A stretch of DNA of 64,000 bases, taken from assembly GCA_002256425.1 (NCBI GenBank), contig NKIZ01000001.1, positions 62,001 to 126,000 on the forward strand, read 5' to 3'. A program made the translations under genes and the position numbers. Shown here piece after piece: positions 1 to 64,000 of this stretch (positions are counted from its first letter, which is position 1; every line of letters starts with the position of its first letter). The notes below the pieces were generated by a model, which was not told the origin of the DNA, did no database searches, and saw nothing but the letters and a program-made list of their open reading frames with translations. The stretch comes from Alphaproteobacteria bacterium PA2. GTDB taxonomy: Bacteria > Pseudomonadota > Alphaproteobacteria > Caulobacterales > Caulobacteraceae.

Positions 1-644
1 AGTGGAACGAGCACGCCTTCCTGAAGAACGTGGTGACGGTGGAAGAGGTGGTGAATTCCCGCCTGATCGCCGACCCGCTTCACCTGCTGGACTGCTGCGT
101 CGTCACCGACGGCGGCGGCGCCCTGATCGTGGTGAGCCCTGAGATTGCCAGGAGCCTGAACCGGCCCCTGGTCAAGGTGATCGGCGTCGGTGAGGCGCCC
201 AAGGGCCCCAGCGGCGGCCGCGGCCTGGACCTGACCCATTCGGGCGCGGTCTGGTCTGGCCCCATCGCCTTCGAGGAAGCCGGCGTCACGCCTGCCGACA
301 TGAAGTACGCCTCGATCTATGACAGCTTCACCATCACCGTGCTGATGCAGCTGGAAGACCTGGGCTTCTGCAAGAAGGGCGAGGGCGGAAAGTTTGTCGC
401 CGACGGCAATCTGATCTCCGGCGTCGGCAAGCTGCCCTTCAACACCGATGGCGGCGGCCTGTGCAACAACCACCCCACCAACCGGGGCGGCATCACCAAG
501 GTCATCGAGGCGGTACGCCAGCTGCGCGGCGAGGCCCATCCCAAGGTCCAGGTCCCAAATTGCGATCTGGCCATCGCCCACGGCACCGGGGGGTCGCTGG
601 GCACCCGCCACGGCGCCGGCACTGTCATTCTGGAAAGGGAGTAA
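1..644 (+). CDS. Thiolase family protein (lipid-transfer/acetyl-CoA acetyltransferase type), 5'-truncated
   Basis: This is the C-terminal ~213 residues of a thiolase-fold enzyme that would cleave or form 3-ketoacyl-CoA. The frame is open to the window edge (first full codon at base 3), so the real start lies upstream and the GTG at 30 is internal. Visible signatures are the GGGLCNNHPTNRGG stretch, which corresponds to the substrate loop of the SCP2/Ltp thiolase branch, and the C-terminal HGTGGSLGTRHGAGTV stretch. It is followed after 5 bases by a DUF35 zinc-ribbon gene. That pairing is known for thiolase-like proteins that act with OB-fold partners, for example in steroid side-chain and aromatic acyl-CoA degradation. 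The substrate cannot be told from sequence. Confidence 0.85.
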   Translation, partial: WNEHAFLKNVVTVEEVVNSRLIADPLHLLDCCVVTDGGGALIVVSPEIARSLNRPLVKVIGVGEAPKGPSGGRGLDLTHSGAVWSGPIAFEEAGVTPADMKYASIYDSFTITVLMQLEDLGFCKKGEGGKFVADGNLISGVGKLPFNTDGGGLCNNHPTNRGGITKVIEAVRQLRGEAHPKVQVPNCDLAIAHGTGGSLGTRHGAGTVILERE

Positions 645-649
645 GGATC

Positions 650-1054
650 ATGAGCGAAGCTGAAGTCCAGGTCCGCAAGATCCCCGCTCCGGCGGTGACC
701 ATCGAGAGCAAGCCCTTCTGGGACGCCGCCAGCGAAGGCCGCTTCCTGATCAAGCGCTGCACCGACTGTGGCGAGGCCCACTGGTATCCCCGGGGCTTCT
801 GCCCCTTCTGCTTCTCGGAAAACGTGGAGTGGGAAGAGAGCCCCGGCGAAGGGGTGATCTATACCTACAGCGTCATGTACCGCTCGCCGACCGGCCCCTA
901 CGCCATCGGCTATGTGACCCTGAACGAGGGCCCGGCCGTCCTGACCAATTTCGTGGACTGCGACTTTTCCAAGCTGGCCATCGGCCAGAAGGTGAAGGTC
1001 AAGTTCCAGGACACCGACGGCGGCCCGCCGGCGCCGGTGTTTACACCGGTCTAG
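650..1054 (+). CDS. Zn-ribbon/OB-fold protein (DUF35 family), thiolase partner
   Basis: A 134-residue protein starting at ATG 650 behind AAGGGAGTAAGG, 5 bases after the thiolase stop. An N-terminal helix is followed by a rubredoxin-like zinc ribbon, CTDCG...CPFC (about residues 38-55), and an OB-fold (EGVIYTYSVMYR...YAIGYVTL). DUF35 proteins form complexes with thiolase-like enzymes and are thought to bind acyl-CoA or stabilise the thiolase, so it probably works with the upstream gene. Its TAG stop lies in a CTAG shared with the stop of the convergent P-loop gene. An inverted repeat (CCGGTGT / ACACCGG) spans the last codons. Confidence 0.88.
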   Translation: MSEAEVQVRKIPAPAVTIESKPFWDAASEGRFLIKRCTDCGEAHWYPRGFCPFCFSENVEWEESPGEGVIYTYSVMYRSPTGPYAIGYVTLNEGPAVLTNFVDCDFSKLAIGQKVKVKFQDTDGGPPAPVFTPV

Positions 1055-1599
1055 ACCCCGACGAGGACCTTGAGCCGGGCGACCAGCGCAGGGACTTCCC
1101 TTGGGTGTTTCAGATGGTGCACCCGCAGGTGAGCGTTGGCGGGGTCTGAAAAGACCTCGCCGTAGCGCCGTCTGTTGCGGTTGAAGTTATCCCAGCTCCA
1201 CCGGATGGGATGTTCCTTGTCGAGCCATCTGGCGAAGGTCTCCACATTGCCGGTGCCGGGCCACAGCTCCTTACCTTCCATGGCGCGGACAAAGGACCTG
1301 CGGATCACGCGCCCCATGACCAGGGGCCGGGGATAGTCCAGCCAGACAGCGTCCGTCGCCGATGCCCGGATCTGCGGCTGGATGGAGCTGTAGTTTCCAT
1401 CCGTCACCCAGCGGTCGCCAGACAGGGCGGCCAGAACCCGCCTGTGGAATTCCGGCCGGTCATGATTGTTGAGATCAACCCAGCCCGGCTGCCAGTTCAC
1501 GGCGTCCAGCTCCACATGCGGCAGGTCCAGCGCCGCCGACAGGCGGCGGGCCAGGGTCGACTTTCCCGAGCCGGAACTGCCGTTGATGGTGATCCGCAT
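1051..1599 (-). CDS. P-loop NTPase, adenylate kinase/FlaR-like (topology-modulation type)
   Basis: A 182-residue single-domain NTPase. The Walker A motif GSSGSGKST is at residues 8-16, followed by the LDLPHVELDAVNWQPGW pattern seen in FlaR/DNA-topology-modulation kinases and small adenylate-kinase-like proteins. A lid-like R-rich segment (RVIRRSFVRAMEGKELW) lies in the second half. The family probably phosphorylates a nucleotide, but its substrate is unproven. The start ATG overlaps the CaiB stop by one base (TGATG on the minus strand), so the two are translationally coupled. It ends by sharing a CTAG with the convergent DUF35 gene. Confidence 0.8.
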   Translation of the reverse strand: MRITINGSSGSGKSTLARRLSAALDLPHVELDAVNWQPGWVDLNNHDRPEFHRRVLAALSGDRWVTDGNYSSIQPQIRASATDAVWLDYPRPLVMGRVIRRSFVRAMEGKELWPGTGNVETFARWLDKEHPIRWSWDNFNRNRRRYGEVFSDPANAHLRVHHLKHPREVPALVARLKVLVGV

Positions 1600-2816
1600 C
1601 AGTCTTTCGTCAGACCCAGCTCCGCCCAGACCTCATCTGTGTTCTCGCCCAGGCGGGGCGGATGGCGACGGATGTTGGAGGGAGAGCCGGTGAACTTCAC
1701 CGGGGGCTTCATGGCATTGTAGGGCCCGGCGTGGGGGTGGTCATACCGCTCGAAGAAGCCCACGGCCTTGAGGTGGGGGTCGTCGGGCAGGTCGTCCAGG
1801 CGGGAGGTCTTGACCACCGGAATGGACAGGGGCTTGAGCAGGTCGAGCCATTCCTGGGTGGTCTTGGTCTGGGTGACCTCGCCCACCAGGCCGTAGAGCT
1901 CGTTGATGTGCTTGCCCCGCTGGGAATAGTCGGAGAAGCGCGGGTCCTTGCCGAAGGTTTCGGCCATGCCGGCGGCGGCGAAGAACTGGTCCCACTGCTT
2001 GTCGGTATAGGGCAGGAGGCCGATATAGCCGTCCTTGGTCTGGTAGGGCTTGCGGTTGGGATTGGCCACCCGCTGATAGGCCCACTGGCCGGTGGGCGGC
2101 TCGAAGGTGTGGTCATAGAGGTGCTCCACCAGGGTGAAGCTGGTGACGCATTCCAGCATGGGCACTTCGATGAACTGCCCCTCCCCGGTCCGCTCGCGAT
2201 GGAGCAGGCCCGCGGTGATGGCCTGGCACATGAAGAGGCCCGAGACCTTGTCGGCCACAAGGGTCGGCAGGATGCGTGGGGTGGGATTGCCGTCGACCCG
2301 GGGCAGGAGATCGGCCAGACCCGAGGCCGACTGGATCAGGTCGTCATAGGCCGGCTCGCCCTCATACGGGCCGTCCGAGCCATAGCCGGCGGCGTGGACA
2401 TAGACCACGTCCGGGCGGATGGCCTTGACGCTCTCATAGTCCAGGCCCAGGCGCTTGAGGCCATCATACCGGATCGAGACGGCGAAGACTTCGCAGGACT
2501 TGATGAGGGCCTCGAGGAAGGGCCGGGCATCCGGCGCCCGCAGGTCCACCAGCACCGAGCGCTTGTTGCGGTTGATGGCCAGGAAGATGGGCCCCAGGTC
2601 CCTGGGCGCCCCTTCGGGCACATGGCCGGCCCAGCGCATGATATCGCCGCCGTCGCCACGGCCGGAGCCCGGGTCTTCCAGCTTGATCACCTCGGCGCCC
2701 TGATCGCCCAGCATCTGGGTGGCATAGGCGCCGAACACCACACTGGTCAGGTCCAGAATACGGATTCCCGCCAGGGGGCCGGTGGCCTTTTGAGCAAGTT
2801 GTCTGGTTTCCGCCAC
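1599..2816 (-). CDS. CaiB/BaiF family CoA transferase (family III)
   Basis: A 405-residue family III CoA transferase, which moves CoA between carboxylic acids. The N-terminal GIRILDLTSVVFGAYATQMLGDQGAEVIKLE is diagnostic, and the conserved Asp after the NRNKRSVLVDL block is in the expected region. Length matches the family (about 400). It uses a GTG start at 2816. The gene is divergent from the acyl-CoA dehydrogenase, with a 74-base promoter region between them, and is coupled to the P-loop kinase downstream. Context suggests it activates a carboxylic acid that is then beta-oxidised by the flanking enzymes; the donor and acceptor are unknown. Confidence 0.9.
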   Translation of the reverse strand: MAETRQLAQKATGPLAGIRILDLTSVVFGAYATQMLGDQGAEVIKLEDPGSGRGDGGDIMRWAGHVPEGAPRDLGPIFLAINRNKRSVLVDLRAPDARPFLEALIKSCEVFAVSIRYDGLKRLGLDYESVKAIRPDVVYVHAAGYGSDGPYEGEPAYDDLIQSASGLADLLPRVDGNPTPRILPTLVADKVSGLFMCQAITAGLLHRERTGEGQFIEVPMLECVTSFTLVEHLYDHTFEPPTGQWAYQRVANPNRKPYQTKDGYIGLLPYTDKQWDQFFAAAGMAETFGKDPRFSDYSQRGKHINELYGLVGEVTQTKTTQEWLDLLKPLSIPVVKTSRLDDLPDDPHLKAVGFFERYDHPHAGPYNAMKPPVKFTGSPSNIRRHPPRLGENTDEVWAELGLTKD

Positions 2817-2890
2817 GTCTGGTCTCCCCTAGCCTGAGAGTCTCGTTATGATCACTTGGATAGATCGCGCAAGGCGGCGGAGGAAAGCCC

Positions 2891-4057
2891 TTGAATTTCG
2901 AACTCTCTGAAGAGCACCGCATGCTCAAGGACCTGGTGCAGAAGTTCGTCCGCGACGAGCTCATGCCCCTGGAAACCGCCGTCATGCAGAGGGAGGCCAC
3001 CGGCCAGGGCATCTATATCAACGCCGAAGAGCGGGCCAAGGTGGACGAAGTCTCGCAGAAACTCGGCCTCTGGGGTCTGGATGCGCCCGAGGATGTGGGC
3101 GGCGCCGACCTGCCCCAGGTGGCCCTGATCGCGGTCAATGAGGCCATGGGCTCCACCGTGACGCCCTATACCCTGCCGCCGGACTCCCCCAATCTGCGCA
3201 TGCTCATGGCCACGGTGAACGAGCGCCAGAGGGAGGCCTATCTGGCCCCCTATGTGGCGGGCAAGACCATCAGCGCCATCGGCATTTCCGAGCCCGGCGC
3301 CGGGGCCGACCCGGCGGGCATGATGACCCGCGCCGTCCGCGACGGCGACGACTGGGTGATCAATGGCCGGAAGATCTGGACCAGCCGGGCCGCCGAAGCA
3401 GACTTCACCATCCTCATGGCGGTGACCGACAAGGAAAAAGGCTCCCGGGGCGGGATCTCGGCCTTCCTGGTGGACGGCGACACCCCGGGCTTCAACGTCC
3501 TGCGGCGCATTCCGATGATCGGCGGGGCCTTCACCTATGAGGTCGCCCTGGAAGACTGCCGGGTGCCGGACTGGAAGCTGCTGGGGGTCGAAGGTCAGGG
3601 CTTTGCGCCCATGCAGATCCGCCTGGGCACCCGCCGCCTGCAGATGGCCAGCTGGTGTATTGGTCTGGCCCAGAGGGCCCTGGACATGATGTGCGAGTAC
3701 GCGCCGCAAAGGGTCACCTTTGGCCAGCCCCTGTCCAACCGTCAGGCGGTCCAGTGGTGGGCCGCCGACGCCGCCACCAAGATCCACGCCGCCCGGCTTA
3801 TGGCCTATGACGTGGCCTGGAAACTGGACCAGGGCCGCGACGTCCGCCAGGAGATCTCCATGGTCAAGGTCTTCGCCACGGAAATGGCCTGGGAGACCAT
3901 CGATCACGCCATGCAGGCCTTCGGAGCCATGGGCATGACCAAGGAAATGCCGCTGCAGCTCATGGCCGCCAGCGTCCGCAATATGAGAATCTATGACGGG
4001 CCTTCTGAAGTCCACCGCATGGTGGTGGCCCGCAACCTTATGGGAACCAGCCGATGA
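2891..4057 (+). CDS. Acyl-CoA dehydrogenase
   Basis: A 388-residue FAD-dependent acyl-CoA dehydrogenase, introducing the alpha-beta double bond in acyl-CoA. The N-terminal helical domain begins FELSEEHRMLKDLVQKF, the FAD/substrate region contains AIGISEPGAGADPAGM, and the C-terminal domain has RVTFGQPLSNRQAVQWW and the family end motif YDGPSEVHRMVVARNL. The start is TTG at 2891, with AGGAAAG just upstream and no ATG in a better place. Its stop overlaps the next gene as ATGA, so the dehydrogenase and hydratase are an operon. Substrate chain length or branching is not predictable. Confidence 0.92.
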   Translation: MNFELSEEHRMLKDLVQKFVRDELMPLETAVMQREATGQGIYINAEERAKVDEVSQKLGLWGLDAPEDVGGADLPQVALIAVNEAMGSTVTPYTLPPDSPNLRMLMATVNERQREAYLAPYVAGKTISAIGISEPGAGADPAGMMTRAVRDGDDWVINGRKIWTSRAAEADFTILMAVTDKEKGSRGGISAFLVDGDTPGFNVLRRIPMIGGAFTYEVALEDCRVPDWKLLGVEGQGFAPMQIRLGTRRLQMASWCIGLAQRALDMMCEYAPQRVTFGQPLSNRQAVQWWAADAATKIHAARLMAYDVAWKLDQGRDVRQEISMVKVFATEMAWETIDHAMQAFGAMGMTKEMPLQLMAASVRNMRIYDGPSEVHRMVVARNLMGTSR

Positions 4058-4836
4058 GCAAGACCGCCACCCAGGAAATCACCATTTCCAAATCCGGCCA
4101 TGTGGCCACCATCACCATCGACCGGCCGCCGAACAACCATGTCTCGGTGGAGCTGATGCGCGACCTGGCCGACATACTGGAAAACCTCGACGGCGACTCC
4201 GAAGTCCGCGCCGTGGTCCTGGCCTCAGCCGGCAAGGCCTTCTGCGCCGGGGCCGATCTGGTCTCATCGGACGGCATAGCCAATAACGGCATGGGCGGGA
4301 TCAACGCCCTCTATGACCAGGCCGTGCGCCTGTTCTCCATCGAGACTCCCATTGTCGCCGCTGTCCAGGGCGCCGCCGTGGGCGCAGGCCTGGGGCTGGC
4401 CCTTGTCGCCGACTTCCGCGTCGCCGCCCCCGAGGCCCGCTTCGCCGCCAACTTCGTCAAGCTGGGCTTCCATCCGGGCTTTGGCCTGACCCACACCCTG
4501 CCCCGCCTGATCGGCGAGCAGAGGGCGGCCCTCATGTTCCTCACCGGCCGCCGGGTGAAGGCAGAAGAGGGCCTCGCCTGGGGTCTGGTGGACGAGGTGG
4601 TCCCCCTGCACAAGCTGCTGGAGGCCGCCCAGGCCCTGGCCGCCGAGATCGCCGAAAACGCCCCCCTGGCCGTGGTCGCCACCCGCAAGACCATCCGCGG
4701 CCATCTGGCCGCCGCCGTACGCGAACAGACCAATCACGAGCACGCCCAGCAGACCATCCTCCGCGCCACGGACGACTTCGCCGAAGGTGTGAGGTCGGTT
4801 CAGGAACGCCGGCCCGGGAACTTCACGGGGCGGTAA
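4054..4836 (+). CDS. Enoyl-CoA hydratase/isomerase family protein
   Basis: A 260-residue crotonase-fold enzyme, expected to hydrate the enoyl-CoA made by the preceding dehydrogenase. It shows the crotonase signatures VATITIDRPPNNHVS, the oxyanion segments AGKAFCAGADL and AVQGAAVGAGLGLALVADFRVAA, and a catalytic-region FVKLGFHPGFGLTHTLPRLIG in which the usual acidic positions are only partly conserved. Isomerase or hydrolase activity is therefore possible. The start overlaps the dehydrogenase stop by 4 bases. Confidence 0.88.
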   Translation: MSKTATQEITISKSGHVATITIDRPPNNHVSVELMRDLADILENLDGDSEVRAVVLASAGKAFCAGADLVSSDGIANNGMGGINALYDQAVRLFSIETPIVAAVQGAAVGAGLGLALVADFRVAAPEARFAANFVKLGFHPGFGLTHTLPRLIGEQRAALMFLTGRRVKAEEGLAWGLVDEVVPLHKLLEAAQALAAEIAENAPLAVVATRKTIRGHLAAAVREQTNHEHAQQTILRATDDFAEGVRSVQERRPGNFTGR

Positions 4837-4906
4837 GCGGCGCCAGTGGCCTTCCGGCTTCCCATGCCCTAGCCTGAGCCAAATCATCGGACTGGGGGAG
4901 ACGGCT

Positions 4907-6586
4907 ATGGGTGGACGGAACAGGACAGGGGCGGCGATCGCCATGGGCGCCATGGTCTTCGCGGGCGCAGCCCAGGGCGCAGCCCCTGAGGTCGCCATGA
5001 CCACAGGCGGGCCGGTCAAGGCCACCGCTCGCGGCGCCATGACCTCGTATTTCGCCATTCCCTATGCTGCGCCGCCGGTGGGCGAGCTGCGCTGGCGGGC
5101 GCCTCAACCGGCCGCCAAATGGACGGCGCCCATCGCAAAGGCCAAGTCTGACGCCTCCTGCCTGCAGACCGGCGCCGCCTCCTTCCGCTCGGCGGGCGAC
5201 AGCGAAGACTGCCTCTATCTCGACGTCCACCGGCCCACAGGCGATGGACCCTTTCCGGTCATGGTCTGGATCCATGGCGGGGCCTTCACCAGCGGCAGTT
5301 CCGGCTTCTATGCCGACCCGGCGCCCATGGTGACCAAGGGCGTCATTGTGGTGGCCATGAACTATCGCCTGGGCTCCCTGGGCTTCCTGGCCCACCCTGC
5401 CCTGCGCGACGCAGACGGCAGCGCCGGCAATTACGGGATCATGGACCAGCAGGCGGCCCTGCGCTGGGTTCAGGCCAATATCGAAGGCTTTGGCGGCGAC
5501 CCGAAGAACGTGACCATCTTCGGTGAATCCGCCGGGGGCTTCAGCGTGCTGACCCATCTGGCCTCGCCCGGATCGGCAGGCCTGTTCAGCAAGGCGATCA
5601 TTGAAAGCGGCGCCTACGGGGTCTCGGGCCAGCTGACCCAGGCCGAACTGGAGGCCAGCAGCGCCAAGGCCCTGGCCAAGGTGCTGGAAGCCCGGGACGA
5701 TGCGCCGGCCACCTGTAATCCGGCCAACGTCACTGCCGACTGCCTGCGGGCCCTGCCAGCCAGTCTGGTGCGGGGCAAGCTGATGAACGCCTTCACCACC
5801 GCTGTGCCCAACATCATCCCCTCGGTGGACGGCAAGGTCCTGCCCCAGACCATCAAGGCGACCTTTGCGGCGGGACAGAACAACAAGGTTCCGGTGATCA
5901 ACGGTTCCAACGAGAACGAGAACACCCTGTTCATCGCTCTTGGTGAACTGGGCGCCCGGTTCGCCGCCAAGCCGCCCAACTTCAATCCGGCCGACCGGTC
6001 CTTCCTGATGACCGCTGAGGCCTACGCCAAGGCGGCGGAGGAGCAGTCAAAGGTATCGGGCGTGTCTGCAGCCGACCTGACCGGCAAGCACTATCCGCTC
6101 AAGGCCTATGGCAAGGACACCGCCCTGCAGCCCACCCTGGCCTCAGCGGCGGCCGGGACTGACGCCACCTTCTCCTGCAACGGAATCAATGTCTCGGCCC
6201 GCATGGCCGCCCAGGGGACCCCGGTGTGGATGTACGAGTTCCGCGACCAGGGCGCACCGTCCCTGGTGGGAACCTTCGGCGGCAAGTATGTGCTGAGCTT
6301 CCCGCAGGGCGCCGCCCATGCGTCGGAACTGCCCTATCTGTTCAACATGATGGATGTGGGATCGGCCGACCGGAAGGCCCTGAAGGAGACCATGGCCACC
6401 TACTGGACCAACTTCGCCCGCAGCGGCGATCCCAACGGCAAGGGTGCGCCCACCTGGGCCGGGTTCAAGGGCGGCAAGGTCCAGGCCCTGGATGTGCCCG
6501 AGGATGGTGGCGTCAGGGCTATGGCGGCCAGCGCCTTCAGGGCGCAGCACAAGTGCACGACGGCGTGGGTGAAGCAGGTCTTCTGA
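4907..6586 (+). CDS. Secreted type-B carboxylesterase
   Basis: A 559-residue alpha/beta-hydrolase of the COesterase family. Residues 1-25 are a signal peptide ending AAQGA, so it is exported. The oxyanion-hole HGGAF is at about 123-127, the nucleophile elbow GESAGG places Ser at 208, and a His candidate lies in the HASELPYLFN segment near the C-terminus. A conserved EDCLYLDV block precedes the oxyanion hole. RBS GGGGGAG stands ahead of ATG 4907. It probably hydrolyses esters in the periplasm or outside the cell. A paralogue lies at 14203-15714. Confidence 0.9.
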   Translation: MGGRNRTGAAIAMGAMVFAGAAQGAAPEVAMTTGGPVKATARGAMTSYFAIPYAAPPVGELRWRAPQPAAKWTAPIAKAKSDASCLQTGAASFRSAGDSEDCLYLDVHRPTGDGPFPVMVWIHGGAFTSGSSGFYADPAPMVTKGVIVVAMNYRLGSLGFLAHPALRDADGSAGNYGIMDQQAALRWVQANIEGFGGDPKNVTIFGESAGGFSVLTHLASPGSAGLFSKAIIESGAYGVSGQLTQAELEASSAKALAKVLEARDDAPATCNPANVTADCLRALPASLVRGKLMNAFTTAVPNIIPSVDGKVLPQTIKATFAAGQNNKVPVINGSNENENTLFIALGELGARFAAKPPNFNPADRSFLMTAEAYAKAAEEQSKVSGVSAADLTGKHYPLKAYGKDTALQPTLASAAAGTDATFSCNGINVSARMAAQGTPVWMYEFRDQGAPSLVGTFGGKYVLSFPQGAAHASELPYLFNMMDVGSADRKALKETMATYWTNFARSGDPNGKGAPTWAGFKGGKVQALDVPEDGGVRAMAASAFRAQHKCTTAWVKQVF

Positions 6587-6601
6587 CCTGGAAGGGTCGG
6601 T

Positions 6602-7516
6602 CTAGCGGCGACCGGACCGGCGAGGGTCCAGCCGGGCGCCGGCCGTTCGGGCGATCTCGAGCTGGGCGGTCACGGCCCCGGGCAGGTCCCGTTCCGTGGA
6701 GATGGCCAGGCTGCCAATGTGTCTGTCATCCAGGGTTTCCACTACTCCGGTGGCGACGGAGGGGTCGGCCAGAAGGCAGGACAGGGTCACTTCTTCCGGC
6801 GTCCAGCCCGGCGTGGTCTTGAGGAAGTCCAGGACCGGGGTCTTCTTCTTCTGCTCAACCTTGGGGGTCAGGCTGAGGAAGTCGCCCAGTTCCGACATGA
6901 AGGTGCGCCCCAGCACTGACTCCTCGGCAGGTTTCCCGAAAAAGGCGCGGGCCATGACGACGACGTCCATCCGGGCGGCTTCTCCCACCTTCCGGCGCAG
7001 GACCGGGTTCTCGACAATGTCATAGAAGGTCTTGACCGCCCGGAACCGGCGATCGGTCAGACAGAGGTCCACGGCCTGCTCGCCGCCGACAATCCCGAGG
7101 CGTTCGAAGGCGCCTGCCCGGGCGAAACCGCTCAGCACATCCCAGGCCCCGGGTTCCAGGGTGCGATAGACATCCCATTCGAGCATGAGCTGATCAAGAA
7201 AGGTAAGCCCCGTCCAGTCCAGGGCCTGCTCTACAGCTTCAGCTATATCCAGCCCCGAAATGGACTCCCGCCCCGCAGACCGGATGCGCCAGCTGAGTAT
7301 GGTCTGCGCCCTGTCACGCAAAGCCAGTTCGTCCCCAAGGCCCTCGGCCAGGGCCTGGGAGCCTGTGACGACTTCAAAGGCGTTCACCCCATGGGCCAGA
7401 CTGCGCCTGACCCGGTCGCGCCACAGGTCACGGCTGCCGGACCCGCGGGGATCGTCCAGCTGCACAGCAATGGAAGAGATGGCTCTTCCCTCAATTCCGT
7501 AGGATCGATAGCGCAT
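6602..7516 (-). CDS. Divergent aldo/keto reductase-like protein, catalytic tetrad lost
   Basis: A 304-residue protein. I chose ATG 7516 because MRYRSYGIEGRAISSIAVQL matches the usual start of aldo/keto reductases; the frame is open 12 codons further up. It resembles an AKR TIM barrel over its first ~200 residues (HGVNAFEVVTGSQALAEGLG corresponds to the GINFFDTA..YG..E..LG block). All four catalytic positions appear changed: Asp to Glu, Tyr absent, Lys replaced in ILSWRI, and His to Glu in LMLEWD. It is probably not an active reductase. It lies about 100 bases downstream of eda on the same strand. Confidence 0.6.
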   Translation of the reverse strand: MRYRSYGIEGRAISSIAVQLDDPRGSGSRDLWRDRVRRSLAHGVNAFEVVTGSQALAEGLGDELALRDRAQTILSWRIRSAGRESISGLDIAEAVEQALDWTGLTFLDQLMLEWDVYRTLEPGAWDVLSGFARAGAFERLGIVGGEQAVDLCLTDRRFRAVKTFYDIVENPVLRRKVGEAARMDVVVMARAFFGKPAEESVLGRTFMSELGDFLSLTPKVEQKKKTPVLDFLKTTPGWTPEEVTLSCLLADPSVATGVVETLDDRHIGSLAISTERDLPGAVTAQLEIARTAGARLDPRRSGRR

Positions 7517-7618
7517 TTCGCGGAACCTTGATCGCGAACTTCTACCCTGCATAGGCTTTAAGGGGCGTTAATCACCGCCAATAGTCCCTATAATCCAAAG
7601 AACCTATAAACGGGCCTG

Positions 7619-8242
7619 CTACTGCTGATTGAGACCGGCCGCCTCCCGCGCAAGGGTCTCGATCCGGGCCCAGTCGCCCGCAGCGACCGCCTCTGCCGGC
7701 GCAACCCAGCTGCCGCCGACGCAGACCACATTGGGCTGGGCCAGATAGTCCGGCGCATTGGCCAGGGTGACGCCGCCGGTGGGACAGAACCGGGCCTGGA
7801 CGAAGGGACTGGCGAAGGCCTTCAGGGCGCCTGGCCCCCCAACGATATTCGCCGGAAAGAGTTTGAAATGGTCATAGCCCAGGGCGAGACCCGCCATGAG
7901 TTCGGTCGCTGTGGCGATGCCCGGCAGGAGAGGGACAGGGCTGTCGGTGAACCTGTGGCCTGCGACCAGTCCGGGACTGACGGCGAAGCGGGCGCCGGCC
8001 TTCTCCACCGTATCCAGCATGTGGCGATTGAGGACGGTCCCGGCGCCGACCACACAGCCCTCGACCTCGCCGGCGATGCGTTCAATGCAGGCCAGGGCCG
8101 CCGGGGTGCGCAGGGTGACCTCCAGGGCGTAAAGGCCGCCGGCCACCAGGGCCCGGGCAAGGGGAACCGCCCGGGCTTCTTCCTCAATGATCAGGACCGG
8201 CACGACAGGCGCCAGGGCCAGGGTGTCCGCCAGTGTGGTCAT
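7619..8242 (-). CDS. eda: 2-dehydro-3-deoxy-phosphogluconate (KDPG) aldolase
   Basis: A 207-residue class I aldolase that splits KDPG into pyruvate and glyceraldehyde 3-phosphate, the last dedicated Entner-Doudoroff step. Visible motifs are PVLIIEEEARAVPLARALVAGG, LEVTLRTPAAL with the catalytic Glu, GAGTVL, and FKLFPANIVGGPGALKA with the Schiff-base Lys. FCPTGGVT forms the phosphate site. Length is typical. Its ATG overlaps the glk stop (ATGA), giving tight coupling in the operon. Confidence 0.97.
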   Translation of the reverse strand: MTTLADTLALAPVVPVLIIEEEARAVPLARALVAGGLYALEVTLRTPAALACIERIAGEVEGCVVGAGTVLNRHMLDTVEKAGARFAVSPGLVAGHRFTDSPVPLLPGIATATELMAGLALGYDHFKLFPANIVGGPGALKAFASPFVQARFCPTGGVTLANAPDYLAQPNVVCVGGSWVAPAEAVAAGDWARIETLAREAAGLNQQ

Positions 8243-9213
8243 AGGGGATTCAGCTCCAGTTGCTTGAGCACCCGGGCTGCGCCCACCAGGGCGGCGTAGG
8301 GGTGGACGATGAGGGCGGTGGGGATGTCGACCATATAGTCCGTGAGTCGACCCTTGGCCTCGAACCGGCGACGGAAGCCGCCGAGGAGCATGCGGTCGAT
8401 CAGCCGGGGCGCTATGCCCCCCGAGATATAGACGCCGCCACGGGCGCCATAGGTCAGGGCAATGTCTCCGGCCGTGGAGCCATAGATTTCGAGGAAACGG
8501 TCAAGGGTCTGACAAGCCAGGGGATCGCCCTTGAGGCCTTCTGCGGTGACAACCTTCTGGTCCTTCAAGGGCGCAGCGAGCCCGGTGATTTCTCCCAGCG
8601 CCTGGTAGAGATCAAACAGACCCTGACCCGAAAGCACCCGCTCGATGGAGACCCGCTCATGGCGGCGGCGGAAGATCTTCAGCACCTCGATCTCGACGTC
8701 GTCACCCGGGGCGAAGCTGGCATGACCGCCCTCGGCGGATATCGCCAGATCACCTCGCTCCGACCTGGCGAGCCCGGCCACTCCAAAGCCCGTGCCAGCG
8801 CCCAGCACGACCACCGGCCCGCCCTCCGCCCCGCGGATGTCGGGGCCGATCTGTCGCAGATTATCCGGAGCCAGCATGGGCGCGGCCATGGCCTGGGCCG
8901 CAAAGTCGTTGAGCAGGCGGGCCGCCTCGAACTCGAAAGTACCGACCAGTTCGCCTTCGGAAATCCGCCAGGCGATGTTTGTGAAGGCGATCTCGCCATC
9001 CACCACGGGACCGGCGACCGCCAGGGCGGCGCGCGCCAGCCGGCGACCGCCCGTCAGGCCCTCAAGATAGGTGGCGATGACCTCGGTCAGCGAGCCATAG
9101 TCAGCCGCCGCATAGGTCTTGGGATGGCGGATATGGCCTTCCGTATCCACCAGGGCCAGGCGTGCATTTGTGCCGCCAATGTCCCCGACCAGGCCGACAT
9201 ATTGCGTTTTCAT
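8239..9213 (-). CDS. glk: Glucokinase
   Basis: A 324-residue ROK-unrelated bacterial glucokinase (Glk family) that phosphorylates glucose with ATP. Motifs are the N-terminal phosphate loop [22 protein letters not shown] with the catalytic Asp, [14 protein letters not shown] and [11 protein letters not shown]. The start ATG overlaps the edd stop by one base, and the stop overlaps eda, so edd-glk-eda is translationally coupled. It supplies glucose 6-phosphate to Zwf encoded upstream. Confidence 0.96.
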
Positions 9214-11024
9214 CAGGCGACCTCGAACAGGGCGCAGGCCCCGGCTTCGGCGGGCCCCGCCGCACGGCGCATCCAGCCGAACATCTCCCGGCCAAAGCCA
9301 TGGGTGGCGGACTGGGCCGTGGCGGGGGTGCGCGCGGCGAGAACAGCCGGATCGACCCGAAGCTCCAGGGTTCCGGCATGGGCGTCCAGCCGGATGATGT
9401 CCCCGTCCTGGACCAGGGCCAGGGGACCGCCCATCCGGGCTTCCGGCGAGACGTGGATGGCTGCAGGCACCTTGCCCGAGGCGCCCGACATCCGGCCATC
9501 CGTGACCAGGGCGACCTTGAAGCCCTTGTCCTGCAGGACGCCCAGGGTCGGGGTCAGGCTGTGCAGTTCCGGCATGCCATTGGCCTGGGGGCCCTGGAAC
9601 CGGACTACGGCGATGAAGTCGCGATTGAGCTCGCCCCGCTTGTGGGCCGCAAGCAGGTCGTCCTGGTCATGAAAGACCAGGGCCGGCGCCTCGACGATCA
9701 GTTGCTCGTCCTTGACTGCCGAGGTCTTGATGACCGCGCGGCCCAGGGGACCGGTCAGCAGACGTATCCCGCCCTCGGGCGCAAAGGGATCCCTGGCGGA
9801 CCGCAGAATGTCGGTGTTGAGGGACTTTTCCGGACCGTCCCGCCAGACCAGCTGGCCATCCTCGAGGAAGGGCTCCTGCTGGTAGTGGCGCAGGCCGGGC
9901 CCCGCGACGGTCATGACATCCTCATGGGCGAGGCCCGCGTCCAGCAGTTCCCGCACCACAACCGACATGCCGCCCGCCGCGTGGAAGGCGTTCACATCCC
10001 CCGAGCCATTGGGATAGACCCGGGCCAGCAGGGGGGTGACCCGGGAAAGCTCGTCGAAGTCGCTCCAGTCGACAATGACCCCGGCCGCCCGGGCCATGGC
10101 CACCAGGTGCAGGGTGTGGTTGGTGGAACCGCCGGTGGCCAGCAGGCCGACAATGGCGTTGACCACGGCCTTCTCATCAACCACCGCAGACATGGGCGTA
10201 TAGGCGTTTCCGCCCTGGGCGATCTCCATGGCCCGCCTGGGCGCGGCCGCCGTCAGGGCGTCGCGCAGGGGTGTGTTGGGATGGACGAAGGCGGCGCCCG
10301 GCAGGTGCAGACCCATCATTTCCATGACCATCTGGTTGGAGTTGGCCGTGCCATAGAAGGTGCAGGTGCCTGGCCCGTGATAGGCCTTCATCTCGCTTTC
10401 CAGCAGCTCGTCCCGGGTGGCCTGACCCTCGGCGTAGCGGGCCCGGACCGAAGCCTTTTCAGCATTGGAAATCCCCGAGGTCATGGGCCCGGCAGGGACG
10501 AAGACCACCGGAAGATGGCCAAAGGAAAGGGCGCCCATGACCAGGCCTGGCACGATCTTGTCGCAGACCCCCAGCATCAGGGCGGCGTCGAAGGCGTCAT
10601 GGGTCAGGGCGACGGCCGTCGACATGGCGATGACGTCCCTGGAAAACAGCGAGAGCTCCATCCCCGGACGGCCCTGGGTGACCCCGTCGCACATGGCCGG
10701 AACACCGCCGGCGAACTGGGCCGTTCCCCCCGCGGCTTCCGCCGCCGCCTTGATGATTTCCGGGAAGCGCTCGAAGGGCTGATGGGCCGAGAGCATGTCA
10801 TTGTAGGACGAGACGATGGCGATGTTGGGCGCGGTCGGATTGCGCAGGCGCTGCTTGTCGCCGTCCGGGCTGGCTGCGAAGGCGTGGGCCCAGTTGGCGC
10901 AGGAGAGTTTGGCGCGGCCGGGAGCAGAGGCGCCGGCTTCGGCCATGCGGGCCAGATAGTCGGTGCGGGTTTCGCGGCTGCGCTCAATGATCCGCGCCGT
11001 TACCGCAGCTGTGACCGGGTGCAT
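9213..11024 (-). CDS. edd: 6-phosphogluconate dehydratase
   Basis: A 603-residue iron-sulfur dehydratase of the IlvD/Edd family, converting 6-phosphogluconate to KDPG. The start at 11024 ([20 protein letters not shown]) is supported by AGGAG seven bases upstream and by family length; the frame extends 25 codons further without an RBS. Family motifs include [58 protein letters not shown] and a C-terminal [19 protein letters not shown]. It overlaps glk by one base. An 84-base gap separates it from pyk upstream. Confidence 0.97.
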
Positions 11025-11108
11025 GGCGTGTCTCCTGAAGGGGCTTTGGGAGCAAGGGTCGATGGGCCGGGGTTTAGACCTTAAAGACGTGGCTTGCACC
11101 CCCGGGAT

Positions 11109-12533
11109 TTACCCCCGGCGCAGGGGGGCGTGGGCGATCCGCAGTATGTTGGCGGCGCCAGGCGAGCCCATGGGCAGGCCAGCCAGGATCAGGACCCGCG
11201 CCCCAGGCGGACACAGGCCAAGTTCCACGGCGTGATCCACAGCTACCTTGGCCAGATCCTCGGCATCCGTAATCGGCGCGATGAGCTGGGTCTCGACCCC
11301 CCAGGCCAGGGCCAGCCGACGGGCTGACCGCAGCTCGGTGGTCAGGGCCAGGGTCGGCTGCAGTGGCCGTTCCCGCGACAGCCGAAGGGCGGTCTGACCG
11401 GTGGTCGTAAAGGCGGCGAGGCAGCCCGTGCTGGCCGAGTCCGCAGCCCGGCGGGCGGCCGCCACCAGGGCGTCGGCGTCGGCGTCCTCTATGGGATATT
11501 CCGCCCGCATCAGCTCTGGCCAGCGGGGATCCTGCTCCACCCGGGTCAGAATCCGGTCCATGATGGTGACGGCTTCAAGGGGGAAGTCCCCGGCGGCGGT
11601 TTCCGCCGACAGCATGACGGCGTCCGCGCCCTCATAGACTGCACCGGCGACGTCCGAAGCTTCGGCCCGGGTTGGGGTCGGGGCATGGATCATGGATTCC
11701 AGCATCTGGGTGGCGACGATCACCGGAATGCCGCGGGTTCGGGCGGCGCGGACCAGGGCCTTCTGGACCACAGGCACATCTTCGGGCGCCAGTTCGACGC
11801 CGAGATCGCCGCGGGCGACCATGACAGCTTCGCAGAGGTCGAGGATTTCATCCAGGGCGTCGAGGGCCGCGGGCTTTTCGATCTTTGCCAGGACGCCCGC
11901 CCGACCCTTCACGATCTGACGCAGGTCGGCCATGTCGGCGGCCCGCTGGACGAAGGACAGGGCGACCCAGTCCACCCCCTGGGCCAGGGCGAAGTCGAGG
12001 TCCTGGCGGTCCTTGGGGGTCAGGGCGGGAATGGGAATGGTCAGGCCAGGAAGGTTCAGGCCCTTGTGGTCCGACAGGGCCTCGCCGCCAAGCACGGTGG
12101 TCTCCGCGAAATCGGGACCGCAGGAATTGACCTTCAACCGGACCTTGCCGTCGTCCAGCAGGATCTCGGCTTCCGGCTTCAAGGCGGCGAAGATCTCACT
12201 GTGCGGGACGCAGACCCGGGTTTCGTCACCCAGGGCGGGATTGCGGTCCAGCCGGAAGGCCTGGCCGACCTTTATCCTGATGCGGCCACCGGCGAATTCG
12301 CCAAGGCGCAGCTTGGGGCCCTGGAGGTCGGCGAGGACGGCCAGATGCCGGCCAACCTCGATCTCGGCCTGTCGGACATTGGCTATGGTCCGGGCGTGAT
12401 CTTCATAGACCCCATGGCTGAAGTTCACCCGGAAGACATCGGCGCCTGCCCTCGCCAGGGCGACGACCTGGGCGGGATGGGCTGAGGCGGGGCCAAGGGT
12501 GGCGACAATGCGGGCGCGGCGGGCGCGGATCAT
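11109..12533 (-). CDS. pyk: Pyruvate kinase
   Basis: A 474-residue pyruvate kinase, producing pyruvate and ATP from phosphoenolpyruvate. Visible are RIVATLGPASAHPAQVVALARAGADVFRVNFSHG, the active-site block LAKIEKPAALDALDEIL...MVARGDLGVELAPEDVP, and PVIVATQMLESMIHAPTPTRAEASDVAGAV. The C-terminal regulatory domain is complete. It sits 9 bases after zwf, so it is co-transcribed with it, in the position that pgl occupies in related zwf-pgl-edd-glk operons. Confidence 0.97.
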   Translation of the reverse strand: MIRARRARIVATLGPASAHPAQVVALARAGADVFRVNFSHGVYEDHARTIANVRQAEIEVGRHLAVLADLQGPKLRLGEFAGGRIRIKVGQAFRLDRNPALGDETRVCVPHSEIFAALKPEAEILLDDGKVRLKVNSCGPDFAETTVLGGEALSDHKGLNLPGLTIPIPALTPKDRQDLDFALAQGVDWVALSFVQRAADMADLRQIVKGRAGVLAKIEKPAALDALDEILDLCEAVMVARGDLGVELAPEDVPVVQKALVRAARTRGIPVIVATQMLESMIHAPTPTRAEASDVAGAVYEGADAVMLSAETAAGDFPLEAVTIMDRILTRVEQDPRWPELMRAEYPIEDADADALVAAARRAADSASTGCLAAFTTTGQTALRLSRERPLQPTLALTTELRSARRLALAWGVETQLIAPITDAEDLAKVAVDHAVELGLCPPGARVLILAGLPMGSPGAANILRIAHAPLRRG

Positions 12534-12542
12534 GGGTTAGTC

Positions 12543-14006
12543 CTAATCATGCCAGGCGCGTTCGGTGCGCTCGATCAAGGCGAAAGCGCCGGCCGGGCCC
12601 CAGCTGCCGGCGGCATAGGGCTTGGGCGCCATGGCGGCGTCGGTCCAGGCCTGGGAAATGCCGTCCACCCAGGTCCAGGCCTCTTCCACCTCGTCCCGGC
12701 GGACGAACAGGGTCGAGACCCCGTGGATGACATCCAGCAGCAGCCGCTCATAGGCGATATGGCGCCGGGCGTTGGGGCCGGCGAAGGCCTTGAGCAGGGA
12801 CAGGGACAGGGGCAAGGACTGAAGGCGCATGCCGCCCTGGGAAAGGCCCGGGGACTTGTTCATCAACAGCAGTTCGATGTCCTCGTCCGGTTGCAGGTCG
12901 ATCACCAGGCGATTGGCCACAAGGTCATTCTTGGCGGACTCCCCGAAGATCGAATGGGGCACACCCTTGAACTGGATGACGATCTGGGTCCGGCGCTCGG
13001 GCAGGCGTTTGCCAGTCCGCAGATAGAAGGGCACCCCGGCCCAGCGCCAGTTGTCGATATCGGCCCGCAGGGCGACAAAGGTGTCTATGCCTGAAGGCTG
13101 GCCCCGCTCTTCCTCATAGCCCTTGACCGCCGCACCGGCGACGACGCCTGGGGTATACTGGCCCCGGACACTGTTGGGGGCAGCATCAGCCCGGGTGAAG
13201 GGCCGCAGGGAGCGAAGGACCTTGACCTTTTCATTGCGGACCGAGTCCGGCTCCATGTCCGACGGCGGCTCCATGGCCACCAGGCAAAGCAGCTGCAGCA
13301 TGTGGTTCTGCAGCATGTCGCGCAGGGCGCCATGCTCGTCATAATAGGGCCAGCGATCTCCCACCCCTTCGGTTTCGGCCACGGTGATCTGGACGTGGTC
13401 GATGGTCAGATTGTTCCAGAGGGGCTCGAACAGGGTGTTGGCGAAGCGCAGGGCGATGAGGTTCTGGACCGTCTCCTTGCCCAGATAGTGGTCAATGCGG
13501 AAGACCCGGTCCTCGGTGAAGACCTCGCCCACCGCCTGGTTGATGGCCCGCGAGCTCTGCAGGTCATGGCCGATGGGCTTTTCCATGACGATGCGGCTGG
13601 TGGCTGACGCGAGCCCGGAAGCCTGAAGACTGCTGCAGATCCGGCTGTAGAGACTGGGGGAAACGGCCAGGTAGAACATCGGCGTGGCGGCGACGCCTAC
13701 GGCAAGCTTCAGCTTTTCGGCGCCTTCCACGGTTGTGGCGTCCGCGACCACATAGTCCAGTCGGGCCTCGAACCGGGCCCAGACCTCATCGGCCAGGCCG
13801 CCGACACGCAGGGCGACAGAGTCCTTCGTTCTGGCGATGAAATCGGCGCGGGAGACATCGGCCCGGGCGGTGGCGACAATGCGGATGTCGGGGGTCAGAA
13901 AGCCGTCGGCGTCGAGGAAGTACAGGGCTGGAAACAGCATGCGCTGGGCCAGGTCGCCCGTGCCGCCAAACAGAACAATGACATCGACCAAGGCGGCGCC
14001 GGCCAT
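12543..14006 (-). CDS. zwf: Glucose-6-phosphate 1-dehydrogenase
   Basis: A 487-residue NAD(P)-dependent dehydrogenase making 6-phosphogluconolactone. The start at 14006 (MAGAALVDVIVLFGGTGDLAQRML) puts the nucleotide-binding GGTGDLAQRML at residues 14-24 and has AAGGGAAG upstream; the frame is open 50 codons further but without family similarity. The active-site signature RIDHYLGKETVQNL is intact. It is the first gene of zwf-pyk-edd-glk-eda. The ~196 bases before it hold only the presumed promoter and an 11-base palindrome (GGCGCTGCGCC). Confidence 0.97.
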   Translation of the reverse strand: MAGAALVDVIVLFGGTGDLAQRMLFPALYFLDADGFLTPDIRIVATARADVSRADFIARTKDSVALRVGGLADEVWARFEARLDYVVADATTVEGAEKLKLAVGVAATPMFYLAVSPSLYSRICSSLQASGLASATSRIVMEKPIGHDLQSSRAINQAVGEVFTEDRVFRIDHYLGKETVQNLIALRFANTLFEPLWNNLTIDHVQITVAETEGVGDRWPYYDEHGALRDMLQNHMLQLLCLVAMEPPSDMEPDSVRNEKVKVLRSLRPFTRADAAPNSVRGQYTPGVVAGAAVKGYEEERGQPSGIDTFVALRADIDNWRWAGVPFYLRTGKRLPERRTQIVIQFKGVPHSIFGESAKNDLVANRLVIDLQPDEDIELLLMNKSPGLSQGGMRLQSLPLSLSLLKAFAGPNARRHIAYERLLLDVIHGVSTLFVRRDEVEEAWTWVDGISQAWTDAAMAPKPYAAGSWGPAGAFALIERTERAWHD

Positions 14007-14202
14007 GGAATCTTCCCTTTGGTCACGACAACCCTGGGACTTGCGCCCGGGGTCGAATACGCAGTCCGGGATCGGACTGCGAGGTGAGCTGTGCATCGCC
14101 GCCTGGGAGCCGGCCAGGCGTCGGATTACGCTGCGTCCGCCCTGCGCCGTAACCACGACAACGTCTCGGGGTCATAAGGCGCTGCGCCGGGTTTTGGAGT
14201 GG

Positions 14203-15714
14203 TTAATTCGGCAGGTTCAGGGACGGAAGACTGAAGGTTTCCTGGGCGTCCAGCTGGGGCTTGCGGAAACCGGCGACTACACCGCTCTGATCGCCGAATT
14301 CCATTAGCTGATCCGAGGCCGCGGAATAGGGCGGCCAGGCAGGGCCTGTGGCGCATTCCGGCCGCCCGGTCTTGGCGAAGGCGACCCAGCAGGAGTGCAT
14401 GAGCCGGGCCATGGCCTGATCCTGTTCTGACACCATGCTCATGGGCGTCCGGCGCCCCCAGTACTGGAAGACATACTGGATCTCGGCGGCGTGGAAGGCC
14501 CGTTTGACCATGGGTCGGAAGCGCGTGCCCACATAGGAGAAATGGTAGAGCCAGGTCGGCTGTCCGGCGGCGGCGGTGCGGGCCACCCAACGGGCGGGGG
14601 CGCCCATGATCCGGTCGGTGAAAATGGCCCGGGCCAGGGTTTCATCCCCTGCGGCGGCTTCCTGGACATAGATGCTGCGGGCTGCGGCGGGGATCATGGC
14701 CGCCATGGACGGGTTCCACGGACCCATCAGGGAGTCTTCGCCGGAATTGGAGCCGATCACCAGGGGCACGTCAGCGGCGCGGCCGGCGGCGAAGGCCTGG
14801 CTGGGCGTCTCGGTCATCAGCTTTCCGTCGACAAAGGGCCCGAAGTTTCCACCGATCTTCGCCACGAGGTCAGTGGCTGACAGGGCGCGAAGCCGGGCCG
14901 CGTCGGGGGTCTCGACCCCCATGGCGGACACCGCCTTCAGGCCCTCAGCCTCCCGGGCCGCCAGGGTCACCGGCGGAAACCAGCCGCCGCCGGACTGGAC
15001 CATGGCCTGTCTGTAGAGCCCCTTGGTGGAGGGCGTCGCCAGAAGGGCCAGGGTGCTCATGGCCCCGGCGCTTTCGCCAAACACCGTCACGCGCTTCGGG
15101 TCGCCGCCAAAGGCCCTGATGTTGCGCTGGACCCATTTCAGGGCAGCGATCTGGTCCATGAGGCCGTAATTGCCCAGGGCCTCGCCCTTGCCGGCGGCCC
15201 TGGTCAGGGCGGGATGGGCGAAATAGCCCAGGGGGCCCAAGCGGTAATTGATGCTCACCAGCACCACCCCGTCCTTGGCGAAGTTGGTCCCGTCATAGAC
15301 CCAGCCAGCCCCGGTCCGGTGGCTGCCGCCATGGATCCAGACCATGACCGGCGCGCCCTTGGCGCCTGCCGGAGCATAAACATTGAGCTGCAGGCAGTCC
15401 TCGCTCATGGGGCCGTTGGCGCCGCCGCTGTTGGGGCTGTTGTCGGCGTTCATGGGCTGGACGCAGGAGGGGCCGACCTTGACTGCGTCCCGCTCGCCGG
15501 ACCAGGCGGACGCCTTGGCCGGAGGCGCCCATCGCAGGGCGCCGACCGGCGGGGCGGCGAAGGGGATGTTGCGATAGACCGCGACCCCGTCCCTGGCCTC
15601 ACCGGCCAGGACGCCGGTTTCAACCTTGACCTTGGCAGGTTCCGCCTGCGCGGCAGTGGCGATCAGGGCGATCACGGCGCCGATCAGGCTGGTGGAGAGG
15701 CGGCTTGGGCGCAT
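14203..15714 (-). CDS. Secreted type-B carboxylesterase
   Basis: A 503-residue COesterase-family hydrolase. I take ATG 15714, preceded by GGAAGGACC, because it begins with a clear signal peptide (SLIGAVIALIATAAQA); the frame extends 35 codons further without one. It has the oxyanion-hole HGGSH, the EDCLQLNVY block, the nucleophile elbow GESAGAMS and a His candidate in RAFHAAEIQYVF. It is exported and probably broad in ester specificity. It is a paralogue of the esterase at 4907-6586. It lies 67 bases after dnaE2 on the same strand. Confidence 0.88.
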   Translation of the reverse strand: MRPSRLSTSLIGAVIALIATAAQAEPAKVKVETGVLAGEARDGVAVYRNIPFAAPPVGALRWAPPAKASAWSGERDAVKVGPSCVQPMNADNSPNSGGANGPMSEDCLQLNVYAPAGAKGAPVMVWIHGGSHRTGAGWVYDGTNFAKDGVVLVSINYRLGPLGYFAHPALTRAAGKGEALGNYGLMDQIAALKWVQRNIRAFGGDPKRVTVFGESAGAMSTLALLATPSTKGLYRQAMVQSGGGWFPPVTLAAREAEGLKAVSAMGVETPDAARLRALSATDLVAKIGGNFGPFVDGKLMTETPSQAFAAGRAADVPLVIGSNSGEDSLMGPWNPSMAAMIPAAARSIYVQEAAAGDETLARAIFTDRIMGAPARWVARTAAAGQPTWLYHFSYVGTRFRPMVKRAFHAAEIQYVFQYWGRRTPMSMVSEQDQAMARLMHSCWVAFAKTGRPECATGPAWPPYSAASDQLMEFGDQSGVVAGFRKPQLDAQETFSLPSLNLPN

Positions 15715-15781
15715 GGAAGGTCCTTCCGGCTTTGGTCGGCGGGAGGATTCCCTCCGGCGGGTCGGCAGGTCAAGGCAAGGT

Positions 15782-18700
15782 TCAGTGAAAGTCGCGGCTG
15801 GCCAGCAGGCGGCCGCCAACGCGGCTGTCCGGGGGGGCGTCTGGATCTTCCTGCTTCATGGCCGCCGCCAGATGGGAAAGGTCGACAAAGCTCTTGGCCA
15901 CCAGATGGACCACGGCGTCCTGGATCTGCAGCTGACCGTGCACGGCGATGAAACTGCCGCCCATGATCAGCCGGCGGTTGGCGTCGAAGACGTCCTTCCA
16001 GACGACGATATTGGCCGTGCCGGTTTCGTCCTCCAGGGTCATGAAGACCACCCCCTTGGCGGTCCCCGGCCGCTGGCGGACCAGGACCAGACCGCCGACG
16101 CAGGTCCGCCGCCCGTGGCGCAGGGCCTTCAGCCGTCCGGCCGGAACCGCCCCCAGCCGCTCCAGGTCGGGCCGGAAGAAGCTGCAGGGATGGGCCTTCA
16201 GGGACAGGCGGGTGGTGCGATAGTCCTCGGCCACCTCCAGGGGGGCGCTCATCAGGGGCAGCTCCACCTGGACCTCCTTCAGGGTCTGGCGGGCCATGAG
16301 CGGCGCCTTGGTCTCGACCTGGGCCTCCCCGGCCAGGCCCTTCACCGCCCAAAGGGCCTGACGGCGGCTGTAGCCCAGCCCGGCGAAGGCGTCGGCCTCG
16401 GCCAGCAGTTCCAGGGTGCGGCGGGACAGGCCCCGGGCGAAACCTTCCGGCGTCCGCACGCCCTCGGCACGCAGGGCCATGAGCCGCAGGCCCTCGTCCT
16501 GCTTCAGTCCCTTGATCTGGCGCAGGCCCAGACGCACGGCCCGCAGGCGCTTTCCCTCAAGGGGCTCAAGGGTGCAGTCCCAGTCGCTGGCCATGACGTC
16601 CGGCGGCCGGACCTCGACCCCGTGCTCCCGGGCGTCGCGGACCAGCTGGGAGGGCTGGTAGAACCCCATGGGCTGGCTGTTGATCAGGGCCGCGCAGAAG
16701 GCGTCGGGCCAGCGCCACTTCACCCAGGCCGAGGCATAGACCAGCAGGGCGAAGCTGATGGCGTGGCTCTCGGGAAAGCCATAGGAGCCGAAACCCTCGA
16801 TCTGGTGGAAGCAGTCCTGGATGAACTGCTCGTCATAGCCCTTGGCCCGCATGCCGGTGATGAACTGCTGCTCGTACTCCCCCACATTGCCGTGGTGGCG
16901 GAAGGTGGCCATGGCCCGGCGCAGGCCGTCGGCGTCGTTCTCGCTGAAGCCCGCGCCCTCAATGGCGATGCGCATGGCCTGCTCCTGGAAGAGGGGCACG
17001 CCCATGGTCTTCTTCAGGATCTTTTCCAGCTCGTCCGGCGGATGGGGCGGGTTGGGCTTGGGAAAGACAATGGCCTCCGGATCGCTGCGGCGCTTGAGGT
17101 AGGGATGGACCATGTTTCCCTGGATGGGGCCCGGCCGGACAATGGCCACCTCGATGACCAGGTCATAGAAGGTCCGCGGCTTGAGCCGGGGCAACATGGA
17201 CATCTGGGCCCGGCTCTCCACCTGGAAGACCCCGACGGAGTCCGCCTTGCACAGCATGTCATAGACCTGCGGAACCTCCTGGGGGACATGGGCGATGTCG
17301 GTGATCACCGTCCCGTCCGGCAGGGGCGGCAGCATGGCGAAGCTCTTGCGCAGGGCCGACAGCATGCCCAGGGCCAGGACGTCGACCTTCATCAGACCCA
17401 GGGCGTCAATGTCGTCCTTGTCCCATTCGATGAAGGTGCGGTCGGCCATGGCCGCATTGCCGATGGGCACGGTCTCGTCCAGCCGCCGCTTGGTCAGGAC
17501 ATAGCCCCCCACATGCTGGGACAGGTGGCGGGGAAATTTCAGCAGTTCGGTGGCGAGCGCCGTGGCCCGGCGGATTTCCGGACTGTCGGGATCTAGGCCG
17601 GTCTGGCGGATGTGCTCATCGGGGCTCATCCCGCCCCAGCTGCCCCAGACCGTGCCCGACAGGGCGGCGGTGACGTCGTCGGTGAGGCCAAGCGCCTTGC
17701 CCACCTGGCGGATGGCCATGCGCGGGCGATAGTGGATGACCGTGGCGACAATGGCCGCCCGGTCGCGGCCATAGCGGCGATAGACATACTGCATGACCTC
17801 TTCCCGGCGCTCATGCTCGAAGTCCACGTCAATGTCGGGGGGCTCGCCGCGCTTCTCGGAAATGAAGCGGGAGAACAGCAGGTCCTGATCCTTCTTGGTG
17901 GGATCGACGGCGGTTATACCCAAGCAGAAGCAGACCATGGAATTGGCCGCCGATCCCCGCCCCTGGCAGAGGATCTTCTGCTCCCGGGCCCAGCGGACAA
18001 TGTCGTGGACGGTGAGGAAGTAGTTGGCGAAGCCCAGCTTGTCGATCAGGGCCAGTTCGTGATCGAGGGTGGCCTTTTCCTTAGCCCCCATGCCCTTGTC
18101 GAACCGCCAGGCCGCGCCTGCCCAGGTGAGGTCGCGCAGGTGCTGCATGGCGCTCTTGCCCGCAGGAACCGGCTCGTCGGGATATTCGTATTTCAGCTGG
18201 GAGAGGTCGAAGCCGATCCGTTCGGCGATGTCGGCGCTGCGCTCCACCGCGCCGGGAAACTTCGCAAACAGCCGGGCCATTTCCTCCGGCGGCTTGAGGC
18301 GGCGCTCTGCATTGGCCTCCAGCCTCAGGCCGGCCTCATGGATGGTGCAGGTCTCGCGGATGCAGGTCAGGACATCCTGCAGGGCCCGCCGCTCGGGGCC
18401 GTGATAGAGGACGTCGTTTGTGGCGACCATGGGCGCGCCGTAGGTCTGGGCAAGCATGTTCAACCGTGACAGCCGGGGCAGGTCCCGGGCGCCATAGCCC
18501 CGGGAGGCCGCCAGCCAGACGGCGCCCCTCAGTTCGCCGGCCATGCGGCGCAGATAACCGTCAAAGGCTTCATCCAGCCGCAGGGGCGGAACCACCAGGG
18601 TCAGCTGTCCCTCGGCGTGGGCGAGATAGTCCTCCCAGTTCAGTTCGCACTCGCCCTTCTCCACCCGCCTCTGGCCCAGGGTCAGCAGCCGGGTCAGGCG

Positions 18701-18976
18701 GCCATAGGCCTCCCGGTCAGAGGGATAGCAGAGCAGGCTGGGCGTCCCGTCCACGAAGTCCAGGCGGCAGCCGGTCAGGGCGCGGACCCGGACGGCGGGC
18801 TTCATCTTCTCCACCTGGGTCCAGGCCCGGACCACCCCGGCCAGGCTGTTGCGGTCGGTTATGCCTATGGCCTCCAGCCCCAGGGCCTCGGCGGTCATGA
18901 CCAGTTCCCAGGGGTGGGAGGCGCCCCGCAGGAAGGAGAAGTTGGTGGTGGTCTGGAGTTCGGCATAGCGGGTCAT
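15782..18976 (-). CDS. dnaE2: Error-prone DNA polymerase III alpha subunit DnaE2 (ImuC)
   Basis: A 1064-residue C-family polymerase. The PHP domain opens at [26 protein letters not shown], and the palm holds [19 protein letters not shown] with the catalytic acidic residues and [17 protein letters not shown]. HhH and OB-fold regions follow; the latter contains [21 protein letters not shown]. The ATG at 18976 overlaps the imuB stop (ATGA). The family is the catalytic subunit of the damage-induced mutasome with ImuA and ImuB, carrying out translesion synthesis. Length is typical. Confidence 0.97.
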
Positions 18977-20499
18977 CCGAACACCCCGTGCAGCCACCAG
19001 CGGGCCGGCTCGCCCTCGGTATAGAGCCCTTCCCGGAAGACCCAGAACCGGGCGCCGTCCTGGTCCTCCACCCGGTAATAGTCCCGGACCTGATCGGTGC
19101 GGACCGCCTCGATGGGGCCCCGCCACCATTCGGCGCCGATCCGCTCCGGGCCCTCGGCCAGGCGGACCCGGTGGGTGCGCCGCCGCCACTGGAACTGCCG
19201 GGGGGGATCATCCGGGGTCAGGGCCAGGACCCCCTCCAGCCGCTCGGGCTTGCGGAACAGGCGCAGGGGGCGGGGCTGCTCGGGGTCCCAGGCCGGAGCG
19301 TCGGGTGCAGCCACACCCAATGCCGGCGCAGGCGCAGACGACAGTTCCGGCACATGGCTGGCCACGGGGACATTGCGCCAGACCCTGTCCGGACCCAGCC
19401 GGTTGACCAGCCGGTCGATCAGGGGCGCCAGGCTCTGGTCGGGGTCCAGCAGGCTGTCCAGCCGCCGCTGGCGACCGGCCAGGGGCTCCACATCCTCGGC
19501 GACCAGGGTGACCACCTCAATGCCGAACCCCGGATCGACGGTCTCGAGCTTGGGGGTGAACAGCTTGGCGATGCGGGCGGGATCGCGGCCCGCCAGGGCC
19601 AGGCCGACGGTCAGGGGTCGCGCCCTGCCGTCCACCCCGTGAAAGGCCAGATGGAACCGCCTGCCCCCCTGCCCCTCGGTGTCCAGCCGGGCGCAGAGGA
19701 CGGCGGCCACATCGAAGGTGACACGGGCCATGTCATCAGGCGCACTGATCGGTTCGGCGAAGGCCAGGCGAGCGAACCAGGGATTGGGTGGCCGCCGCCA
19801 GGTCAGGGCCTCCGCCCCCCGGCCCAGGGCCTGATCCAGACGGGTCAGGGTCTGCGCCCCGAACCGCCGGGCCAGGGGCGCCCGGGGAATGTCGATCAGC
19901 TGGCCGATCCGCCGCAGGCCCAGACGCTCGATCTGGGTGGCGGTTTCCGGCTCGAGTTGCAGGGCGGCGGGGGGCAGGGGGCTGAGCAGGGCGGCCTGTC
20001 CCCCGGGCGGGGCGATGATTTCCGGCTCCCGGCCATAATGGGCCAGGGCCCAGGCCGCGCCCGGGGTGTCGGCCAGGGCCAGACGGACGTTCAGACCATT
20101 TCCCGCCAGCCGGGTCCGCAGGTCGGCGAGCAGCCGCCCCTCCCCGCCCCACAGATGGGCCACCCCGGTGACGTCCAGATAGAGACCATCCGGCGCCGCC
20201 GGAGAGACGGCGGGGGAAAACCGCACGCACCAGTCGCTCAACTCCGTCAGGGCCTGGGCGTCGGCCTCCGGCTCGGCGGGCGCCGTTTCCAGATCGGGGC
20301 ACAGGGCCATGGCGTCCGTGGCCTTCTGGCCCAGGCGCAGACCCGCCGCCGCCGCGACCTGATCGACGGCCGTCAGCACCCGGACCCCGCGCACGGAGTC
20401 TATGAGCACAAAAGGCTTAGCCTGCGAGTCGCAGGGGTGTCGTCGGCGCCAGTTGTCGATCGCCCAGCGGGGCGACCAGGCGCAGAGGATGCGTCCCAT
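18973..20499 (-). CDS. imuB: ImuB, Y-family polymerase-like mutasome subunit
   Basis: A 508-residue Y-family-like protein. The start ATG 20499 has GAGG six bases upstream; a GTG at 20511 in the same frame would overlap that [23 protein letters not shown] resembles the UmuC/DinB fingers start, but the catalytic DE pair of active Y-family enzymes is replaced (DGLYLDVTG), as is known for ImuB. It is thought to link DnaE2 to the beta clamp. It overlaps the 3' end of imuA by 83 bases in another frame and dnaE2 by 4, giving tight coupling. Confidence 0.95.
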
Positions 20500-21202
20500 G
20501 CTTGGCCTCACAGGTATATGCGTCGACGGCCTCCATCAGCCAGGCGCCCGGACGTCCGGCCCGGCACCGCTCCAGATGAACCTCCCAGCGCGGCGCCCCC
20601 AGACCCAGCATGCCGGGCTCGGGCTGGCTGGGAGCCGAGGACACCCGCCAGCGGGTGGCGGCCGCCGTGCCGGTGGACTGACGATCCACCCCGCCATAGG
20701 GGCGACGGCGCAGGATGAAGCCCGTGGCGCCCCTCGTCTCACAGGCCAGCTGCAGCCGCCGGCCGGCGGTCAGGTCCACCGCCTCCACCTCGGCGAAGAC
20801 GGCGCTGACTCCCTCGGTGGCCAAGGCGTCCTCGGCCACGGCCAGGGCCTCGGCCTCGTCCCGGGCGCAGACTTCGATCAGCTTTTCGGCGGGAAAACCC
20901 AGCCCCGCCAGACCCGGGGCGAACAGGTCGTCCCGGCGCAGGATCCACACCGCCTCCCCGCGGCGGGCCAGGGGCGCGGCCATGAGGGCGGCGAAGGCGG
21001 CCGGCGCAGCGCAGGTCTCGGCCTCCATGCCGCCGCTGACGAATTCATGCCATTGGCCCAGCGGCAGGCCGCCCTTGATGAAGGCCTCATCCAGACGCGC
21101 GTCGCCAAAGGGCAGGACCCCGGACACACCCCGCCCGCCCGCCTCCAGGGCGGCGATCTTCGCCTTGAGGGCGAGCAGACCCGCCTCGCGAAAACCGGAC
21201 AT
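20417..21202 (-). CDS. imuA: ImuA, RecA-like mutasome subunit
   Basis: A 261-residue RecA/SulA-like protein (ImuA), required for damage-induced mutagenesis with ImuB and DnaE2. The fold-typical GVLPFGDARLDEAFIKGGLPLGQWHEF is present, with no canonical Walker A. ATG 21202 is the first codon, only about 17 bases after a LexA box, so the operon is almost certainly SOS-controlled. The C-terminal ~28 codons overlap the start of imuB. It is the first gene of imuA-imuB-dnaE2. Confidence 0.93.
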   Translation of the reverse strand: MSGFREAGLLALKAKIAALEAGGRGVSGVLPFGDARLDEAFIKGGLPLGQWHEFVSGGMEAETCAAPAAFAALMAAPLARRGEAVWILRRDDLFAPGLAGLGFPAEKLIEVCARDEAEALAVAEDALATEGVSAVFAEVEAVDLTAGRRLQLACETRGATGFILRRRPYGGVDRQSTGTAAATRWRVSSAPSQPEPGMLGLGAPRWEVHLERCRAGRPGAWLMEAVDAYTCEAKHGTHPLRLVAPLGDRQLAPTTPLRLAG

Positions 21203-21218
21203 GTCTTTGTTCCTTATT

Positions 21219-21233
21219 GTTCCGCTTTTGTTC
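21219..21233 (-). promoter_or_regulatory. LexA (SOS) box of imuA-imuB-dnaE2
   Basis: GTTC-N7-GTTC on the plus strand (GAAC-N7-GAAC reading toward imuA) is the known LexA site of Alphaproteobacteria. It lies about 17 bases upstream of the imuA ATG, overlapping the expected promoter. Another GTTC precedes it with a 6-base spacer (21209-21212), and a GAAC follows at 21242-21245, making an inverted pair GTTC-N8-GAAC with the last GTTC. Confidence 0.88.
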
Positions 21234-21375
21234 TAGTACGAGAACAAAAGGAGTCAATGGGGCGGGGATCAGGGGGATGAAATCTGACACCTGGCGCCCG
21301 AGCGGCCACAGACCGGCAGGAACATGGGTCGCCAATTCGCCATGAGCGGAAATTCCGAACGGCAGGGATGGATGA

Positions 21376-23277
21376 TCAAACGTTGCTCGGTGGCCGTCGG
21401 ATGGCTGCTCCTGACTCAAAGGCGACGCCGGGAACGTCCCTATCGGGCGGTGACTGTGTCTGAGCACTGGCATCACCTCCCAGCGACGCTGGCCACGCCG
21501 CAACTTCCCTAGCGTAGTAGTCAGCGACGTGACGGCTGCGTTCCGCAGCATGGGCCAAGTGGCTGGCCAACTCCTTATTCGCTCGCTGCGACCAGGCACG
21601 GCCCTCTTGTTGCAGTCGGCGCAGGACAATCCCCGGCGTATCTTGGGCGCTTGCTCGGAGCTTCTGTGGGTAAACCCCAGAGACGACGTACGGTCGGCGC
21701 GCCGCATCGCCATACACTTCATTTTGCGCGGCCCACACGGCGTGAGCCAGCGGCTTGCCATAGTGCTTTCGGAAGACCCGTGTTGCGACCTCGCTTGCCT
21801 CTGCGTCCAGCACCGGGACGATAGTGCCGACGTAGGCACGCGCGCCCGCAAACATAAAGCGGCCGGAAAGCTCGCGCCATGACACGCAGGCGTTGTTGAA
21901 GATGATGGGCGTGCCATTCGCTGCTATCGATTGCGGGGCCACGATGTAGTTGTGGTCACTCATTGCCATGGCGGCTGAGCCGACGACGCGCGGGATCTGA
22001 ACCTTCGATGTCGACTCCAAACTCCCGCGAAGGTCGATGAAATCCTTGATCGCGGTCCCGACGTATAGTGATTCCTTCTTGCGGGGGTCGTTCAAGTCGA
22101 CGCCATCCAGGTACCGAAAATAGATCAGTTCTGTGAGCGCAAATCGGTCGTCATCGTTGTCGCTCGGTTGTCCGATGCCGACCGCGATGTCCACAACGAG
22201 GTGACGTGCGATTCCCTCGGCGTCGTCGAAATCGTAGTTGAACCGATATCCCGATGCATCGCCGCAATGGGTTGAGAAGATTATCAGGTCGTAAGGGAAG
22301 TGGTCGATGTCCTCCGAAACGGTTGTGACGTCCGCGCTGCGCCCCATGAGACCGCGCACCAGAAGGCGGCGTTCAGCTAGAGCCTCCGCGGTAGTTCTGA
22401 TCTCTGCCGCCTGCGTCGTGCCTGGATCAACAACGATCGCAACATTTACGCCCGGCGTTTCATTCTGTTCTGCAGCAAAGCCGTTCGCAATCGCAAGGCC
22501 AAGGTCCGGATAGGTGAACAGATGCGTCGATGGCCGCTCAGGATGGGCGAGACCGAGCGGTAGCTTCCGACTGATCCAGGTCACTGCGCCGCTAGGCGGA
22601 AGCACGACGGGCCCGATGCGTGCACGGAGTTCGTCAAGAACCTCCTCAAAAACCTGCGTCTGAGACTGTTCCCTTTGGTCGAGGATGCCGTAGAGGCGTT
22701 CCTGCAGGTATTCGCAGATCTCGTCGGGGATGGGCTTGATGATCTGCAACCCAGCCCCGAGGGAGAACGCATAGTTGGCGGCGATCACCTCGGAAAGAGC
22801 GTCTCCGGCCTCACAAACCACGAGATGATCACTTATGGGTGCGATGTAAGTCGTCGTGGGTGCCGCATCATCGAACCGGATCCAACTTCGATCTCTGAGC
22901 GCAGTCAGTAAGCCCACGCCGATGCAGTCGCGGCCCCAAGTGATTGGCGCCTTGCTCGCGATGTCTGCCGGGAGCAAAGCCTCGGCTTCCACGAAGGTTG
23001 AAACCACAGTGGCAAAACCTTGCGGGAGCGCGTGGCGAATCCGATCAATCGCATCATCGGACAACCCGCCGAGCAGCACTCGGCGGGCTTTCGTTCGGGC
23101 GAGCACGTTGTTGCGGCGAATTACTTCGGCAGCGTGATCTGGACGGGTTAGCCGGGGGCCGTCCAGCACCGTGAAATATGTCCCCCGTCGCGCAGCTGAA
23201 CAGGACAACAGCGCCGCCAGATGCGGGTCGTCTGAAATCAGAGCCGTTCGCTGAACAATGGGTACACGAATCGCCAT
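21376..23277 (-). CDS. CHAT/caspase-like putative cysteine protease in an accessory insert
   Basis: A 633-residue protein of unknown function. Its C-terminal half resembles the CHAT (clan CD caspase-like) peptidase fold: a buried strand ending in DLIIFSTHCG gives His337, and PIIFNNACVSW gives Cys464. These are followed by SGRFMFAGARAYVGTIVPVLDAEA and AVWAAQNEVYG, which match the CHAT pattern of a GA-x-V strand, a D-x-E-A turn and a helix. The first ~280 residues match nothing I recognise; there is no signal peptide or TM. The tail (about 600-633) is Pro/Ser-rich and likely disordered. Base composition is visibly less GC-rich than its neighbours. It is divergent from the HEPN-like gene, 80 bases apart. 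A role in defence or regulated proteolysis is inference. Confidence 0.7.
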   Translation of the reverse strand: MAIRVPIVQRTALISDDPHLAALLSCSAARRGTYFTVLDGPRLTRPDHAAEVIRRNNVLARTKARRVLLGGLSDDAIDRIRHALPQGFATVVSTFVEAEALLPADIASKAPITWGRDCIGVGLLTALRDRSWIRFDDAAPTTTYIAPISDHLVVCEAGDALSEVIAANYAFSLGAGLQIIKPIPDEICEYLQERLYGILDQREQSQTQVFEEVLDELRARIGPVVLPPSGAVTWISRKLPLGLAHPERPSTHLFTYPDLGLAIANGFAAEQNETPGVNVAIVVDPGTTQAAEIRTTAEALAERRLLVRGLMGRSADVTTVSEDIDHFPYDLIIFSTHCGDASGYRFNYDFDDAEGIARHLVVDIAVGIGQPSDNDDDRFALTELIYFRYLDGVDLNDPRKKESLYVGTAIKDFIDLRGSLESTSKVQIPRVVGSAAMAMSDHNYIVAPQSIAANGTPIIFNNACVSWRELSGRFMFAGARAYVGTIVPVLDAEASEVATRVFRKHYGKPLAHAVWAAQNEVYGDAARRPYVVSGVYPQKLRASAQDTPGIVLRRLQQEGRAWSQRANKELASHLAHAAERSRHVADYYAREVAAWPASLGGDASAQTQSPPDRDVPGVAFESGAAIRRPPSNV

Positions 23278-23357
23278 CGGTCGAAGCTAAAGTATTTCGA
23301 CGTCGACGCCCAAGCCACACGCGCAGGTAGGTGGCGAGATCTTTAGCAGAGGACACC

Positions 23358-24125
23358 GTGCCTTACAGCCGCGAAAAGATAGCTGAGATGCATAACGCGC
23401 TCGACGAGTGGCGCGGTCGGGAGAATGCGCTAACCCGTTGGCTGCTCGGCTATCCGTTCGCCGACGAAGTCGCGCGAGAGATGATGCGACATGGAATGAG
23501 CCGAAGAATTGCCGACCTAAAGCACAGTTTGGATCGCATCTTCGAGATTCTGCCACCGGACGCAGAGGCACCGTCACGGAGGGATCTCTACGACGCGACC
23601 GCATTCCTGCAGGCTTTCGTCATCAACACGTTCGGAGCCATCGACAACCTCGCCTGGGTTTGGGCGCGCGAAGCCAATGTACGCGATAAGCGAGATCGTC
23701 CGCTCGTGCGAAGTCTGATCGGGTTGACCCCGGACCACCAGATACTTCGCGGCAGTCTCTCCGAGAAGACACAGGCTTACCTCCAAAGCCTGGACCCTTG
23801 GTTCGAGTATCAGGAGGAATACAGGCACGCGCTGGCTCACCGGATCCCGCTCTACATTCCCCCGAAGACGTTCAACGATGCCGACGCGGCCGAACACAAA
23901 CGGCTGGAAGATGAGATGCTGGCGGAAGGGTGGAGTTGGGAGCGCTGGCACGAGGTTGAGGCGGCCCAGCGCAGGCTGGGAGTCTTTGAGCCCGTCATGA
24001 TGCACTCATACGGGGAGCGAGCTCGGCCGATGTATTTCCATGCCCAGACGCTCATCGATTTCGCGACCGTCATTGAGATAGCGGAGCATGTTGCCGGCGA
24101 CTTGGACATGTTAGGTGACAAGTGA
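23358..24125 (+). CDS. HEPN-like hypothetical protein, partner of CHAT-like gene
   Basis: A 255-residue, mostly helical protein of unknown function. I prefer GTG 23358 because AGAGGA stands 4 bases before it; an in-frame GTG at 23331 would add 9 residues but has no well-placed RBS. Residues 151-163 contain EEYRHALAHRIPL, an R-x4-H motif of the kind that forms the ribonuclease site in HEPN proteins (Arg156, His161 from this start). It lies between a helix that ends in NTFGAIDNLAWVW and a final helix (AQTLIDFATVIEIAEHV). No TM or signal peptide is present. Composition is as for the CHAT-like gene. The HEPN assignment rests on this motif and helix layout alone. Confidence 0.6.
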   Translation: MPYSREKIAEMHNALDEWRGRENALTRWLLGYPFADEVAREMMRHGMSRRIADLKHSLDRIFEILPPDAEAPSRRDLYDATAFLQAFVINTFGAIDNLAWVWAREANVRDKRDRPLVRSLIGLTPDHQILRGSLSEKTQAYLQSLDPWFEYQEEYRHALAHRIPLYIPPKTFNDADAAEHKRLEDEMLAEGWSWERWHEVEAAQRRLGVFEPVMMHSYGERARPMYFHAQTLIDFATVIEIAEHVAGDLDMLGDK

Positions 24126-24193
24126 GCTCGGCGGACTACTGCGGTGTCAGTGCGGCTGCGGACCGCCGGCACTCAAGTCCCAGATCTTAACCC

Positions 24194-24580
24194 CTACTGC
24201 GTCCCCGCCACCAACCGCCCCAGCCTCTTCGGCGCCATGGCCACATAGCTCTGCAGCATCCAGGCCTTGAGGGTGTCCAGTTCGGCGAAGACGTCATCGC
24301 CAGGCCCGAAGCAGGCCATGATCCAGTTATTGCGCTTGTACCAGCCGGGCCTCACCCGGACGAACCAGAGGTCTTCGACCATCTCAGCGGAGATGGGCAG
24401 TTTCACGGTCAGGGTGAAGTCGTCATCCGTTTCGGCCTTGTCGCCGAAGACGGCGAAGCCCTTGCCGGCCACCCGCATGTAGCGGGTCACGCCAAATCCC
24501 GGCGCCAGGTCGGTCTCGGGAAGGCTGAGGCCATAGGCGGTCAGTTCCGCCTCAGCCCGCTGGGCAGGGGTCTGGGACAT
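24194..24580 (-). CDS. MmcQ/YjbR family protein
   Basis: A 128-residue protein of the MmcQ/YjbR (CyaY-like fold) family. It shows the family course: an early LSLPETDLAPGFGVTRYMRVAGKGFAVFGD, then FTLTVKLP and WFVRVRPGWYKRNNWI, and a final helix with SYVAMAPKRLGRLV. The family is often called DNA-binding, but the function is not established. It marks the return to high GC after the accessory insert. It is convergent with the HEPN-like gene, and an alphaproteobacterial palindromic repeat separates its start from serA. Confidence 0.8.
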   Translation of the reverse strand: MSQTPAQRAEAELTAYGLSLPETDLAPGFGVTRYMRVAGKGFAVFGDKAETDDDFTLTVKLPISAEMVEDLWFVRVRPGWYKRNNWIMACFGPGDDVFAELDTLKAWMLQSYVAMAPKRLGRLVAGTQ

Positions 24581-24630
24581 GGCCTGATATTACCATGCCC
24601 CAGACTGCCCGAGGAGGTCTTTGTTTTGGC

Positions 24631-24675
24631 TCGCATTTTATCCGAAAACCGCTTCACACTTTTCGGAATGCGATC
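24631..24675. repeat. Alphaproteobacterial palindromic intergenic repeat (~45 bp)
   Basis: An imperfect hairpin: CGCATT...CCGAAAA (from 24632) pairs with TTTTCGG..AATGCG (to 24672) across CCGCTTCACAC. I recognise this sequence type as an abundant intergenic palindrome in Caulobacterales and Rhizobiales. It abuts the serA stop codon (24678) and may act as a transcription terminator or mRNA-stabilising structure for serC-serA. It is followed on the minus strand by an AT-rich tract. Confidence 0.7.
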
Positions 24676-24677
24676 CG

Positions 24678-26252
24678 CTAGAACCGCAGGGTGCGGGCTT
24701 CCTTGACGTTGGGCAGGGCGCGGATCTTGGCGACCAGGGCGTCGCCCGGATCCTGATCCACTCCGACCAGGGCGATGGCGTCTTCACCGGCCGAAACGCG
24801 GCCCAGGTTGAAGGTGGCGATATTGACCTTGGCGTCGGCCAGGAGGGCGCCCAGATTGCCGATGAAGCCGGGCTTATCCAGGTTGTTCACATAGAGCATG
24901 ACGCCGCCGAACGGGGCGTCCAGATCCATGCCCTTGACCTCGATGATGCGCGGGGTGCCAGCCATGACCGAGCCGGCGAAGGAGCGCTTGCCCATGGCCG
25001 TGGTGACGGTGATCCGCACCAGGCTCTCATAGATCGGGCTGTCGTCCTGCTTGGACTCCGAGACGGTGATGCCCCGCTCCTTGGCCACGGCCGGGGCCGA
25101 GACCATGTTGATCTCCGCCAGTATGGGCCGCATGACGCCGGCCAGGGCGGCGGCCGTCAGGGGGCGGGTGTTGAGCCTGGCCACTTCGCCCTCATAGGCG
25201 ATGTCGATGGCCTTGACCTCGACGTCGACCATCTGGCCGGCGAAGGCGCCCAGACGCTCGGCCAGGGCCACGAAGGGCTTCAGCTTGGGGGCTTCGTCGG
25301 CGGTGACCGAGGGGCTGTTGAGCGCATTGGTGACGGCGCCGGTGAGCAGGTAGTCGCTCATCTGCTCGGCCACCTGCAGGGCGACATTCTCCTGGGCCTC
25401 GACCGTCGCGGCGCCCAGGTGCGGGGTGGCGATGAAGTTCTCGGCGCCAAACAGGACATTGTCCTTGGCCGGCTCTTCCACGAAGACGTCAAAGGCTGCG
25501 CCGCCGATGTGACCGGAGTCGAGACCGGCCCGCAGGGCCTTCTCGTCCACCAGACCGCCCCGGGCGCAGTTGATGATCATCACGCCCTTCTTGGTCTTGG
25601 CCAGGGCCTCGGCCGACAGGATGTTGCGGGTCTTGTCGGTGAGGGGGGTGTGCAGGGTGATGACGTCGGCCCGGGCCAGCAGGTCTTCCAGCTCGACCTT
25701 TTCCACGCCGATTTCCACGGCCCGTTCCGCCGAGAGGAAGGGGTCATAGGCGACCACCTTCATCTTCAGGCCGTTGGCGCGGTCGGCGACAATGCCACCG
25801 ATATTGCCGGCGCCGATCAGGCCGAGGGTCTTGGCGTAGAGCTCAACGCCCATGAAGCGGTTCTTTTCCCACTTGCCGGCCTGGGTGGACTGGTCGGCCA
25901 CGGGCAGCTGACGGGCCAGGGCGAACATCATGGCGATGGCGTGTTCGGCGGTGGTGATGGAATTGCCGAAGGGGGTGTTCATGACCACGATCCCCTTGGA
26001 GGTCGCGGCCGGAATGTCGACATTATCCACGCCGATGCCGGCCCGGCCGATGACCTTCAGATTGACGCCGGCGGCCAGGACATCCTTGTCAGCCTTGGTG
26101 GCCGAGCGGACGGCCAGACCGTCATAGTCGCCGATGATCTTCAGCAGTTCTTCCTTGGACAGGCCGGTCTTCACATCGGCTTCGACGCCGCGCTGCTTGA
26201 AGATGTCGATGGCGGCGGGCGAGAGCTTGTCGGCGATGAGTACGCGGGGCAT
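24678..26252 (-). CDS. serA: D-3-phosphoglycerate dehydrogenase
   Basis: A 524-residue long-form (type I) PGDH that starts serine synthesis by oxidising 3-phosphoglycerate. The Rossmann motif GLIGAGNIGGIVADRANG, the active-site segments VMIINCARGGLVDE and IATPHLGAATVEAQ (catalytic His) and an ASB plus C-terminal ACT domain (IIEVKGMDLD...ALVGVDQDP) are visible. It lies 102 bases after serC on the same strand; the gap holds two strong hairpins. Length is that of serine-regulated bacterial PGDHs. Confidence 0.97.
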   Translation of the reverse strand: MPRVLIADKLSPAAIDIFKQRGVEADVKTGLSKEELLKIIGDYDGLAVRSATKADKDVLAAGVNLKVIGRAGIGVDNVDIPAATSKGIVVMNTPFGNSITTAEHAIAMMFALARQLPVADQSTQAGKWEKNRFMGVELYAKTLGLIGAGNIGGIVADRANGLKMKVVAYDPFLSAERAVEIGVEKVELEDLLARADVITLHTPLTDKTRNILSAEALAKTKKGVMIINCARGGLVDEKALRAGLDSGHIGGAAFDVFVEEPAKDNVLFGAENFIATPHLGAATVEAQENVALQVAEQMSDYLLTGAVTNALNSPSVTADEAPKLKPFVALAERLGAFAGQMVDVEVKAIDIAYEGEVARLNTRPLTAAALAGVMRPILAEINMVSAPAVAKERGITVSESKQDDSPIYESLVRITVTTAMGKRSFAGSVMAGTPRIIEVKGMDLDAPFGGVMLYVNNLDKPGFIGNLGALLADAKVNIATFNLGRVSAGEDAIALVGVDQDPGDALVAKIRALPNVKEARTLRF

Positions 26253-26290
26253 GGATTGATATCCTTTTGAATCGGAATGTGTTTCAGCGA

Positions 26291-26343
26291 CTCCGGACCC
26301 TGGGTCCGGAGAAGCGATGGGCGCGCCCGACCGGCGGGCGCGC
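26291..26343. repeat. Two perfect hairpins between serC and serA
   Basis: CTCCGGACC-CTG-GGTCCGGAG (26291-26311, 9-bp stem) and GCGCGCCC-N7-GGGCGCGC (26321-26343, 8-bp stem). Neither is followed by a T tract on the minus strand, so they are unlikely to be strong intrinsic terminators. They may set the serC/serA mRNA ratio through processing or stability; this is inference. Confidence 0.6.
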
Positions 26344-26354
26344 GGGATCGGTGA

Positions 26355-27512
26355 TCAGGCGGCGACCAGGCCCTGGAAGGCCCAGTCGAGCCAGGGGGTC
26401 AGGGCTTCGAGGTCAGAGGTCTCGACCGTGGCGCCGCACCAGATCCGAAGGCCCGGAGGAGCGTCGCGATAGCCGCCGACATCGAGGGCCACGCCCTCCT
26501 TTTCGAGGGCCGAGGCCAGGTTCTTGGCGAAGTCGGCCTGGGCGTCAGCGGACAGGGCCGTGACCCGGGGATCGACAACCTTGAGACAGACCGAGGTGTT
26601 GGACATGTGATCCGGATTGGCCGCCAGGAATTCCACCCAGGGGGTCTTGGCCACCCACTCAGCCAGGGCGCCGAGATTGGCGTCGGCCCGGCGGCGCATT
26701 TCGGTGAGACCGCCAATGGACTCCACCCACTTCAGGGCGTCGACGGCGTCTTCCACGCACAGCATGGAGGGGGTGTTGATGGTGGCGCCTTCGAACAGGT
26801 CGAGGGTGACCTTGCCGCCCTTGGTCATGCGGAAGAGCTTGGGCATGGGCCAGGCTGGCGTGTAGCTTTCAAGCCGGGCGACGGCCTTGGGCGACAGGAT
26901 CAGGACCCCGTGAGCGGCTTCACCGCCGAGCGCCTTCTGCCAGGAGAAGGTGACCACATCGAGCTTGGCCCAGTCGAGGTTCTGGGCGAAGGCGGCGCTG
27001 GTGGCGTCGCAGATGGTGATGCCTTCACGGTCGGCGGAGATGAAATCAGCGTTGGGAACGCGAACGCCCGAAGTGGTGCCATTCCAGGTGAAGACCAGGT
27101 CGGCGTCCGGGCGGACCTTGGAGAGATCAGGCAGTTCGCCATAGGGCGCCTCAAGCACCTCGGCCGGCAGCTTCAGCTGCTTGACCACATCGGTGACCCA
27201 GTCCTTGCCGAAGCTTTCAAAGGCCAGCAGCTGGATCGGTTTGGGGCCCAGCATGGACCACATGGCCATTTCCACGGCGCCGGTGTCGGAGCCGGGGACA
27301 ATGCCCACCAGATAGTCGTCGGGCACTTCCAGCAGCTGACGGGTGCGGTCAATGGCGTCCTTCAGCCGGGCCTTGCCGGGCTTGGAACGGTGGGACCGTC
27401 CGAGGACAGCATTCTGGAGATTCTGGGGGCTCCATCCGGGGCGCTTGGCGCACGGGCCGGAAGAGAATTCGGGGCGAGCCGGGCGCATGGCCGGCTTGGC
27501 GAGGGTATTCAT
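26355..27512 (-). CDS. serC: Phosphoserine aminotransferase
   Basis: A 385-residue PLP aminotransferase, the second step of serine synthesis, converting 3-phosphohydroxypyruvate. ATG 27512 has GGGAGA seven bases upstream; the frame is open 30 codons further but through a leader RNA. Family features are [31 protein letters not shown], and [16 protein letters not shown] with the PLP Lys. It belongs to the alphaproteobacterial subgroup of SerC by length and N-terminus. It is first in serC-serA. Confidence 0.95.
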
Positions 27513-27606
27513 AGCGATGTCTCCCATCCTTACAGATGAGCAGCGCCCCGTTGGGGGGGCGTGGCCCGACGCGGAGAAACGCCCGTTTCGCCTTAAGGGC
27601 AAGTGA
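27513..27606 (-). ncRNA. Candidate serC leader RNA motif in the 5' UTR
   Basis: The sequence directly upstream of serC reads, on the minus strand, GGCGAAACGGGCGTTTC, then CTCCGCGTCGGGCCACGCCC, then a CGCCCC/GGGGCG stem (27544-27561) and the RBS GGATGGGAG. A short GAAAC/GTTTC hairpin (27576-27589) and the position match what I remember of the serC RNA motif of Alphaproteobacteria, a small cis-regulatory structure whose ligand is unknown. Exact boundaries are approximate. Confidence 0.6.
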
Positions 27607-27648
27607 AAGTTTTGGAGATTGTCGAAAATTGAGGCGTCGGGGGCCCGT

Positions 27649-28068
27649 TCAGGCGGCGCCTTCAGCGGTCCTGGAGCCGCGGATATAACCGATGACTCCC
27701 GCGGCCAAACTCATGCAAACAAACAGGAAAATGAGATTGTTTGCTCGGGCGAAAGTCAGGTCGTGCTCCTTGGCCATGACGAAATAGTAGGCGTTCAGGC
27801 CGAACTGCGCCCCATAGAGCAGCATGACCACACCAAGCCATTTGCTGGTGAATCGGATGGCCAAACCGACGAAAACCAGGGCCGTAACCCCGTCAAATGT
27901 CAGCTTGGCCACCGGATGGAGCATGTGAGTCACGGGAAGACCGAGTAGCGTATTGGCGAGGACCAAAATCGCACCGGCACGCTCTGCCGACCCGCCCTTC
28001 CACAGTGACCACCCGCAAATAGCGAAAACCAAAATCAGCAAAATGCGGGCTATCAGCAGGTCAGACAT
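27649..28068 (-). CDS. Small four-TM membrane protein, unknown function
   Basis: A 139-residue integral membrane protein with four hydrophobic segments, at about residues 4-20, 30-48, 57-88 and 105-128. There is a short basic C-terminal tail ([12 protein letters not shown]). No family motif was recognised and no partner can be inferred. Its GC content is slightly lower than its neighbours. It is followed downstream by the serC leader on the same strand, so it could also supply read-through transcription into serC. Confidence 0.6.
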
Positions 28069-28130
28069 GGGTCAGAAACTTCCAAACACCAAGTCTCTCC
28101 TAATCTGAGTTTTGAGACCTGTCTAAGGTC

Positions 28131-28463
28131 TTAGCCGACCTCGCTGGTCTTTCCACGCGCCTGCATGAAGAGCGGCGGAGGCTTCATGATTTCCATCTTC
28201 GTCCGGATGCCGAGACGCAGCTGGGCTTCAGCCAACTCGTTATGCACGCCGACCATGGCGGTGCGGGCGGCGCTGAGGGCCGAGATGGCTTCCATCAGCT
28301 TGACCTGGACGTCATCGGCGAAGACCACGGAGGTATTGACCTCCTTACGGGCCTTCAGGATTTCGGCCATGAACTCACTGGCTTCCACCAGGGCCTGGTC
28401 GACGGAGGCTTCGGTCGCGAACAGCTTTGCGGCGACCTGCTTGGCCACAAACACCTTTTCCAT
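28131..28463 (-). CDS. Conserved-looking small helical protein, CtrA box upstream
   Basis: A 110-residue soluble protein of unknown function, predicted almost wholly helical (ASVDQALVEASEFMAEILKARKEV, then VQVKLMEAISALSAARTAMVGVHNELAEAQLRLG) and so possibly coiled-coil, with a disordered basic tail. RBS AGGAG lies 5 bases before ATG 28463. A perfect CtrA-type site lies 23-37 bases upstream of the start, suggesting cell-cycle control. It is divergent from the hybrid kinase gene. No enzymatic motif is present. Confidence 0.65.
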   Translation of the reverse strand: MEKVFVAKQVAAKLFATEASVDQALVEASEFMAEILKARKEVNTSVVFADDVQVKLMEAISALSAARTAMVGVHNELAEAQLRLGIRTKMEIMKPPPLFMQARGKTSEVG

Positions 28464-28485
28464 GGGAACTCCTTTTTCCGAGTGG

Positions 28486-28500
28486 TTAACAACTGGTTAA
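28486..28500. promoter_or_regulatory. CtrA-type binding site TTAA-N7-TTAA
   Basis: TTAACAACTGGTTAA, followed by C, fits the full Caulobacter CtrA consensus TTAA-N7-TTAAC exactly. It lies in the 183-base divergent region between the 110-residue helical protein and the hybrid kinase, 23 bases from the former's ATG. Its closeness to that start would suit repression there, or activation of the rightward promoter; which holds is not decidable by eye. Confidence 0.75.
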
Positions 28501-28646
28501 CACACTCGCCTCAGGGGGGAATTCCGGCAAGTGATTTTCGCGTGAATGTGGCGGTGTCGGAACGTCGCACCCATGCGTTTAACGACCAAGTGGAAGAAAT
28601 CGTTAGGGATAATCCCCCTATAGGTGGCTCAGGATTGGAACCGCCC

Positions 28647-30539
28647 ATGACCGACGACGCCCCCGCGCCTAGCCGCCCCCAGAAATACAGCTTCCACGCC
28701 CGGGTGACCGGAGCGGCCATGATCACCGCCCTGGTGGTTCTGGTCCTGGCCTGCGCCACCTTCACCGGTCTTCAGTGGGGGGTCAGCGTCGAGCAGACCC
28801 GCACGGATCTGGCCATACTGGCGGAGGTTACGGCCTCCAACGCGGCCGACGATCTGGCCAAGGTCAACCCCGTGGGATCCGAGGAGGCGCTGGCCGCCCT
28901 GGTCAGGGCGCCGAACATTCTTGAAGGCCGGTTGACGGACGCCTCCGGGCGGACCCTGGCCACCTACCGCAAATCCGGAACAGCCCTGCCCGCGGTGGTG
29001 CGGGTTACCGTGCCGGTTCTCGGCAGAACCGGGAAGATGGGAGAGCTCTCCCTGGCCGCCCGTCAGCCCCTGCTCACCGACCTCCTGCCGAAATTCCTGG
29101 CCCTGACCGGCATGCTGCTCTTCGCCGGGCTCGGCACGGCCCTCTTCCTGGCCCGCCGTCTGGCCGGCGGCGTGATAGAGCCGGTCCAGCGCCTGTCCGA
29201 CGCCATGGTGCAGGTGGCGGCAAGCGGCCAGTTCAGGCCCGTGCCCCACCAGAACGAAGACCCCCTGTTCCGCAATCTGACCAACAGCTTCAACCACCTG
29301 CTGGCCAAGCTGGACACCCGGGAACAGGCCCTGCGCGGCACCCTGGAAGACCTGACCGTCGCCCGGGATGCGGCCAATACCGCCAATGTGCTCAAGTCAC
29401 ACTTCCTGGCCAATATGAGCCACGAGATCCGGACACCGCTGAACGGCGTCCTGGCCATGGCTGAGGTCATGGCCGGCGCCGACATGCCCCGGGCGCAGAA
29501 GGACCGGCTGGAAGTGATCCGCCAGTCCGGCGCCCAGCTGCTGGCCGTGCTGAACGATGTTCTGGACATCTCCAAGATCGAAGCCGGCAAGCTGACCCTG
29601 ATCGAAGAGGATTTCGACCTGGAAGCCAGCCTGGTGTCGACGCGGGAGTCCTACGACTTCCTGGCCGGCCAGAGCGGCCTGGGCTTTTCCTTCACCATCA
29701 CCGACACGGCCAGGGGGCATTGGGTTGGAGACGCTGACCGGCTCAAGCAGATCCTCGGCAACCTGCTGTCCAACGCCATCAAGTTCACCCATTCGGGGTC
29801 GGTGAGCGTCGAAATCGACGCTCCGGACGGCTTGCACGCCCTTGTCCTGAAAGTGAGCGACACCGGCATAGGCATTCCGGCCGAGAAGCAGACCAACCTT
29901 TTCGAGAAGTTCGTCCAGGTGGACAACAGCGCCACCCGCCGGTTCGGCGGATCAGGTCTTGGCCTGGCCATATGCCGGGAACTGACCACCATGATGGCGG
30001 GCTCCATTGAGGTGACCAGCGTCGAGGGCCAGGGCGCGAGCTTCCGGGTCGTCCTGCCCCTGTCCCGCAGCGACGCCCCGGCCCTTCAGGTCTCCGGCCG
30101 CCGGCCGCTGGCTGCCGATGAAGACCGGCCGCTGCGCATTCTGGCCGCCGAGGACAACCCCACCAACCAGCGCGTGCTGGCGGCGGTTCTCGAAGCCATG
30201 GAGATCGATCTCGACATCGTCGCTGATGGCCGACAGGCTTATGACGCCTGGCGCAACGGCTCCTATGACCTGATCCTGATGGACATCCAGATGCCGATCA
30301 TGGACGGCATGGACGCCGCCAGGGCCATCCGCAATCTCGAGCATCACGAGGGCCGCTACCCGACACCGATCCTGGCCCTCACCGCCAACGCCCTGTCCCA
30401 CCAGGTCGAGGAATATCTGGCGGCCGGCATGGACGGCCATGTGGCCAAGCCCATCGAGATCTCCAAGCTTCAGGACGCCATGCGCCGCGCCCTGACGCCG
30501 GCGGAGCCTGCGGCGGGAGCCAGGATCGCCGCCGCCTAG
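28647..30539 (+). CDS. Hybrid sensor histidine kinase (CHASE8-HAMP-HisKA-HATPase-REC)
   Basis: A 630-residue membrane kinase. Order: TM1 about 23-45; a periplasmic CHASE8-like sensor domain about 46-140; TM2 about 148-170; HAMP; HisKA with FLANMSHEIRTPLNGVLAMAEV (phospho-His near 258); HATPase with NLLSNAIKF, VSDTGIGIP and FGGSGLGLAIC; and a C-terminal receiver with EDNPTNQ, phospho-Asp in DLILMDIQMPIMDG, and KPIE. It autophosphorylates and passes phosphate to its own receiver; the output partner is not nearby. ATG 28647 lacks a strong RBS. Its stop TAG is shared in CTAG with the next convergent gene. Confidence 0.92.
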   Translation: MTDDAPAPSRPQKYSFHARVTGAAMITALVVLVLACATFTGLQWGVSVEQTRTDLAILAEVTASNAADDLAKVNPVGSEEALAALVRAPNILEGRLTDASGRTLATYRKSGTALPAVVRVTVPVLGRTGKMGELSLAARQPLLTDLLPKFLALTGMLLFAGLGTALFLARRLAGGVIEPVQRLSDAMVQVAASGQFRPVPHQNEDPLFRNLTNSFNHLLAKLDTREQALRGTLEDLTVARDAANTANVLKSHFLANMSHEIRTPLNGVLAMAEVMAGADMPRAQKDRLEVIRQSGAQLLAVLNDVLDISKIEAGKLTLIEEDFDLEASLVSTRESYDFLAGQSGLGFSFTITDTARGHWVGDADRLKQILGNLLSNAIKFTHSGSVSVEIDAPDGLHALVLKVSDTGIGIPAEKQTNLFEKFVQVDNSATRRFGGSGLGLAICRELTTMMAGSIEVTSVEGQGASFRVVLPLSRSDAPALQVSGRRPLAADEDRPLRILAAEDNPTNQRVLAAVLEAMEIDLDIVADGRQAYDAWRNGSYDLILMDIQMPIMDGMDAARAIRNLEHHEGRYPTPILALTANALSHQVEEYLAAGMDGHVAKPIEISKLQDAMRRALTPAEPAAGARIAAA

Positions 30540-31105
30540 GCGGACTCAACCGTCAGCTCGGGCCATCTGGCCTTGGCCGCGGCAGCGATCTTGTCATAGT
30601 TCGGCGAGGTGCGCGTCGGGTTGGGCCTCAGACGCATGTCGAACAGGTCCTCCAAGCCAAAGGGCGCGATGACCGTCAGGGTGTCATCAGTCTCAAGCCT
30701 GACGCCCACGGCGAACATGGGGCTGACAAACCGGCCCAGGGCCTCAGCGCTGTTGTTCAGGGGTTCGTAGGGCTCGCCAAACTTGCCCTCGAACCAGAGG
30801 TGGACCCGGGCCTGATTGCGCACCTCCACCATGTCGCGGAGCGGCGGCTCGAAGGCGGCGGCGACCCGACGGATCACCACATCCTCCGCCTCATAGGAAA
30901 TGTCCGAGGCGTCGTAATAGCCAAGATCATAGTCCTTGATGCCGAAGTCCAGGTCCCGGCCGGTCCTGTCATTGAGCACCCGCTGATAGATGGCGCCCGA
31001 AAACAGCAGGGCGTCCGGAATGGCCAGGTCCCGCACGGTGGTCAGGACCTGCATCAGGGGCGCCGAGCGGCGCACCACGGCTTCAAGGTCTGCTGCGTGT
31101 CTCAT
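30536..31105 (-). CDS. Nucleotidyltransferase family protein
   Basis: A 189-residue protein resembling the nucleotidyltransferase-like family often found as a short stand-alone gene (family name not certain). LFSGAIYQRVLNDRTGRDLDFGIKDYDLGYYD carries a G-x-hydrophobic-x9-DxDxxI-type block, where D-x-D binds metal in pol-beta-type transferases. The C-terminal half holds GLEDLFDMRLRPNPT. Its ATG overlaps the thiD stop (ATGA), so it is coupled to thiD. The substrate is unknown. It ends in a CTAG shared with the kinase gene. Confidence 0.72.
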   Translation of the reverse strand: MRHAADLEAVVRRSAPLMQVLTTVRDLAIPDALLFSGAIYQRVLNDRTGRDLDFGIKDYDLGYYDASDISYEAEDVVIRRVAAAFEPPLRDMVEVRNQARVHLWFEGKFGEPYEPLNNSAEALGRFVSPMFAVGVRLETDDTLTVIAPFGLEDLFDMRLRPNPTRTSPNYDKIAAAAKARWPELTVESA

Positions 31106-31908
31106 CTGCCCTCCCGCAGGCTCCAGGCGTGGTCGAGGGGGCCGTGGCCGGCGCCGAGGCCTGGCGCATGGGTGATGGCCTCCTGGACATAGGCCCAGGC
31201 CCGGGCGACCGCCGAGGTCAGGGTCATGCCCTGGGCCAGGCCCGTGGCGCAGGCCGAGGCCAGGGTGCAGCCCGTGCCATGGGTATGGCGGGTATCCAGA
31301 CGGTCGGTCTCGAAACTGGACTCACCCTCCGGCGTCATGAGCAGGTCCACCAGCAGGTCGCCGTCAACATGGCCCCCCTTCATCAGGACGGCCCGGGCGC
31401 CCAGCCTGAGCAGGGCCTCGCCAGCCCGACGCTGGTCATCGAGGGTTTCCACCACAAGCCCGGTCAGGGCGGCGGCCTCGGGGGCATTGGGCGTCAAAAG
31501 GGTAGCGCGGGGGACCATCAGGGTTCGCACGGCGCTGATGGCGCGGTCGGCCAGCAGGGGATGTCCGCCCTTTGCGATCATGACCGGGTCGATCACAGCG
31601 GGAACGCCGGTCGCAGAGTCGAGGATCTGCGCCACCCGCTCGACAACATCCACATCCCCAAGCATGCCGGTCTTGATGGCGTCGGCGCCGATGTCGTCCA
31701 GCACCGCCCTGGCCTGGGCCTCGATCATGTCGAGGGGAATGGGATGGACGCCGGTCACCCCCAGGGTGTTCTGGGCCGTGATCGCCGTCACGGCGGTGGC
31801 GCCAAAGCCCCCCAGCATGGTGACGGTCTTCAGGTCGCCCTGAATGCCCGCGCCGCCGCCGGAGTCCGAGCCGGCTATGATCAGGACACGTCCGAGAGTT
31901 TGAACCAT
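31102..31908 (-). CDS. thiD: Hydroxymethylpyrimidine/phosphomethylpyrimidine kinase
   Basis: A 268-residue ribokinase-fold kinase that phosphorylates HMP and HMP-P for thiamine synthesis. ATG 31908 (MVQTLGRVLIIAGSDSGGGAGIQGDLKT) gives the usual N-terminus; the frame is open 7 codons further. Motifs are AGSDSGGGAGIQ, AITAQNTLGV, PVIDPVMIAKGGHPLL and the C-terminal anion hole THGTGCTLASA with catalytic Asp replaced by the usual GTGC sequence. It is followed by a coupled nucleotidyltransferase. Confidence 0.96.
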   Translation of the reverse strand: MVQTLGRVLIIAGSDSGGGAGIQGDLKTVTMLGGFGATAVTAITAQNTLGVTGVHPIPLDMIEAQARAVLDDIGADAIKTGMLGDVDVVERVAQILDSATGVPAVIDPVMIAKGGHPLLADRAISAVRTLMVPRATLLTPNAPEAAALTGLVVETLDDQRRAGEALLRLGARAVLMKGGHVDGDLLVDLLMTPEGESSFETDRLDTRHTHGTGCTLASACATGLAQGMTLTSAVARAWAYVQEAITHAPGLGAGHGPLDHAWSLREGR

Positions 31909-31976
31909 GCCCCGCGATAGCCTGACCACAGGCGCTTTGCACTTGGGAATTTGTCGCCCCCTGCTAGCATTGGTCC

Positions 31977-32732
31977 ATGACGCAAGATCTGAAAGTCGCC
32001 CTGGTCACCGGGGCAGGGTCCGGGATCGGCCGGGCCAGCGCACTGGCCCTCCACAGGGCGGGCTTCGCCCTGGTTCTGGCGGGACGACGGGCCGAGGAAC
32101 TGGCGCGAACTGCGGATCAGGCCCAGGGCGGCCCGGAGGTTCTGGCGGTACCCACCGATGTCTCGGACCCGGATTCAGTGGCAGCCCTGTTTGCCAGGGT
32201 CCAGTCCCACTTCGGTCGGCTGGATGTCCTGTTCAACAATGCCGGGACAGGCGCACCGCCCGTGCCCTTCGAGGATCTGGACCTGAAGGCCTGGAAGCGG
32301 GTGGTGGACGTCAATCTGACGGGACCCTTCCTGTGCACCCAGGGCGCCTTCCGCATCATGAAGGCCCAGAGCCCGCAGGGGGGACGGATCATCAACAATG
32401 GCTCGATCTCCGCCCACGCCCCGCGGCCGAGATCGGCGGCCTATACGGCCACCAAACACGCCATGACCGGCCTCACCCGCTCCACCTCCCTCGACGGGCG
32501 GGCCTATGACATCGCCTGCGGCCAGATCGACATTGGCAATGCGGCGACGGAGATGACGGCCCGGATGAGCCAGGGGGTTCCCCAGGCTGACGGAAGCATG
32601 GCGGTGGAGCCGGTCATGGACGTTCAGGCCGTGGCGGACGCTGTGGTCTATATGGCCAGCCTGCCCCTTTCCGCCAATGTCCAGTTCATGACGGTCATGG
32701 CGACGAAAATGCCCTTCATAGGGCGGGGCTGA
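31977..32732 (+). CDS. Short-chain dehydrogenase/reductase (SDR) family oxidoreductase
   Basis: A 251-residue classical SDR. The cofactor motif [11 protein letters not shown] is at residues 11-21, NNAGTG follows the fourth strand, and the catalytic triad comprises Ser in [12 protein letters not shown] and Y-x3-K in [10 protein letters not shown]. No acidic residue after strand 2 is obvious (LAGRRAEEL), so NADP use is likely. The substrate is not predictable. It is convergent with folP and overlaps its 3' end by 17 bases. Confidence 0.9.
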
Positions 32733-33549
32733 CCCTGGCGCCGTCAATGGCCGACCAGACCTTGAGGGCCTGAACGGTCTCGCGGACATCATGAACCCGG
32801 ACCGCCGCCACCCCGGACCGGGCGCCGGCGAGAGCTGCAGCCAGGGAGCCGCCAAGCCGGTCGGCGGGGGCCTTGGCGAGTGGGTCCAGAGTCTGGATCA
32901 ATCCCTTGCGGCTGGCCCCCAGCAGGACCGGGAAGCCCAGGGCCACGAACCTGTCCAGATGGGCCAGCAAGGCCAGATTGTGGGCGGGGGTCTTGCCAAA
33001 GCCTATGCCGGGGTCGATCCAGATCCGGTCGCGGGCCACCCCCGCCGCCATGGCCGCCTGCGCCCGGGCGAGCAGGAAATCCGCAACCTCGTCCACCACA
33101 TCGGCATAGCGCGGCGATTGCTGCATGGTCTGCGGGTCGCCCTGCATGTGCATGAGCACCACCTGGCAGCCAAGCCCGGCGGCGACATGGACGGCGCCGG
33201 GTGATTGCAGCGCCGACACGTCATTCCAGACATCAGCACCGGCGGCGATGGCCGCCCTGGCGACTGAGGGCTTGTAGGTATCGACCGAGATCAGGGCGCT
33301 GGTCTGCGGCCTCAGGGCCCCGATGACCGGCAGGATGCGGGCCAGCTCCTCGGCTTCGGAAACGGGCTCAGCCCCGGGACGGGTGCTTTCGCCGCCGATG
33401 TCGAGCATGTCGGCGCCCTGGGCCAGCAGGGTCATCGCATGGGAGACGGCGGCCGCGGGATCGTCATGACGCCCGCCGTCGGAAAAGCTGTCCGGCGTGA
33501 CATTGACGATCGCCATGACCCGGGGGCGGACGCCGTGCGCCAAATCCAC
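32716..33549 (-). CDS. folP: Dihydropteroate synthase
   Basis: A 277-residue TIM-barrel enzyme that condenses p-aminobenzoate with dihydropterin pyrophosphate in folate synthesis. It has the two family signatures: [20 protein letters not shown] near the N-terminus and [18 protein letters not shown], plus the barrel segments [16 protein letters not shown] and [11 protein letters not shown]. It stands 20 bases after ftsH on the same strand, as in many Proteobacteria (ftsH-folP-glmM order). glmM is not next here; an SDR follows, in the opposite direction. Confidence 0.96.
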
Positions 33550-33569
33550 GGCGGGCCTCCGGACGAAGC

Positions 33570-35450
<1,881 letters not shown>

Positions 35451-35570
35451 GGTGGTTCAATTCGCCTTGGAAAAGTTCGCTGGACCCTAGATAGGGAGGC
35501 GGCCCGGGATTCACCAGCAAGGGAAACGCCGGTTGCCGGAAAATACGCGCCTGCCGGGGTTCAGGATAGC

Positions 35571-35602
35571 AAAAAGGCCGCGCGAAGCTCGCACGGCCTT
35601 TT
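35571..35602 (-). terminator. Rho-independent terminator after rpsU
   Basis: AAAAGGCCG...CGGCCTTTT forms a 9-bp stem, read on the minus strand as a GC-rich stem ending in a TTTTT tract. It lies 26 bases after the rpsU stop and about 120 bases before the ftsH start, so it separates rpsU from ftsH. The internal GCG/CGC lengthens the stem. Confidence 0.75.
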
Positions 35603-35627
35603 GAAGTTCTCAAAGAACGCAGACGTC

Positions 35628-35861
35628 CTAGCGGACGGGCTTCTTCGGGGCAGGCACCAGACCTTCACGCTGGGCGCGCTTGCGGGCCAGCTTGCGGGCG
35701 CGACGCACGGCTTCCGCCTGCTGGCGGGCGCGCTTTTCCGACGGCTTCTCATAGTGCACGTGCCGCTTCATTTCGCGGAACGAGCCTTCACGCTGCATCT
35801 TCTTCTTCAGCGCCTTGAGGGCCTGATCGACATTATTGTCGCGCACGAAAATCTGAACCAG
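35628..35861 (-). CDS. rpsU: 30S ribosomal protein S21, apparent CTG start
   Basis: A 77-residue S21. The protein is [20 protein letters not shown]..., followed by the basic [22 protein letters not shown] helix. The codon where Met is expected reads CTG (35861), with AGGAG eight bases upstream; no ATG, GTG or TTG is close. A GTG eight codons upstream would place the RBS inside the gene. S21 aids initiation on weak Shine-Dalgarno mRNAs. It is divergent from COQ9. The non-canonical start is the odd point. Confidence 0.85.
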
Positions 35862-36057
35862 AGGTCTCTCTCCTGTCACCCGTTCCCGCTCGGCTGACCC
35901 GACGGGCGCAGCGGCGAACGGACAAAATCTTTCCCCCCCGAGCGCAGGGCGACCGGGTTTGAGCGCGGCGGAATAGCAGAAGGAAAAGGCAATGTCCACG
36001 GCGGACAAGGCTGTTCGAACGTTCTATTGTCGAGTCTTGTCAAAGGGGAAGGCGAAG

Positions 36058-36687
36058 ATGACCGACTGGGCGACCCGGACCGAGCAGGATATCCTCGATC
36101 AGGCCCTGAAGCTTGCGCCGAAACAGGGCTGGACCTGGCCCATGGTGCGCGCCGCCGGCGCGGCGGCGGGGCTGTCGGGACCGGAGACCGAGCTGCTCCT
36201 TCCTCATGGGCCAGCCGACCTGGCCGCCCTGCTGTCCCGTCGACACGACGCAGCGGCCCTGACCTCCTTGCCTGACCCCGCAGCCCTGAAGATCCGCGAG
36301 CGGATCCGCGCCGCTGTCCTGACCCGCACGGAGGCGGCCTACGCGGATGCGCCAGCCCTGCGCCGGTGGGCCGGATGGCTCGCCCTGCCCGTCAACCTGC
36401 CCCTGGCCATGCGCCTGGTCTGGGAAAGCGCCGACAAACTGTGGCGCTGGGCGGGGGATGTGGCGACCGACGAGAACCACTATTCGAAGCGGGCCATTCT
36501 GGCCGGCATACTGATCTCCGCCATCAGCCTGCGGCTGTCAGCCGGCGCGGAGGCGACCGAGCGGTTTGTCGACGCCCGGATCGAGAACGTCATGAGCTTC
36601 GAGAAATGGAAGGCGGGGATCAAGCCGGGGGACCTGCTCTCCAGCCTGGTCACCTCACTTGGCCGCCTGCGCTACGGCCAAGGCTAG
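36058..36687 (+). CDS. COQ9 family protein
   Basis: A 209-residue COQ9-like protein, an accessory factor in ubiquinone synthesis in the alphaproteobacterial lineage, related to TetR folds. ATG 36058 has AGGGGAAGG upstream; the frame is open 22 codons further. TRTEQDILDQALKLAPKQGW is a TetR-like N-terminal helix, RIRAAVLTRTEA is a family segment, and VWESADKLWRWAGDVATDENHYSKRAILAGIL is the characteristic COQ9 block. Its TAG stop is formed inside the left end of the palindromic element at 36684. Confidence 0.87.
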   Translation: MTDWATRTEQDILDQALKLAPKQGWTWPMVRAAGAAAGLSGPETELLLPHGPADLAALLSRRHDAAALTSLPDPAALKIRERIRAAVLTRTEAAYADAPALRRWAGWLALPVNLPLAMRLVWESADKLWRWAGDVATDENHYSKRAILAGILISAISLRLSAGAEATERFVDARIENVMSFEKWKAGIKPGDLLSSLVTSLGRLRYGQG

Positions 36688-36776
36688 AGCGCGTTCCATT
36701 TGGGCGGAATCGTCTGGAGGGTAAAACTGCGCTCTGGTTCAAAGGCTTGGAGCACGCTGATCGCAGAGCGCTCTAG
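36684..36776. repeat. ~93 bp intergenic palindromic element supplying both stop codons
   Basis: The segment starts CTAGAGCGC (36684-36692) and ends GCGCTCTAG (36768-36776), a perfect 9-bp terminal inverted repeat. The interior (GTTCCATTTGGGCGGAATCG and so on) resembles the ~100-bp intergenic repeats common in Alphaproteobacteria. The element sits between convergent COQ9 and corA. The TAG of COQ9 (36685-36687) and the TAG of corA (36773-36775 on the minus strand) both lie in its terminal CTAGs. Confidence 0.75.
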
Positions 36777-37741
36777 AACCAGCCCTTCCTTCGAAACCAG
36801 AGAAACGGGATCAGGCCTGACAGGATCATCAGGCCAATGGCCATGGGATAACCCAGGGGCCAGTCCAGCTCGGGCATGTGCCTGAAGTTCATGCCGTAGA
36901 TCGCCCCGATCAGGGTCGGCGGCATGAGAAGGACCGTGGCCACCGCGAAGAACTTCATGGTGACGTTCTGCTCGATATTGATCAGGCCCAGGGCCGCATC
37001 CAGCAGGAAGGAAATGTGTGAGGCCTGATAGCCCGAGTGTTCGGTCAGGGACTGGATGTCATGCTGGACCGACGCCAGATGAACCTGGTGAGCGGGATCA
37101 TCTGCGATCTCTGGCGCCAGGGCCGCGAAACTGGCGAGGCGCCCCAGGCTGACGAGGCTGGTCCTGGCCAGGGAGGTGGTCGACTGGGTGCGGGCAAGGG
37201 AGGTCAGCAGGGGTTCGAAGGCCCCGCCTCTCAGCCTTGAGAAAATGGCGGTGGACGAGGCCTGCACCTGGCCGGAGCCAGCCTCAAGCACTTCTGCGAC
37301 CCGCTCGACAATGGCGTCCATCAGCCCAAGAAATGTGTCCGCGCCGGAGGAGGAGTCTGTGGTCGGCGACAGGACCCTCTGGCTGAACACATCGAAGGCC
37401 TTGGACTCGATGAACCTGATGGTGATCAGACGGTCGCTGGAAAGGACAAAGGTGACCGGACTGAGCTCGGCGACATCCTGGTCACTTCGGGTCAGCAGGC
37501 TGGCGGTCATGAAGGTCGCGCCGCCCTCGCGATAGAGCCGGCTGGAGGGCTCGATCTGCTGCATTTCCTCAGGGGTGGGCAGCTGCAGGCCCAGAGCGTA
37601 CTCAGCGGCCAGCTCTTCGCTGCGGGATGGCCGGTTCATGTCAGCCCAGACCACGCCCTGCGGCATTCGCCACCCGGCGGCCAGATCCTCGTCGCCCAGG
37701 ACGTCAAACCTGTGAGCGTCGCGGCGGAGAACCCTCAGCAT
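36773..37741 (-). CDS. CorA family magnesium/divalent cation transporter
   Basis: A 322-residue pentameric cation channel subunit. A long cytoplasmic helical domain is followed by two C-terminal TM segments, with the signature GMNFRHMPELDWPLGYP between them (GMN at about residues 289-291). TMs are about 267-287 and 301-319. It probably takes up Mg2+. The stop codon lies in the palindromic element downstream. Loss or mutation cannot be judged outside these motifs, which look intact. Confidence 0.93.
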   Translation of the reverse strand: MLRVLRRDAHRFDVLGDEDLAAGWRMPQGVVWADMNRPSRSEELAAEYALGLQLPTPEEMQQIEPSSRLYREGGATFMTASLLTRSDQDVAELSPVTFVLSSDRLITIRFIESKAFDVFSQRVLSPTTDSSSGADTFLGLMDAIVERVAEVLEAGSGQVQASSTAIFSRLRGGAFEPLLTSLARTQSTTSLARTSLVSLGRLASFAALAPEIADDPAHQVHLASVQHDIQSLTEHSGYQASHISFLLDAALGLINIEQNVTMKFFAVATVLLMPPTLIGAIYGMNFRHMPELDWPLGYPMAIGLMILSGLIPFLWFRRKGWF

Positions 37742-37802
37742 GACAGGGCCGTGCAGGTCGGGAGCAGAGCGTCAAGGTAAGGGTGCGCCACCCTGGAAAG
37801 CG

Positions 37803-38492
37803 TCAGTTCTGGGGATCTGCGGCCGGCGCCGCCGGGCCAGTGACGGCCTGGATCAGGGCGGCGATCTTGTCGCCCGAGTCCGCGGCCTGACTGAACATGC
37901 TCAGGGGGTTTGCGCCCGGACGCACCGCCGAAGCCACCTGGCTTGCGGCGTTCTGCGCCATGGCGATCGCCGTGTTCTGCGCTGAACTGAAGCCGGAGCT
38001 GGCCAGCTGCTGGGCCTTGGCGTCCTGATAGATGAAGCCATAGGTGGGGTAGGTCGTGGTGCCGAGGTCGCGGACAGGATCATACCAGACCTTGACCGTC
38101 GACCAGTCCCCGGCCGGCGAAACGTCGACGACGGTTACATCTTTTTCGATCTGCCCGCGGGTTCCGCCAATACGCGACCAGTTGGCGTGGCTGATCTGGA
38201 TGACCCGGTCGGTCAGGACCTGACTGACGACGGCGACATGTCCCAGGGACATGCGGCCGGTGGGCTTGAAGCAAAGGACGGCGCCGGATTTGGGAGCCCG
38301 GCCGGTGTCGTAGCGGCCAAGGGCCTGACGCCACCAGGTATAGGCGTCCCCGAAGATCTGGATCCCGGAAGCCAGACGCGCAAAGGGAACGCACTGCCAG
38401 TAGATGTCGGCTGAAGCGCTCGAAATCGGCGCAATCGTCATAACCGCTGCGGCGGCCAGGGAACCAATCAGGGTTCTGGTCCGTTTAAGCAT
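37803..38492 (-). CDS. Secreted CHAP-domain amidase/peptidase
   Basis: A 229-residue secreted protein. The chosen ATG 38492 gives a clear signal peptide (TLIGSLAAAAVMTIAPISSASA); the frame continues 17 codons further without one. The mature protein opens with IYWQCVPFARLASG, which carries the CHAP catalytic Cys, and SLGHVAVVSQV gives the catalytic His. CHAP domains cut peptidoglycan cross-bridges or amide bonds. The last ~80 residues are Ala/Ser-rich without a recognised domain. It probably acts in the periplasm on cell-wall peptides. Confidence 0.88.
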   Translation of the reverse strand: MLKRTRTLIGSLAAAAVMTIAPISSASADIYWQCVPFARLASGIQIFGDAYTWWRQALGRYDTGRAPKSGAVLCFKPTGRMSLGHVAVVSQVLTDRVIQISHANWSRIGGTRGQIEKDVTVVDVSPAGDWSTVKVWYDPVRDLGTTTYPTYGFIYQDAKAQQLASSGFSSAQNTAIAMAQNAASQVASAVRPGANPLSMFSQAADSGDKIAALIQAVTGPAAPAADPQN

Positions 38493-38558
38493 GTCAGAGG
38501 AGCCCCCACGCGAAACTTGCGTAGGAATACTCATACTGACCAAGGATGGGAAGAGGGT

Positions 38559-39662
38559 TTATGCCGGGGCTTGCGCAGATTGGTGAGTCCCGCGGGCCAC
38601 TGGCATCAGCTTCATGCGCTCCCGGGCTGGCTTTTCGATCAAATGATATGACAAGGCCGAAAGAGGAACGAGGCCGAAAAGCAAAACTAACCACAGGCCA
38701 AACGTTAACTGGCCGCCATTGACCTCAAAAACCCGTGTCATCGTATTCACGAATACTATCTTCCACGGCACGCAGATCATGTACATCGAGTAGCTGATCT
38801 CGCCGAGATAGACCAAGGGCGCCTGGGTCAAAATGGCGGAACGGGTTTGCGCCAGTTGCGCCAAGAAGAGCAGGGTTAACCCCAGACCGATGACGATGAC
38901 CGAATCCGGGACACCGACTGCGGCGAAAATAATCGTCGCGGCGCCTGAAATCAGGGCGCCTGTAAGGGCTTTTGCGCGGCTTTTGGCCGGACGGGCCACC
39001 CAATAGCCATACAGAGCACACCCGAAGGCAAAGCAGGGAACAATCCGCAGGGCGCCCCAAGATATGGTCGCCAGGGTAAGTTTCTGGCCCGTCAGGGCGT
39101 TGAACCCCGCATTGAGGCCCAGCACGAGCAGGATGGCCAGAACCAGACCGACGATGGGGCGGTCCTTGAGCTTCAGGGCGACGACGGCAAAGACCGGAAA
39201 GGTCAGATAGGCGAACCACTCTGCCGAGATCGACCAGGAAGGGTGATTCCACGACGCTGCAGGCGCCAGTCCCCAAGCCTGGGTCATGGTGAGGTTGGCC
39301 GGAAGGCTTGACCAGCTGAGGATGCTGGGGTCGACCTGCATGCCAAGGCGCGTGGCGATCAGGGCCAGGGCGCCCATGCCGATCAGGGTCGCCAGATGCA
39401 AGGGATAGACCCTGGCAAGACGCGCCCAGAGAAAGCCCCCATAGTTGAACCGCTTTTCCTCCACGGCCACGCGGTAGACGTGGCACAGGATGAAGCCCGA
39501 CAGGATGAAGAAGAGCTCGACGCCCAGATAGCCCTTGCCGACGAAGCCCGGCATGGCGGGCGCCCCCGGCAGATCGTGCCAGTAGTGGAACAGGACAACC
39601 CAGAGAGCTGCAAAGAACCGCAGGCTGGTAAGGGCGCGGAGATTTTCACCAGGATTCATCAA
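38559..39662 (-). CDS. Acyltransferase family (OafA/YrhL-type) membrane protein
   Basis: A 367-residue, ~10-TM acyltransferase 3 family protein. NLRALTSLRFFAALWVVLFHYWHD holds the family's catalytic-region His, and the downstream LFFILSGFILCHVYR block follows as expected. The family O-acetylates polysaccharides, antibiotics or lipids; the acceptor here is unknown. It is preceded by a 173-base region with no gene and no clear regulatory site, and followed by the CHAP protein on the same strand, so a shared envelope role is possible. Confidence 0.9.
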   Translation of the reverse strand: MMNPGENLRALTSLRFFAALWVVLFHYWHDLPGAPAMPGFVGKGYLGVELFFILSGFILCHVYRVAVEEKRFNYGGFLWARLARVYPLHLATLIGMGALALIATRLGMQVDPSILSWSSLPANLTMTQAWGLAPAASWNHPSWSISAEWFAYLTFPVFAVVALKLKDRPIVGLVLAILLVLGLNAGFNALTGQKLTLATISWGALRIVPCFAFGCALYGYWVARPAKSRAKALTGALISGAATIIFAAVGVPDSVIVIGLGLTLLFLAQLAQTRSAILTQAPLVYLGEISYSMYMICVPWKIVFVNTMTRVFEVNGGQLTFGLWLVLLFGLVPLSALSYHLIEKPARERMKLMPVARGTHQSAQAPA

Positions 39663-39835
39663 ACTGTTCCAAGTTGAGGCTCGGGGGGCCGAATTGCACC
39701 TCGACCAGCAATATGCAGGCCAAACATCACCAGGTTGGAAATGAGATGAAGGAAGTTTGGGGGCGTCGACCGTTCTGATACTGGCAAATTGCCAAGTCTC
39801 GACTATCTAAGGGAGCAATCTAACCGAGGACAAAT

Positions 39836-40621
39836 ATGTCGGACCTGACTCATCTGCTCGTGGACCCAGCCGCCTGGGCCGCACTGATCACCTTGATTGT
39901 CATGGAAGTGGTCCTCGGGATCGACAATCTGGTCTTCATTTCGATCCTTTCGAACAAGCTGCCCATGGAGCAGAGGACAAGAGCCCGGCGGATAGGTCTG
40001 GCCCTGGCCCTGATCATGCGTCTGGCCCTGCTCTCGACCCTGGCCTTCATTGTCGGCCTGACAGCGCCGGTCTTCAGCCTGCCCTGGCAACCCGCCGCCG
40101 ACAGCAGTGGTCACATGCCCTTTGACCTGGCCTTTTCCTGGCGTGACATCATCCTGATTGCCGGCGGCCTGTTCCTGGTGTGGAAGGCCACCACAGAGAT
40201 CCACCATGCTGTCGACCCGGCGGTCAGCGACGACATCCTGGACAAGAAGGCGCCCGTCGCCATGAACTTCAGCGCCGCCATCGTCCAGATCCTGATGCTG
40301 GACATTGTCTTCTCCATCGACTCCATCCTGACGGCGGTCGGGATGACCGATCACCTGCCGATCATGGTCGTGGCCGTTGTGGTCGCTGTCGCCATCATGC
40401 TGGTCGCTTCCGAGCCCCTGGCCAATTTCATCAACAACAATCCGACCGTGGTCATGCTGGCCCTCGGCTTCCTGCTGATGATCGGCGCGACCCTGATCGC
40501 CGAAGGCTTCGGCGTGCATGTGTCGAAGGGCTACATCTACGCCGCCATGGCCTTCTCCGGTCTTGTGGAGGGCCTCAACATGGCCTCCCGCGCGGCGGCG
40601 AAGCGCAAGGGTTCCGTCTAA
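39836..40621 (+). CDS. TerC family integral membrane protein
   Basis: A 261-residue TerC-type membrane protein with about seven TM segments. The two repeated motifs [14 protein letters not shown] and [16 protein letters not shown] carry the membrane-embedded acidic residues typical of the family. TerC proteins are linked to metal (manganese) efflux and envelope stress; the exact substrate here is not known. ATG 39836 has GAGGAC just upstream. It is convergent with priA. Confidence 0.9.
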
Positions 40622-40634
40622 AGAATTTGGAGCA

Positions 40635-40672
40635 TTTCCCGGTCCGACAACCGGGTCCCACCTATCGGGAAA
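40635..40672. repeat. Competing hairpins between terC-like gene and priA
   Basis: CCCGGT-N6-ACCGGG (40638-40655) and the overlapping TTTCCCG...CGGGAAA (40635-40672) cannot both form fully. The segment fills most of the 54-base gap between two convergent genes, and neither arm is followed by a strong T tract. It probably acts as a terminator or mRNA end structure. Confidence 0.45.
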
Positions 40673-40675
40673 GCC

Positions 40676-42838
40676 CTAGAGGAAGCTGTAGGGGTCCACG
40701 TCTATGGCCAGCCGGATCGCTCCGGGTGGCCGGACGCGGGCGCGCCAGGCCGCCAGATAGGCCGACAGGTCGACGGTCCGGTCGGCCCGCACCAGGAACC
40801 GCTTGCGGCGCCGGCCCCGGACAAGGCCCAGAGGCGCGTCCGCCGGGCCATAGACCTGGACACCCTCGGCATTGGGCGCCGCCTGGGCCAGTGCCTGGAC
40901 AAAGGCTTCCAGGGCGACAGGGTCCGGGCCCGATACGATCAGGGCCGCCAGTCGCCCGAAGGGCGGCAGACCCGCCATGTCCCGCTCATGCAATTCGGCT
41001 GTGGTGAAGGCGTCGCGATCCTGGGCCTGCAGGGCCTGCATGACCGCATGCTCCGGCGCATAGGTCTGCAGCAGGGCGCGACCCGGGCGATCCTTGCGGC
41101 CTGCGCGACCCGTGGCCTGGGCCAGGAGTTGATAGGTGCGTTCGGCGGCCCGAAGGTCGCCACCCCTGAGGCCAAGGTCCGCGTCCACAACGCCCACCAG
41201 GGTCAGGTTCGGAAAATTGTGGCCCTTGGCGGCGGCCTGGGTGGCGACCAGGATGTCGATCTGCCCCTCCTCCATGGCCGCAATCAGGTTTCTCGCCTCC
41301 CGGGCGTCCCACATGGTGTCGGAGGAAAAGACGGCAATACGGGCTTCGGGAAACAGGGTCCGCGCCTCCTCCTCCACCCGCTCAACCCCGGGCCCGATGG
41401 AGACAAGACTGTCCACGGCGCCGCAGTGGGGACAGGCCGCAGGCTTGGGCATGGAGAAGCCGGTCAGATGACAGACCAGCCGACCGGAATAGCGGTGCTC
41501 CACCAGCCAGGAGTCGGTGTCGGGCGCCGTCATCCGCTCGCCGCAGGCCTTGCACAGGACCAGGGGCGCATAACCCCGACGGTTGAGGAAGAGCAGGGAC
41601 TGCTCCCCCGCCGCATAGGTCGCCGCAAGGGCCTCCACCAGGGGCGGCGACAGCCAGCAGCCGGAAGGGGGCGGTGTTTGCCGCATGTCGATCAGCTGGA
41701 GGTCCGGCAGGCGGGCGACCCCGTGCCGGGCCGTCAGCCTCAGCCAGCGATAGCGGCCGGTTTCGGCATTGCGCAGGGTCTCGAGGGAGGGCGTCGCCGA
41801 GGCCAGGACCACACTGGCGCCCTCGATCTTGGCGCGGGCCACGGCCAGGTCCCGGGCCTGATAGATGAAGCCGTCCTCCTGCTTGTACGAGGTGTCGTGC
41901 TCCTCATCGACAATCACCAGGGCCAGCTTGCGGAAGGGCAGGAAGAGGGCTGACCGGGCGCCGACGACAATGCGGCAGAGTCCGGTGGCCACGCCATCCC
42001 AGACCTTGCGCCTCTGGGGCGGGGCCACATCAGAGTGCCATTCGCCGGGCGCCGCCGCGAACCTGGCTTCGAACCGGGCGATCACTGCCTGGGTCAGGGC
42101 GATTTCAGGCAGCAGGACCAGAACCTGGGCCTCGGGATCAGCCGACAGGGCGGCGTGGACGGCTTCCAGATAGACCTCGGTCTTGCCTGACCCGGTAATG
42201 CCGTCCAGCAGGGCGACGTTGAAGCCGCCGGTCGCCATCATGGCCTTGAGTTCGTCCGCAGCGGCCGCCTGGCTGGGATTGAGCTCGGCGCCGGCCCGCT
42301 CAAGATCCGGTTCCGGAAAGCGGGGGTCGGCCTCGATCAGCCGGACAGCCAGGACGCCCTCATCAATCAGCCCCTTGACCACCCCTGAGGACACGCCCGC
42401 GGCGCGGGCCAGGTCGGCGGCGCTTGGAAAGGCCTCGACGGCGGCTTCCAGCACCCGGGCCCGGGCGGCGGTAAGCTTGGCCGGGGGCTGGCCGGTGATC
42501 TCTATGACCTTGTCCGGCTTGGCCTTGGGAGCCCGGGCGCCGCGCAGGGCCATGGCCAGGGGCTGGCCGGGATCAGAGACGGCGTACCTGGCCGCCCACT
42601 GGACGAACTCGATGGCGTTCGGGGGGAGCGGCGGGGCGTCGATCCGCGCCTCGACAGGCTTCAGGGGGCGATTGCCGCCGCCGGCGTCCCGCAGGGCGGT
42701 GACGACCCCGTGCACAAGACGTGATCCCAGGGGCGCGGCCACCTGGTCGCCCACATGCAGGTCCATGCCCTCGGGCTCGGAATAGTCGAAGGCTTCCGGC
42801 AGGGGCATGGGCAGGAGGATGGAGGCGATGCGGCTCAT
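40676..42838 (-). CDS. priA: Primosomal replication protein N' (PriA helicase)
   Basis: A 720-residue superfamily 2 helicase that restarts collapsed replication forks. The N-terminal PriA 3'-DNA-binding domain (residues about 1-110) is followed by Walker A GITGSGKTEVYLEAV, Walker B LVIVDEEHDTSY, the helicase motif LLFLNRRGYAP, and the zinc-binding cysteines around CKACGERMTAPD and KPAACPHCGAVD. The end VARG..RFLVRADRTV is the family C-terminus. It is divergent from the transaldolase gene. Confidence 0.96.
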   Translation of the reverse strand: MSRIASILLPMPLPEAFDYSEPEGMDLHVGDQVAAPLGSRLVHGVVTALRDAGGGNRPLKPVEARIDAPPLPPNAIEFVQWAARYAVSDPGQPLAMALRGARAPKAKPDKVIEITGQPPAKLTAARARVLEAAVEAFPSAADLARAAGVSSGVVKGLIDEGVLAVRLIEADPRFPEPDLERAGAELNPSQAAAADELKAMMATGGFNVALLDGITGSGKTEVYLEAVHAALSADPEAQVLVLLPEIALTQAVIARFEARFAAAPGEWHSDVAPPQRRKVWDGVATGLCRIVVGARSALFLPFRKLALVIVDEEHDTSYKQEDGFIYQARDLAVARAKIEGASVVLASATPSLETLRNAETGRYRWLRLTARHGVARLPDLQLIDMRQTPPPSGCWLSPPLVEALAATYAAGEQSLLFLNRRGYAPLVLCKACGERMTAPDTDSWLVEHRYSGRLVCHLTGFSMPKPAACPHCGAVDSLVSIGPGVERVEEEARTLFPEARIAVFSSDTMWDAREARNLIAAMEEGQIDILVATQAAAKGHNFPNLTLVGVVDADLGLRGGDLRAAERTYQLLAQATGRAGRKDRPGRALLQTYAPEHAVMQALQAQDRDAFTTAELHERDMAGLPPFGRLAALIVSGPDPVALEAFVQALAQAAPNAEGVQVYGPADAPLGLVRGRRRKRFLVRADRTVDLSAYLAAWRARVRPPGAIRLAIDVDPYSFL

Positions 42839-42990
42839 CTTGGCGGCACTATAGGATCATCCGGAGGGCTTCGGGTCCCTGATCTGTGGGCAATGCACAG
42901 GTTTGCCGGGGAATATGGTTGATTCCGCACCTTCTCCCCGGCCGCTAAGGGGTCTAAAAGCCACGACCTCGCACATTTCGGACCAGGACC

Positions 42991-43644
42991 ATGCAGCTCT
43001 TCCTCGACACCACCGACCTCGACCTGCTGGCCGACCTGCAGACCACGGGCCTGGTGGACGGCGTCACCACCAACCCCTCCCTGATCGCCAAGTCGGGCAA
43101 GCCGATCCTGGATGTGATCGCAAAGATCTGCGACCTGGTGGAGGGCCCGGTCAGCGCCGAGGTCACCGCGACGGATGTCGCCGGCATGCTGGCAGAAGGC
43201 GCCAAGCTGGCGGGGATTGCGCCCAATGTGGTGGTCAAGGTGCCCCTCACCCGCAACGGCCTGGTGGCCGTTCAGGAATTCGCCGTCCAGGGCATCCAGA
43301 CCAATGTGACCCTGTGCTTCTCGGTGACCCAGGCCCTGCTGGCCGCCAAGGCTGGCGCCACCTACATCTCGCCCTTCGTGGGACGGCTGGATGATCAGGG
43401 CGCCGACGGCGTTGACCTGATTTCCGAGATTCGCGCCATCTACGACAATTACGACTTCGATACTGAAATCCTCGCCGCTTCCATCCGCAATACGGCCCAT
43501 GTGCGCGCCGTGGCCCTTGCCGGATCAGACTGCGCCACCCTGCCCCCGAACGTTTTTCTGGATCTCTTCAAGCACCCGTTAACCGAAAAGGGTCTTTCTG
43601 ATTTCCTGAACGACTGGGCCAGAACGGGCCAGTCAATCCTCTAG
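42991..43644 (+). CDS. tal: Small-type transaldolase (fructose-6-phosphate aldolase family)
   Basis: A 217-residue member of the small transaldolase/FSA group. [32 protein letters not shown], the Schiff-base segment [12 protein letters not shown], and [14 protein letters not shown] are all present. It probably exchanges three-carbon units in the pentose phosphate pathway, complementing the Entner-Doudoroff genes in this window. It is divergent from priA, with 152 bases between. The gap holds no recognised regulatory motif. Confidence 0.93.
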
Positions 43645-43693
43645 GTCCCGTCCGGGCCTGAAGGACAGGCCTGTAGAAACGGGGACGGGGTGT

Positions 43694-44380
43694 ATGGACG
43701 CGATTGGGGCGACCGCCGGGGCGTGTGGATTCGAGCCGGAGGAGGTTCGATCCTTCCTCTTCCAGAATCCGGACTTCCTGCAACATGACTCGGAACTGCT
43801 GGGCGAGCTTGGCCTGCGACGGGTCAATTCCGACAATGTGATCGAGTTCGGGCCCGCCGCCCTGGCCCGGGTCCATGAAGCCCATCGGCGGGAAAGCCAT
43901 GCCCGCCAGACCCTGGAAGCGACGGCCCAGGCCAATTTCGCAGCCCAGGCCCAGACCCACGGCGCTGTCGTCGATGTGCTCGACGCCCGCAATCACGCAG
44001 ATCTGGCCCGCCGGGTGGATGAACTGGCCCAGGTGCGGTTTGGCCTGACCGCCGGAGTCGTCGCCCTGGAAGGACCCAACAGAACCCCGGCCGGCTGGCT
44101 CACCCTGCCCGAGGGCGGCGTGGACGAGGTGATCGGCCACCAGCGGGTGGCGCGTATGGGCTTCCAGCCCACAGCCATCGGCCTGTTCGGCGAGCGGGCG
44201 CCCCAGGTGGCGTCCATGGCCATGGTCCGCCTGGCCATATGGGAGCCGGCCCGGGTCGGCGTTCTGGCCTTTGGCTCTGATGATCCGGAAGGCTTTACCC
44301 CGGACATGGGGTCGGAACTGGTCGCCTTCCTGGCGAGGGTGGTGGAACGGACCGCCGAGCGCTGGCCGGTGATGCCGTGA
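43694..44380 (+). CDS. DUF484 family protein
   Basis: A 228-residue GAF-like DUF484 protein. EEVRSFLFQNPDFLQHDSELL is the family's diagnostic N-terminal motif; a coiled-coil-prone helix and a GAF-like beta-rich half follow (LAIWEPARVGVLAFGSDDPEGFTPDMGSELVAFL). DUF484 genes commonly lie just upstream of xerC, as here; the function is unknown. The GTGA overlap with xerC couples translation. It lies 49 bases after the transaldolase, probably in the same unit. Confidence 0.87.
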   Translation: MDAIGATAGACGFEPEEVRSFLFQNPDFLQHDSELLGELGLRRVNSDNVIEFGPAALARVHEAHRRESHARQTLEATAQANFAAQAQTHGAVVDVLDARNHADLARRVDELAQVRFGLTAGVVALEGPNRTPAGWLTLPEGGVDEVIGHQRVARMGFQPTAIGLFGERAPQVASMAMVRLAIWEPARVGVLAFGSDDPEGFTPDMGSELVAFLARVVERTAERWPVMP

Positions 44381-45291
44381 CCGCCCACGAGGCGCTGGCC
44401 CAGTGGCTTGAGCACCTCGACAAGGAACGCCGTTCTTCGCCGCGCACCCTGGAGGCCTATGGCTTTGCGTGTCGCCGGTATCTGACCTTTCTGCAGAAGC
44501 ACCGGGGCGGCCCCCAGGCCCTAGCCGATCTGGCCACGGTGACGGCAAGCGAGATGCGCGCCTGGCTGGCCGAGCTCCGGCAGGGGGATCACCCCTTGTC
44601 GCCGCGGTCCATGTCCCAGGCCCTGTCGGCGGTGCGGACCTTCCACAAGTTCCTCGATCGCCGGCTGGCGACCCCCAACCCCCATGTGGCTCTGGTTCGG
44701 GGCCCAAGGGTGCGGCCTTCGGCGCCACGACCTGTCACCGAGGACCAGGCCCTGGGCCTGCTGGCCGAGCCGGGTCTTGATCCCGACCGCGAGGACTGGG
44801 AGTCAGCCCGGGACGAGGCGGTGATGACCCTGCTCTATGGCTGCGGCCTGCGGATCTCTGAAGCCCTGTCGCTCAAGGTTTCCGACACGCCCCTGTCAGA
44901 CCGGCTGCGGGTGGTGGGCAAGGGCTCCAAGACCCGGATCGTGCCCGTCCTGCCCCAGGTGGCGCAGGCTGTGGCTGAGTATGTCCGGCAAATGCCCTTC
45001 ACCCTGGCGCCGGATGATCTGGTGTTCCGCGCCAAACGCGGCGGGCCCTTGAGCCCACGGCACATGCAGGCGACGGTGCAGGGGCTGCGGGGACGATTGG
45101 GCCTGCCTGACAGCGCAACGCCCCACGCCTTGCGCCACTCCTTCGCCACCCACCTGCTGGGGGCGGGGGCGGACCTGAGATCAATCCAGGAACTGCTGGG
45201 TCACGCGTCCCTGAGCACCACCCAGAAATACACCGATGTGGACGCCGCCGCCCTGCTGGGCGCCTATGCCAGGGCCCATCCGCACGCCTGA
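44377..45291 (+). CDS. xerC: Tyrosine recombinase XerC
   Basis: A 304-residue tyrosine recombinase, resolving chromosome dimers at dif with XerD. The N-terminal SAM-like domain (about residues 1-100) is followed by the catalytic domain, with LLYGCGLRISEAL (first Arg), HALRHSFATHLL (His-x-x-Arg), LGHASLSTTQKYTDV (nucleophilic Tyr and the preceding His). The start is GTG, overlapping the DUF484 stop. Its stop lies 14 bases from the convergent lpd stop. Confidence 0.95.
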   Translation: MTAHEALAQWLEHLDKERRSSPRTLEAYGFACRRYLTFLQKHRGGPQALADLATVTASEMRAWLAELRQGDHPLSPRSMSQALSAVRTFHKFLDRRLATPNPHVALVRGPRVRPSAPRPVTEDQALGLLAEPGLDPDREDWESARDEAVMTLLYGCGLRISEALSLKVSDTPLSDRLRVVGKGSKTRIVPVLPQVAQAVAEYVRQMPFTLAPDDLVFRAKRGGPLSPRHMQATVQGLRGRLGLPDSATPHALRHSFATHLLGAGADLRSIQELLGHASLSTTQKYTDVDAAALLGAYARAHPHA

Positions 45292-45305
45292 TCCCTGAGT
45301 GGGTA

Positions 45306-46703
45306 TCAGGACTGCATGGTCCAGCCCTCGACGCCCATGGCGGCCTGACGACCGGCTTCCGAACGGGTGGGATGGGGGTGGCAGGTGCGGGCAATGTCCT
45401 CGCTGGCGGCCTTGAAGGCCATGGCGACGCAGTATTCGCCGATCAGCTCGCCGGCCTGGGGGCCGATGATGTGGACGCCCAGGATCTCGTCGGTCTTGGC
45501 GTCGGCCAGGACCTTGGCGAAACCGTCGGTCTCGTGATTGATCTTGGCGCGGCTGTTGGCGGTGAAGGGGAACTTGCCCACCTTGTAGGCGACCCCGGCG
45601 GCCTTGAGCTGCTCTTCGGTCTGGCCGACCCAGGCCACTTCCGGCGCCGTGTAGACGACGCTGGGGACCAGATTGTAGTCCACATGGCCGACCTTGCCGG
45701 CGATGAACTCGATGCAGGCCACGGCGTCTTCCTCGGCCTTGTGGGCCAGCATGGGGCCATGGATCACGTCGCCAATGGCCCAGACGCCCGGAGCGCTGGT
45801 CCTGAAGTGGTCGGTGTCGATGACCCCGCGCTTGTCGGGAACAATGCCGACGCTCTCAAGGCCCAGGCCCTCGGTGAAGGCCCGGCGGCCGATGGCCAGC
45901 AGGACATAGTCAGCGCTCACGGTCTCGGCGGCGCCGCCGGCCACAGGCTCGACCGTGACCTCAACGCCCGTCGCAGACGCCTTGGCGCCCGTAACCTTGG
46001 AGCCCAGCTTGAAGGTCATGCCCTGCTTGGTCAGGCCCCGCTGGAAGGTCTTGGCGGTGTCGGTGTCCATGCCGGGCGTAATGCGGTCGAGGAATTCCAC
46101 CACGGTCACCTGGGCGCCCAGTCGACGCCAGACCGAACCCAGTTCCAGGCCGATGATCCCGGCGCCGATCACCACCAGATGTTTCGGCACTTCCGGCAGG
46201 GAGAGGGCGCCTGTGGAATCAACAATCCGCTTCTGGTCGACCGTGACGCCGGGCAGGCCGGAGGGCTCAGAGCCCGTGGCGATGACCGTGTTCTTGGCTT
46301 CGAGGACGGTGACGGCGCCGTCTTCGCCGGTGACCTCGACCTTGCCCGGGCCGGCCAGCTTTCCGTAGCCCTTGATCCAGTCGATCTTGTTCTTCTTCAT
46401 CAGGAACTCGATCCCCTTGGTCAGGGCCAGGACCGATTCCGCCTTCTGACCCATCATCTGGGGAAGGTTGAGCTTGGGGGAGACCTCAATGCCCAGATGG
46501 GCGAAGTCCTTGCCCGCCGCCTCGAACATTTCCGAAGCATGGAGCAGGGCCTTGGAGGGCATGCAGCCGACATTGAGGCAGGTGCCGCCCAGGGTCGGGT
46601 TCTTCTCGACCAGGGCGGTCTTCAGGCCAAGCTGCCCCGCGCGGATCGCAGCATTGTACCCGCCGGGACCGCCCCCGATGATGACGACGTCGTATTGGGC
46701 CAT
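45306..46703 (-). CDS. lpdA: Dihydrolipoyl dehydrogenase (E3)
   Basis: A 465-residue FAD disulfide reductase that reoxidises the lipoyl group of 2-oxoacid dehydrogenase complexes. Motifs: VVIIGGGPGGYNAAIRAGQLG at the N-terminus, the redox pair LGGTCLNVGCMPSKALLH, IGAGIIGLELGSVW for NAD binding, and the C-terminal HIIGPQAGELIGEY...HPHPTRSEA with the catalytic His. It is the last gene of sucC-sucD-sucA-sucB-lpdA, 48 bases after sucB, and probably serves the 2-oxoglutarate complex. Confidence 0.97.
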   Translation of the reverse strand: MAQYDVVIIGGGPGGYNAAIRAGQLGLKTALVEKNPTLGGTCLNVGCMPSKALLHASEMFEAAGKDFAHLGIEVSPKLNLPQMMGQKAESVLALTKGIEFLMKKNKIDWIKGYGKLAGPGKVEVTGEDGAVTVLEAKNTVIATGSEPSGLPGVTVDQKRIVDSTGALSLPEVPKHLVVIGAGIIGLELGSVWRRLGAQVTVVEFLDRITPGMDTDTAKTFQRGLTKQGMTFKLGSKVTGAKASATGVEVTVEPVAGGAAETVSADYVLLAIGRRAFTEGLGLESVGIVPDKRGVIDTDHFRTSAPGVWAIGDVIHGPMLAHKAEEDAVACIEFIAGKVGHVDYNLVPSVVYTAPEVAWVGQTEEQLKAAGVAYKVGKFPFTANSRAKINHETDGFAKVLADAKTDEILGVHIIGPQAGELIGEYCVAMAFKAASEDIARTCHPHPTRSEAGRQAAMGVEGWTMQS

Positions 46704-46751
46704 TTAAGTCCTAGCCTTCCCGGCTGAATGTGGAGTGCGGAGTGAGGCCGA

Positions 46752-47969
46752 TCAGATGTCCAGCAGCAGGCGCTGCGGATCCTCGATGGCTTCCTTGACC
46801 TTGACCAGGAAGGTCACGGCGCCCTGACCATCGACGATACGGTGGTCGTAGCTGAGCGCCAGATACATCATCGGACGGATGACCACCTGACCGCCGACTG
46901 CCATGGGCCGGTCCTGGATCTTGTGCATGCCCAGAATGCCCGACTGGGGGGCGTTCAGGATCGGCGTGGACATCAGCGAGCCGTAGACCCCGCCATTGGA
47001 GATGGTGAAGGTGCCGCCCTGCAGGTCGTCCATGGCCAGGGCGCCATCCCGGGCCTTCTTGCCCAGATCGCCAATACCCTTCTCGACCCCGGCCAGGGTC
47101 AGGGCGTCGGCGTTACGCAGGACAGGAACCACCAGACCGCGCTCGGTGCCGACGGCGACCCCGATGTCATAGTGGTTCTTGTAGATAAGGTCCTGGCCGT
47201 CGATCTCGGCATTGACCTCGGGCACGTGCTTGAGGGCGTGGATACAGGCGCGGACGAAGAAGCTCATGAAGCCCAGCTTCACGCCGTGGGTCTTTTCGAA
47301 CACGTCCTTGTAGGAATTGCGCAGGGCCATGACCGCAGACATGTCGACCTCATTGAAGGTCGTCAGCATGGCGGCGTTGTTCTGGGCTTCCTTCAGGCGG
47401 CGCGCGATGGTCTGGCGCAGACGGGTCATGCGGACCCGCTCTTCCCGGGCATGGGTTTCGCGGGGCGCGGCCGGGGCGGCCGGAGCGGCGGGCGCCGCAG
47501 CGCGGGCTTCCAGGGCGGCCAGGGCGTCGCCCTTGGTCACGCGACCATCCTTGCCGGTGCCGGCGATAGCGCCGCCATCAAGCTTGTTCTCGGCCACAAT
47601 CCGCTGGGCGGAAGGTGCAAGTGGAGCCGAAGCCTTGGGCGCCGGGGGCGGTGCGGCGACAGGCGCCGGGGCTTCCACCTTGGGTTCGGGGGCCTTGGCC
47701 TCAGCGGGCTTGGGTGCAGGCTTGGCGGCGGCGGCGCCCTCGGTCAGGTGACCCAGAACCGCGCCGGGCTCGACCGTGGCGCCCTCTTCGGCAGAGATGG
47801 AGTCCAGCACGCCGTCAGCCGGGGCTGCGACCTCAAGGCTGACCTTGTCGGTCTCGAGTTCCACAAGGATCTCATCCTTGCGCACGGCGTCCCCAGGCTT
47901 CTTCGTCCAGCGCGCCACCGTCGCTTCGGAGACAGACTCGCCGAGCGCGGGGGTCATGATGTCGGCCAT
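46752..47969 (-). CDS. sucB: 2-oxoglutarate dehydrogenase E2 (dihydrolipoyl succinyltransferase)
   Basis: A 405-residue E2 enzyme. ATG 47969 gives the usual start [21 protein letters not shown]; the frame is open 78 codons further without similarity. There is one lipoyl domain with the modified Lys in [11 protein letters not shown], an Ala/Pro-rich linker, an E3-binding domain ([31 protein letters not shown]) and the catalytic domain ending with [14 protein letters not shown]. It lies 38 bases after sucA in the operon. Confidence 0.96.
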
Positions 47970-48007
47970 GGGTGGTGCTTTCTGTCTCTTCGGTGGGGGA
48001 GGCTGGT

Positions 48008-50986
48008 TTAGGCGAAGGCGTCGTTGAGGAAGGCCTGGAGTTCCTTCTGGTGCCGGCTCATCTGGCCGGCCGCCGTGGAAGCCGAGGCCGGACGACCCAC
48101 ATAGCGGGCGCGCTTGGCCTTGACCTTCAGGCGGTCCAGGGTGAGCTCGAGCCAGGGATCGACAAAGGTCCAGCCGCCCATGTTCTTCGGCTCTTCCTGA
48201 CACCAGATCAGTTCGGCGTTCGGGAAGCGCGAGAGCTCGGTCGACAGGGATTTCACCGGCCAGGGATAGAACTGCTCAAGGCGCATCAGATAGACGTCAT
48301 TGATGCCCCGCTCCTCGCGGGACTCCAGCAGGTCGTAATAGACCTTGCCCGAGCACAGGACGACCCGGCGGATCTTGTCGGGGGCGACCAGCTCGATCTT
48401 GGTGTTCTGGGCGCGCTCGGCGTCATCGTGAAGGACGCGGTGGAAGGAAGAACCCTCCGCCATCTCCACCAGCTTGGAGGTCGCCTTCTTGTGCCGCAGC
48501 AGCGACTTCGGCGTCATGACCACCAGGGGCTTGCGGAATTCCCGGCGCATCTGACGACGCAGGACGTGGAAATAGTTGGCCGGCGTGGTGCAGTTGACCA
48601 CCTGCAGATTGTCTTCGGCGCATAGCTGCAGGAAGCGCTCGAGACGGGCTGACGAATGCTCCGGTCCCTGGCCCTCATAGCCATGGGGCAGGAGCAGGAC
48701 CAGGCCGCTCATCCGCAGCCACTTGCGTTCGCCCGACGAGATGAACTGGTCGATGACCACCTGGGCGCCATTGGCGAAGTCGCCGAACTGGCCTTCCCAG
48801 AGGGTCAGGGTCTTGGGATCGGCCAGGGAGAAGCCGTACTCAAAGCCCAGAACCGCCTCTTCCGACAGGGGCGAGTCGATGACTTCGAAATGGGCCTGAC
48901 CGGGCCGGATGTTGGAGAGCATGGTGTAGTGCTCTTCCGTCGACTGATCGATCAGGTCGCAATGGCGCTGGGTGAAGGTGCCGCGCACACTGTCCTGCCC
49001 GGCCAGGCGGACAGGGAAGCCCTCGTCCAGCAGGGTCGCAAAGGCCAGGTGCTCACCCGTGGCCCAGTCCAGGCCCTCGCCGCTGTCTATGGCGGCGCGG
49101 CGGGCTTCGATCACCCTGCGGACATTCTTGTGAACGTCCAGGTGGGTCGGGATTTCCGTGATCTTCTGGCCGAGGTCGATCAGCCTTTCCAGGGGCGAGG
49201 AGGTGTCGCCCCGGCGATCATCGCCCTCGGGAAGCGCCAGGCCCGCCCACTTGCCGTCCAGCCAGTCGGCCTTGTCAGCCTTGTAGGCCTTGCCCGCTTC
49301 GAACTCGGCGTCGAGGAACTGGTCGAACTCCAGGATCCAGGCGTCAACCTCGTCCTGGGTCACCACGCCTTCGCCCACCAGCTTCTTGCTGTAGATCTCG
49401 CGGGTGGTCGGGTGGTCCTTGATCTTCTTGTACATCAAGGGCGAGGTCATGGTCGGATCGTCGCCTTCGTTGTGACCGAAGCGGCGATAGCAGAACATGT
49501 CGATGACCACGTCCTTGCCGAATTGCTGGCGGAACTCGGTCGCCACCTTGGCCACATAGACCGTGGCTTCGGGGTCATCGCCGTTCACGTGGAAGATCGG
49601 CGCCTCGACCATCAGGGCCACATCCGACGGATAGGGCGAGGACCGGGAATATTTCGGCGCGGTGGTGAAGCCGATCTGGTTGTTGACGATGAAGTGGATC
49701 GTCCCGCCGGTGCGGTAGCCCTTGGTGCCGGAAATGGCGAAGCACTCGGCGACCACGCCCTGGCCGGCGAAGGCGGCGTCGCCATGCATCAGCAGGGGCA
49801 GCACGTGGTGGCGGCCGGACTCGGCGGTTTCCCGCAGGGCGAAGGCCTGCTTGGCCCGGGCCTTGCCCAGGACCACCGGGTTGACGATTTCCAGGTGGGA
49901 CGGGTTGGCGGTCAGGGACAGGTGGACGGAATTGTCGTCAAAGCTGCGGTCCGAGCTGGCGCCCATGTGATACTTCACGTCGCCCGAGCCTTCGACGTCG
50001 GAAGGCAGGGAGGTGCCGCCCTGGAACTCGTGGAAAATCACGTGATAGGGCTTGGCCATCACCGCGGCCAGGACGTTCAGGCGGCCGCGGTGCGGCATGC
50101 CGATGATGATGTCACGGACGCCCAGGGCGCCGCCGCGCTTGATGATCTGCTCCAGGGCCGGGACAGCGGCTTCACCGCCGTCGAGACCGAACCGCTTGGT
50201 GCCGGGGAAGCGCTTGGCCAGGAACTTCTCGAATCCCTCGGCTTCGATCAGCTTCTTCAGGATGGCGATCTTGCCCTGTTTGGTGAAGGTGATTTCCTTG
50301 TCGCGACCTTCGATCCTCTGCTGCATCCAGGCCTTCTGCTGGGGATCGGAGATGTGCATGTACTGCACGCCGATGTCAGAGCAGTAGGTGCGGCGCAGGA
50401 TGGCCAGGATCTCGCGGACCGTGCCGGTTTCCATCCCCAGGATGTGATCCAGGAAGATCGGGCGGTCATAATCGTTTTCGGTAAAGCCGTAGGACGACGG
50501 ATCCAGCTCGGAGGCGTCTCCTTCGGGAAAGGCTATGCCCAGGGGATCCAGTTTGGCCCGCAGGTGGCCGCGCATGCGATAGGCGCGGATCATCATGACA
50601 GCGCGCAGGGAATCCAGGGTGGCGGCGCGAAGGGCTTCGGTTGTCGGCGCCGCTGTGGTCGCCGCAGCGGGTGCGAGCGCCGCGCGCTCGGCGATCTTGG
50701 CGCCCAGCTTGGCCTCGACGGCCGGCCACATGCCGTCCATGGCCGACAGCCAGTCCGGTCGAGGCGCCGGCGCTGAACGGGCCGTCCATGAAGGACGCTG
50801 CGCCGCCGCCTTGGCCTCTTCCAGGCGATCAGGGAGGGACAGGAAAAAGGCCCGCCACGACGGCTCTACCGAATTCGGATCAGCCGCCCATCTGGCGTAG
50901 AGGTCTTCGACGAAACCTGCGTTGCCCCCGTACAGAAACGAGGTCTCGGTCATGATGTCGTTGATGATGCCTGCGTCGTCCGCCAT
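48008..50986 (-). CDS. sucA: 2-oxoglutarate dehydrogenase E1
   Basis: A 992-residue thiamine diphosphate-dependent E1 that decarboxylates 2-oxoglutarate. I take ATG 50986 ([33 protein letters not shown]); the frame is open 11 codons further. Family blocks are [26 protein letters not shown] and [21 protein letters not shown] around the TPP site, and [23 protein letters not shown] in the C-terminal half. Partners SucB and Lpd are encoded directly downstream. Confidence 0.97.
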
Positions 50987-51057
50987 GTCGTCCGCTTCCA
51001 GAGGGGGGCCGCGGAGCAAGTATGCTGAGCGCGGACCGCCCTACGGTTATGTTGACC

Positions 51058-51935
51058 TCAACGGCCCTTGAGGACGTCGAGGAGGGTTTCACCAAGCTTC
51101 GCCGGCGAGGGAGAGACGCGGATGCCCGCCGCCTCCATCGCTGCGATCTTGTCCTCGGCGCCGCCTTTGCCGCCCGAGATGATCGCCCCTGCGTGACCCA
51201 TGCGCCGACCGGGCGGTGCAGTACGTCCAGCAATGAACCCGACCATAGGCTTCTTAGTTGCTGAATTCTTTATGAACTCTGCAGCATCTTCTTCAGCCGA
51301 ACCGCCGATTTCACCGATCATGATGATCGATTCCGTCTCCGGGTCCTTCAGGAACATGTCCAGCATGTCGATGAACTCGGTGCCCTTGACCGGGTCCCCG
51401 CCAATGCCGACGGCCGTGGTCTGACCCAGGCCCACCTGGGTGGTCTGGAAGACCGCCTCATAGGTAAGGGTGCCAGAGCGCGAAACCACCCCGACCGAGC
51501 CTTTTCTGAAGATATTCCCGGGCATGATGCCGATTTTGCAGGCTTCCGGCGTCAGGACGCCCGGGCAGTTGGGGCCGATCAACCGGGACTTCGAGCCCGA
51601 CAGGGCGCGCTTGACCTTGATCATGTCGGCGACAGGAATGCCTTCGGTGATGCAGATGATCAGCGGAATCTCTGCATCGATCGCTTCGAGGATCGAATCC
51701 GCGGCGAAGGGCGGCGGCACATAGATGACGCTGGCGTCTGCGCCAGTTTGCCGCACAGCTTCATCCACGGTGTTGAACACCGGCAGGCCCACATGGGTGG
51801 TCCCGCCCTTGCCGGGCGTCACGCCGCCGACCATCTTGGTGCCGTAGGCGATGGCCTGCTCGGAGTGGAAGGTGCCCTGGGCGCCGGTAATGCCCTGGCA
51901 GATGACGCGGGTTTCTTTGCCAATCAGGATGGACA

Positions 51936-51936
<1 letters not shown>
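51058..51936 (-). CDS. sucD: Succinyl-CoA synthetase alpha subunit
   Basis: A 292-residue CoA-binding alpha subunit, interconverting succinyl-CoA and succinate with substrate-level NTP synthesis. [31 protein letters not shown] is the family N-terminus. The phospho-His segment [11 protein letters not shown] is at about 240-250. Its ATG overlaps the sucC stop by one base (TAATG). It lies 71 bases before sucA in the same direction. Confidence 0.97.
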
Positions 51937-53135
<1,199 letters not shown>

Positions 53136-53331
53136 GAGGTCGCAGAACGCGTCGGTCTGAGGGCCCGCCCAATCGGCGAGTGGGACGGCTTATAGGGCGC
53201 CCCGCGTCAAAGTGGCAACCGCTGTCAGGGGGTGTTTTTCACGGATTGCGCGAAGAATTCGCCTGATTATTGCGGGCGATCCTGACCAGGCGCCCCTTGC
53301 TGATGCACCACCCCCGGGCAGATGGCGACGC

Positions 53332-53880
53332 CTAGCCGAAGAAGAGCTGCCAGACGGTCCGCCCAGGGATCATGGCGATGAAGCCGTTGATGACGAAGCC
53401 ACCATAGAACAGGCCCATCATGGTCCGGCGATGCCGCTCCACGTTCCGGCGCTTGGCGGCGAAGACCGCCAGGGGAAGCATGAGGAGGGTCCAGCCGGTG
53501 AAGAGGTGCAGCAGGGACCAGTGGCCGTGGTTCAGCTGGGTGATGAAGATCGAGGATCCGGCCACCAGCGACACCAGGCTGACCCAGGTCCAGCCGGCGA
53601 CCCGATGGAATGTCCTGCCCTTGCGGACCCACATGAGGGCGGCGCCCAGAATGACCGCGCCGACGGCGGCCAGCAGATGCATCTTGATGGCCAGGGGCAG
53701 CCGCTGAAAGACGCCAATGTCAGGGGCATGCAGGTGGGCGCGACCGGCCAGCATGATGATCCCATCTGCAAAGGGCGCCAGCGACAGGCCGACAATCAAA
53801 CAGGTAGCGACTCCTGTAATCGCAAGCCGCTGGGCGGTCATGCGACGGGCGGGCGCTGACATTTGCGAAATCTGCGACAT
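53332..53880 (-). CDS. DUF2306 family four-helix membrane protein
   Basis: A 182-residue membrane protein with four TM segments at about residues 23-43, 64-84, 97-115 and 118-137. The sequence RRNVERHRRTMMGLFYGGFVINGFIAMIPGRTVW is the DUF2306 signature region with conserved basic and His residues after the last helices. Its function is unknown; a haem- or quinone-related role has been suggested for such proteins only by analogy. It is divergent from a LytTR regulator (93 bases apart), which may control it. Confidence 0.78.
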   Translation of the reverse strand: MSQISQMSAPARRMTAQRLAITGVATCLIVGLSLAPFADGIIMLAGRAHLHAPDIGVFQRLPLAIKMHLLAAVGAVILGAALMWVRKGRTFHRVAGWTWVSLVSLVAGSSIFITQLNHGHWSLLHLFTGWTLLMLPLAVFAAKRRNVERHRRTMMGLFYGGFVINGFIAMIPGRTVWQLFFG

Positions 53881-53973
53881 CCGTTATCTCCAAACCTGGT
53901 GTCCGCGAGGTGCGGACCTGATGGATGAAGGTTTGGAGGCGGCCTTGGGCTTGGGCAAACGCCGTTGCGTCGG

Positions 53974-54780
53974 ATGACGGACCCCGTTCGCAAGTCGCAG
54001 GGGGGCGCCGTTGGCGCTTCGTCAATGAACCAGCTGGATGGCCCGGCTGTGCGGCGGACCCTGATCGGAGCTGTCCTGATCGGCCTGTTCCTGGCGGTGG
54101 TCGGCGCCTTCGGAACCATCAATGTCCCGTTCTTCTACAGGGCCGGCGTGATGATCCTCATCGCCCTGATCGGCGCGGGAACCGGCATGGTCGCCTATGC
54201 CCTTGCCGGAAGGATTGCGGGCCTCGTCGACCGTCCTCTTTTGAGAGGGGTTTTCGGCGGACTTATCCAGTCTGTTCCCATGACCCTGATCATCATGGCC
54301 CTGGGCTGGATCTTTGAAGGGCCCCGCCCCTTTCTGCAGGCCTTCGTTCAGGATTTCCCGGTGGTGCTTGTGGTCTGCCTGACCATGAGCGTGCTTGCCC
54401 CGGCCCTCAATCGTCAAGCAAGCGCAGCGAAGGAGGCCGCCGCCCTCCTGCAGACAATACCAACCCCCCCGCGGTTTCTGGAGCGCCTGCCCCTCAAGCT
54501 CCGGGGCGCCGAGGTCTGGGCCGTTGAGGCCGAGGACCATTATCTGAGGGTGCACACTTCGAAGGGTCAGGACCTGATCCTGCTGCGACTGAGCGACGCC
54601 ATCGAGGAACTGGCCGGCCTTGAGGGTGAGCAGGTCCACCGGTCCTGGTGGGTGGCGCGGGACGGGGTCACCGATGTGGAGCGAGGGGATGGCCGCGCTG
54701 TCCTGACCCTGAAGAGCGGCGTCAGGGCGCCGGTCAGCCGGACCTATGCCCGGGTCATACGGGAGAAGGGCTGGTTCTGA
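53974..54780 (+). CDS. Membrane-bound LytTR-type transcription regulator
   Basis: A 268-residue protein with four hydrophobic segments in residues ~30-140 (RRTLIGAVLIGLFLAVVGAFG, YRAGVMILIALIGAGTGMVAY, LIQSVPMTLIIMALGWIF, FPVVLVVCLTMSVLAPAL), a linker, and a C-terminal LytTR DNA-binding domain (about 170-268; AVEAEDHYLRVHTSKGQDLILLRLSDAIEEL...VHRSWWVARDGV). I take ATG 53974; a TTG lies 3 codons upstream. The TM-plus-LytTR layout suggests a one-component membrane regulator, possibly of the divergent DUF2306 gene. Confidence 0.85.
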   Translation: MTDPVRKSQGGAVGASSMNQLDGPAVRRTLIGAVLIGLFLAVVGAFGTINVPFFYRAGVMILIALIGAGTGMVAYALAGRIAGLVDRPLLRGVFGGLIQSVPMTLIIMALGWIFEGPRPFLQAFVQDFPVVLVVCLTMSVLAPALNRQASAAKEAAALLQTIPTPPRFLERLPLKLRGAEVWAVEAEDHYLRVHTSKGQDLILLRLSDAIEELAGLEGEQVHRSWWVARDGVTDVERGDGRAVLTLKSGVRAPVSRTYARVIREKGWF

Positions 54781-54791
54781 GAAACCCGACA

Positions 54792-54817
54792 GCTCCCCGA
54801 CGGTTTCATCGGGGAGC
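54792..54817. terminator. Hairpin between the LytTR gene and mdh
   Basis: GCTCCCCGA-N8-TCGGGGAGC, a perfect 9-bp stem, 11 bases after the regulator stop and 12 bases after the mdh stop read from the other side. No long T tract follows on either strand, so it is a weak bidirectional terminator at best, or an mRNA end-protecting hairpin. Confidence 0.55.
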
Positions 54818-54829
54818 CGCAGATCCGCC

Positions 54830-55813
<984 letters not shown>

Positions 55814-55935
55814 GGCCGAAGCTCCCGTCTGTTTGGAACATTGAATGCGTATGCGGCGTCCCTAGCCCAAAATGCCGCCGGGCCGCAATGCCGCCGACGC
55901 TTTGTTTGATTGCCGGACCTGTGGTCAAAAGGGAC

Positions 55936-56355
55936 ATGTTCACTGTCGACCCCGCCTTCGAGACCGGTTCCGTCCCCCTGGGGGATTTGCGCCTGTGCCA
56001 TGTCCGCCTTCAGGTGGATGCCAGATGGCCCTGGCTGATCCTGATTCCCCGGCAGTCCGGCCTGCGGGAAGTCGAGGACCTTTCGCCGGCCGACCAGTCT
56101 GATCTCATGGCCGAGATCGTCGCCTGCGGTCCGGCTGTGCGCGCTCTGGGCCTGGCCAGGGGATTTGAGGTCGAGAAGCTGAATGTGGGCGCCCTGGGTA
56201 ATGTGACGCCACAGCTTCATGTGCATGTGGTCGGCCGATGCGCCGGCGATTCTGCATGGCCAGGACCAGTCTGGGGGGTCGGGGTCGCCGAGCCCCTGTC
56301 CCAGGACCAGCTCGCCGACGCCCTGAGCGCCGCGCGGACCGCCCTGAAGCTCTAG
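55936..56355 (+). CDS. HIT family hydrolase
   Basis: A 139-residue histidine-triad protein. ATG 55936 gives MFTVDPAFETGSVPLGDLRLCHV, the common start of this HIT subgroup; an in-frame ATG 16 codons earlier (55888) is possible. The catalytic triad is QLHVHVVGR. It probably hydrolyses nucleoside phosphoramidates or dinucleoside polyphosphates. Its TAG stop is in a CTAG shared with the convergent Pro-rich protein. It is divergent from mdh. Confidence 0.88.
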   Translation: MFTVDPAFETGSVPLGDLRLCHVRLQVDARWPWLILIPRQSGLREVEDLSPADQSDLMAEIVACGPAVRALGLARGFEVEKLNVGALGNVTPQLHVHVVGRCAGDSAWPGPVWGVGVAEPLSQDQLADALSAARTALKL

Positions 56356-57167
56356 TTCCGCGTCAGGGTCGCCGAGCGCCGATCACCGCGATCGGTAACT
56401 TCCCCCGACCATTGTCCCGGTGTCGTGGACTCAAGGGCGGCCTCAACGGCTTCAGGACTGTTGCGACGGGGTTTGAAACGCAGGGTCAGCCGACCACCGA
56501 CGGACTGGATTTCATCGATGAAGCCGCTGGCGTCCACCGCCCCCGCGCGACGGGGGTCGCGCCAGGCGCCCTCAAGGGTTCCCTGCCCCTTGTCGACCAG
56601 CTGGAGATAATAGGCGTCAATACCATTGAGCCTCAGCACCCAGCGGCCATCCAGGGGCCCCTGCATGCCCTGGGCGGCGTTGTAGGTCGCCCGGAGGCGG
56701 CTCTCATAGTTCAGGTCTGAGGGCGTTGGCGGCGCATCCGGCGTCCGGCCCTGTTCATCCACATGAATGGGGGATTCCGGTCTCCGGTCAGGCCTGGGGT
56801 CCACCTGCGGTTCGGGCTTGGGCGCAGGCCTGGGCTCAGGCTTCAACACGGGTGCAACGGGCGTTGGCGTTGGCGTGGAAGGCGCAGTTTCTGATGGCGC
56901 GTCAACAGGCCTTGTTTCAGGCGCAGAGGGCCTTTCCGCCGCAGGCGCCGTCTCGCTCGCCGGCGGCTGGAGCTGCGTATCGGTCCCGGCTGGCGGCGTT
57001 TCCGGGGTCTGCGGCGATACGGGCGCGGGGGCGGGATCCGCCGTCGGTAGGGCGACCACAGGCTTTGGCGGTCCGTTCAGCAGGTCGCCGATCGGATCAA
57101 CCTCCTGGGCCGGGGCTGTCCCGGCTGAAAGGATCAGGGCAAGCAGAACCAGGGGGGGTGTCTTCAT
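56352..57167 (-). CDS. Secreted Pro/Thr/Ala-rich protein with C-terminal beta domain
   Basis: A 271-residue exported protein of unknown function. A signal peptide (about 1-20, ILSAGTAPAQ) is followed by ~130 residues very rich in Pro, Ala, Thr and Glu with PTPTPVAPVLKPEPRPAPKPEP-type repeats, probably disordered and spanning the cell wall. The C-terminal ~120 residues (LDGRWVLRLNG...GTLEGAWRDP...GRLTLRFKPR...GQWSGEVTDR) look like a small beta domain. It is coupled to the CitE-like gene by an ATGA overlap. Confidence 0.72.
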   Translation of the reverse strand: MKTPPLVLLALILSAGTAPAQEVDPIGDLLNGPPKPVVALPTADPAPAPVSPQTPETPPAGTDTQLQPPASETAPAAERPSAPETRPVDAPSETAPSTPTPTPVAPVLKPEPRPAPKPEPQVDPRPDRRPESPIHVDEQGRTPDAPPTPSDLNYESRLRATYNAAQGMQGPLDGRWVLRLNGIDAYYLQLVDKGQGTLEGAWRDPRRAGAVDASGFIDEIQSVGGRLTLRFKPRRNSPEAVEAALESTTPGQWSGEVTDRGDRRSATLTRN

Positions 57168-58015
57168 CGCGCTGCGATCGCCTCGGCGACGGCGATCAGG
57201 CGCAGGCCTTCTTCAAGATGCAGACGCTCAACCATGCGACCCTCAAGCTTCAGGACCCCCTTAGCGGCGTTTTCAGGCAAATCGAAGGCGGCCACGATCT
57301 GGCGGGCCCAGGCGACCTCGGCAGGGTCCGGGGCGAAGATCCGGTTGGCGGCTTCAATCTGTCCAGGATGGATCAGGGTCTTTCCGTCAAAACCGAAGTC
57401 CAGGCCCTGGCGGCACTGGCGTTCCAGGCCGTCACTGTCGGCAATGTCATTGAAGACGCCGTCCACCACCGCCAGACCATGGGCCCGGGCCGCGATGACG
57501 GTCTGGCTGAGAGCGGACTGGAGGGGGGTTCTTTCAATCCCGGGCCGACAGTGCATTTCCTTGGCCAGATCGTTTGAGCCGACCACCAGAACTTCCAGGG
57601 GCGCGCCCGAGCCGGCGATGGCGTCAAGGTTGAGCAGACCCCGGCAGGTCTCCACCATGGCCCAGAGACGGGTGGCGGGCGCAAGGCGCGCTGCATAGGA
57701 CGCGAGGTCCGACGGGCTGGAAATCTTCGGAACCAGTATCGCCTCCGGCGCCGCAACGGATATGGCTGCCAGGTCGTCTGACCCCCAAGGGGTATCCAGG
57801 CCGTTGATGCGGACCACGACCTCCCGGGATCCGAACCCGCCAGCTCCAAGGGCGGCGAGAGCGTTCTGCCGGGCCTCTTCCTTTGCATCCGGCGCAACGG
57901 CGTCTTCCAGATCAAGAATGACCACGTCGCAGGCCAGACTGCGGGCCTTGTCGATGGCCCGTACATTCGAGGCGGGCATGTAGAGAAGACTGCGGCGGGG
58001 GCGGGCAGGGATCAC
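57164..58015 (-). CDS. CitE/HpcH-family CoA-ester lyase (malyl-CoA or citramalyl-CoA lyase-like)
   Basis: A 283-residue TIM-barrel lyase. RRSLLYMPASNVRAIDKARSLACDVVILDLEDAV is the CitE/malyl-CoA lyase N-terminus, VVRINGLDT follows with the conserved Arg, and the C-terminal LDFGFDGKTLIHPGQIEAANRIFAPD is the CoA-end motif. It would cleave a malyl-CoA- or citramalyl-CoA-like ester to acetyl-CoA. No CitF partner is nearby, so citrate lyase is unlikely. It sits between mdh and two citrate synthases, all acetyl-CoA/C4 enzymes. Confidence 0.87.
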   Translation of the reverse strand: MIPARPRRSLLYMPASNVRAIDKARSLACDVVILDLEDAVAPDAKEEARQNALAALGAGGFGSREVVVRINGLDTPWGSDDLAAISVAAPEAILVPKISSPSDLASYAARLAPATRLWAMVETCRGLLNLDAIAGSGAPLEVLVVGSNDLAKEMHCRPGIERTPLQSALSQTVIAARAHGLAVVDGVFNDIADSDGLERQCRQGLDFGFDGKTLIHPGQIEAANRIFAPDPAEVAWARQIVAAFDLPENAAKGVLKLEGRMVERLHLEEGLRLIAVAEAIAAR

Positions 58016-58067
58016 GCGAATCTCCCTTCGGTATGGGCAAGGCCCGCTTTTAGACTAGAGTCGGTTC

Positions 58068-58451
58068 ATGACCACCCGATACGACGCTGACGCCCGCAAT
58101 GTTCTGGGCGGGGAATTACTCCCCTGCTCCTTTGATCCGGTGACCGGATTCTTCCGCAATGGCTGTTGCGAGACCGGCCCCCATGACACCGGTCTGCACA
58201 CGGTTTGCGCCGTGATGACCGCCGAGTTCCTGGCCTTTTCGAAGCAGGTCGGCAATGACCTCTCCACGCCGGTTCCTGAGTACGGATTCGCCGGGCTGAA
58301 GCCAGGCGACAAATGGTGCCTTTGCGCACCCCGCTGGAAGGAAGCCCTGGACGCCGGGGCCGCTCCCCAGCTGGTCCTGGAAGCCACCCATGAGGAAACC
58401 CTGGCCATTGTCCCGCTGGGAATCCTCAAGGACCATGCCTTCGAAGGCTAG
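58068..58451 (+). CDS. DUF2237 family protein
   Basis: A 127-residue soluble protein of the DUF2237 family. The conserved CSFDPVTGFFRNGCCETGPHDTGLHTVCAVMTAEFL block and DKWCLCAPRWKEALDAG make recognition easy; Cys residues and Gly-rich turns suggest a compact beta fold. The function is unknown. It is divergent from the lyase and convergent with the HTH-citrate synthase, whose stop it shares in a CTAG (58448-58451). Confidence 0.88.
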   Translation: MTTRYDADARNVLGGELLPCSFDPVTGFFRNGCCETGPHDTGLHTVCAVMTAEFLAFSKQVGNDLSTPVPEYGFAGLKPGDKWCLCAPRWKEALDAGAAPQLVLEATHEETLAIVPLGILKDHAFEG

Positions 58452-59626
58452 GCTTCGGGGGGTGCGATCGGGTCGCCCGTATAGCGGGCCCTGGGACGAA
58501 TGGCGCCGCCGCTCTGGCCCTGCTCGATGGCGTGGGCGATCCACCCCGCGCAACGGGCCGTGGCGAAGAGGGCGAAGGGCGCATCCCGGGGCAGGTTCAG
58601 GTGATCGGACAGGGCCACCAGGGCGAAATCGATATTCGGTCTGAGGCCCGAAAAGGCCTCGACATCCGCCGCCAGTCTGGCCAGGGGCGCGGGAACCTCA
58701 AAACGGTCGAGAACCGCCGCCGCCCTGGGATCGCCAGCGGGATAGAGCTGATGACCAAAGCCCGGCAGGGCGCGGTCTTCCGCCAGACGGGCGGAAATGA
58801 CGGCCCTTTCGCCCAGCTTTCCGGCGTCTTCCGCCAGGAACCTTATGGCATCGGGCGCCCCGCCGTGACGGGGACCCGCAAGGGTAGCCAGACCCGAAAG
58901 GGCGCAGGCCGAAAGGGAGGCGCCGGTGGATGCCGCAACCCTTGCTGAGAAGGCCGAGGGATTCAGTTCATGATCGGCCAGCAGGACAAGCACACGGCGG
59001 ATGAGGTCCGCCCCCGGCCCTCCCGGGCCCAGCCCCCAGGCCAGAGCCAGACGGTTGTGAATGGCCCCACCGCTCACCTGACCCGTAATGGCGTCGGTCA
59101 TGACATCCAGCAGGGTGGCGGCCTCGACCGCAAGTGCAAGGGGATGACGGCCGAGGGCCGGTGGGTCCAGACCGGCCTTTGCAGCCAGGGCGGCGAAGGC
59201 TCTCGCCCGCATGTCCACCCCATCAGGCGCCGGCGGACGATCGGTCCGCTTCAGGGCCGCCCCATGGCCGCCCCGCAGCAACCGGGCCACGGATTCCAGG
59301 GTTTCGGTTTCGGCCAGATGGAGGGCGTCGCGCCCCCTGTAATAGAGTCGACCATCTGACACTGTTGTGATGGCCGAGGCCAGAACCGGCTCGCCCCAGG
59401 CCATGGCGCCGGCGGCGACATCCGACAGCTTGCGGCTGCGGGACTTCCGGTCTGCCAGGGCGGCGATATCGGCGGCGCGATAGAGGCTGCGGCGGGGATC
59501 CCTGGCGTCGGCCCGGGTCTGGACCCGCCCGCGACTGACATAGGCATAGAGGGTCTGTGGCCGGACCCCCAGCCGCGCCCGGGCATCTTCCGCGTTGATC
59601 CAGTCCTGTCTCGGTTCCGACGGCAT
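58448..59626 (-). CDS. Citrate synthase-like protein with N-terminal MerR/excisionase-type HTH
   Basis: A 392-residue fusion. Residues about 10-60 (INAEDARARLGVRPQTLYAYVSRGRVQT...SLYRAADIAALADRK) are a winged helix-turn-helix of the MerR/Xis kind. The rest is a citrate synthase domain with RHGGAPDAIRF, GFGHQLYPAGDPRA and NIDFALVALSDHL, so the catalytic His-His-Asp trio seems present. It could be an enzyme, a DNA-bound sensor of acetyl- or propionyl-CoA, or both. It is divergent from a plain citrate synthase with an AT-rich, repeat-rich region between. Confidence 0.85.
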   Translation of the reverse strand: MPSEPRQDWINAEDARARLGVRPQTLYAYVSRGRVQTRADARDPRRSLYRAADIAALADRKSRSRKLSDVAAGAMAWGEPVLASAITTVSDGRLYYRGRDALHLAETETLESVARLLRGGHGAALKRTDRPPAPDGVDMRARAFAALAAKAGLDPPALGRHPLALAVEAATLLDVMTDAITGQVSGGAIHNRLALAWGLGPGGPGADLIRRVLVLLADHELNPSAFSARVAASTGASLSACALSGLATLAGPRHGGAPDAIRFLAEDAGKLGERAVISARLAEDRALPGFGHQLYPAGDPRAAAVLDRFEVPAPLARLAADVEAFSGLRPNIDFALVALSDHLNLPRDAPFALFATARCAGWIAHAIEQGQSGGAIRPRARYTGDPIAPPEA

Positions 59627-59661
59627 ATATTGATTATATTGATCAAGATTGACTGATCAAG
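59627..59661. promoter_or_regulatory. AT-rich operator-like repeats between two citrate synthase genes
   Basis: In a GC-rich setting this 35-base stretch is AT-rich and repetitive. ATATTGAT occurs twice at a 9-base period (59627, 59636), TGATCAAG twice at a 14-base period (59640, 59654), and TTGATCAA is a palindrome (59639-59646). It starts right after the start codon of the HTH-fused citrate synthase and lies 41 bases before the other gene's ATG. It is the obvious site for binding by the fused HTH, by inference. Confidence 0.6.
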
Positions 59662-59701
59662 TTGCTTGCTGGTTTCCTTCGTCCAGCAAGGAGACCAGAC
59701 C

Positions 59702-60787
59702 ATGACCAACGGGCTTGAAGACGTTGTCGCCGCCGACACCATCCTTTCGGAGGTGGACGGCCAGAACGGCCGGCTGATCATCCGCGGCTTCGAACTGGAT
59801 CAGCTGGCTGGCCAAAGGCGTTTCGAGGAGGTCGCAGGCCTGCTGTGGAGCGGCTTTTTCGAGGACCTTCCGCAGGATCTCGCCCCGCTGATCGGGGCCG
59901 CCCGCGCCAGGGTCTTCGCCGAGGTTTCCGCCCTGGACACCGGATTGCTGGACAGGACTCCGGTCGAGGCTGTGCGCGCCCTGATGGCTCGGCTGGCCGA
60001 TGGTGATGATCTGGAGGTCGCCCTCAACCTGACGGCCGCCCCCGCGGTCTTCACCGCCGCGGTCGTGCGCGCCCAGGCCGGACAGGCGCCCGTGGCGCCA
60101 GACCCCAGGCTGGGTCACGCCGCTGACGCCTTGCGGATGCTCCGGAACAGCCCGGCGACGCTGGCCGAAATCGCCGCCCTGGACACCTATCTGACCACGG
60201 TCTGCGACCATGGCCTCAATGCGTCGACCTTTGCGGCCAGGGTTGTGGCGTCCACCCAGGCGGGGCTGACCTCATCTGTGCTGGCGGGGCTGAGCGCCCT
60301 CAAGGGGCCCCTTCACGGGGGCGCGCCCGGTCCGATCATCGACATGCTGGATGGCATTTCCCGGCATGGCGACGCCAAGGCCTGGATCCTGGAAGCCCTT
60401 GAGAGGGGCGACCGGCTGATGGGGTTCGGACACCGGGTCTATCGGGTGCGCGATCCGAGGGCCGACGCCCTCAAGGCCGCCGTGCGCCGCCTGACAGCCG
60501 AGCCCAATGGCCGGCCTGGCCGTCTGGCCTTTGCAGAGACAGTGGAGCAGGCGGTTCTGGAAATCCTGAAGGCCCACAAGCCAGGCCGGTCCCTGCAGAC
60601 CAATGTGGAGTTCTACACCGCCCTGCTGCTGGAGAGCCTGGCCTTTCCGCCTTCGACCTTTACCTGCGTCTTCGCCATGGGGCGGGTGGCCGGATGGGTC
60701 GCCCATGCCCGGGAGCAGGCGACCGGCGGACGTCTGATCCGTCCGGCCTCCCGCTATGTGGGCGTCTGGCCCAGGGCCGCAGCCTGA
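59702..60787 (+). CDS. Citrate synthase/methylcitrate synthase
   Basis: A 361-residue type II citrate synthase-fold enzyme. ATG 59702 has AAGGAG nine bases upstream (MTNGLEDVVAADTILSEVDGQNG). The two active-site His motifs are PLHGGAPGPI and GFGHRVYRVRDPRAD. The third position is NVEFYTALLL, with Glu where many citrate synthases have Asp, as is common in the citrate/methylcitrate synthase subgroup. It condenses acetyl- or propionyl-CoA with oxaloacetate. It is paired divergently with the HTH-fused paralogue. Confidence 0.9.
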   Translation: MTNGLEDVVAADTILSEVDGQNGRLIIRGFELDQLAGQRRFEEVAGLLWSGFFEDLPQDLAPLIGAARARVFAEVSALDTGLLDRTPVEAVRALMARLADGDDLEVALNLTAAPAVFTAAVVRAQAGQAPVAPDPRLGHAADALRMLRNSPATLAEIAALDTYLTTVCDHGLNASTFAARVVASTQAGLTSSVLAGLSALKGPLHGGAPGPIIDMLDGISRHGDAKAWILEALERGDRLMGFGHRVYRVRDPRADALKAAVRRLTAEPNGRPGRLAFAETVEQAVLEILKAHKPGRSLQTNVEFYTALLLESLAFPPSTFTCVFAMGRVAGWVAHAREQATGGRLIRPASRYVGVWPRAAA

Positions 60788-60790
60788 GGA

Positions 60791-61324
60791 TCAGCCCCTG
60801 GCCTTTTCGCGCTCGATGGCCTGACGGATGATTTCGCCGGTTTCTTCGGGATCGGCCCAGCGGACGATCTCCACCGACTTGCCCTTTTCCAGGTCCTTGT
60901 AGTGCTGGAAGAAGTGGGCGATCTGCTCGGTCAGGATGGCGGGCAGGCCGCGCCATGAATCCACGCCGGCATAGAAGGGGTGGAGCTTGTCCACCGGCAC
61001 GGCCAGCACCTTTTCATCATCGCCGGCCTCATCGACCATGATGAGGCAGCCGATGGGACGGCAGCGGATAATGGCGCCGGGCACCACCGGGGTCGGGCCG
61101 ACCACAAGAATGTCCATGGGGTCGCCGTCGCCCGACAGGGTGTGCGGGATGAAGCCGTAATTGCCGGGATAGTACATTGCAGTATGGAGGAACCGGTCCA
61201 CGAAGATCGCGCCGCTTTCCTTGTCGAGCTCGTACTTCACCGGCTCGCCGCCCTGGGGGATTTCAATGAGGGCGTTCACGTCATAGGGCGGGTTCACGCC
61301 GACGGAAATTTTGGAGATGTCCAT
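60791..61324 (-). CDS. ppa: Inorganic pyrophosphatase
   Basis: A 177-residue family I pyrophosphatase hydrolysing PPi. ATG 61324 gives MDISKISVGVNPPYDVNALIEIPQG; the frame continues 19 codons further. Signature residues: KYELDKESGAIFVDRFL, YPGNYGFIPHTLSGDGDPMDILV with the metal-binding Asp residues, and KLHPFYAGVDSWRGLP. A strong hairpin (61343-61366) lies 19 bases upstream in its leader. It is convergent with the citrate synthase (3-base gap). Confidence 0.97.
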   Translation of the reverse strand: MDISKISVGVNPPYDVNALIEIPQGGEPVKYELDKESGAIFVDRFLHTAMYYPGNYGFIPHTLSGDGDPMDILVVGPTPVVPGAIIRCRPIGCLIMVDEAGDDEKVLAVPVDKLHPFYAGVDSWRGLPAILTEQIAHFFQHYKDLEKGKSVEIVRWADPEETGEIIRQAIEREKARG

Positions 61325-61342
61325 GGGGAGATGGCCTTTCCA

Positions 61343-61366
61343 CGCGCGGACGTCGATGTCCGCGCG
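61343..61366 (-). repeat. Hairpin in the ppa leader
   Basis: CGCGCGGAC-GTCGAT-GTCCGCGCG: a 9-bp perfect stem with a 6-base loop, 18 bases upstream of the ppa ATG and outside the Shine-Dalgarno region. It may affect ppa mRNA stability or translation; no known motif was matched. Confidence 0.5.
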
Positions 61367-61386
61367 CGGCTTTTGGACCAAACCGG

Positions 61387-61412
61387 ACGCAGGGGAAAGT
61401 CTCCCCCTGCGT
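61387..61412 (-). terminator. Hairpin after the YidB-like gene
   Basis: ACGCAGGGG-N8-CCCCTGCGT, a 9-bp stem, lies 11 bases after the stop of the YidB-like gene on the minus strand. There is no clear U tract, so termination would be weak. It may instead partly separate the YidB-like gene from ppa, 63 bases further on. Confidence 0.5.
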
Positions 61413-61423
61413 GAAATTCAGGT

Positions 61424-61813
61424 CTAGCGCTTCAGCAGGCCCGCCAGGCCGCCGATGAGATCAGCGACGCCGCCCGACTGCACCTGACCATTGGGGGTCA
61501 GGTGGTCGACCACCTGGGGCAGGACCTGGGCCAGGACGCCCGTAGCCATTTGCGGATCTATGCCAAGCTTCTGGGCGAACTCGGCGACCGGGCCCGATCC
61601 CATGACGGCCGAAATCTGGTCAGCTGAGATCGGCAGGTTGGCGCCGGTGGAAACCCATGACTTGGCGATTTCGCCGAGGCCGCCCTGTTCAAAGGACGAG
61701 ACCATGCCGCCGAGGCCGCCAGGCTGGGAATTGATGAGGTTGGTGATGGCCGAAACAGCGTCGCCGCCATTGCCGCCGCCGAGGCTTCCAAGAATGCCGT
61801 CAAGCAGACCCAT
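61424..61813 (-). CDS. YidB family protein (DUF937)
   Basis: A 129-residue small acidic protein of the YidB/DUF937 family. MGLLDGILGSLGGGNGG and LPISADQISAVMGSGPVAEFAQKLGIDPQMATGVLAQVLPQVVDHLTPNG are recognisable. Gly-rich turns and amphipathic helices with LPQVVDHLTP-type motifs are typical. The function is unknown. It is divergent from rimP, with a 276-base gap that carries a promoter and terminator described separately. Confidence 0.85.
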   Translation of the reverse strand: MGLLDGILGSLGGGNGGDAVSAITNLINSQPGGLGGMVSSFEQGGLGEIAKSWVSTGANLPISADQISAVMGSGPVAEFAQKLGIDPQMATGVLAQVLPQVVDHLTPNGQVQSGGVADLIGGLAGLLKR

Positions 61814-61968
61814 GATCGTTCTCCAGTCGTGTATTGGCCGTCGAAAGCGCGGCCTTTCTGCGCCGAGACTTCTTTGGCGACAGGCCTGGAGTCAAGGAAA
61901 GTTGTGACTTCGCAGCCCGGCGTTGAATTCCCCAAATGGTCGCAACCCCGGTTAGGTACACAGAGGGG

Positions 61969-61997
61969 CTGACAAACCTGTGACGCCTCGTTATAAG
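61969..61997 (+). promoter_or_regulatory. Sigma-70-like promoter upstream of rimP-nusA
   Basis: CTGACA (61969-61974) and TATAAG (61992-61997) with a 17-base spacer. It is close to the TTGACA-17-TATAAT consensus and unusually good for this GC-rich genome. A transcript would begin near 62004 and run into a terminator-like hairpin before rimP. Confidence 0.65.
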
Positions 61998-62035
61998 ACC
62001 GGCAACATCGTCCGTAGCGTTGGATAACGCATACG

Positions 62036-62065
62036 AGCGGCGGGCTTCGGCCCAGCCGCTTTTTT
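62036..62065 (+). terminator. Intrinsic terminator/attenuator ahead of rimP
   Basis: AGCGGC-GGGC-TTCG-GCCC-A-GCCGCT followed by six T (62060-62065) is a textbook intrinsic terminator with a UUCG-type tetraloop. It begins about 32 bases after the predicted start site and ends 24 bases before the rimP ATG. It could attenuate rimP-nusA, or release a short RNA of about 62 nucleotides; some 3' stem sequence (GCCGC) could pair with GCGGC near 62079 as an alternative. Confidence 0.75.
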
Positions 62066-62089
62066 GTTGGCCGGAGGGCGGCGAGTTTG

Positions 62090-62632
62090 ATGCGCGGCAA
62101 GACCGCTGAAGATGGCAAGCTCCTGGAGCTGCTCGACCCCGTGGTCGAGGCGACAGGCTATGAGATCGTGCGCCTGCGCCTGATGGGCGGCGAGCACGCC
62201 CGACGTCTGCAGATCATGGCTGAAACCCCGTCCGGCGACATGAATGTCGAGGATTGCGCCATAGTTTCCCGGGCCGTGGCCGAAATCCTTGACGCAGCGG
62301 ACCCGATCACCGGGGAATACACCCTGGAAGTCTCATCTCCCGGCGTTGACCGCCCCCTGACACGACTGAAGGACTTTGCGACCTTCGAGGGCCATGAGGC
62401 CCGCCTTGAACTCGACCGCGTCGCCGAAGGCCGCAAGCGGTTCAAGGGCGTGCTGGCCGGGGTCGAAGATGATCAGGTCGCCATCGATCTGGAAGGCGAG
62501 GAAGCCACCGCCCTGGTGCCCTTTTCCTGGATCGTCGAAGCCAAACTTTCCCTGACCGACAAGCTGCTCAAGCGGGGCGCCGATGTGCGCGCCGCCCGCC
62601 TGGCGGACGAAACCTCAAAGACCGAACTGTAA
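62090..62632 (+). CDS. rimP: Ribosome maturation factor RimP
   Basis: A 180-residue 30S assembly factor. [70 protein letters not shown] are the family motifs, followed by a C-terminal SH3-like domain ([31 protein letters not shown]). ATG 62090 is used; a TTG at 62087 in frame is the better-spaced codon for GGAGGG at 62073. It is followed by nusA, as in the conserved rimP-nusA-infB order. Confidence 0.94.
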
Positions 62633-62644
62633 GGACAAAGACCC

Positions 62645-64000
62645 ATGGCCCTGACCGGAATTTCCGCCAATCGGCTTGAGCTGCTGCAGATCGCCGACGC
62701 TGTGGCGCGCGAGAAGAACATTGACCGGGAAATCGTCATCGAGGCGATCGAGGAAGCCATCCAGAAGGGCGCCCGGTCCCGCTACGGCGCCGAGCACGAC
62801 ATCCGGGTCAATATCGACCAGAAGACCGGCGAGACCATCGTCAAGCGGGTGATCACGGTCGTCGCTGACGACGCCGTCTTCGAGAACGAGGAAGGCGTCG
62901 CCGAAGAGCCCCCGGGCGGCCGCCGCCTGGCCGACGCCCTGCGCAGCGACAAGGACGCCTTTGTCGGCAAGACCTATGAAGAGGTCCTGCCGCCCTTCGA
63001 GTTCGGCCGGGTCCAGACCCAGATGGCCCGTCAGGTCGTCACCGGCAAGGTCCGGGAAGCCGAGCGCGAGCGTCAGTTCGAAGAGTTCAAGGACCGGGTC
63101 GGCGAGATCATCAGCGGCACGGTCAAGCGGGTCGAATACGGCAACACCGTCGTCGATCTGGGTCGCGGCGAAGGCATCATGCGCCGGGACCAGTCCATCC
63201 CCCGTGAGAATTTCAACATCGGCGACCGGATCCGCTGCTACATCTATGACGTCCGCCGCGAAGCCAAGGGCCCCCAGATCCTGCTGTCCCGCGCCCACGG
63301 CGGCTTCATGGCCAAGCTGTTCGCCCAGGAAGTTCCGGAAGTTTATGACGGCGTGATCGAGATCCGCGCCGTGGCCCGTGACCCGGGCAGCCGGGCCAAG
63401 ATGGCCGTCATCTCCAATGACAGCTCCATCGATCCGGTCGGCGCCTGCGTCGGCATGCGCGGCAGCCGCGTCCAGGCCGTGGTCGCCGAACTGCAGGGCG
63501 AAAAGATCGACATCATCCAGTGGAGCCCGGACGAGGCGACCTTCATCGTCAACGGCCTGGCGCCTGCTGAAGTCTCCAAGGTCGTCATGGACGAGGAAGA
63601 CGAGCGGGTCGAAGTGGTCGTTCCCGACGAGCAGCTGTCCCTGGCCATCGGCCGTCGCGGCCAGAATGTCCGCCTGGCCAGCCAGCTGACCGGCTGGCAG
63701 ATCGACATCATGACCGAGAGCCAGGAGAGCGAGCGCCGTCAGCGCGAATTCACCGAGCGCACCGCCCTGTTCCAGGAAGCCCTGGACGTTGACGAGGTCA
63801 TCGCCCAGCTGCTGGTGACCGAAGGCTTCGCCAGCGTTGAAGACGTGGCCTATGTGGAAAACGCCGAAGTCGCGGCCATTGAAGGCTTTGACGAGGACAC
63901 CGCAGAAGAGATCCAGGCCCGCGCCCGTGACTTCCTTGAGCGGGAAGCCGCCGAGCTGGACTCCAAGCGCCGCGAACTGGGCGTTGAAGACACCCTGCTG
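62645..64000 (+). CDS. nusA: Transcription termination/antitermination protein NusA, 3'-truncated
   Basis: 452 codons are visible before the window edge, without a stop. ATG 62645 follows AAGGACAAAG, 12 bases after rimP. The N-terminal RNAP-binding domain ([33 protein letters not shown]) is followed by S1 ([29 protein letters not shown]), two KH domains ([37 protein letters not shown]) and the start of the C-terminal acidic repeats. It controls pausing, termination and antitermination. The remaining C-terminus lies outside. Confidence 0.97.

Follow-up and report, generated by a model that had tools for sequence, protein, structure and literature searches.

CHAT-family proteases are listed among anti-phage systems, including Borvo and type III-E CRISPR, and HEPN domains are listed in several systems (PMC10952713). 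Csx29, a protein of type III-E CRISPR, carries the pair H615/C658 (PMC10028731). The HEPN motif is given as Rx4-6H, in which the residue after the arginine is N, D or H (PMC3710099). For canu-type nucleases, an MBL fold, gating insertions and recurrent pairing with a protease are described (PMC12799240).

The window analysed here, meaning the whole stretch of DNA under study, comprises 64,000 nucleotides of the genome of Alphaproteobacteria bacterium PA2 and contains two adjacent divergent genes, referred to as A and B. Gene A (21376..23277, minus strand) has an ATG start and encodes a 633-aa divergent CHAT-family (caspase-like) predicted cysteine protease with H337 and C464 as candidate catalytic residues. 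Gene B (23358..24125, plus strand) has a GTG start and encodes a 255-aa all-helical protein, a HEPN-type predicted ribonuclease with the motif R156-x4-H161; an alternative longer start at 23331 would yield 264 aa. Both open reading frames are present where the earlier note had placed two divergent genes of 633 and 255 aa, and H337, C464, R156 and H161 likewise stand at the positions given there.

Borvo is a solo gene, and A is likewise both a CHAT-family gene and a solo one, but has no match at E≤10 among the PADLOC models, a collection that may lack one for Borvo. Similarly, A shares the CHAT family with Csx29 (TPR-CHAT) but matches no TPR model of Pfam at E≤10. It also has a His-Cys distance of 127 residues, far above the 45–53 residues of the 19 (out of 30) reference CHAT domains measurable by patterns. 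Gene B resembles the HEPN ribonucleases (HepT, Cthe_2314-like, Apea-like, Swt1-like) in its Rx4H motif with D, H or N after the arginine and in its all-helical model. Some members of its family match Pfam HEPN models below threshold, none was observed above the cut-off, and the family is distinguished by five other invariant residues, G46, R49, R50, W148 and P164. In contrast to HepT, B has no adjacent MNT antitoxin gene in the window, where it adjoins A and a YjbR-like gene. As in canu and other nuclease-protease pairs, a caspase-like protease gene stands beside a nuclease-like gene; however, B is of the HEPN type, its model has no disordered region, and it lacks a recurrent A partner. No family model specific for A was found in Pfam, PADLOC or NCBIfam, and none specific for B in these three or in PHROGs. 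Each seems to be a family that falls within a known superfamily but has no dedicated model, and the pair is not a new kind of system. In the part of the literature covered, we found no description of a CHAT-HEPN pair.

Gene A and its relatives

Judged by its sequence, A belongs to the CHAT superfamily as a divergent member and is predicted to be a cysteine protease. The earlier note had called it CHAT-like with His337 and Cys464, and this description is borne out by a profile score above all controls, by a relative that passes the Pfam threshold, and by the invariance of both residues in all four members of the A family. The Pfam CHAT model gives A itself 17.9 bits, under the cut-off of 24; among its relatives, the L206 protein passes with 25.8 bits, the L155 protein falls below with 17.4 bits, and that of L205 matches no Pfam model at E≤0.01. 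A search of 172 genomes of the class for CHAT-family proteins gave matches in 37 genomes, and all 30 returned loci were built into a profile. Against this profile, A scores 15.9 bits, compared with no more than 6.4 bits for shuffled sequences (4000 made, 2289 reported) and no more than 5.4 bits for 1012 other ORFs of at least 300 aa. The control ORFs came from the 1013 of that length in the window and the fetched loci, with the CHAT and A-homologue loci excluded, and none of them qualified as another CHAT-like ORF above 5.4 bits. The same profile scores the L206 relative at 21.9 bits and, weakly, those of L155 and L205 at 6.3 and 6.2 bits; for the L206 and L205 contigs, this rescoring used longer stretches (L208 and L207).

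An hhalign comparison of A with CHAT scored 33.7 versus at most 27.2 in 200 column shuffles, at a stated probability of just 18%. In it, H337 aligns to the CHAT histidine (the tHg of the profile). The candidate cysteine, C464, stands before ELSGRFMFAGAR (an F-x-AGAR stretch) and is assigned by position, as hhalign does not place it on the CHAT cysteine. The distance from this cysteine to the AGA is 13 residues, versus 20–32 in 17 of the 19 measured reference domains, the other two being pattern misses. The N-terminal region of about 280 residues is well conserved within the family and gave no significant match. AlphaFold2, run on two sequences, returned a mean pLDDT of 36.7, which is too low for a fold and leaves that of A unproved.

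At E≤0.001, A matched only itself and a protein of genome G1021, besides a partial match in G730 (29% over residues 532–624, E 1.3e-4). This search covered overlapping samples of 60 relatives and of 385 class, 101 genus, 398 phylum, 249 family and 75 other-genus genomes. Looser limits added short partial matches in 12 other genomes of the genus (E 0.02–0.55) and 18 further genomes of the phylum (E 0.006–0.1), all of which we take as chance. No credible relatives were seen in plasmids or phages, and single-sequence pattern scans detected none in genome contigs or viral contigs. A two-sequence alignment scan of the viral contigs identified two relatives (L205 and L206), and a four-sequence alignment recovered the same two contigs and no more; genome contigs were scanned by the single sequence only, so that the rarity of A there is not thereby established.

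The G1021 relative (L155), from another genus of the same family, is 49% identical to A over 595 aligned positions. The stretch around it encodes a resolvase, a ROS/MucR regulator and a NACHT protein, together with what we take, from their sequences, to be a coupling-type and a relaxase-type protein. The L205 relative (47% identity) comes from a viral contig of 67.9 kb and lies 2.4 kb downstream of a gene with a CHAP domain; on its opposite side are genes for a GAF protein at 0.8 kb and for the defence-type pair IetS at 1.8 kb and IetA at 4.1 kb (L205:7545-11728). The L206 relative (43% identity), on a 10.5-kb viral contig, adjoins genes for an HSDR_N protein, a virion morphogenesis protein and a Mu-type portal/F protein. 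A single ORF of that contig (L206:17-2368) matches the Mu portal, Mu F-like and PBECR2 nuclease families. The known settings of A relatives are thus one mobile-type island and two viral contigs. None of the A-family proteins among these relatives matched a PADLOC model at E≤0.01.

Gene B and its neighbourhoods

The HEPN motif of B is fully conserved in the aligned homologues: all 72 carry R156 and H161, and position 157 is D, H or N in every one. This conservation, together with the sub-threshold family matches given below, supports the earlier description of B as a HEPN-like helical protein with R-x4-H, and on this basis we consider B a HEPN-type predicted ribonuclease. In the all-helical model, 250 of the 255 residues have a pLDDT of at least 90 and none is below 70. 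When the 72 homologues were compared with 33 HEPN families, HEPN_Cthe2314 matched one (1.3e-5), HEPN_Apea three (best 0.0088), and HEPN_Swt1 and HepT-like one each; bit scores, inspected for two of the matches (not HEPN_Apea), were below the cut-off, the best being 25.7 versus 27.1. The B protein of the window itself had no Pfam match to the named HEPN families at E≤10. HepT chains were among its structural alignments, with Z no better than for unrelated helical proteins, and Foldseek against PDB and viral models gave nothing at E≤0.001. Likewise, B had no PADLOC match at E≤10, its 71 relatives showed scattered weak matches to PADLOC (best 0.0046), and PHROGs gave scattered weak matches only.

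According to record titles, the B family spans several phyla, with members on chromosomes, plasmids and viral contigs, and the distribution of both the A and B families is patchy and mobile. Within 6 kb of B, the commonest neighbour clusters across 88 loci were resolvases (10), LigD (6) and regulators presumed to be of the LysR type (5). No neighbour was seen in more than 10 of the 88 loci, and no general partner of B emerged. These counts were made without the output of the simple gene caller, which chose antisense ORFs at some B loci (e.g. L030). Another genome of the genus carries a distantly related B (30%; L003:689-1576), 0.3 kb from a resolvase-type gene.

Several smaller groupings were observed. 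Loci L059, L064, L074 and L097 have in common an HTH gene about 0.7 kb from B and a second gene directly before B, which ends 7 bp before B in three of the four and probably encodes a membrane protein; this may be a small operon of one sub-lineage. Loci L007 and L065 also have a gene before B in common. On the Sinorhizobium fredii plasmid (L007:4561-5789), genes for an Abi_C protein and a small protein directly precede the B homologue, and relatives of the small gene are also near B in L004 and L065. Another plasmid match, H18, adjoins an AbiEii-type nucleotidyltransferase, as judged by its label only.

The earlier note suggested looking for enrichment near defence genes, and for plasmid-borne B the count was not clearly above that of the controls. 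We inspected 8 of the 18 plasmid matches and compared seven of them each with a control stretch about half a plasmid away (shifted off the record's end for NZ_CP023073.1), L010 being omitted on both sides. Toxin or defence labels were present in six of seven B stretches, namely PIN/Fic (L004), HipA (L005), RES/PIN (L006), Abi (L007), VapC (L008) and RES-Xre (L011), with L009 as the exception. They were present in three of seven controls, namely RES-Xre (L198), VbhA-Fic (L201) and HEPN (L204), a Vsr-type endonuclease in L203 being left uncounted. The two sets are not distinguishable, and the idea that the surroundings of B are rich in such genes was set aside.

The arrangement of A and B side by side was found in the genome of the window only. 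No A relative was detected at E≤1 in 96 stretches with B homologues or fragments (99 loci less three from the genome of the window itself; several of the stretches overlap), and a four-member A profile found none in the same stretches. Conversely, tblastn at E≤1 revealed no B in L155, L205 or L206, and a B profile gave no match better than E 0.3 in L155, L207 and L208; on the A side the comparison comprises only three other loci, so that a rare pairing elsewhere could be missed. A-B pairing is therefore absent in the loci where it could be examined, and A and B as a recurrent module are rejected on co-occurrence in those loci. The earlier note had itself named a lack of co-occurrence in other genomes as a refuting outcome. 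The proposal that the two form one module thus found no support, and A and B look like neighbours by chance, not like a conserved two-part system.

The insertion site beside yjbR

The two genes are flanked by a gene on the minus strand at 20417..21202, for which we take over the name imuA from the earlier note and whose order with imuB is preserved in relatives, and by the YjbR-like gene (24194..24580, minus strand; Pfam YjbR 26.9 bits versus a cut-off of 30.1). The approximate extent of the accessory insert is 21261..24162, or about 2.9 kb. On the imuA promoter side it is limited by GGAGTCAATGG at 21250-21260, which is common to three relatives with an empty site, and on the other side by the sequence at 24163-24302, past the yjbR stop, which can be aligned with the closest relative. 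The divergent region between the ATG of A and the GTG of B measures 80 bp (23278..23357) and includes an inverted repeat, GTCGAA-N10-TTCGAC (23280-23301), that is short and possibly meaningless.

In 500-base windows, the GC fraction of the A-B block is 0.57–0.63, compared with 0.69–0.75 on the imuA-imuB side (18.5–21.25 kb) and 0.64–0.67 on the serA side (24.5–27 kb). Such a low value is not unique in the window, as 0.56 is reached near 27.75–28.25 kb. The latter lies in a second low-GC stretch (about 27600–28250) between a serC-type gene and a 765-aa ORF, where no ORF of at least 150 aa was called. Close to it, a serC leader RNA (RF00517, 54.5 bits; 27519-27571, minus strand) is the sole Rfam match of the window at the gathering threshold. 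Codon adaptation to the other genes of the window is 0.428 for A and 0.468 for B (0.455 for its longer form), the two lowest scores among called ORFs of at least 150 aa; the 48 others have a mean of 0.656 (sd 0.079) and a minimum of 0.490. Third-position GC is 0.67 in A and 0.71 in B. The view of this region as an acquired accessory block, with low GC and deviant codons between imuA and the YjbR-like gene, is thereby confirmed.

A search of 101 genomes of the genus for the YjbR-like protein gave 23 matches, including that of the window, and stretches from 11 of the other 22 genomes were compared. Three relatives (L161, L162 and L164) have the empty site that the earlier note had proposed to look for: the yjbR stop is followed by 21–22 bases, CCATTGACTCC, a GAAC-N7-GAAC box and imuA. 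Both L162 and L164 also have imuB, and the L161 contig stops within imuA. In L165, about 1.9 kb of other genes, among them one for a BNR/Sortilin-type protein, separate yjbR and imuA. In L157, the orientation of the imuA-imuB-dnaE2 block to yjbR-serA is reversed, and dnaE2 and yjbR are separated by a DUF2442 gene. The closest relative, L156, whose flanking genes are the most similar at 91–97% protein identity, has an Xre/MbcA antitoxin gene and a RES gene directly past yjbR (3685-4604). The RES matches are split over two frames, which may reflect a broken gene or a faulty assembly. This Xre-RES insert is flanked by a 98-bp repeat of part of the yjbR 3' end (3444-3541 and 4655-4752, 92% identical), and the contig stops short of any imuA. 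In the other five relatives, imuA was not found in the fetched stretch. The space beside the yjbR 3' end is a variable site, as its differing content in these relatives indicates, and the 2.9-kb insert of the window sits there. Within the literature covered, which was partial, we found no paper on an imuA/imuB insertion hotspot.

Transposon-type borders were considered and rejected: five short direct-repeat families occur within 21180-24650, no direct-repeat pair of at least 14 nt bridges both borders, and ARAGORN detected no tRNA in the window. The GAAC-N7-GAAC site before imuA (21219..21233, minus strand) lies outside the insert and has the same arrangement in the three empty-site relatives. 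We assume it to be the alphaproteobacterial SOS box. Because 1.4 such sites are expected by chance within the window, the case for this box is its conserved position. It lies downstream of A and is thus ruled out by position as a driver of A or B.

Readings of the A-B locus

We favour the view that A and B are two independent mobile single-gene effectors, of defence or stress, in a common insertion hotspot, and assign it a probability of about 0.6. A role in defence is suggested by the defence roles of the CHAT and HEPN superfamilies and by the location of the relatives, and for both proteins we infer catalysis, a trigger, growth arrest and an anti-phage benefit. Protein A would act as a solo CHAT protease in which the N-terminal region restrains the C-terminal CHAT domain. 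A trigger, probably a stress signal or a product of a phage, would free H337 and C464 to act; the active protease would then cut host or phage proteins, and growth would stop. Protein B would act as a solo HEPN RNase, in which, by analogy with other HEPN proteins, dimerization would bring two R156-x4-H161 motifs together, and the activated dimer would cut RNA.

Alternatively, the two genes could form one protease-plus-RNase module, with the CHAT protease switching the HEPN RNase on or holding it back, as in the nuclease-protease pairs of Hachiman, AVAST and canu. Head-to-head adjacency with 80 bp between the starts, the equally deviant codon style of both genes, and the presence of protease-activated nucleases in bacterial immunity (PMC12799240) are in favour of this arrangement. 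However, A and B were not found together elsewhere, B showed no general partner, and its model, with no residue below pLDDT 70, has no disordered gating loop of the kind described in that source, so we regard such a module as very unlikely. It is highly improbable that B acts as a toxin with A or another nearby gene as its antitoxin. HepT-type HEPN RNases are indeed toxins neutralised by an adjacent protein (PMC7641770), H18 adjoins its AbiEii-type label, and four loci share the HTH and second gene before B, but in the window B is flanked by A and the YjbR-like gene, and its commonest neighbours elsewhere are resolvases, LigD and LysR-type genes.

Both genes could also be unrelated to immunity and serve plasmid or prophage maintenance, or be decaying passengers. 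Members of both families are found on plasmids, on viral contigs or at loci with a resolvase, and PADLOC matched neither A nor B nor the relatives of A, with weak matches for those of B. Yet the full-length open frames and the motif residues that are invariant in distant homologues argue against decay, and IetS and IetA lie close to the L205 relative of A; we consider this explanation unlikely. A long shot is that two solo genes were recently assembled in this lineage into a working caspase-plus-RNase immune unit. A phage-type CHAT protease and a plasmid-type HEPN RNase would then diverge from one 80-bp region, and both proteins would answer a common trigger or each other. If true, such a unit would be new and observed just as it arose.

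The locus also shows that a protease gene next to a nuclease-type gene does not by itself indicate a nuclease-protease system. The A family, a CHAT protease with an unusual His-Cys distance, was seen in four places, viral contigs and an island among them, and the variable site next to yjbR merits mining. Both A and B may be regarded as single-gene candidates for anti-phage or growth-arrest effectors.
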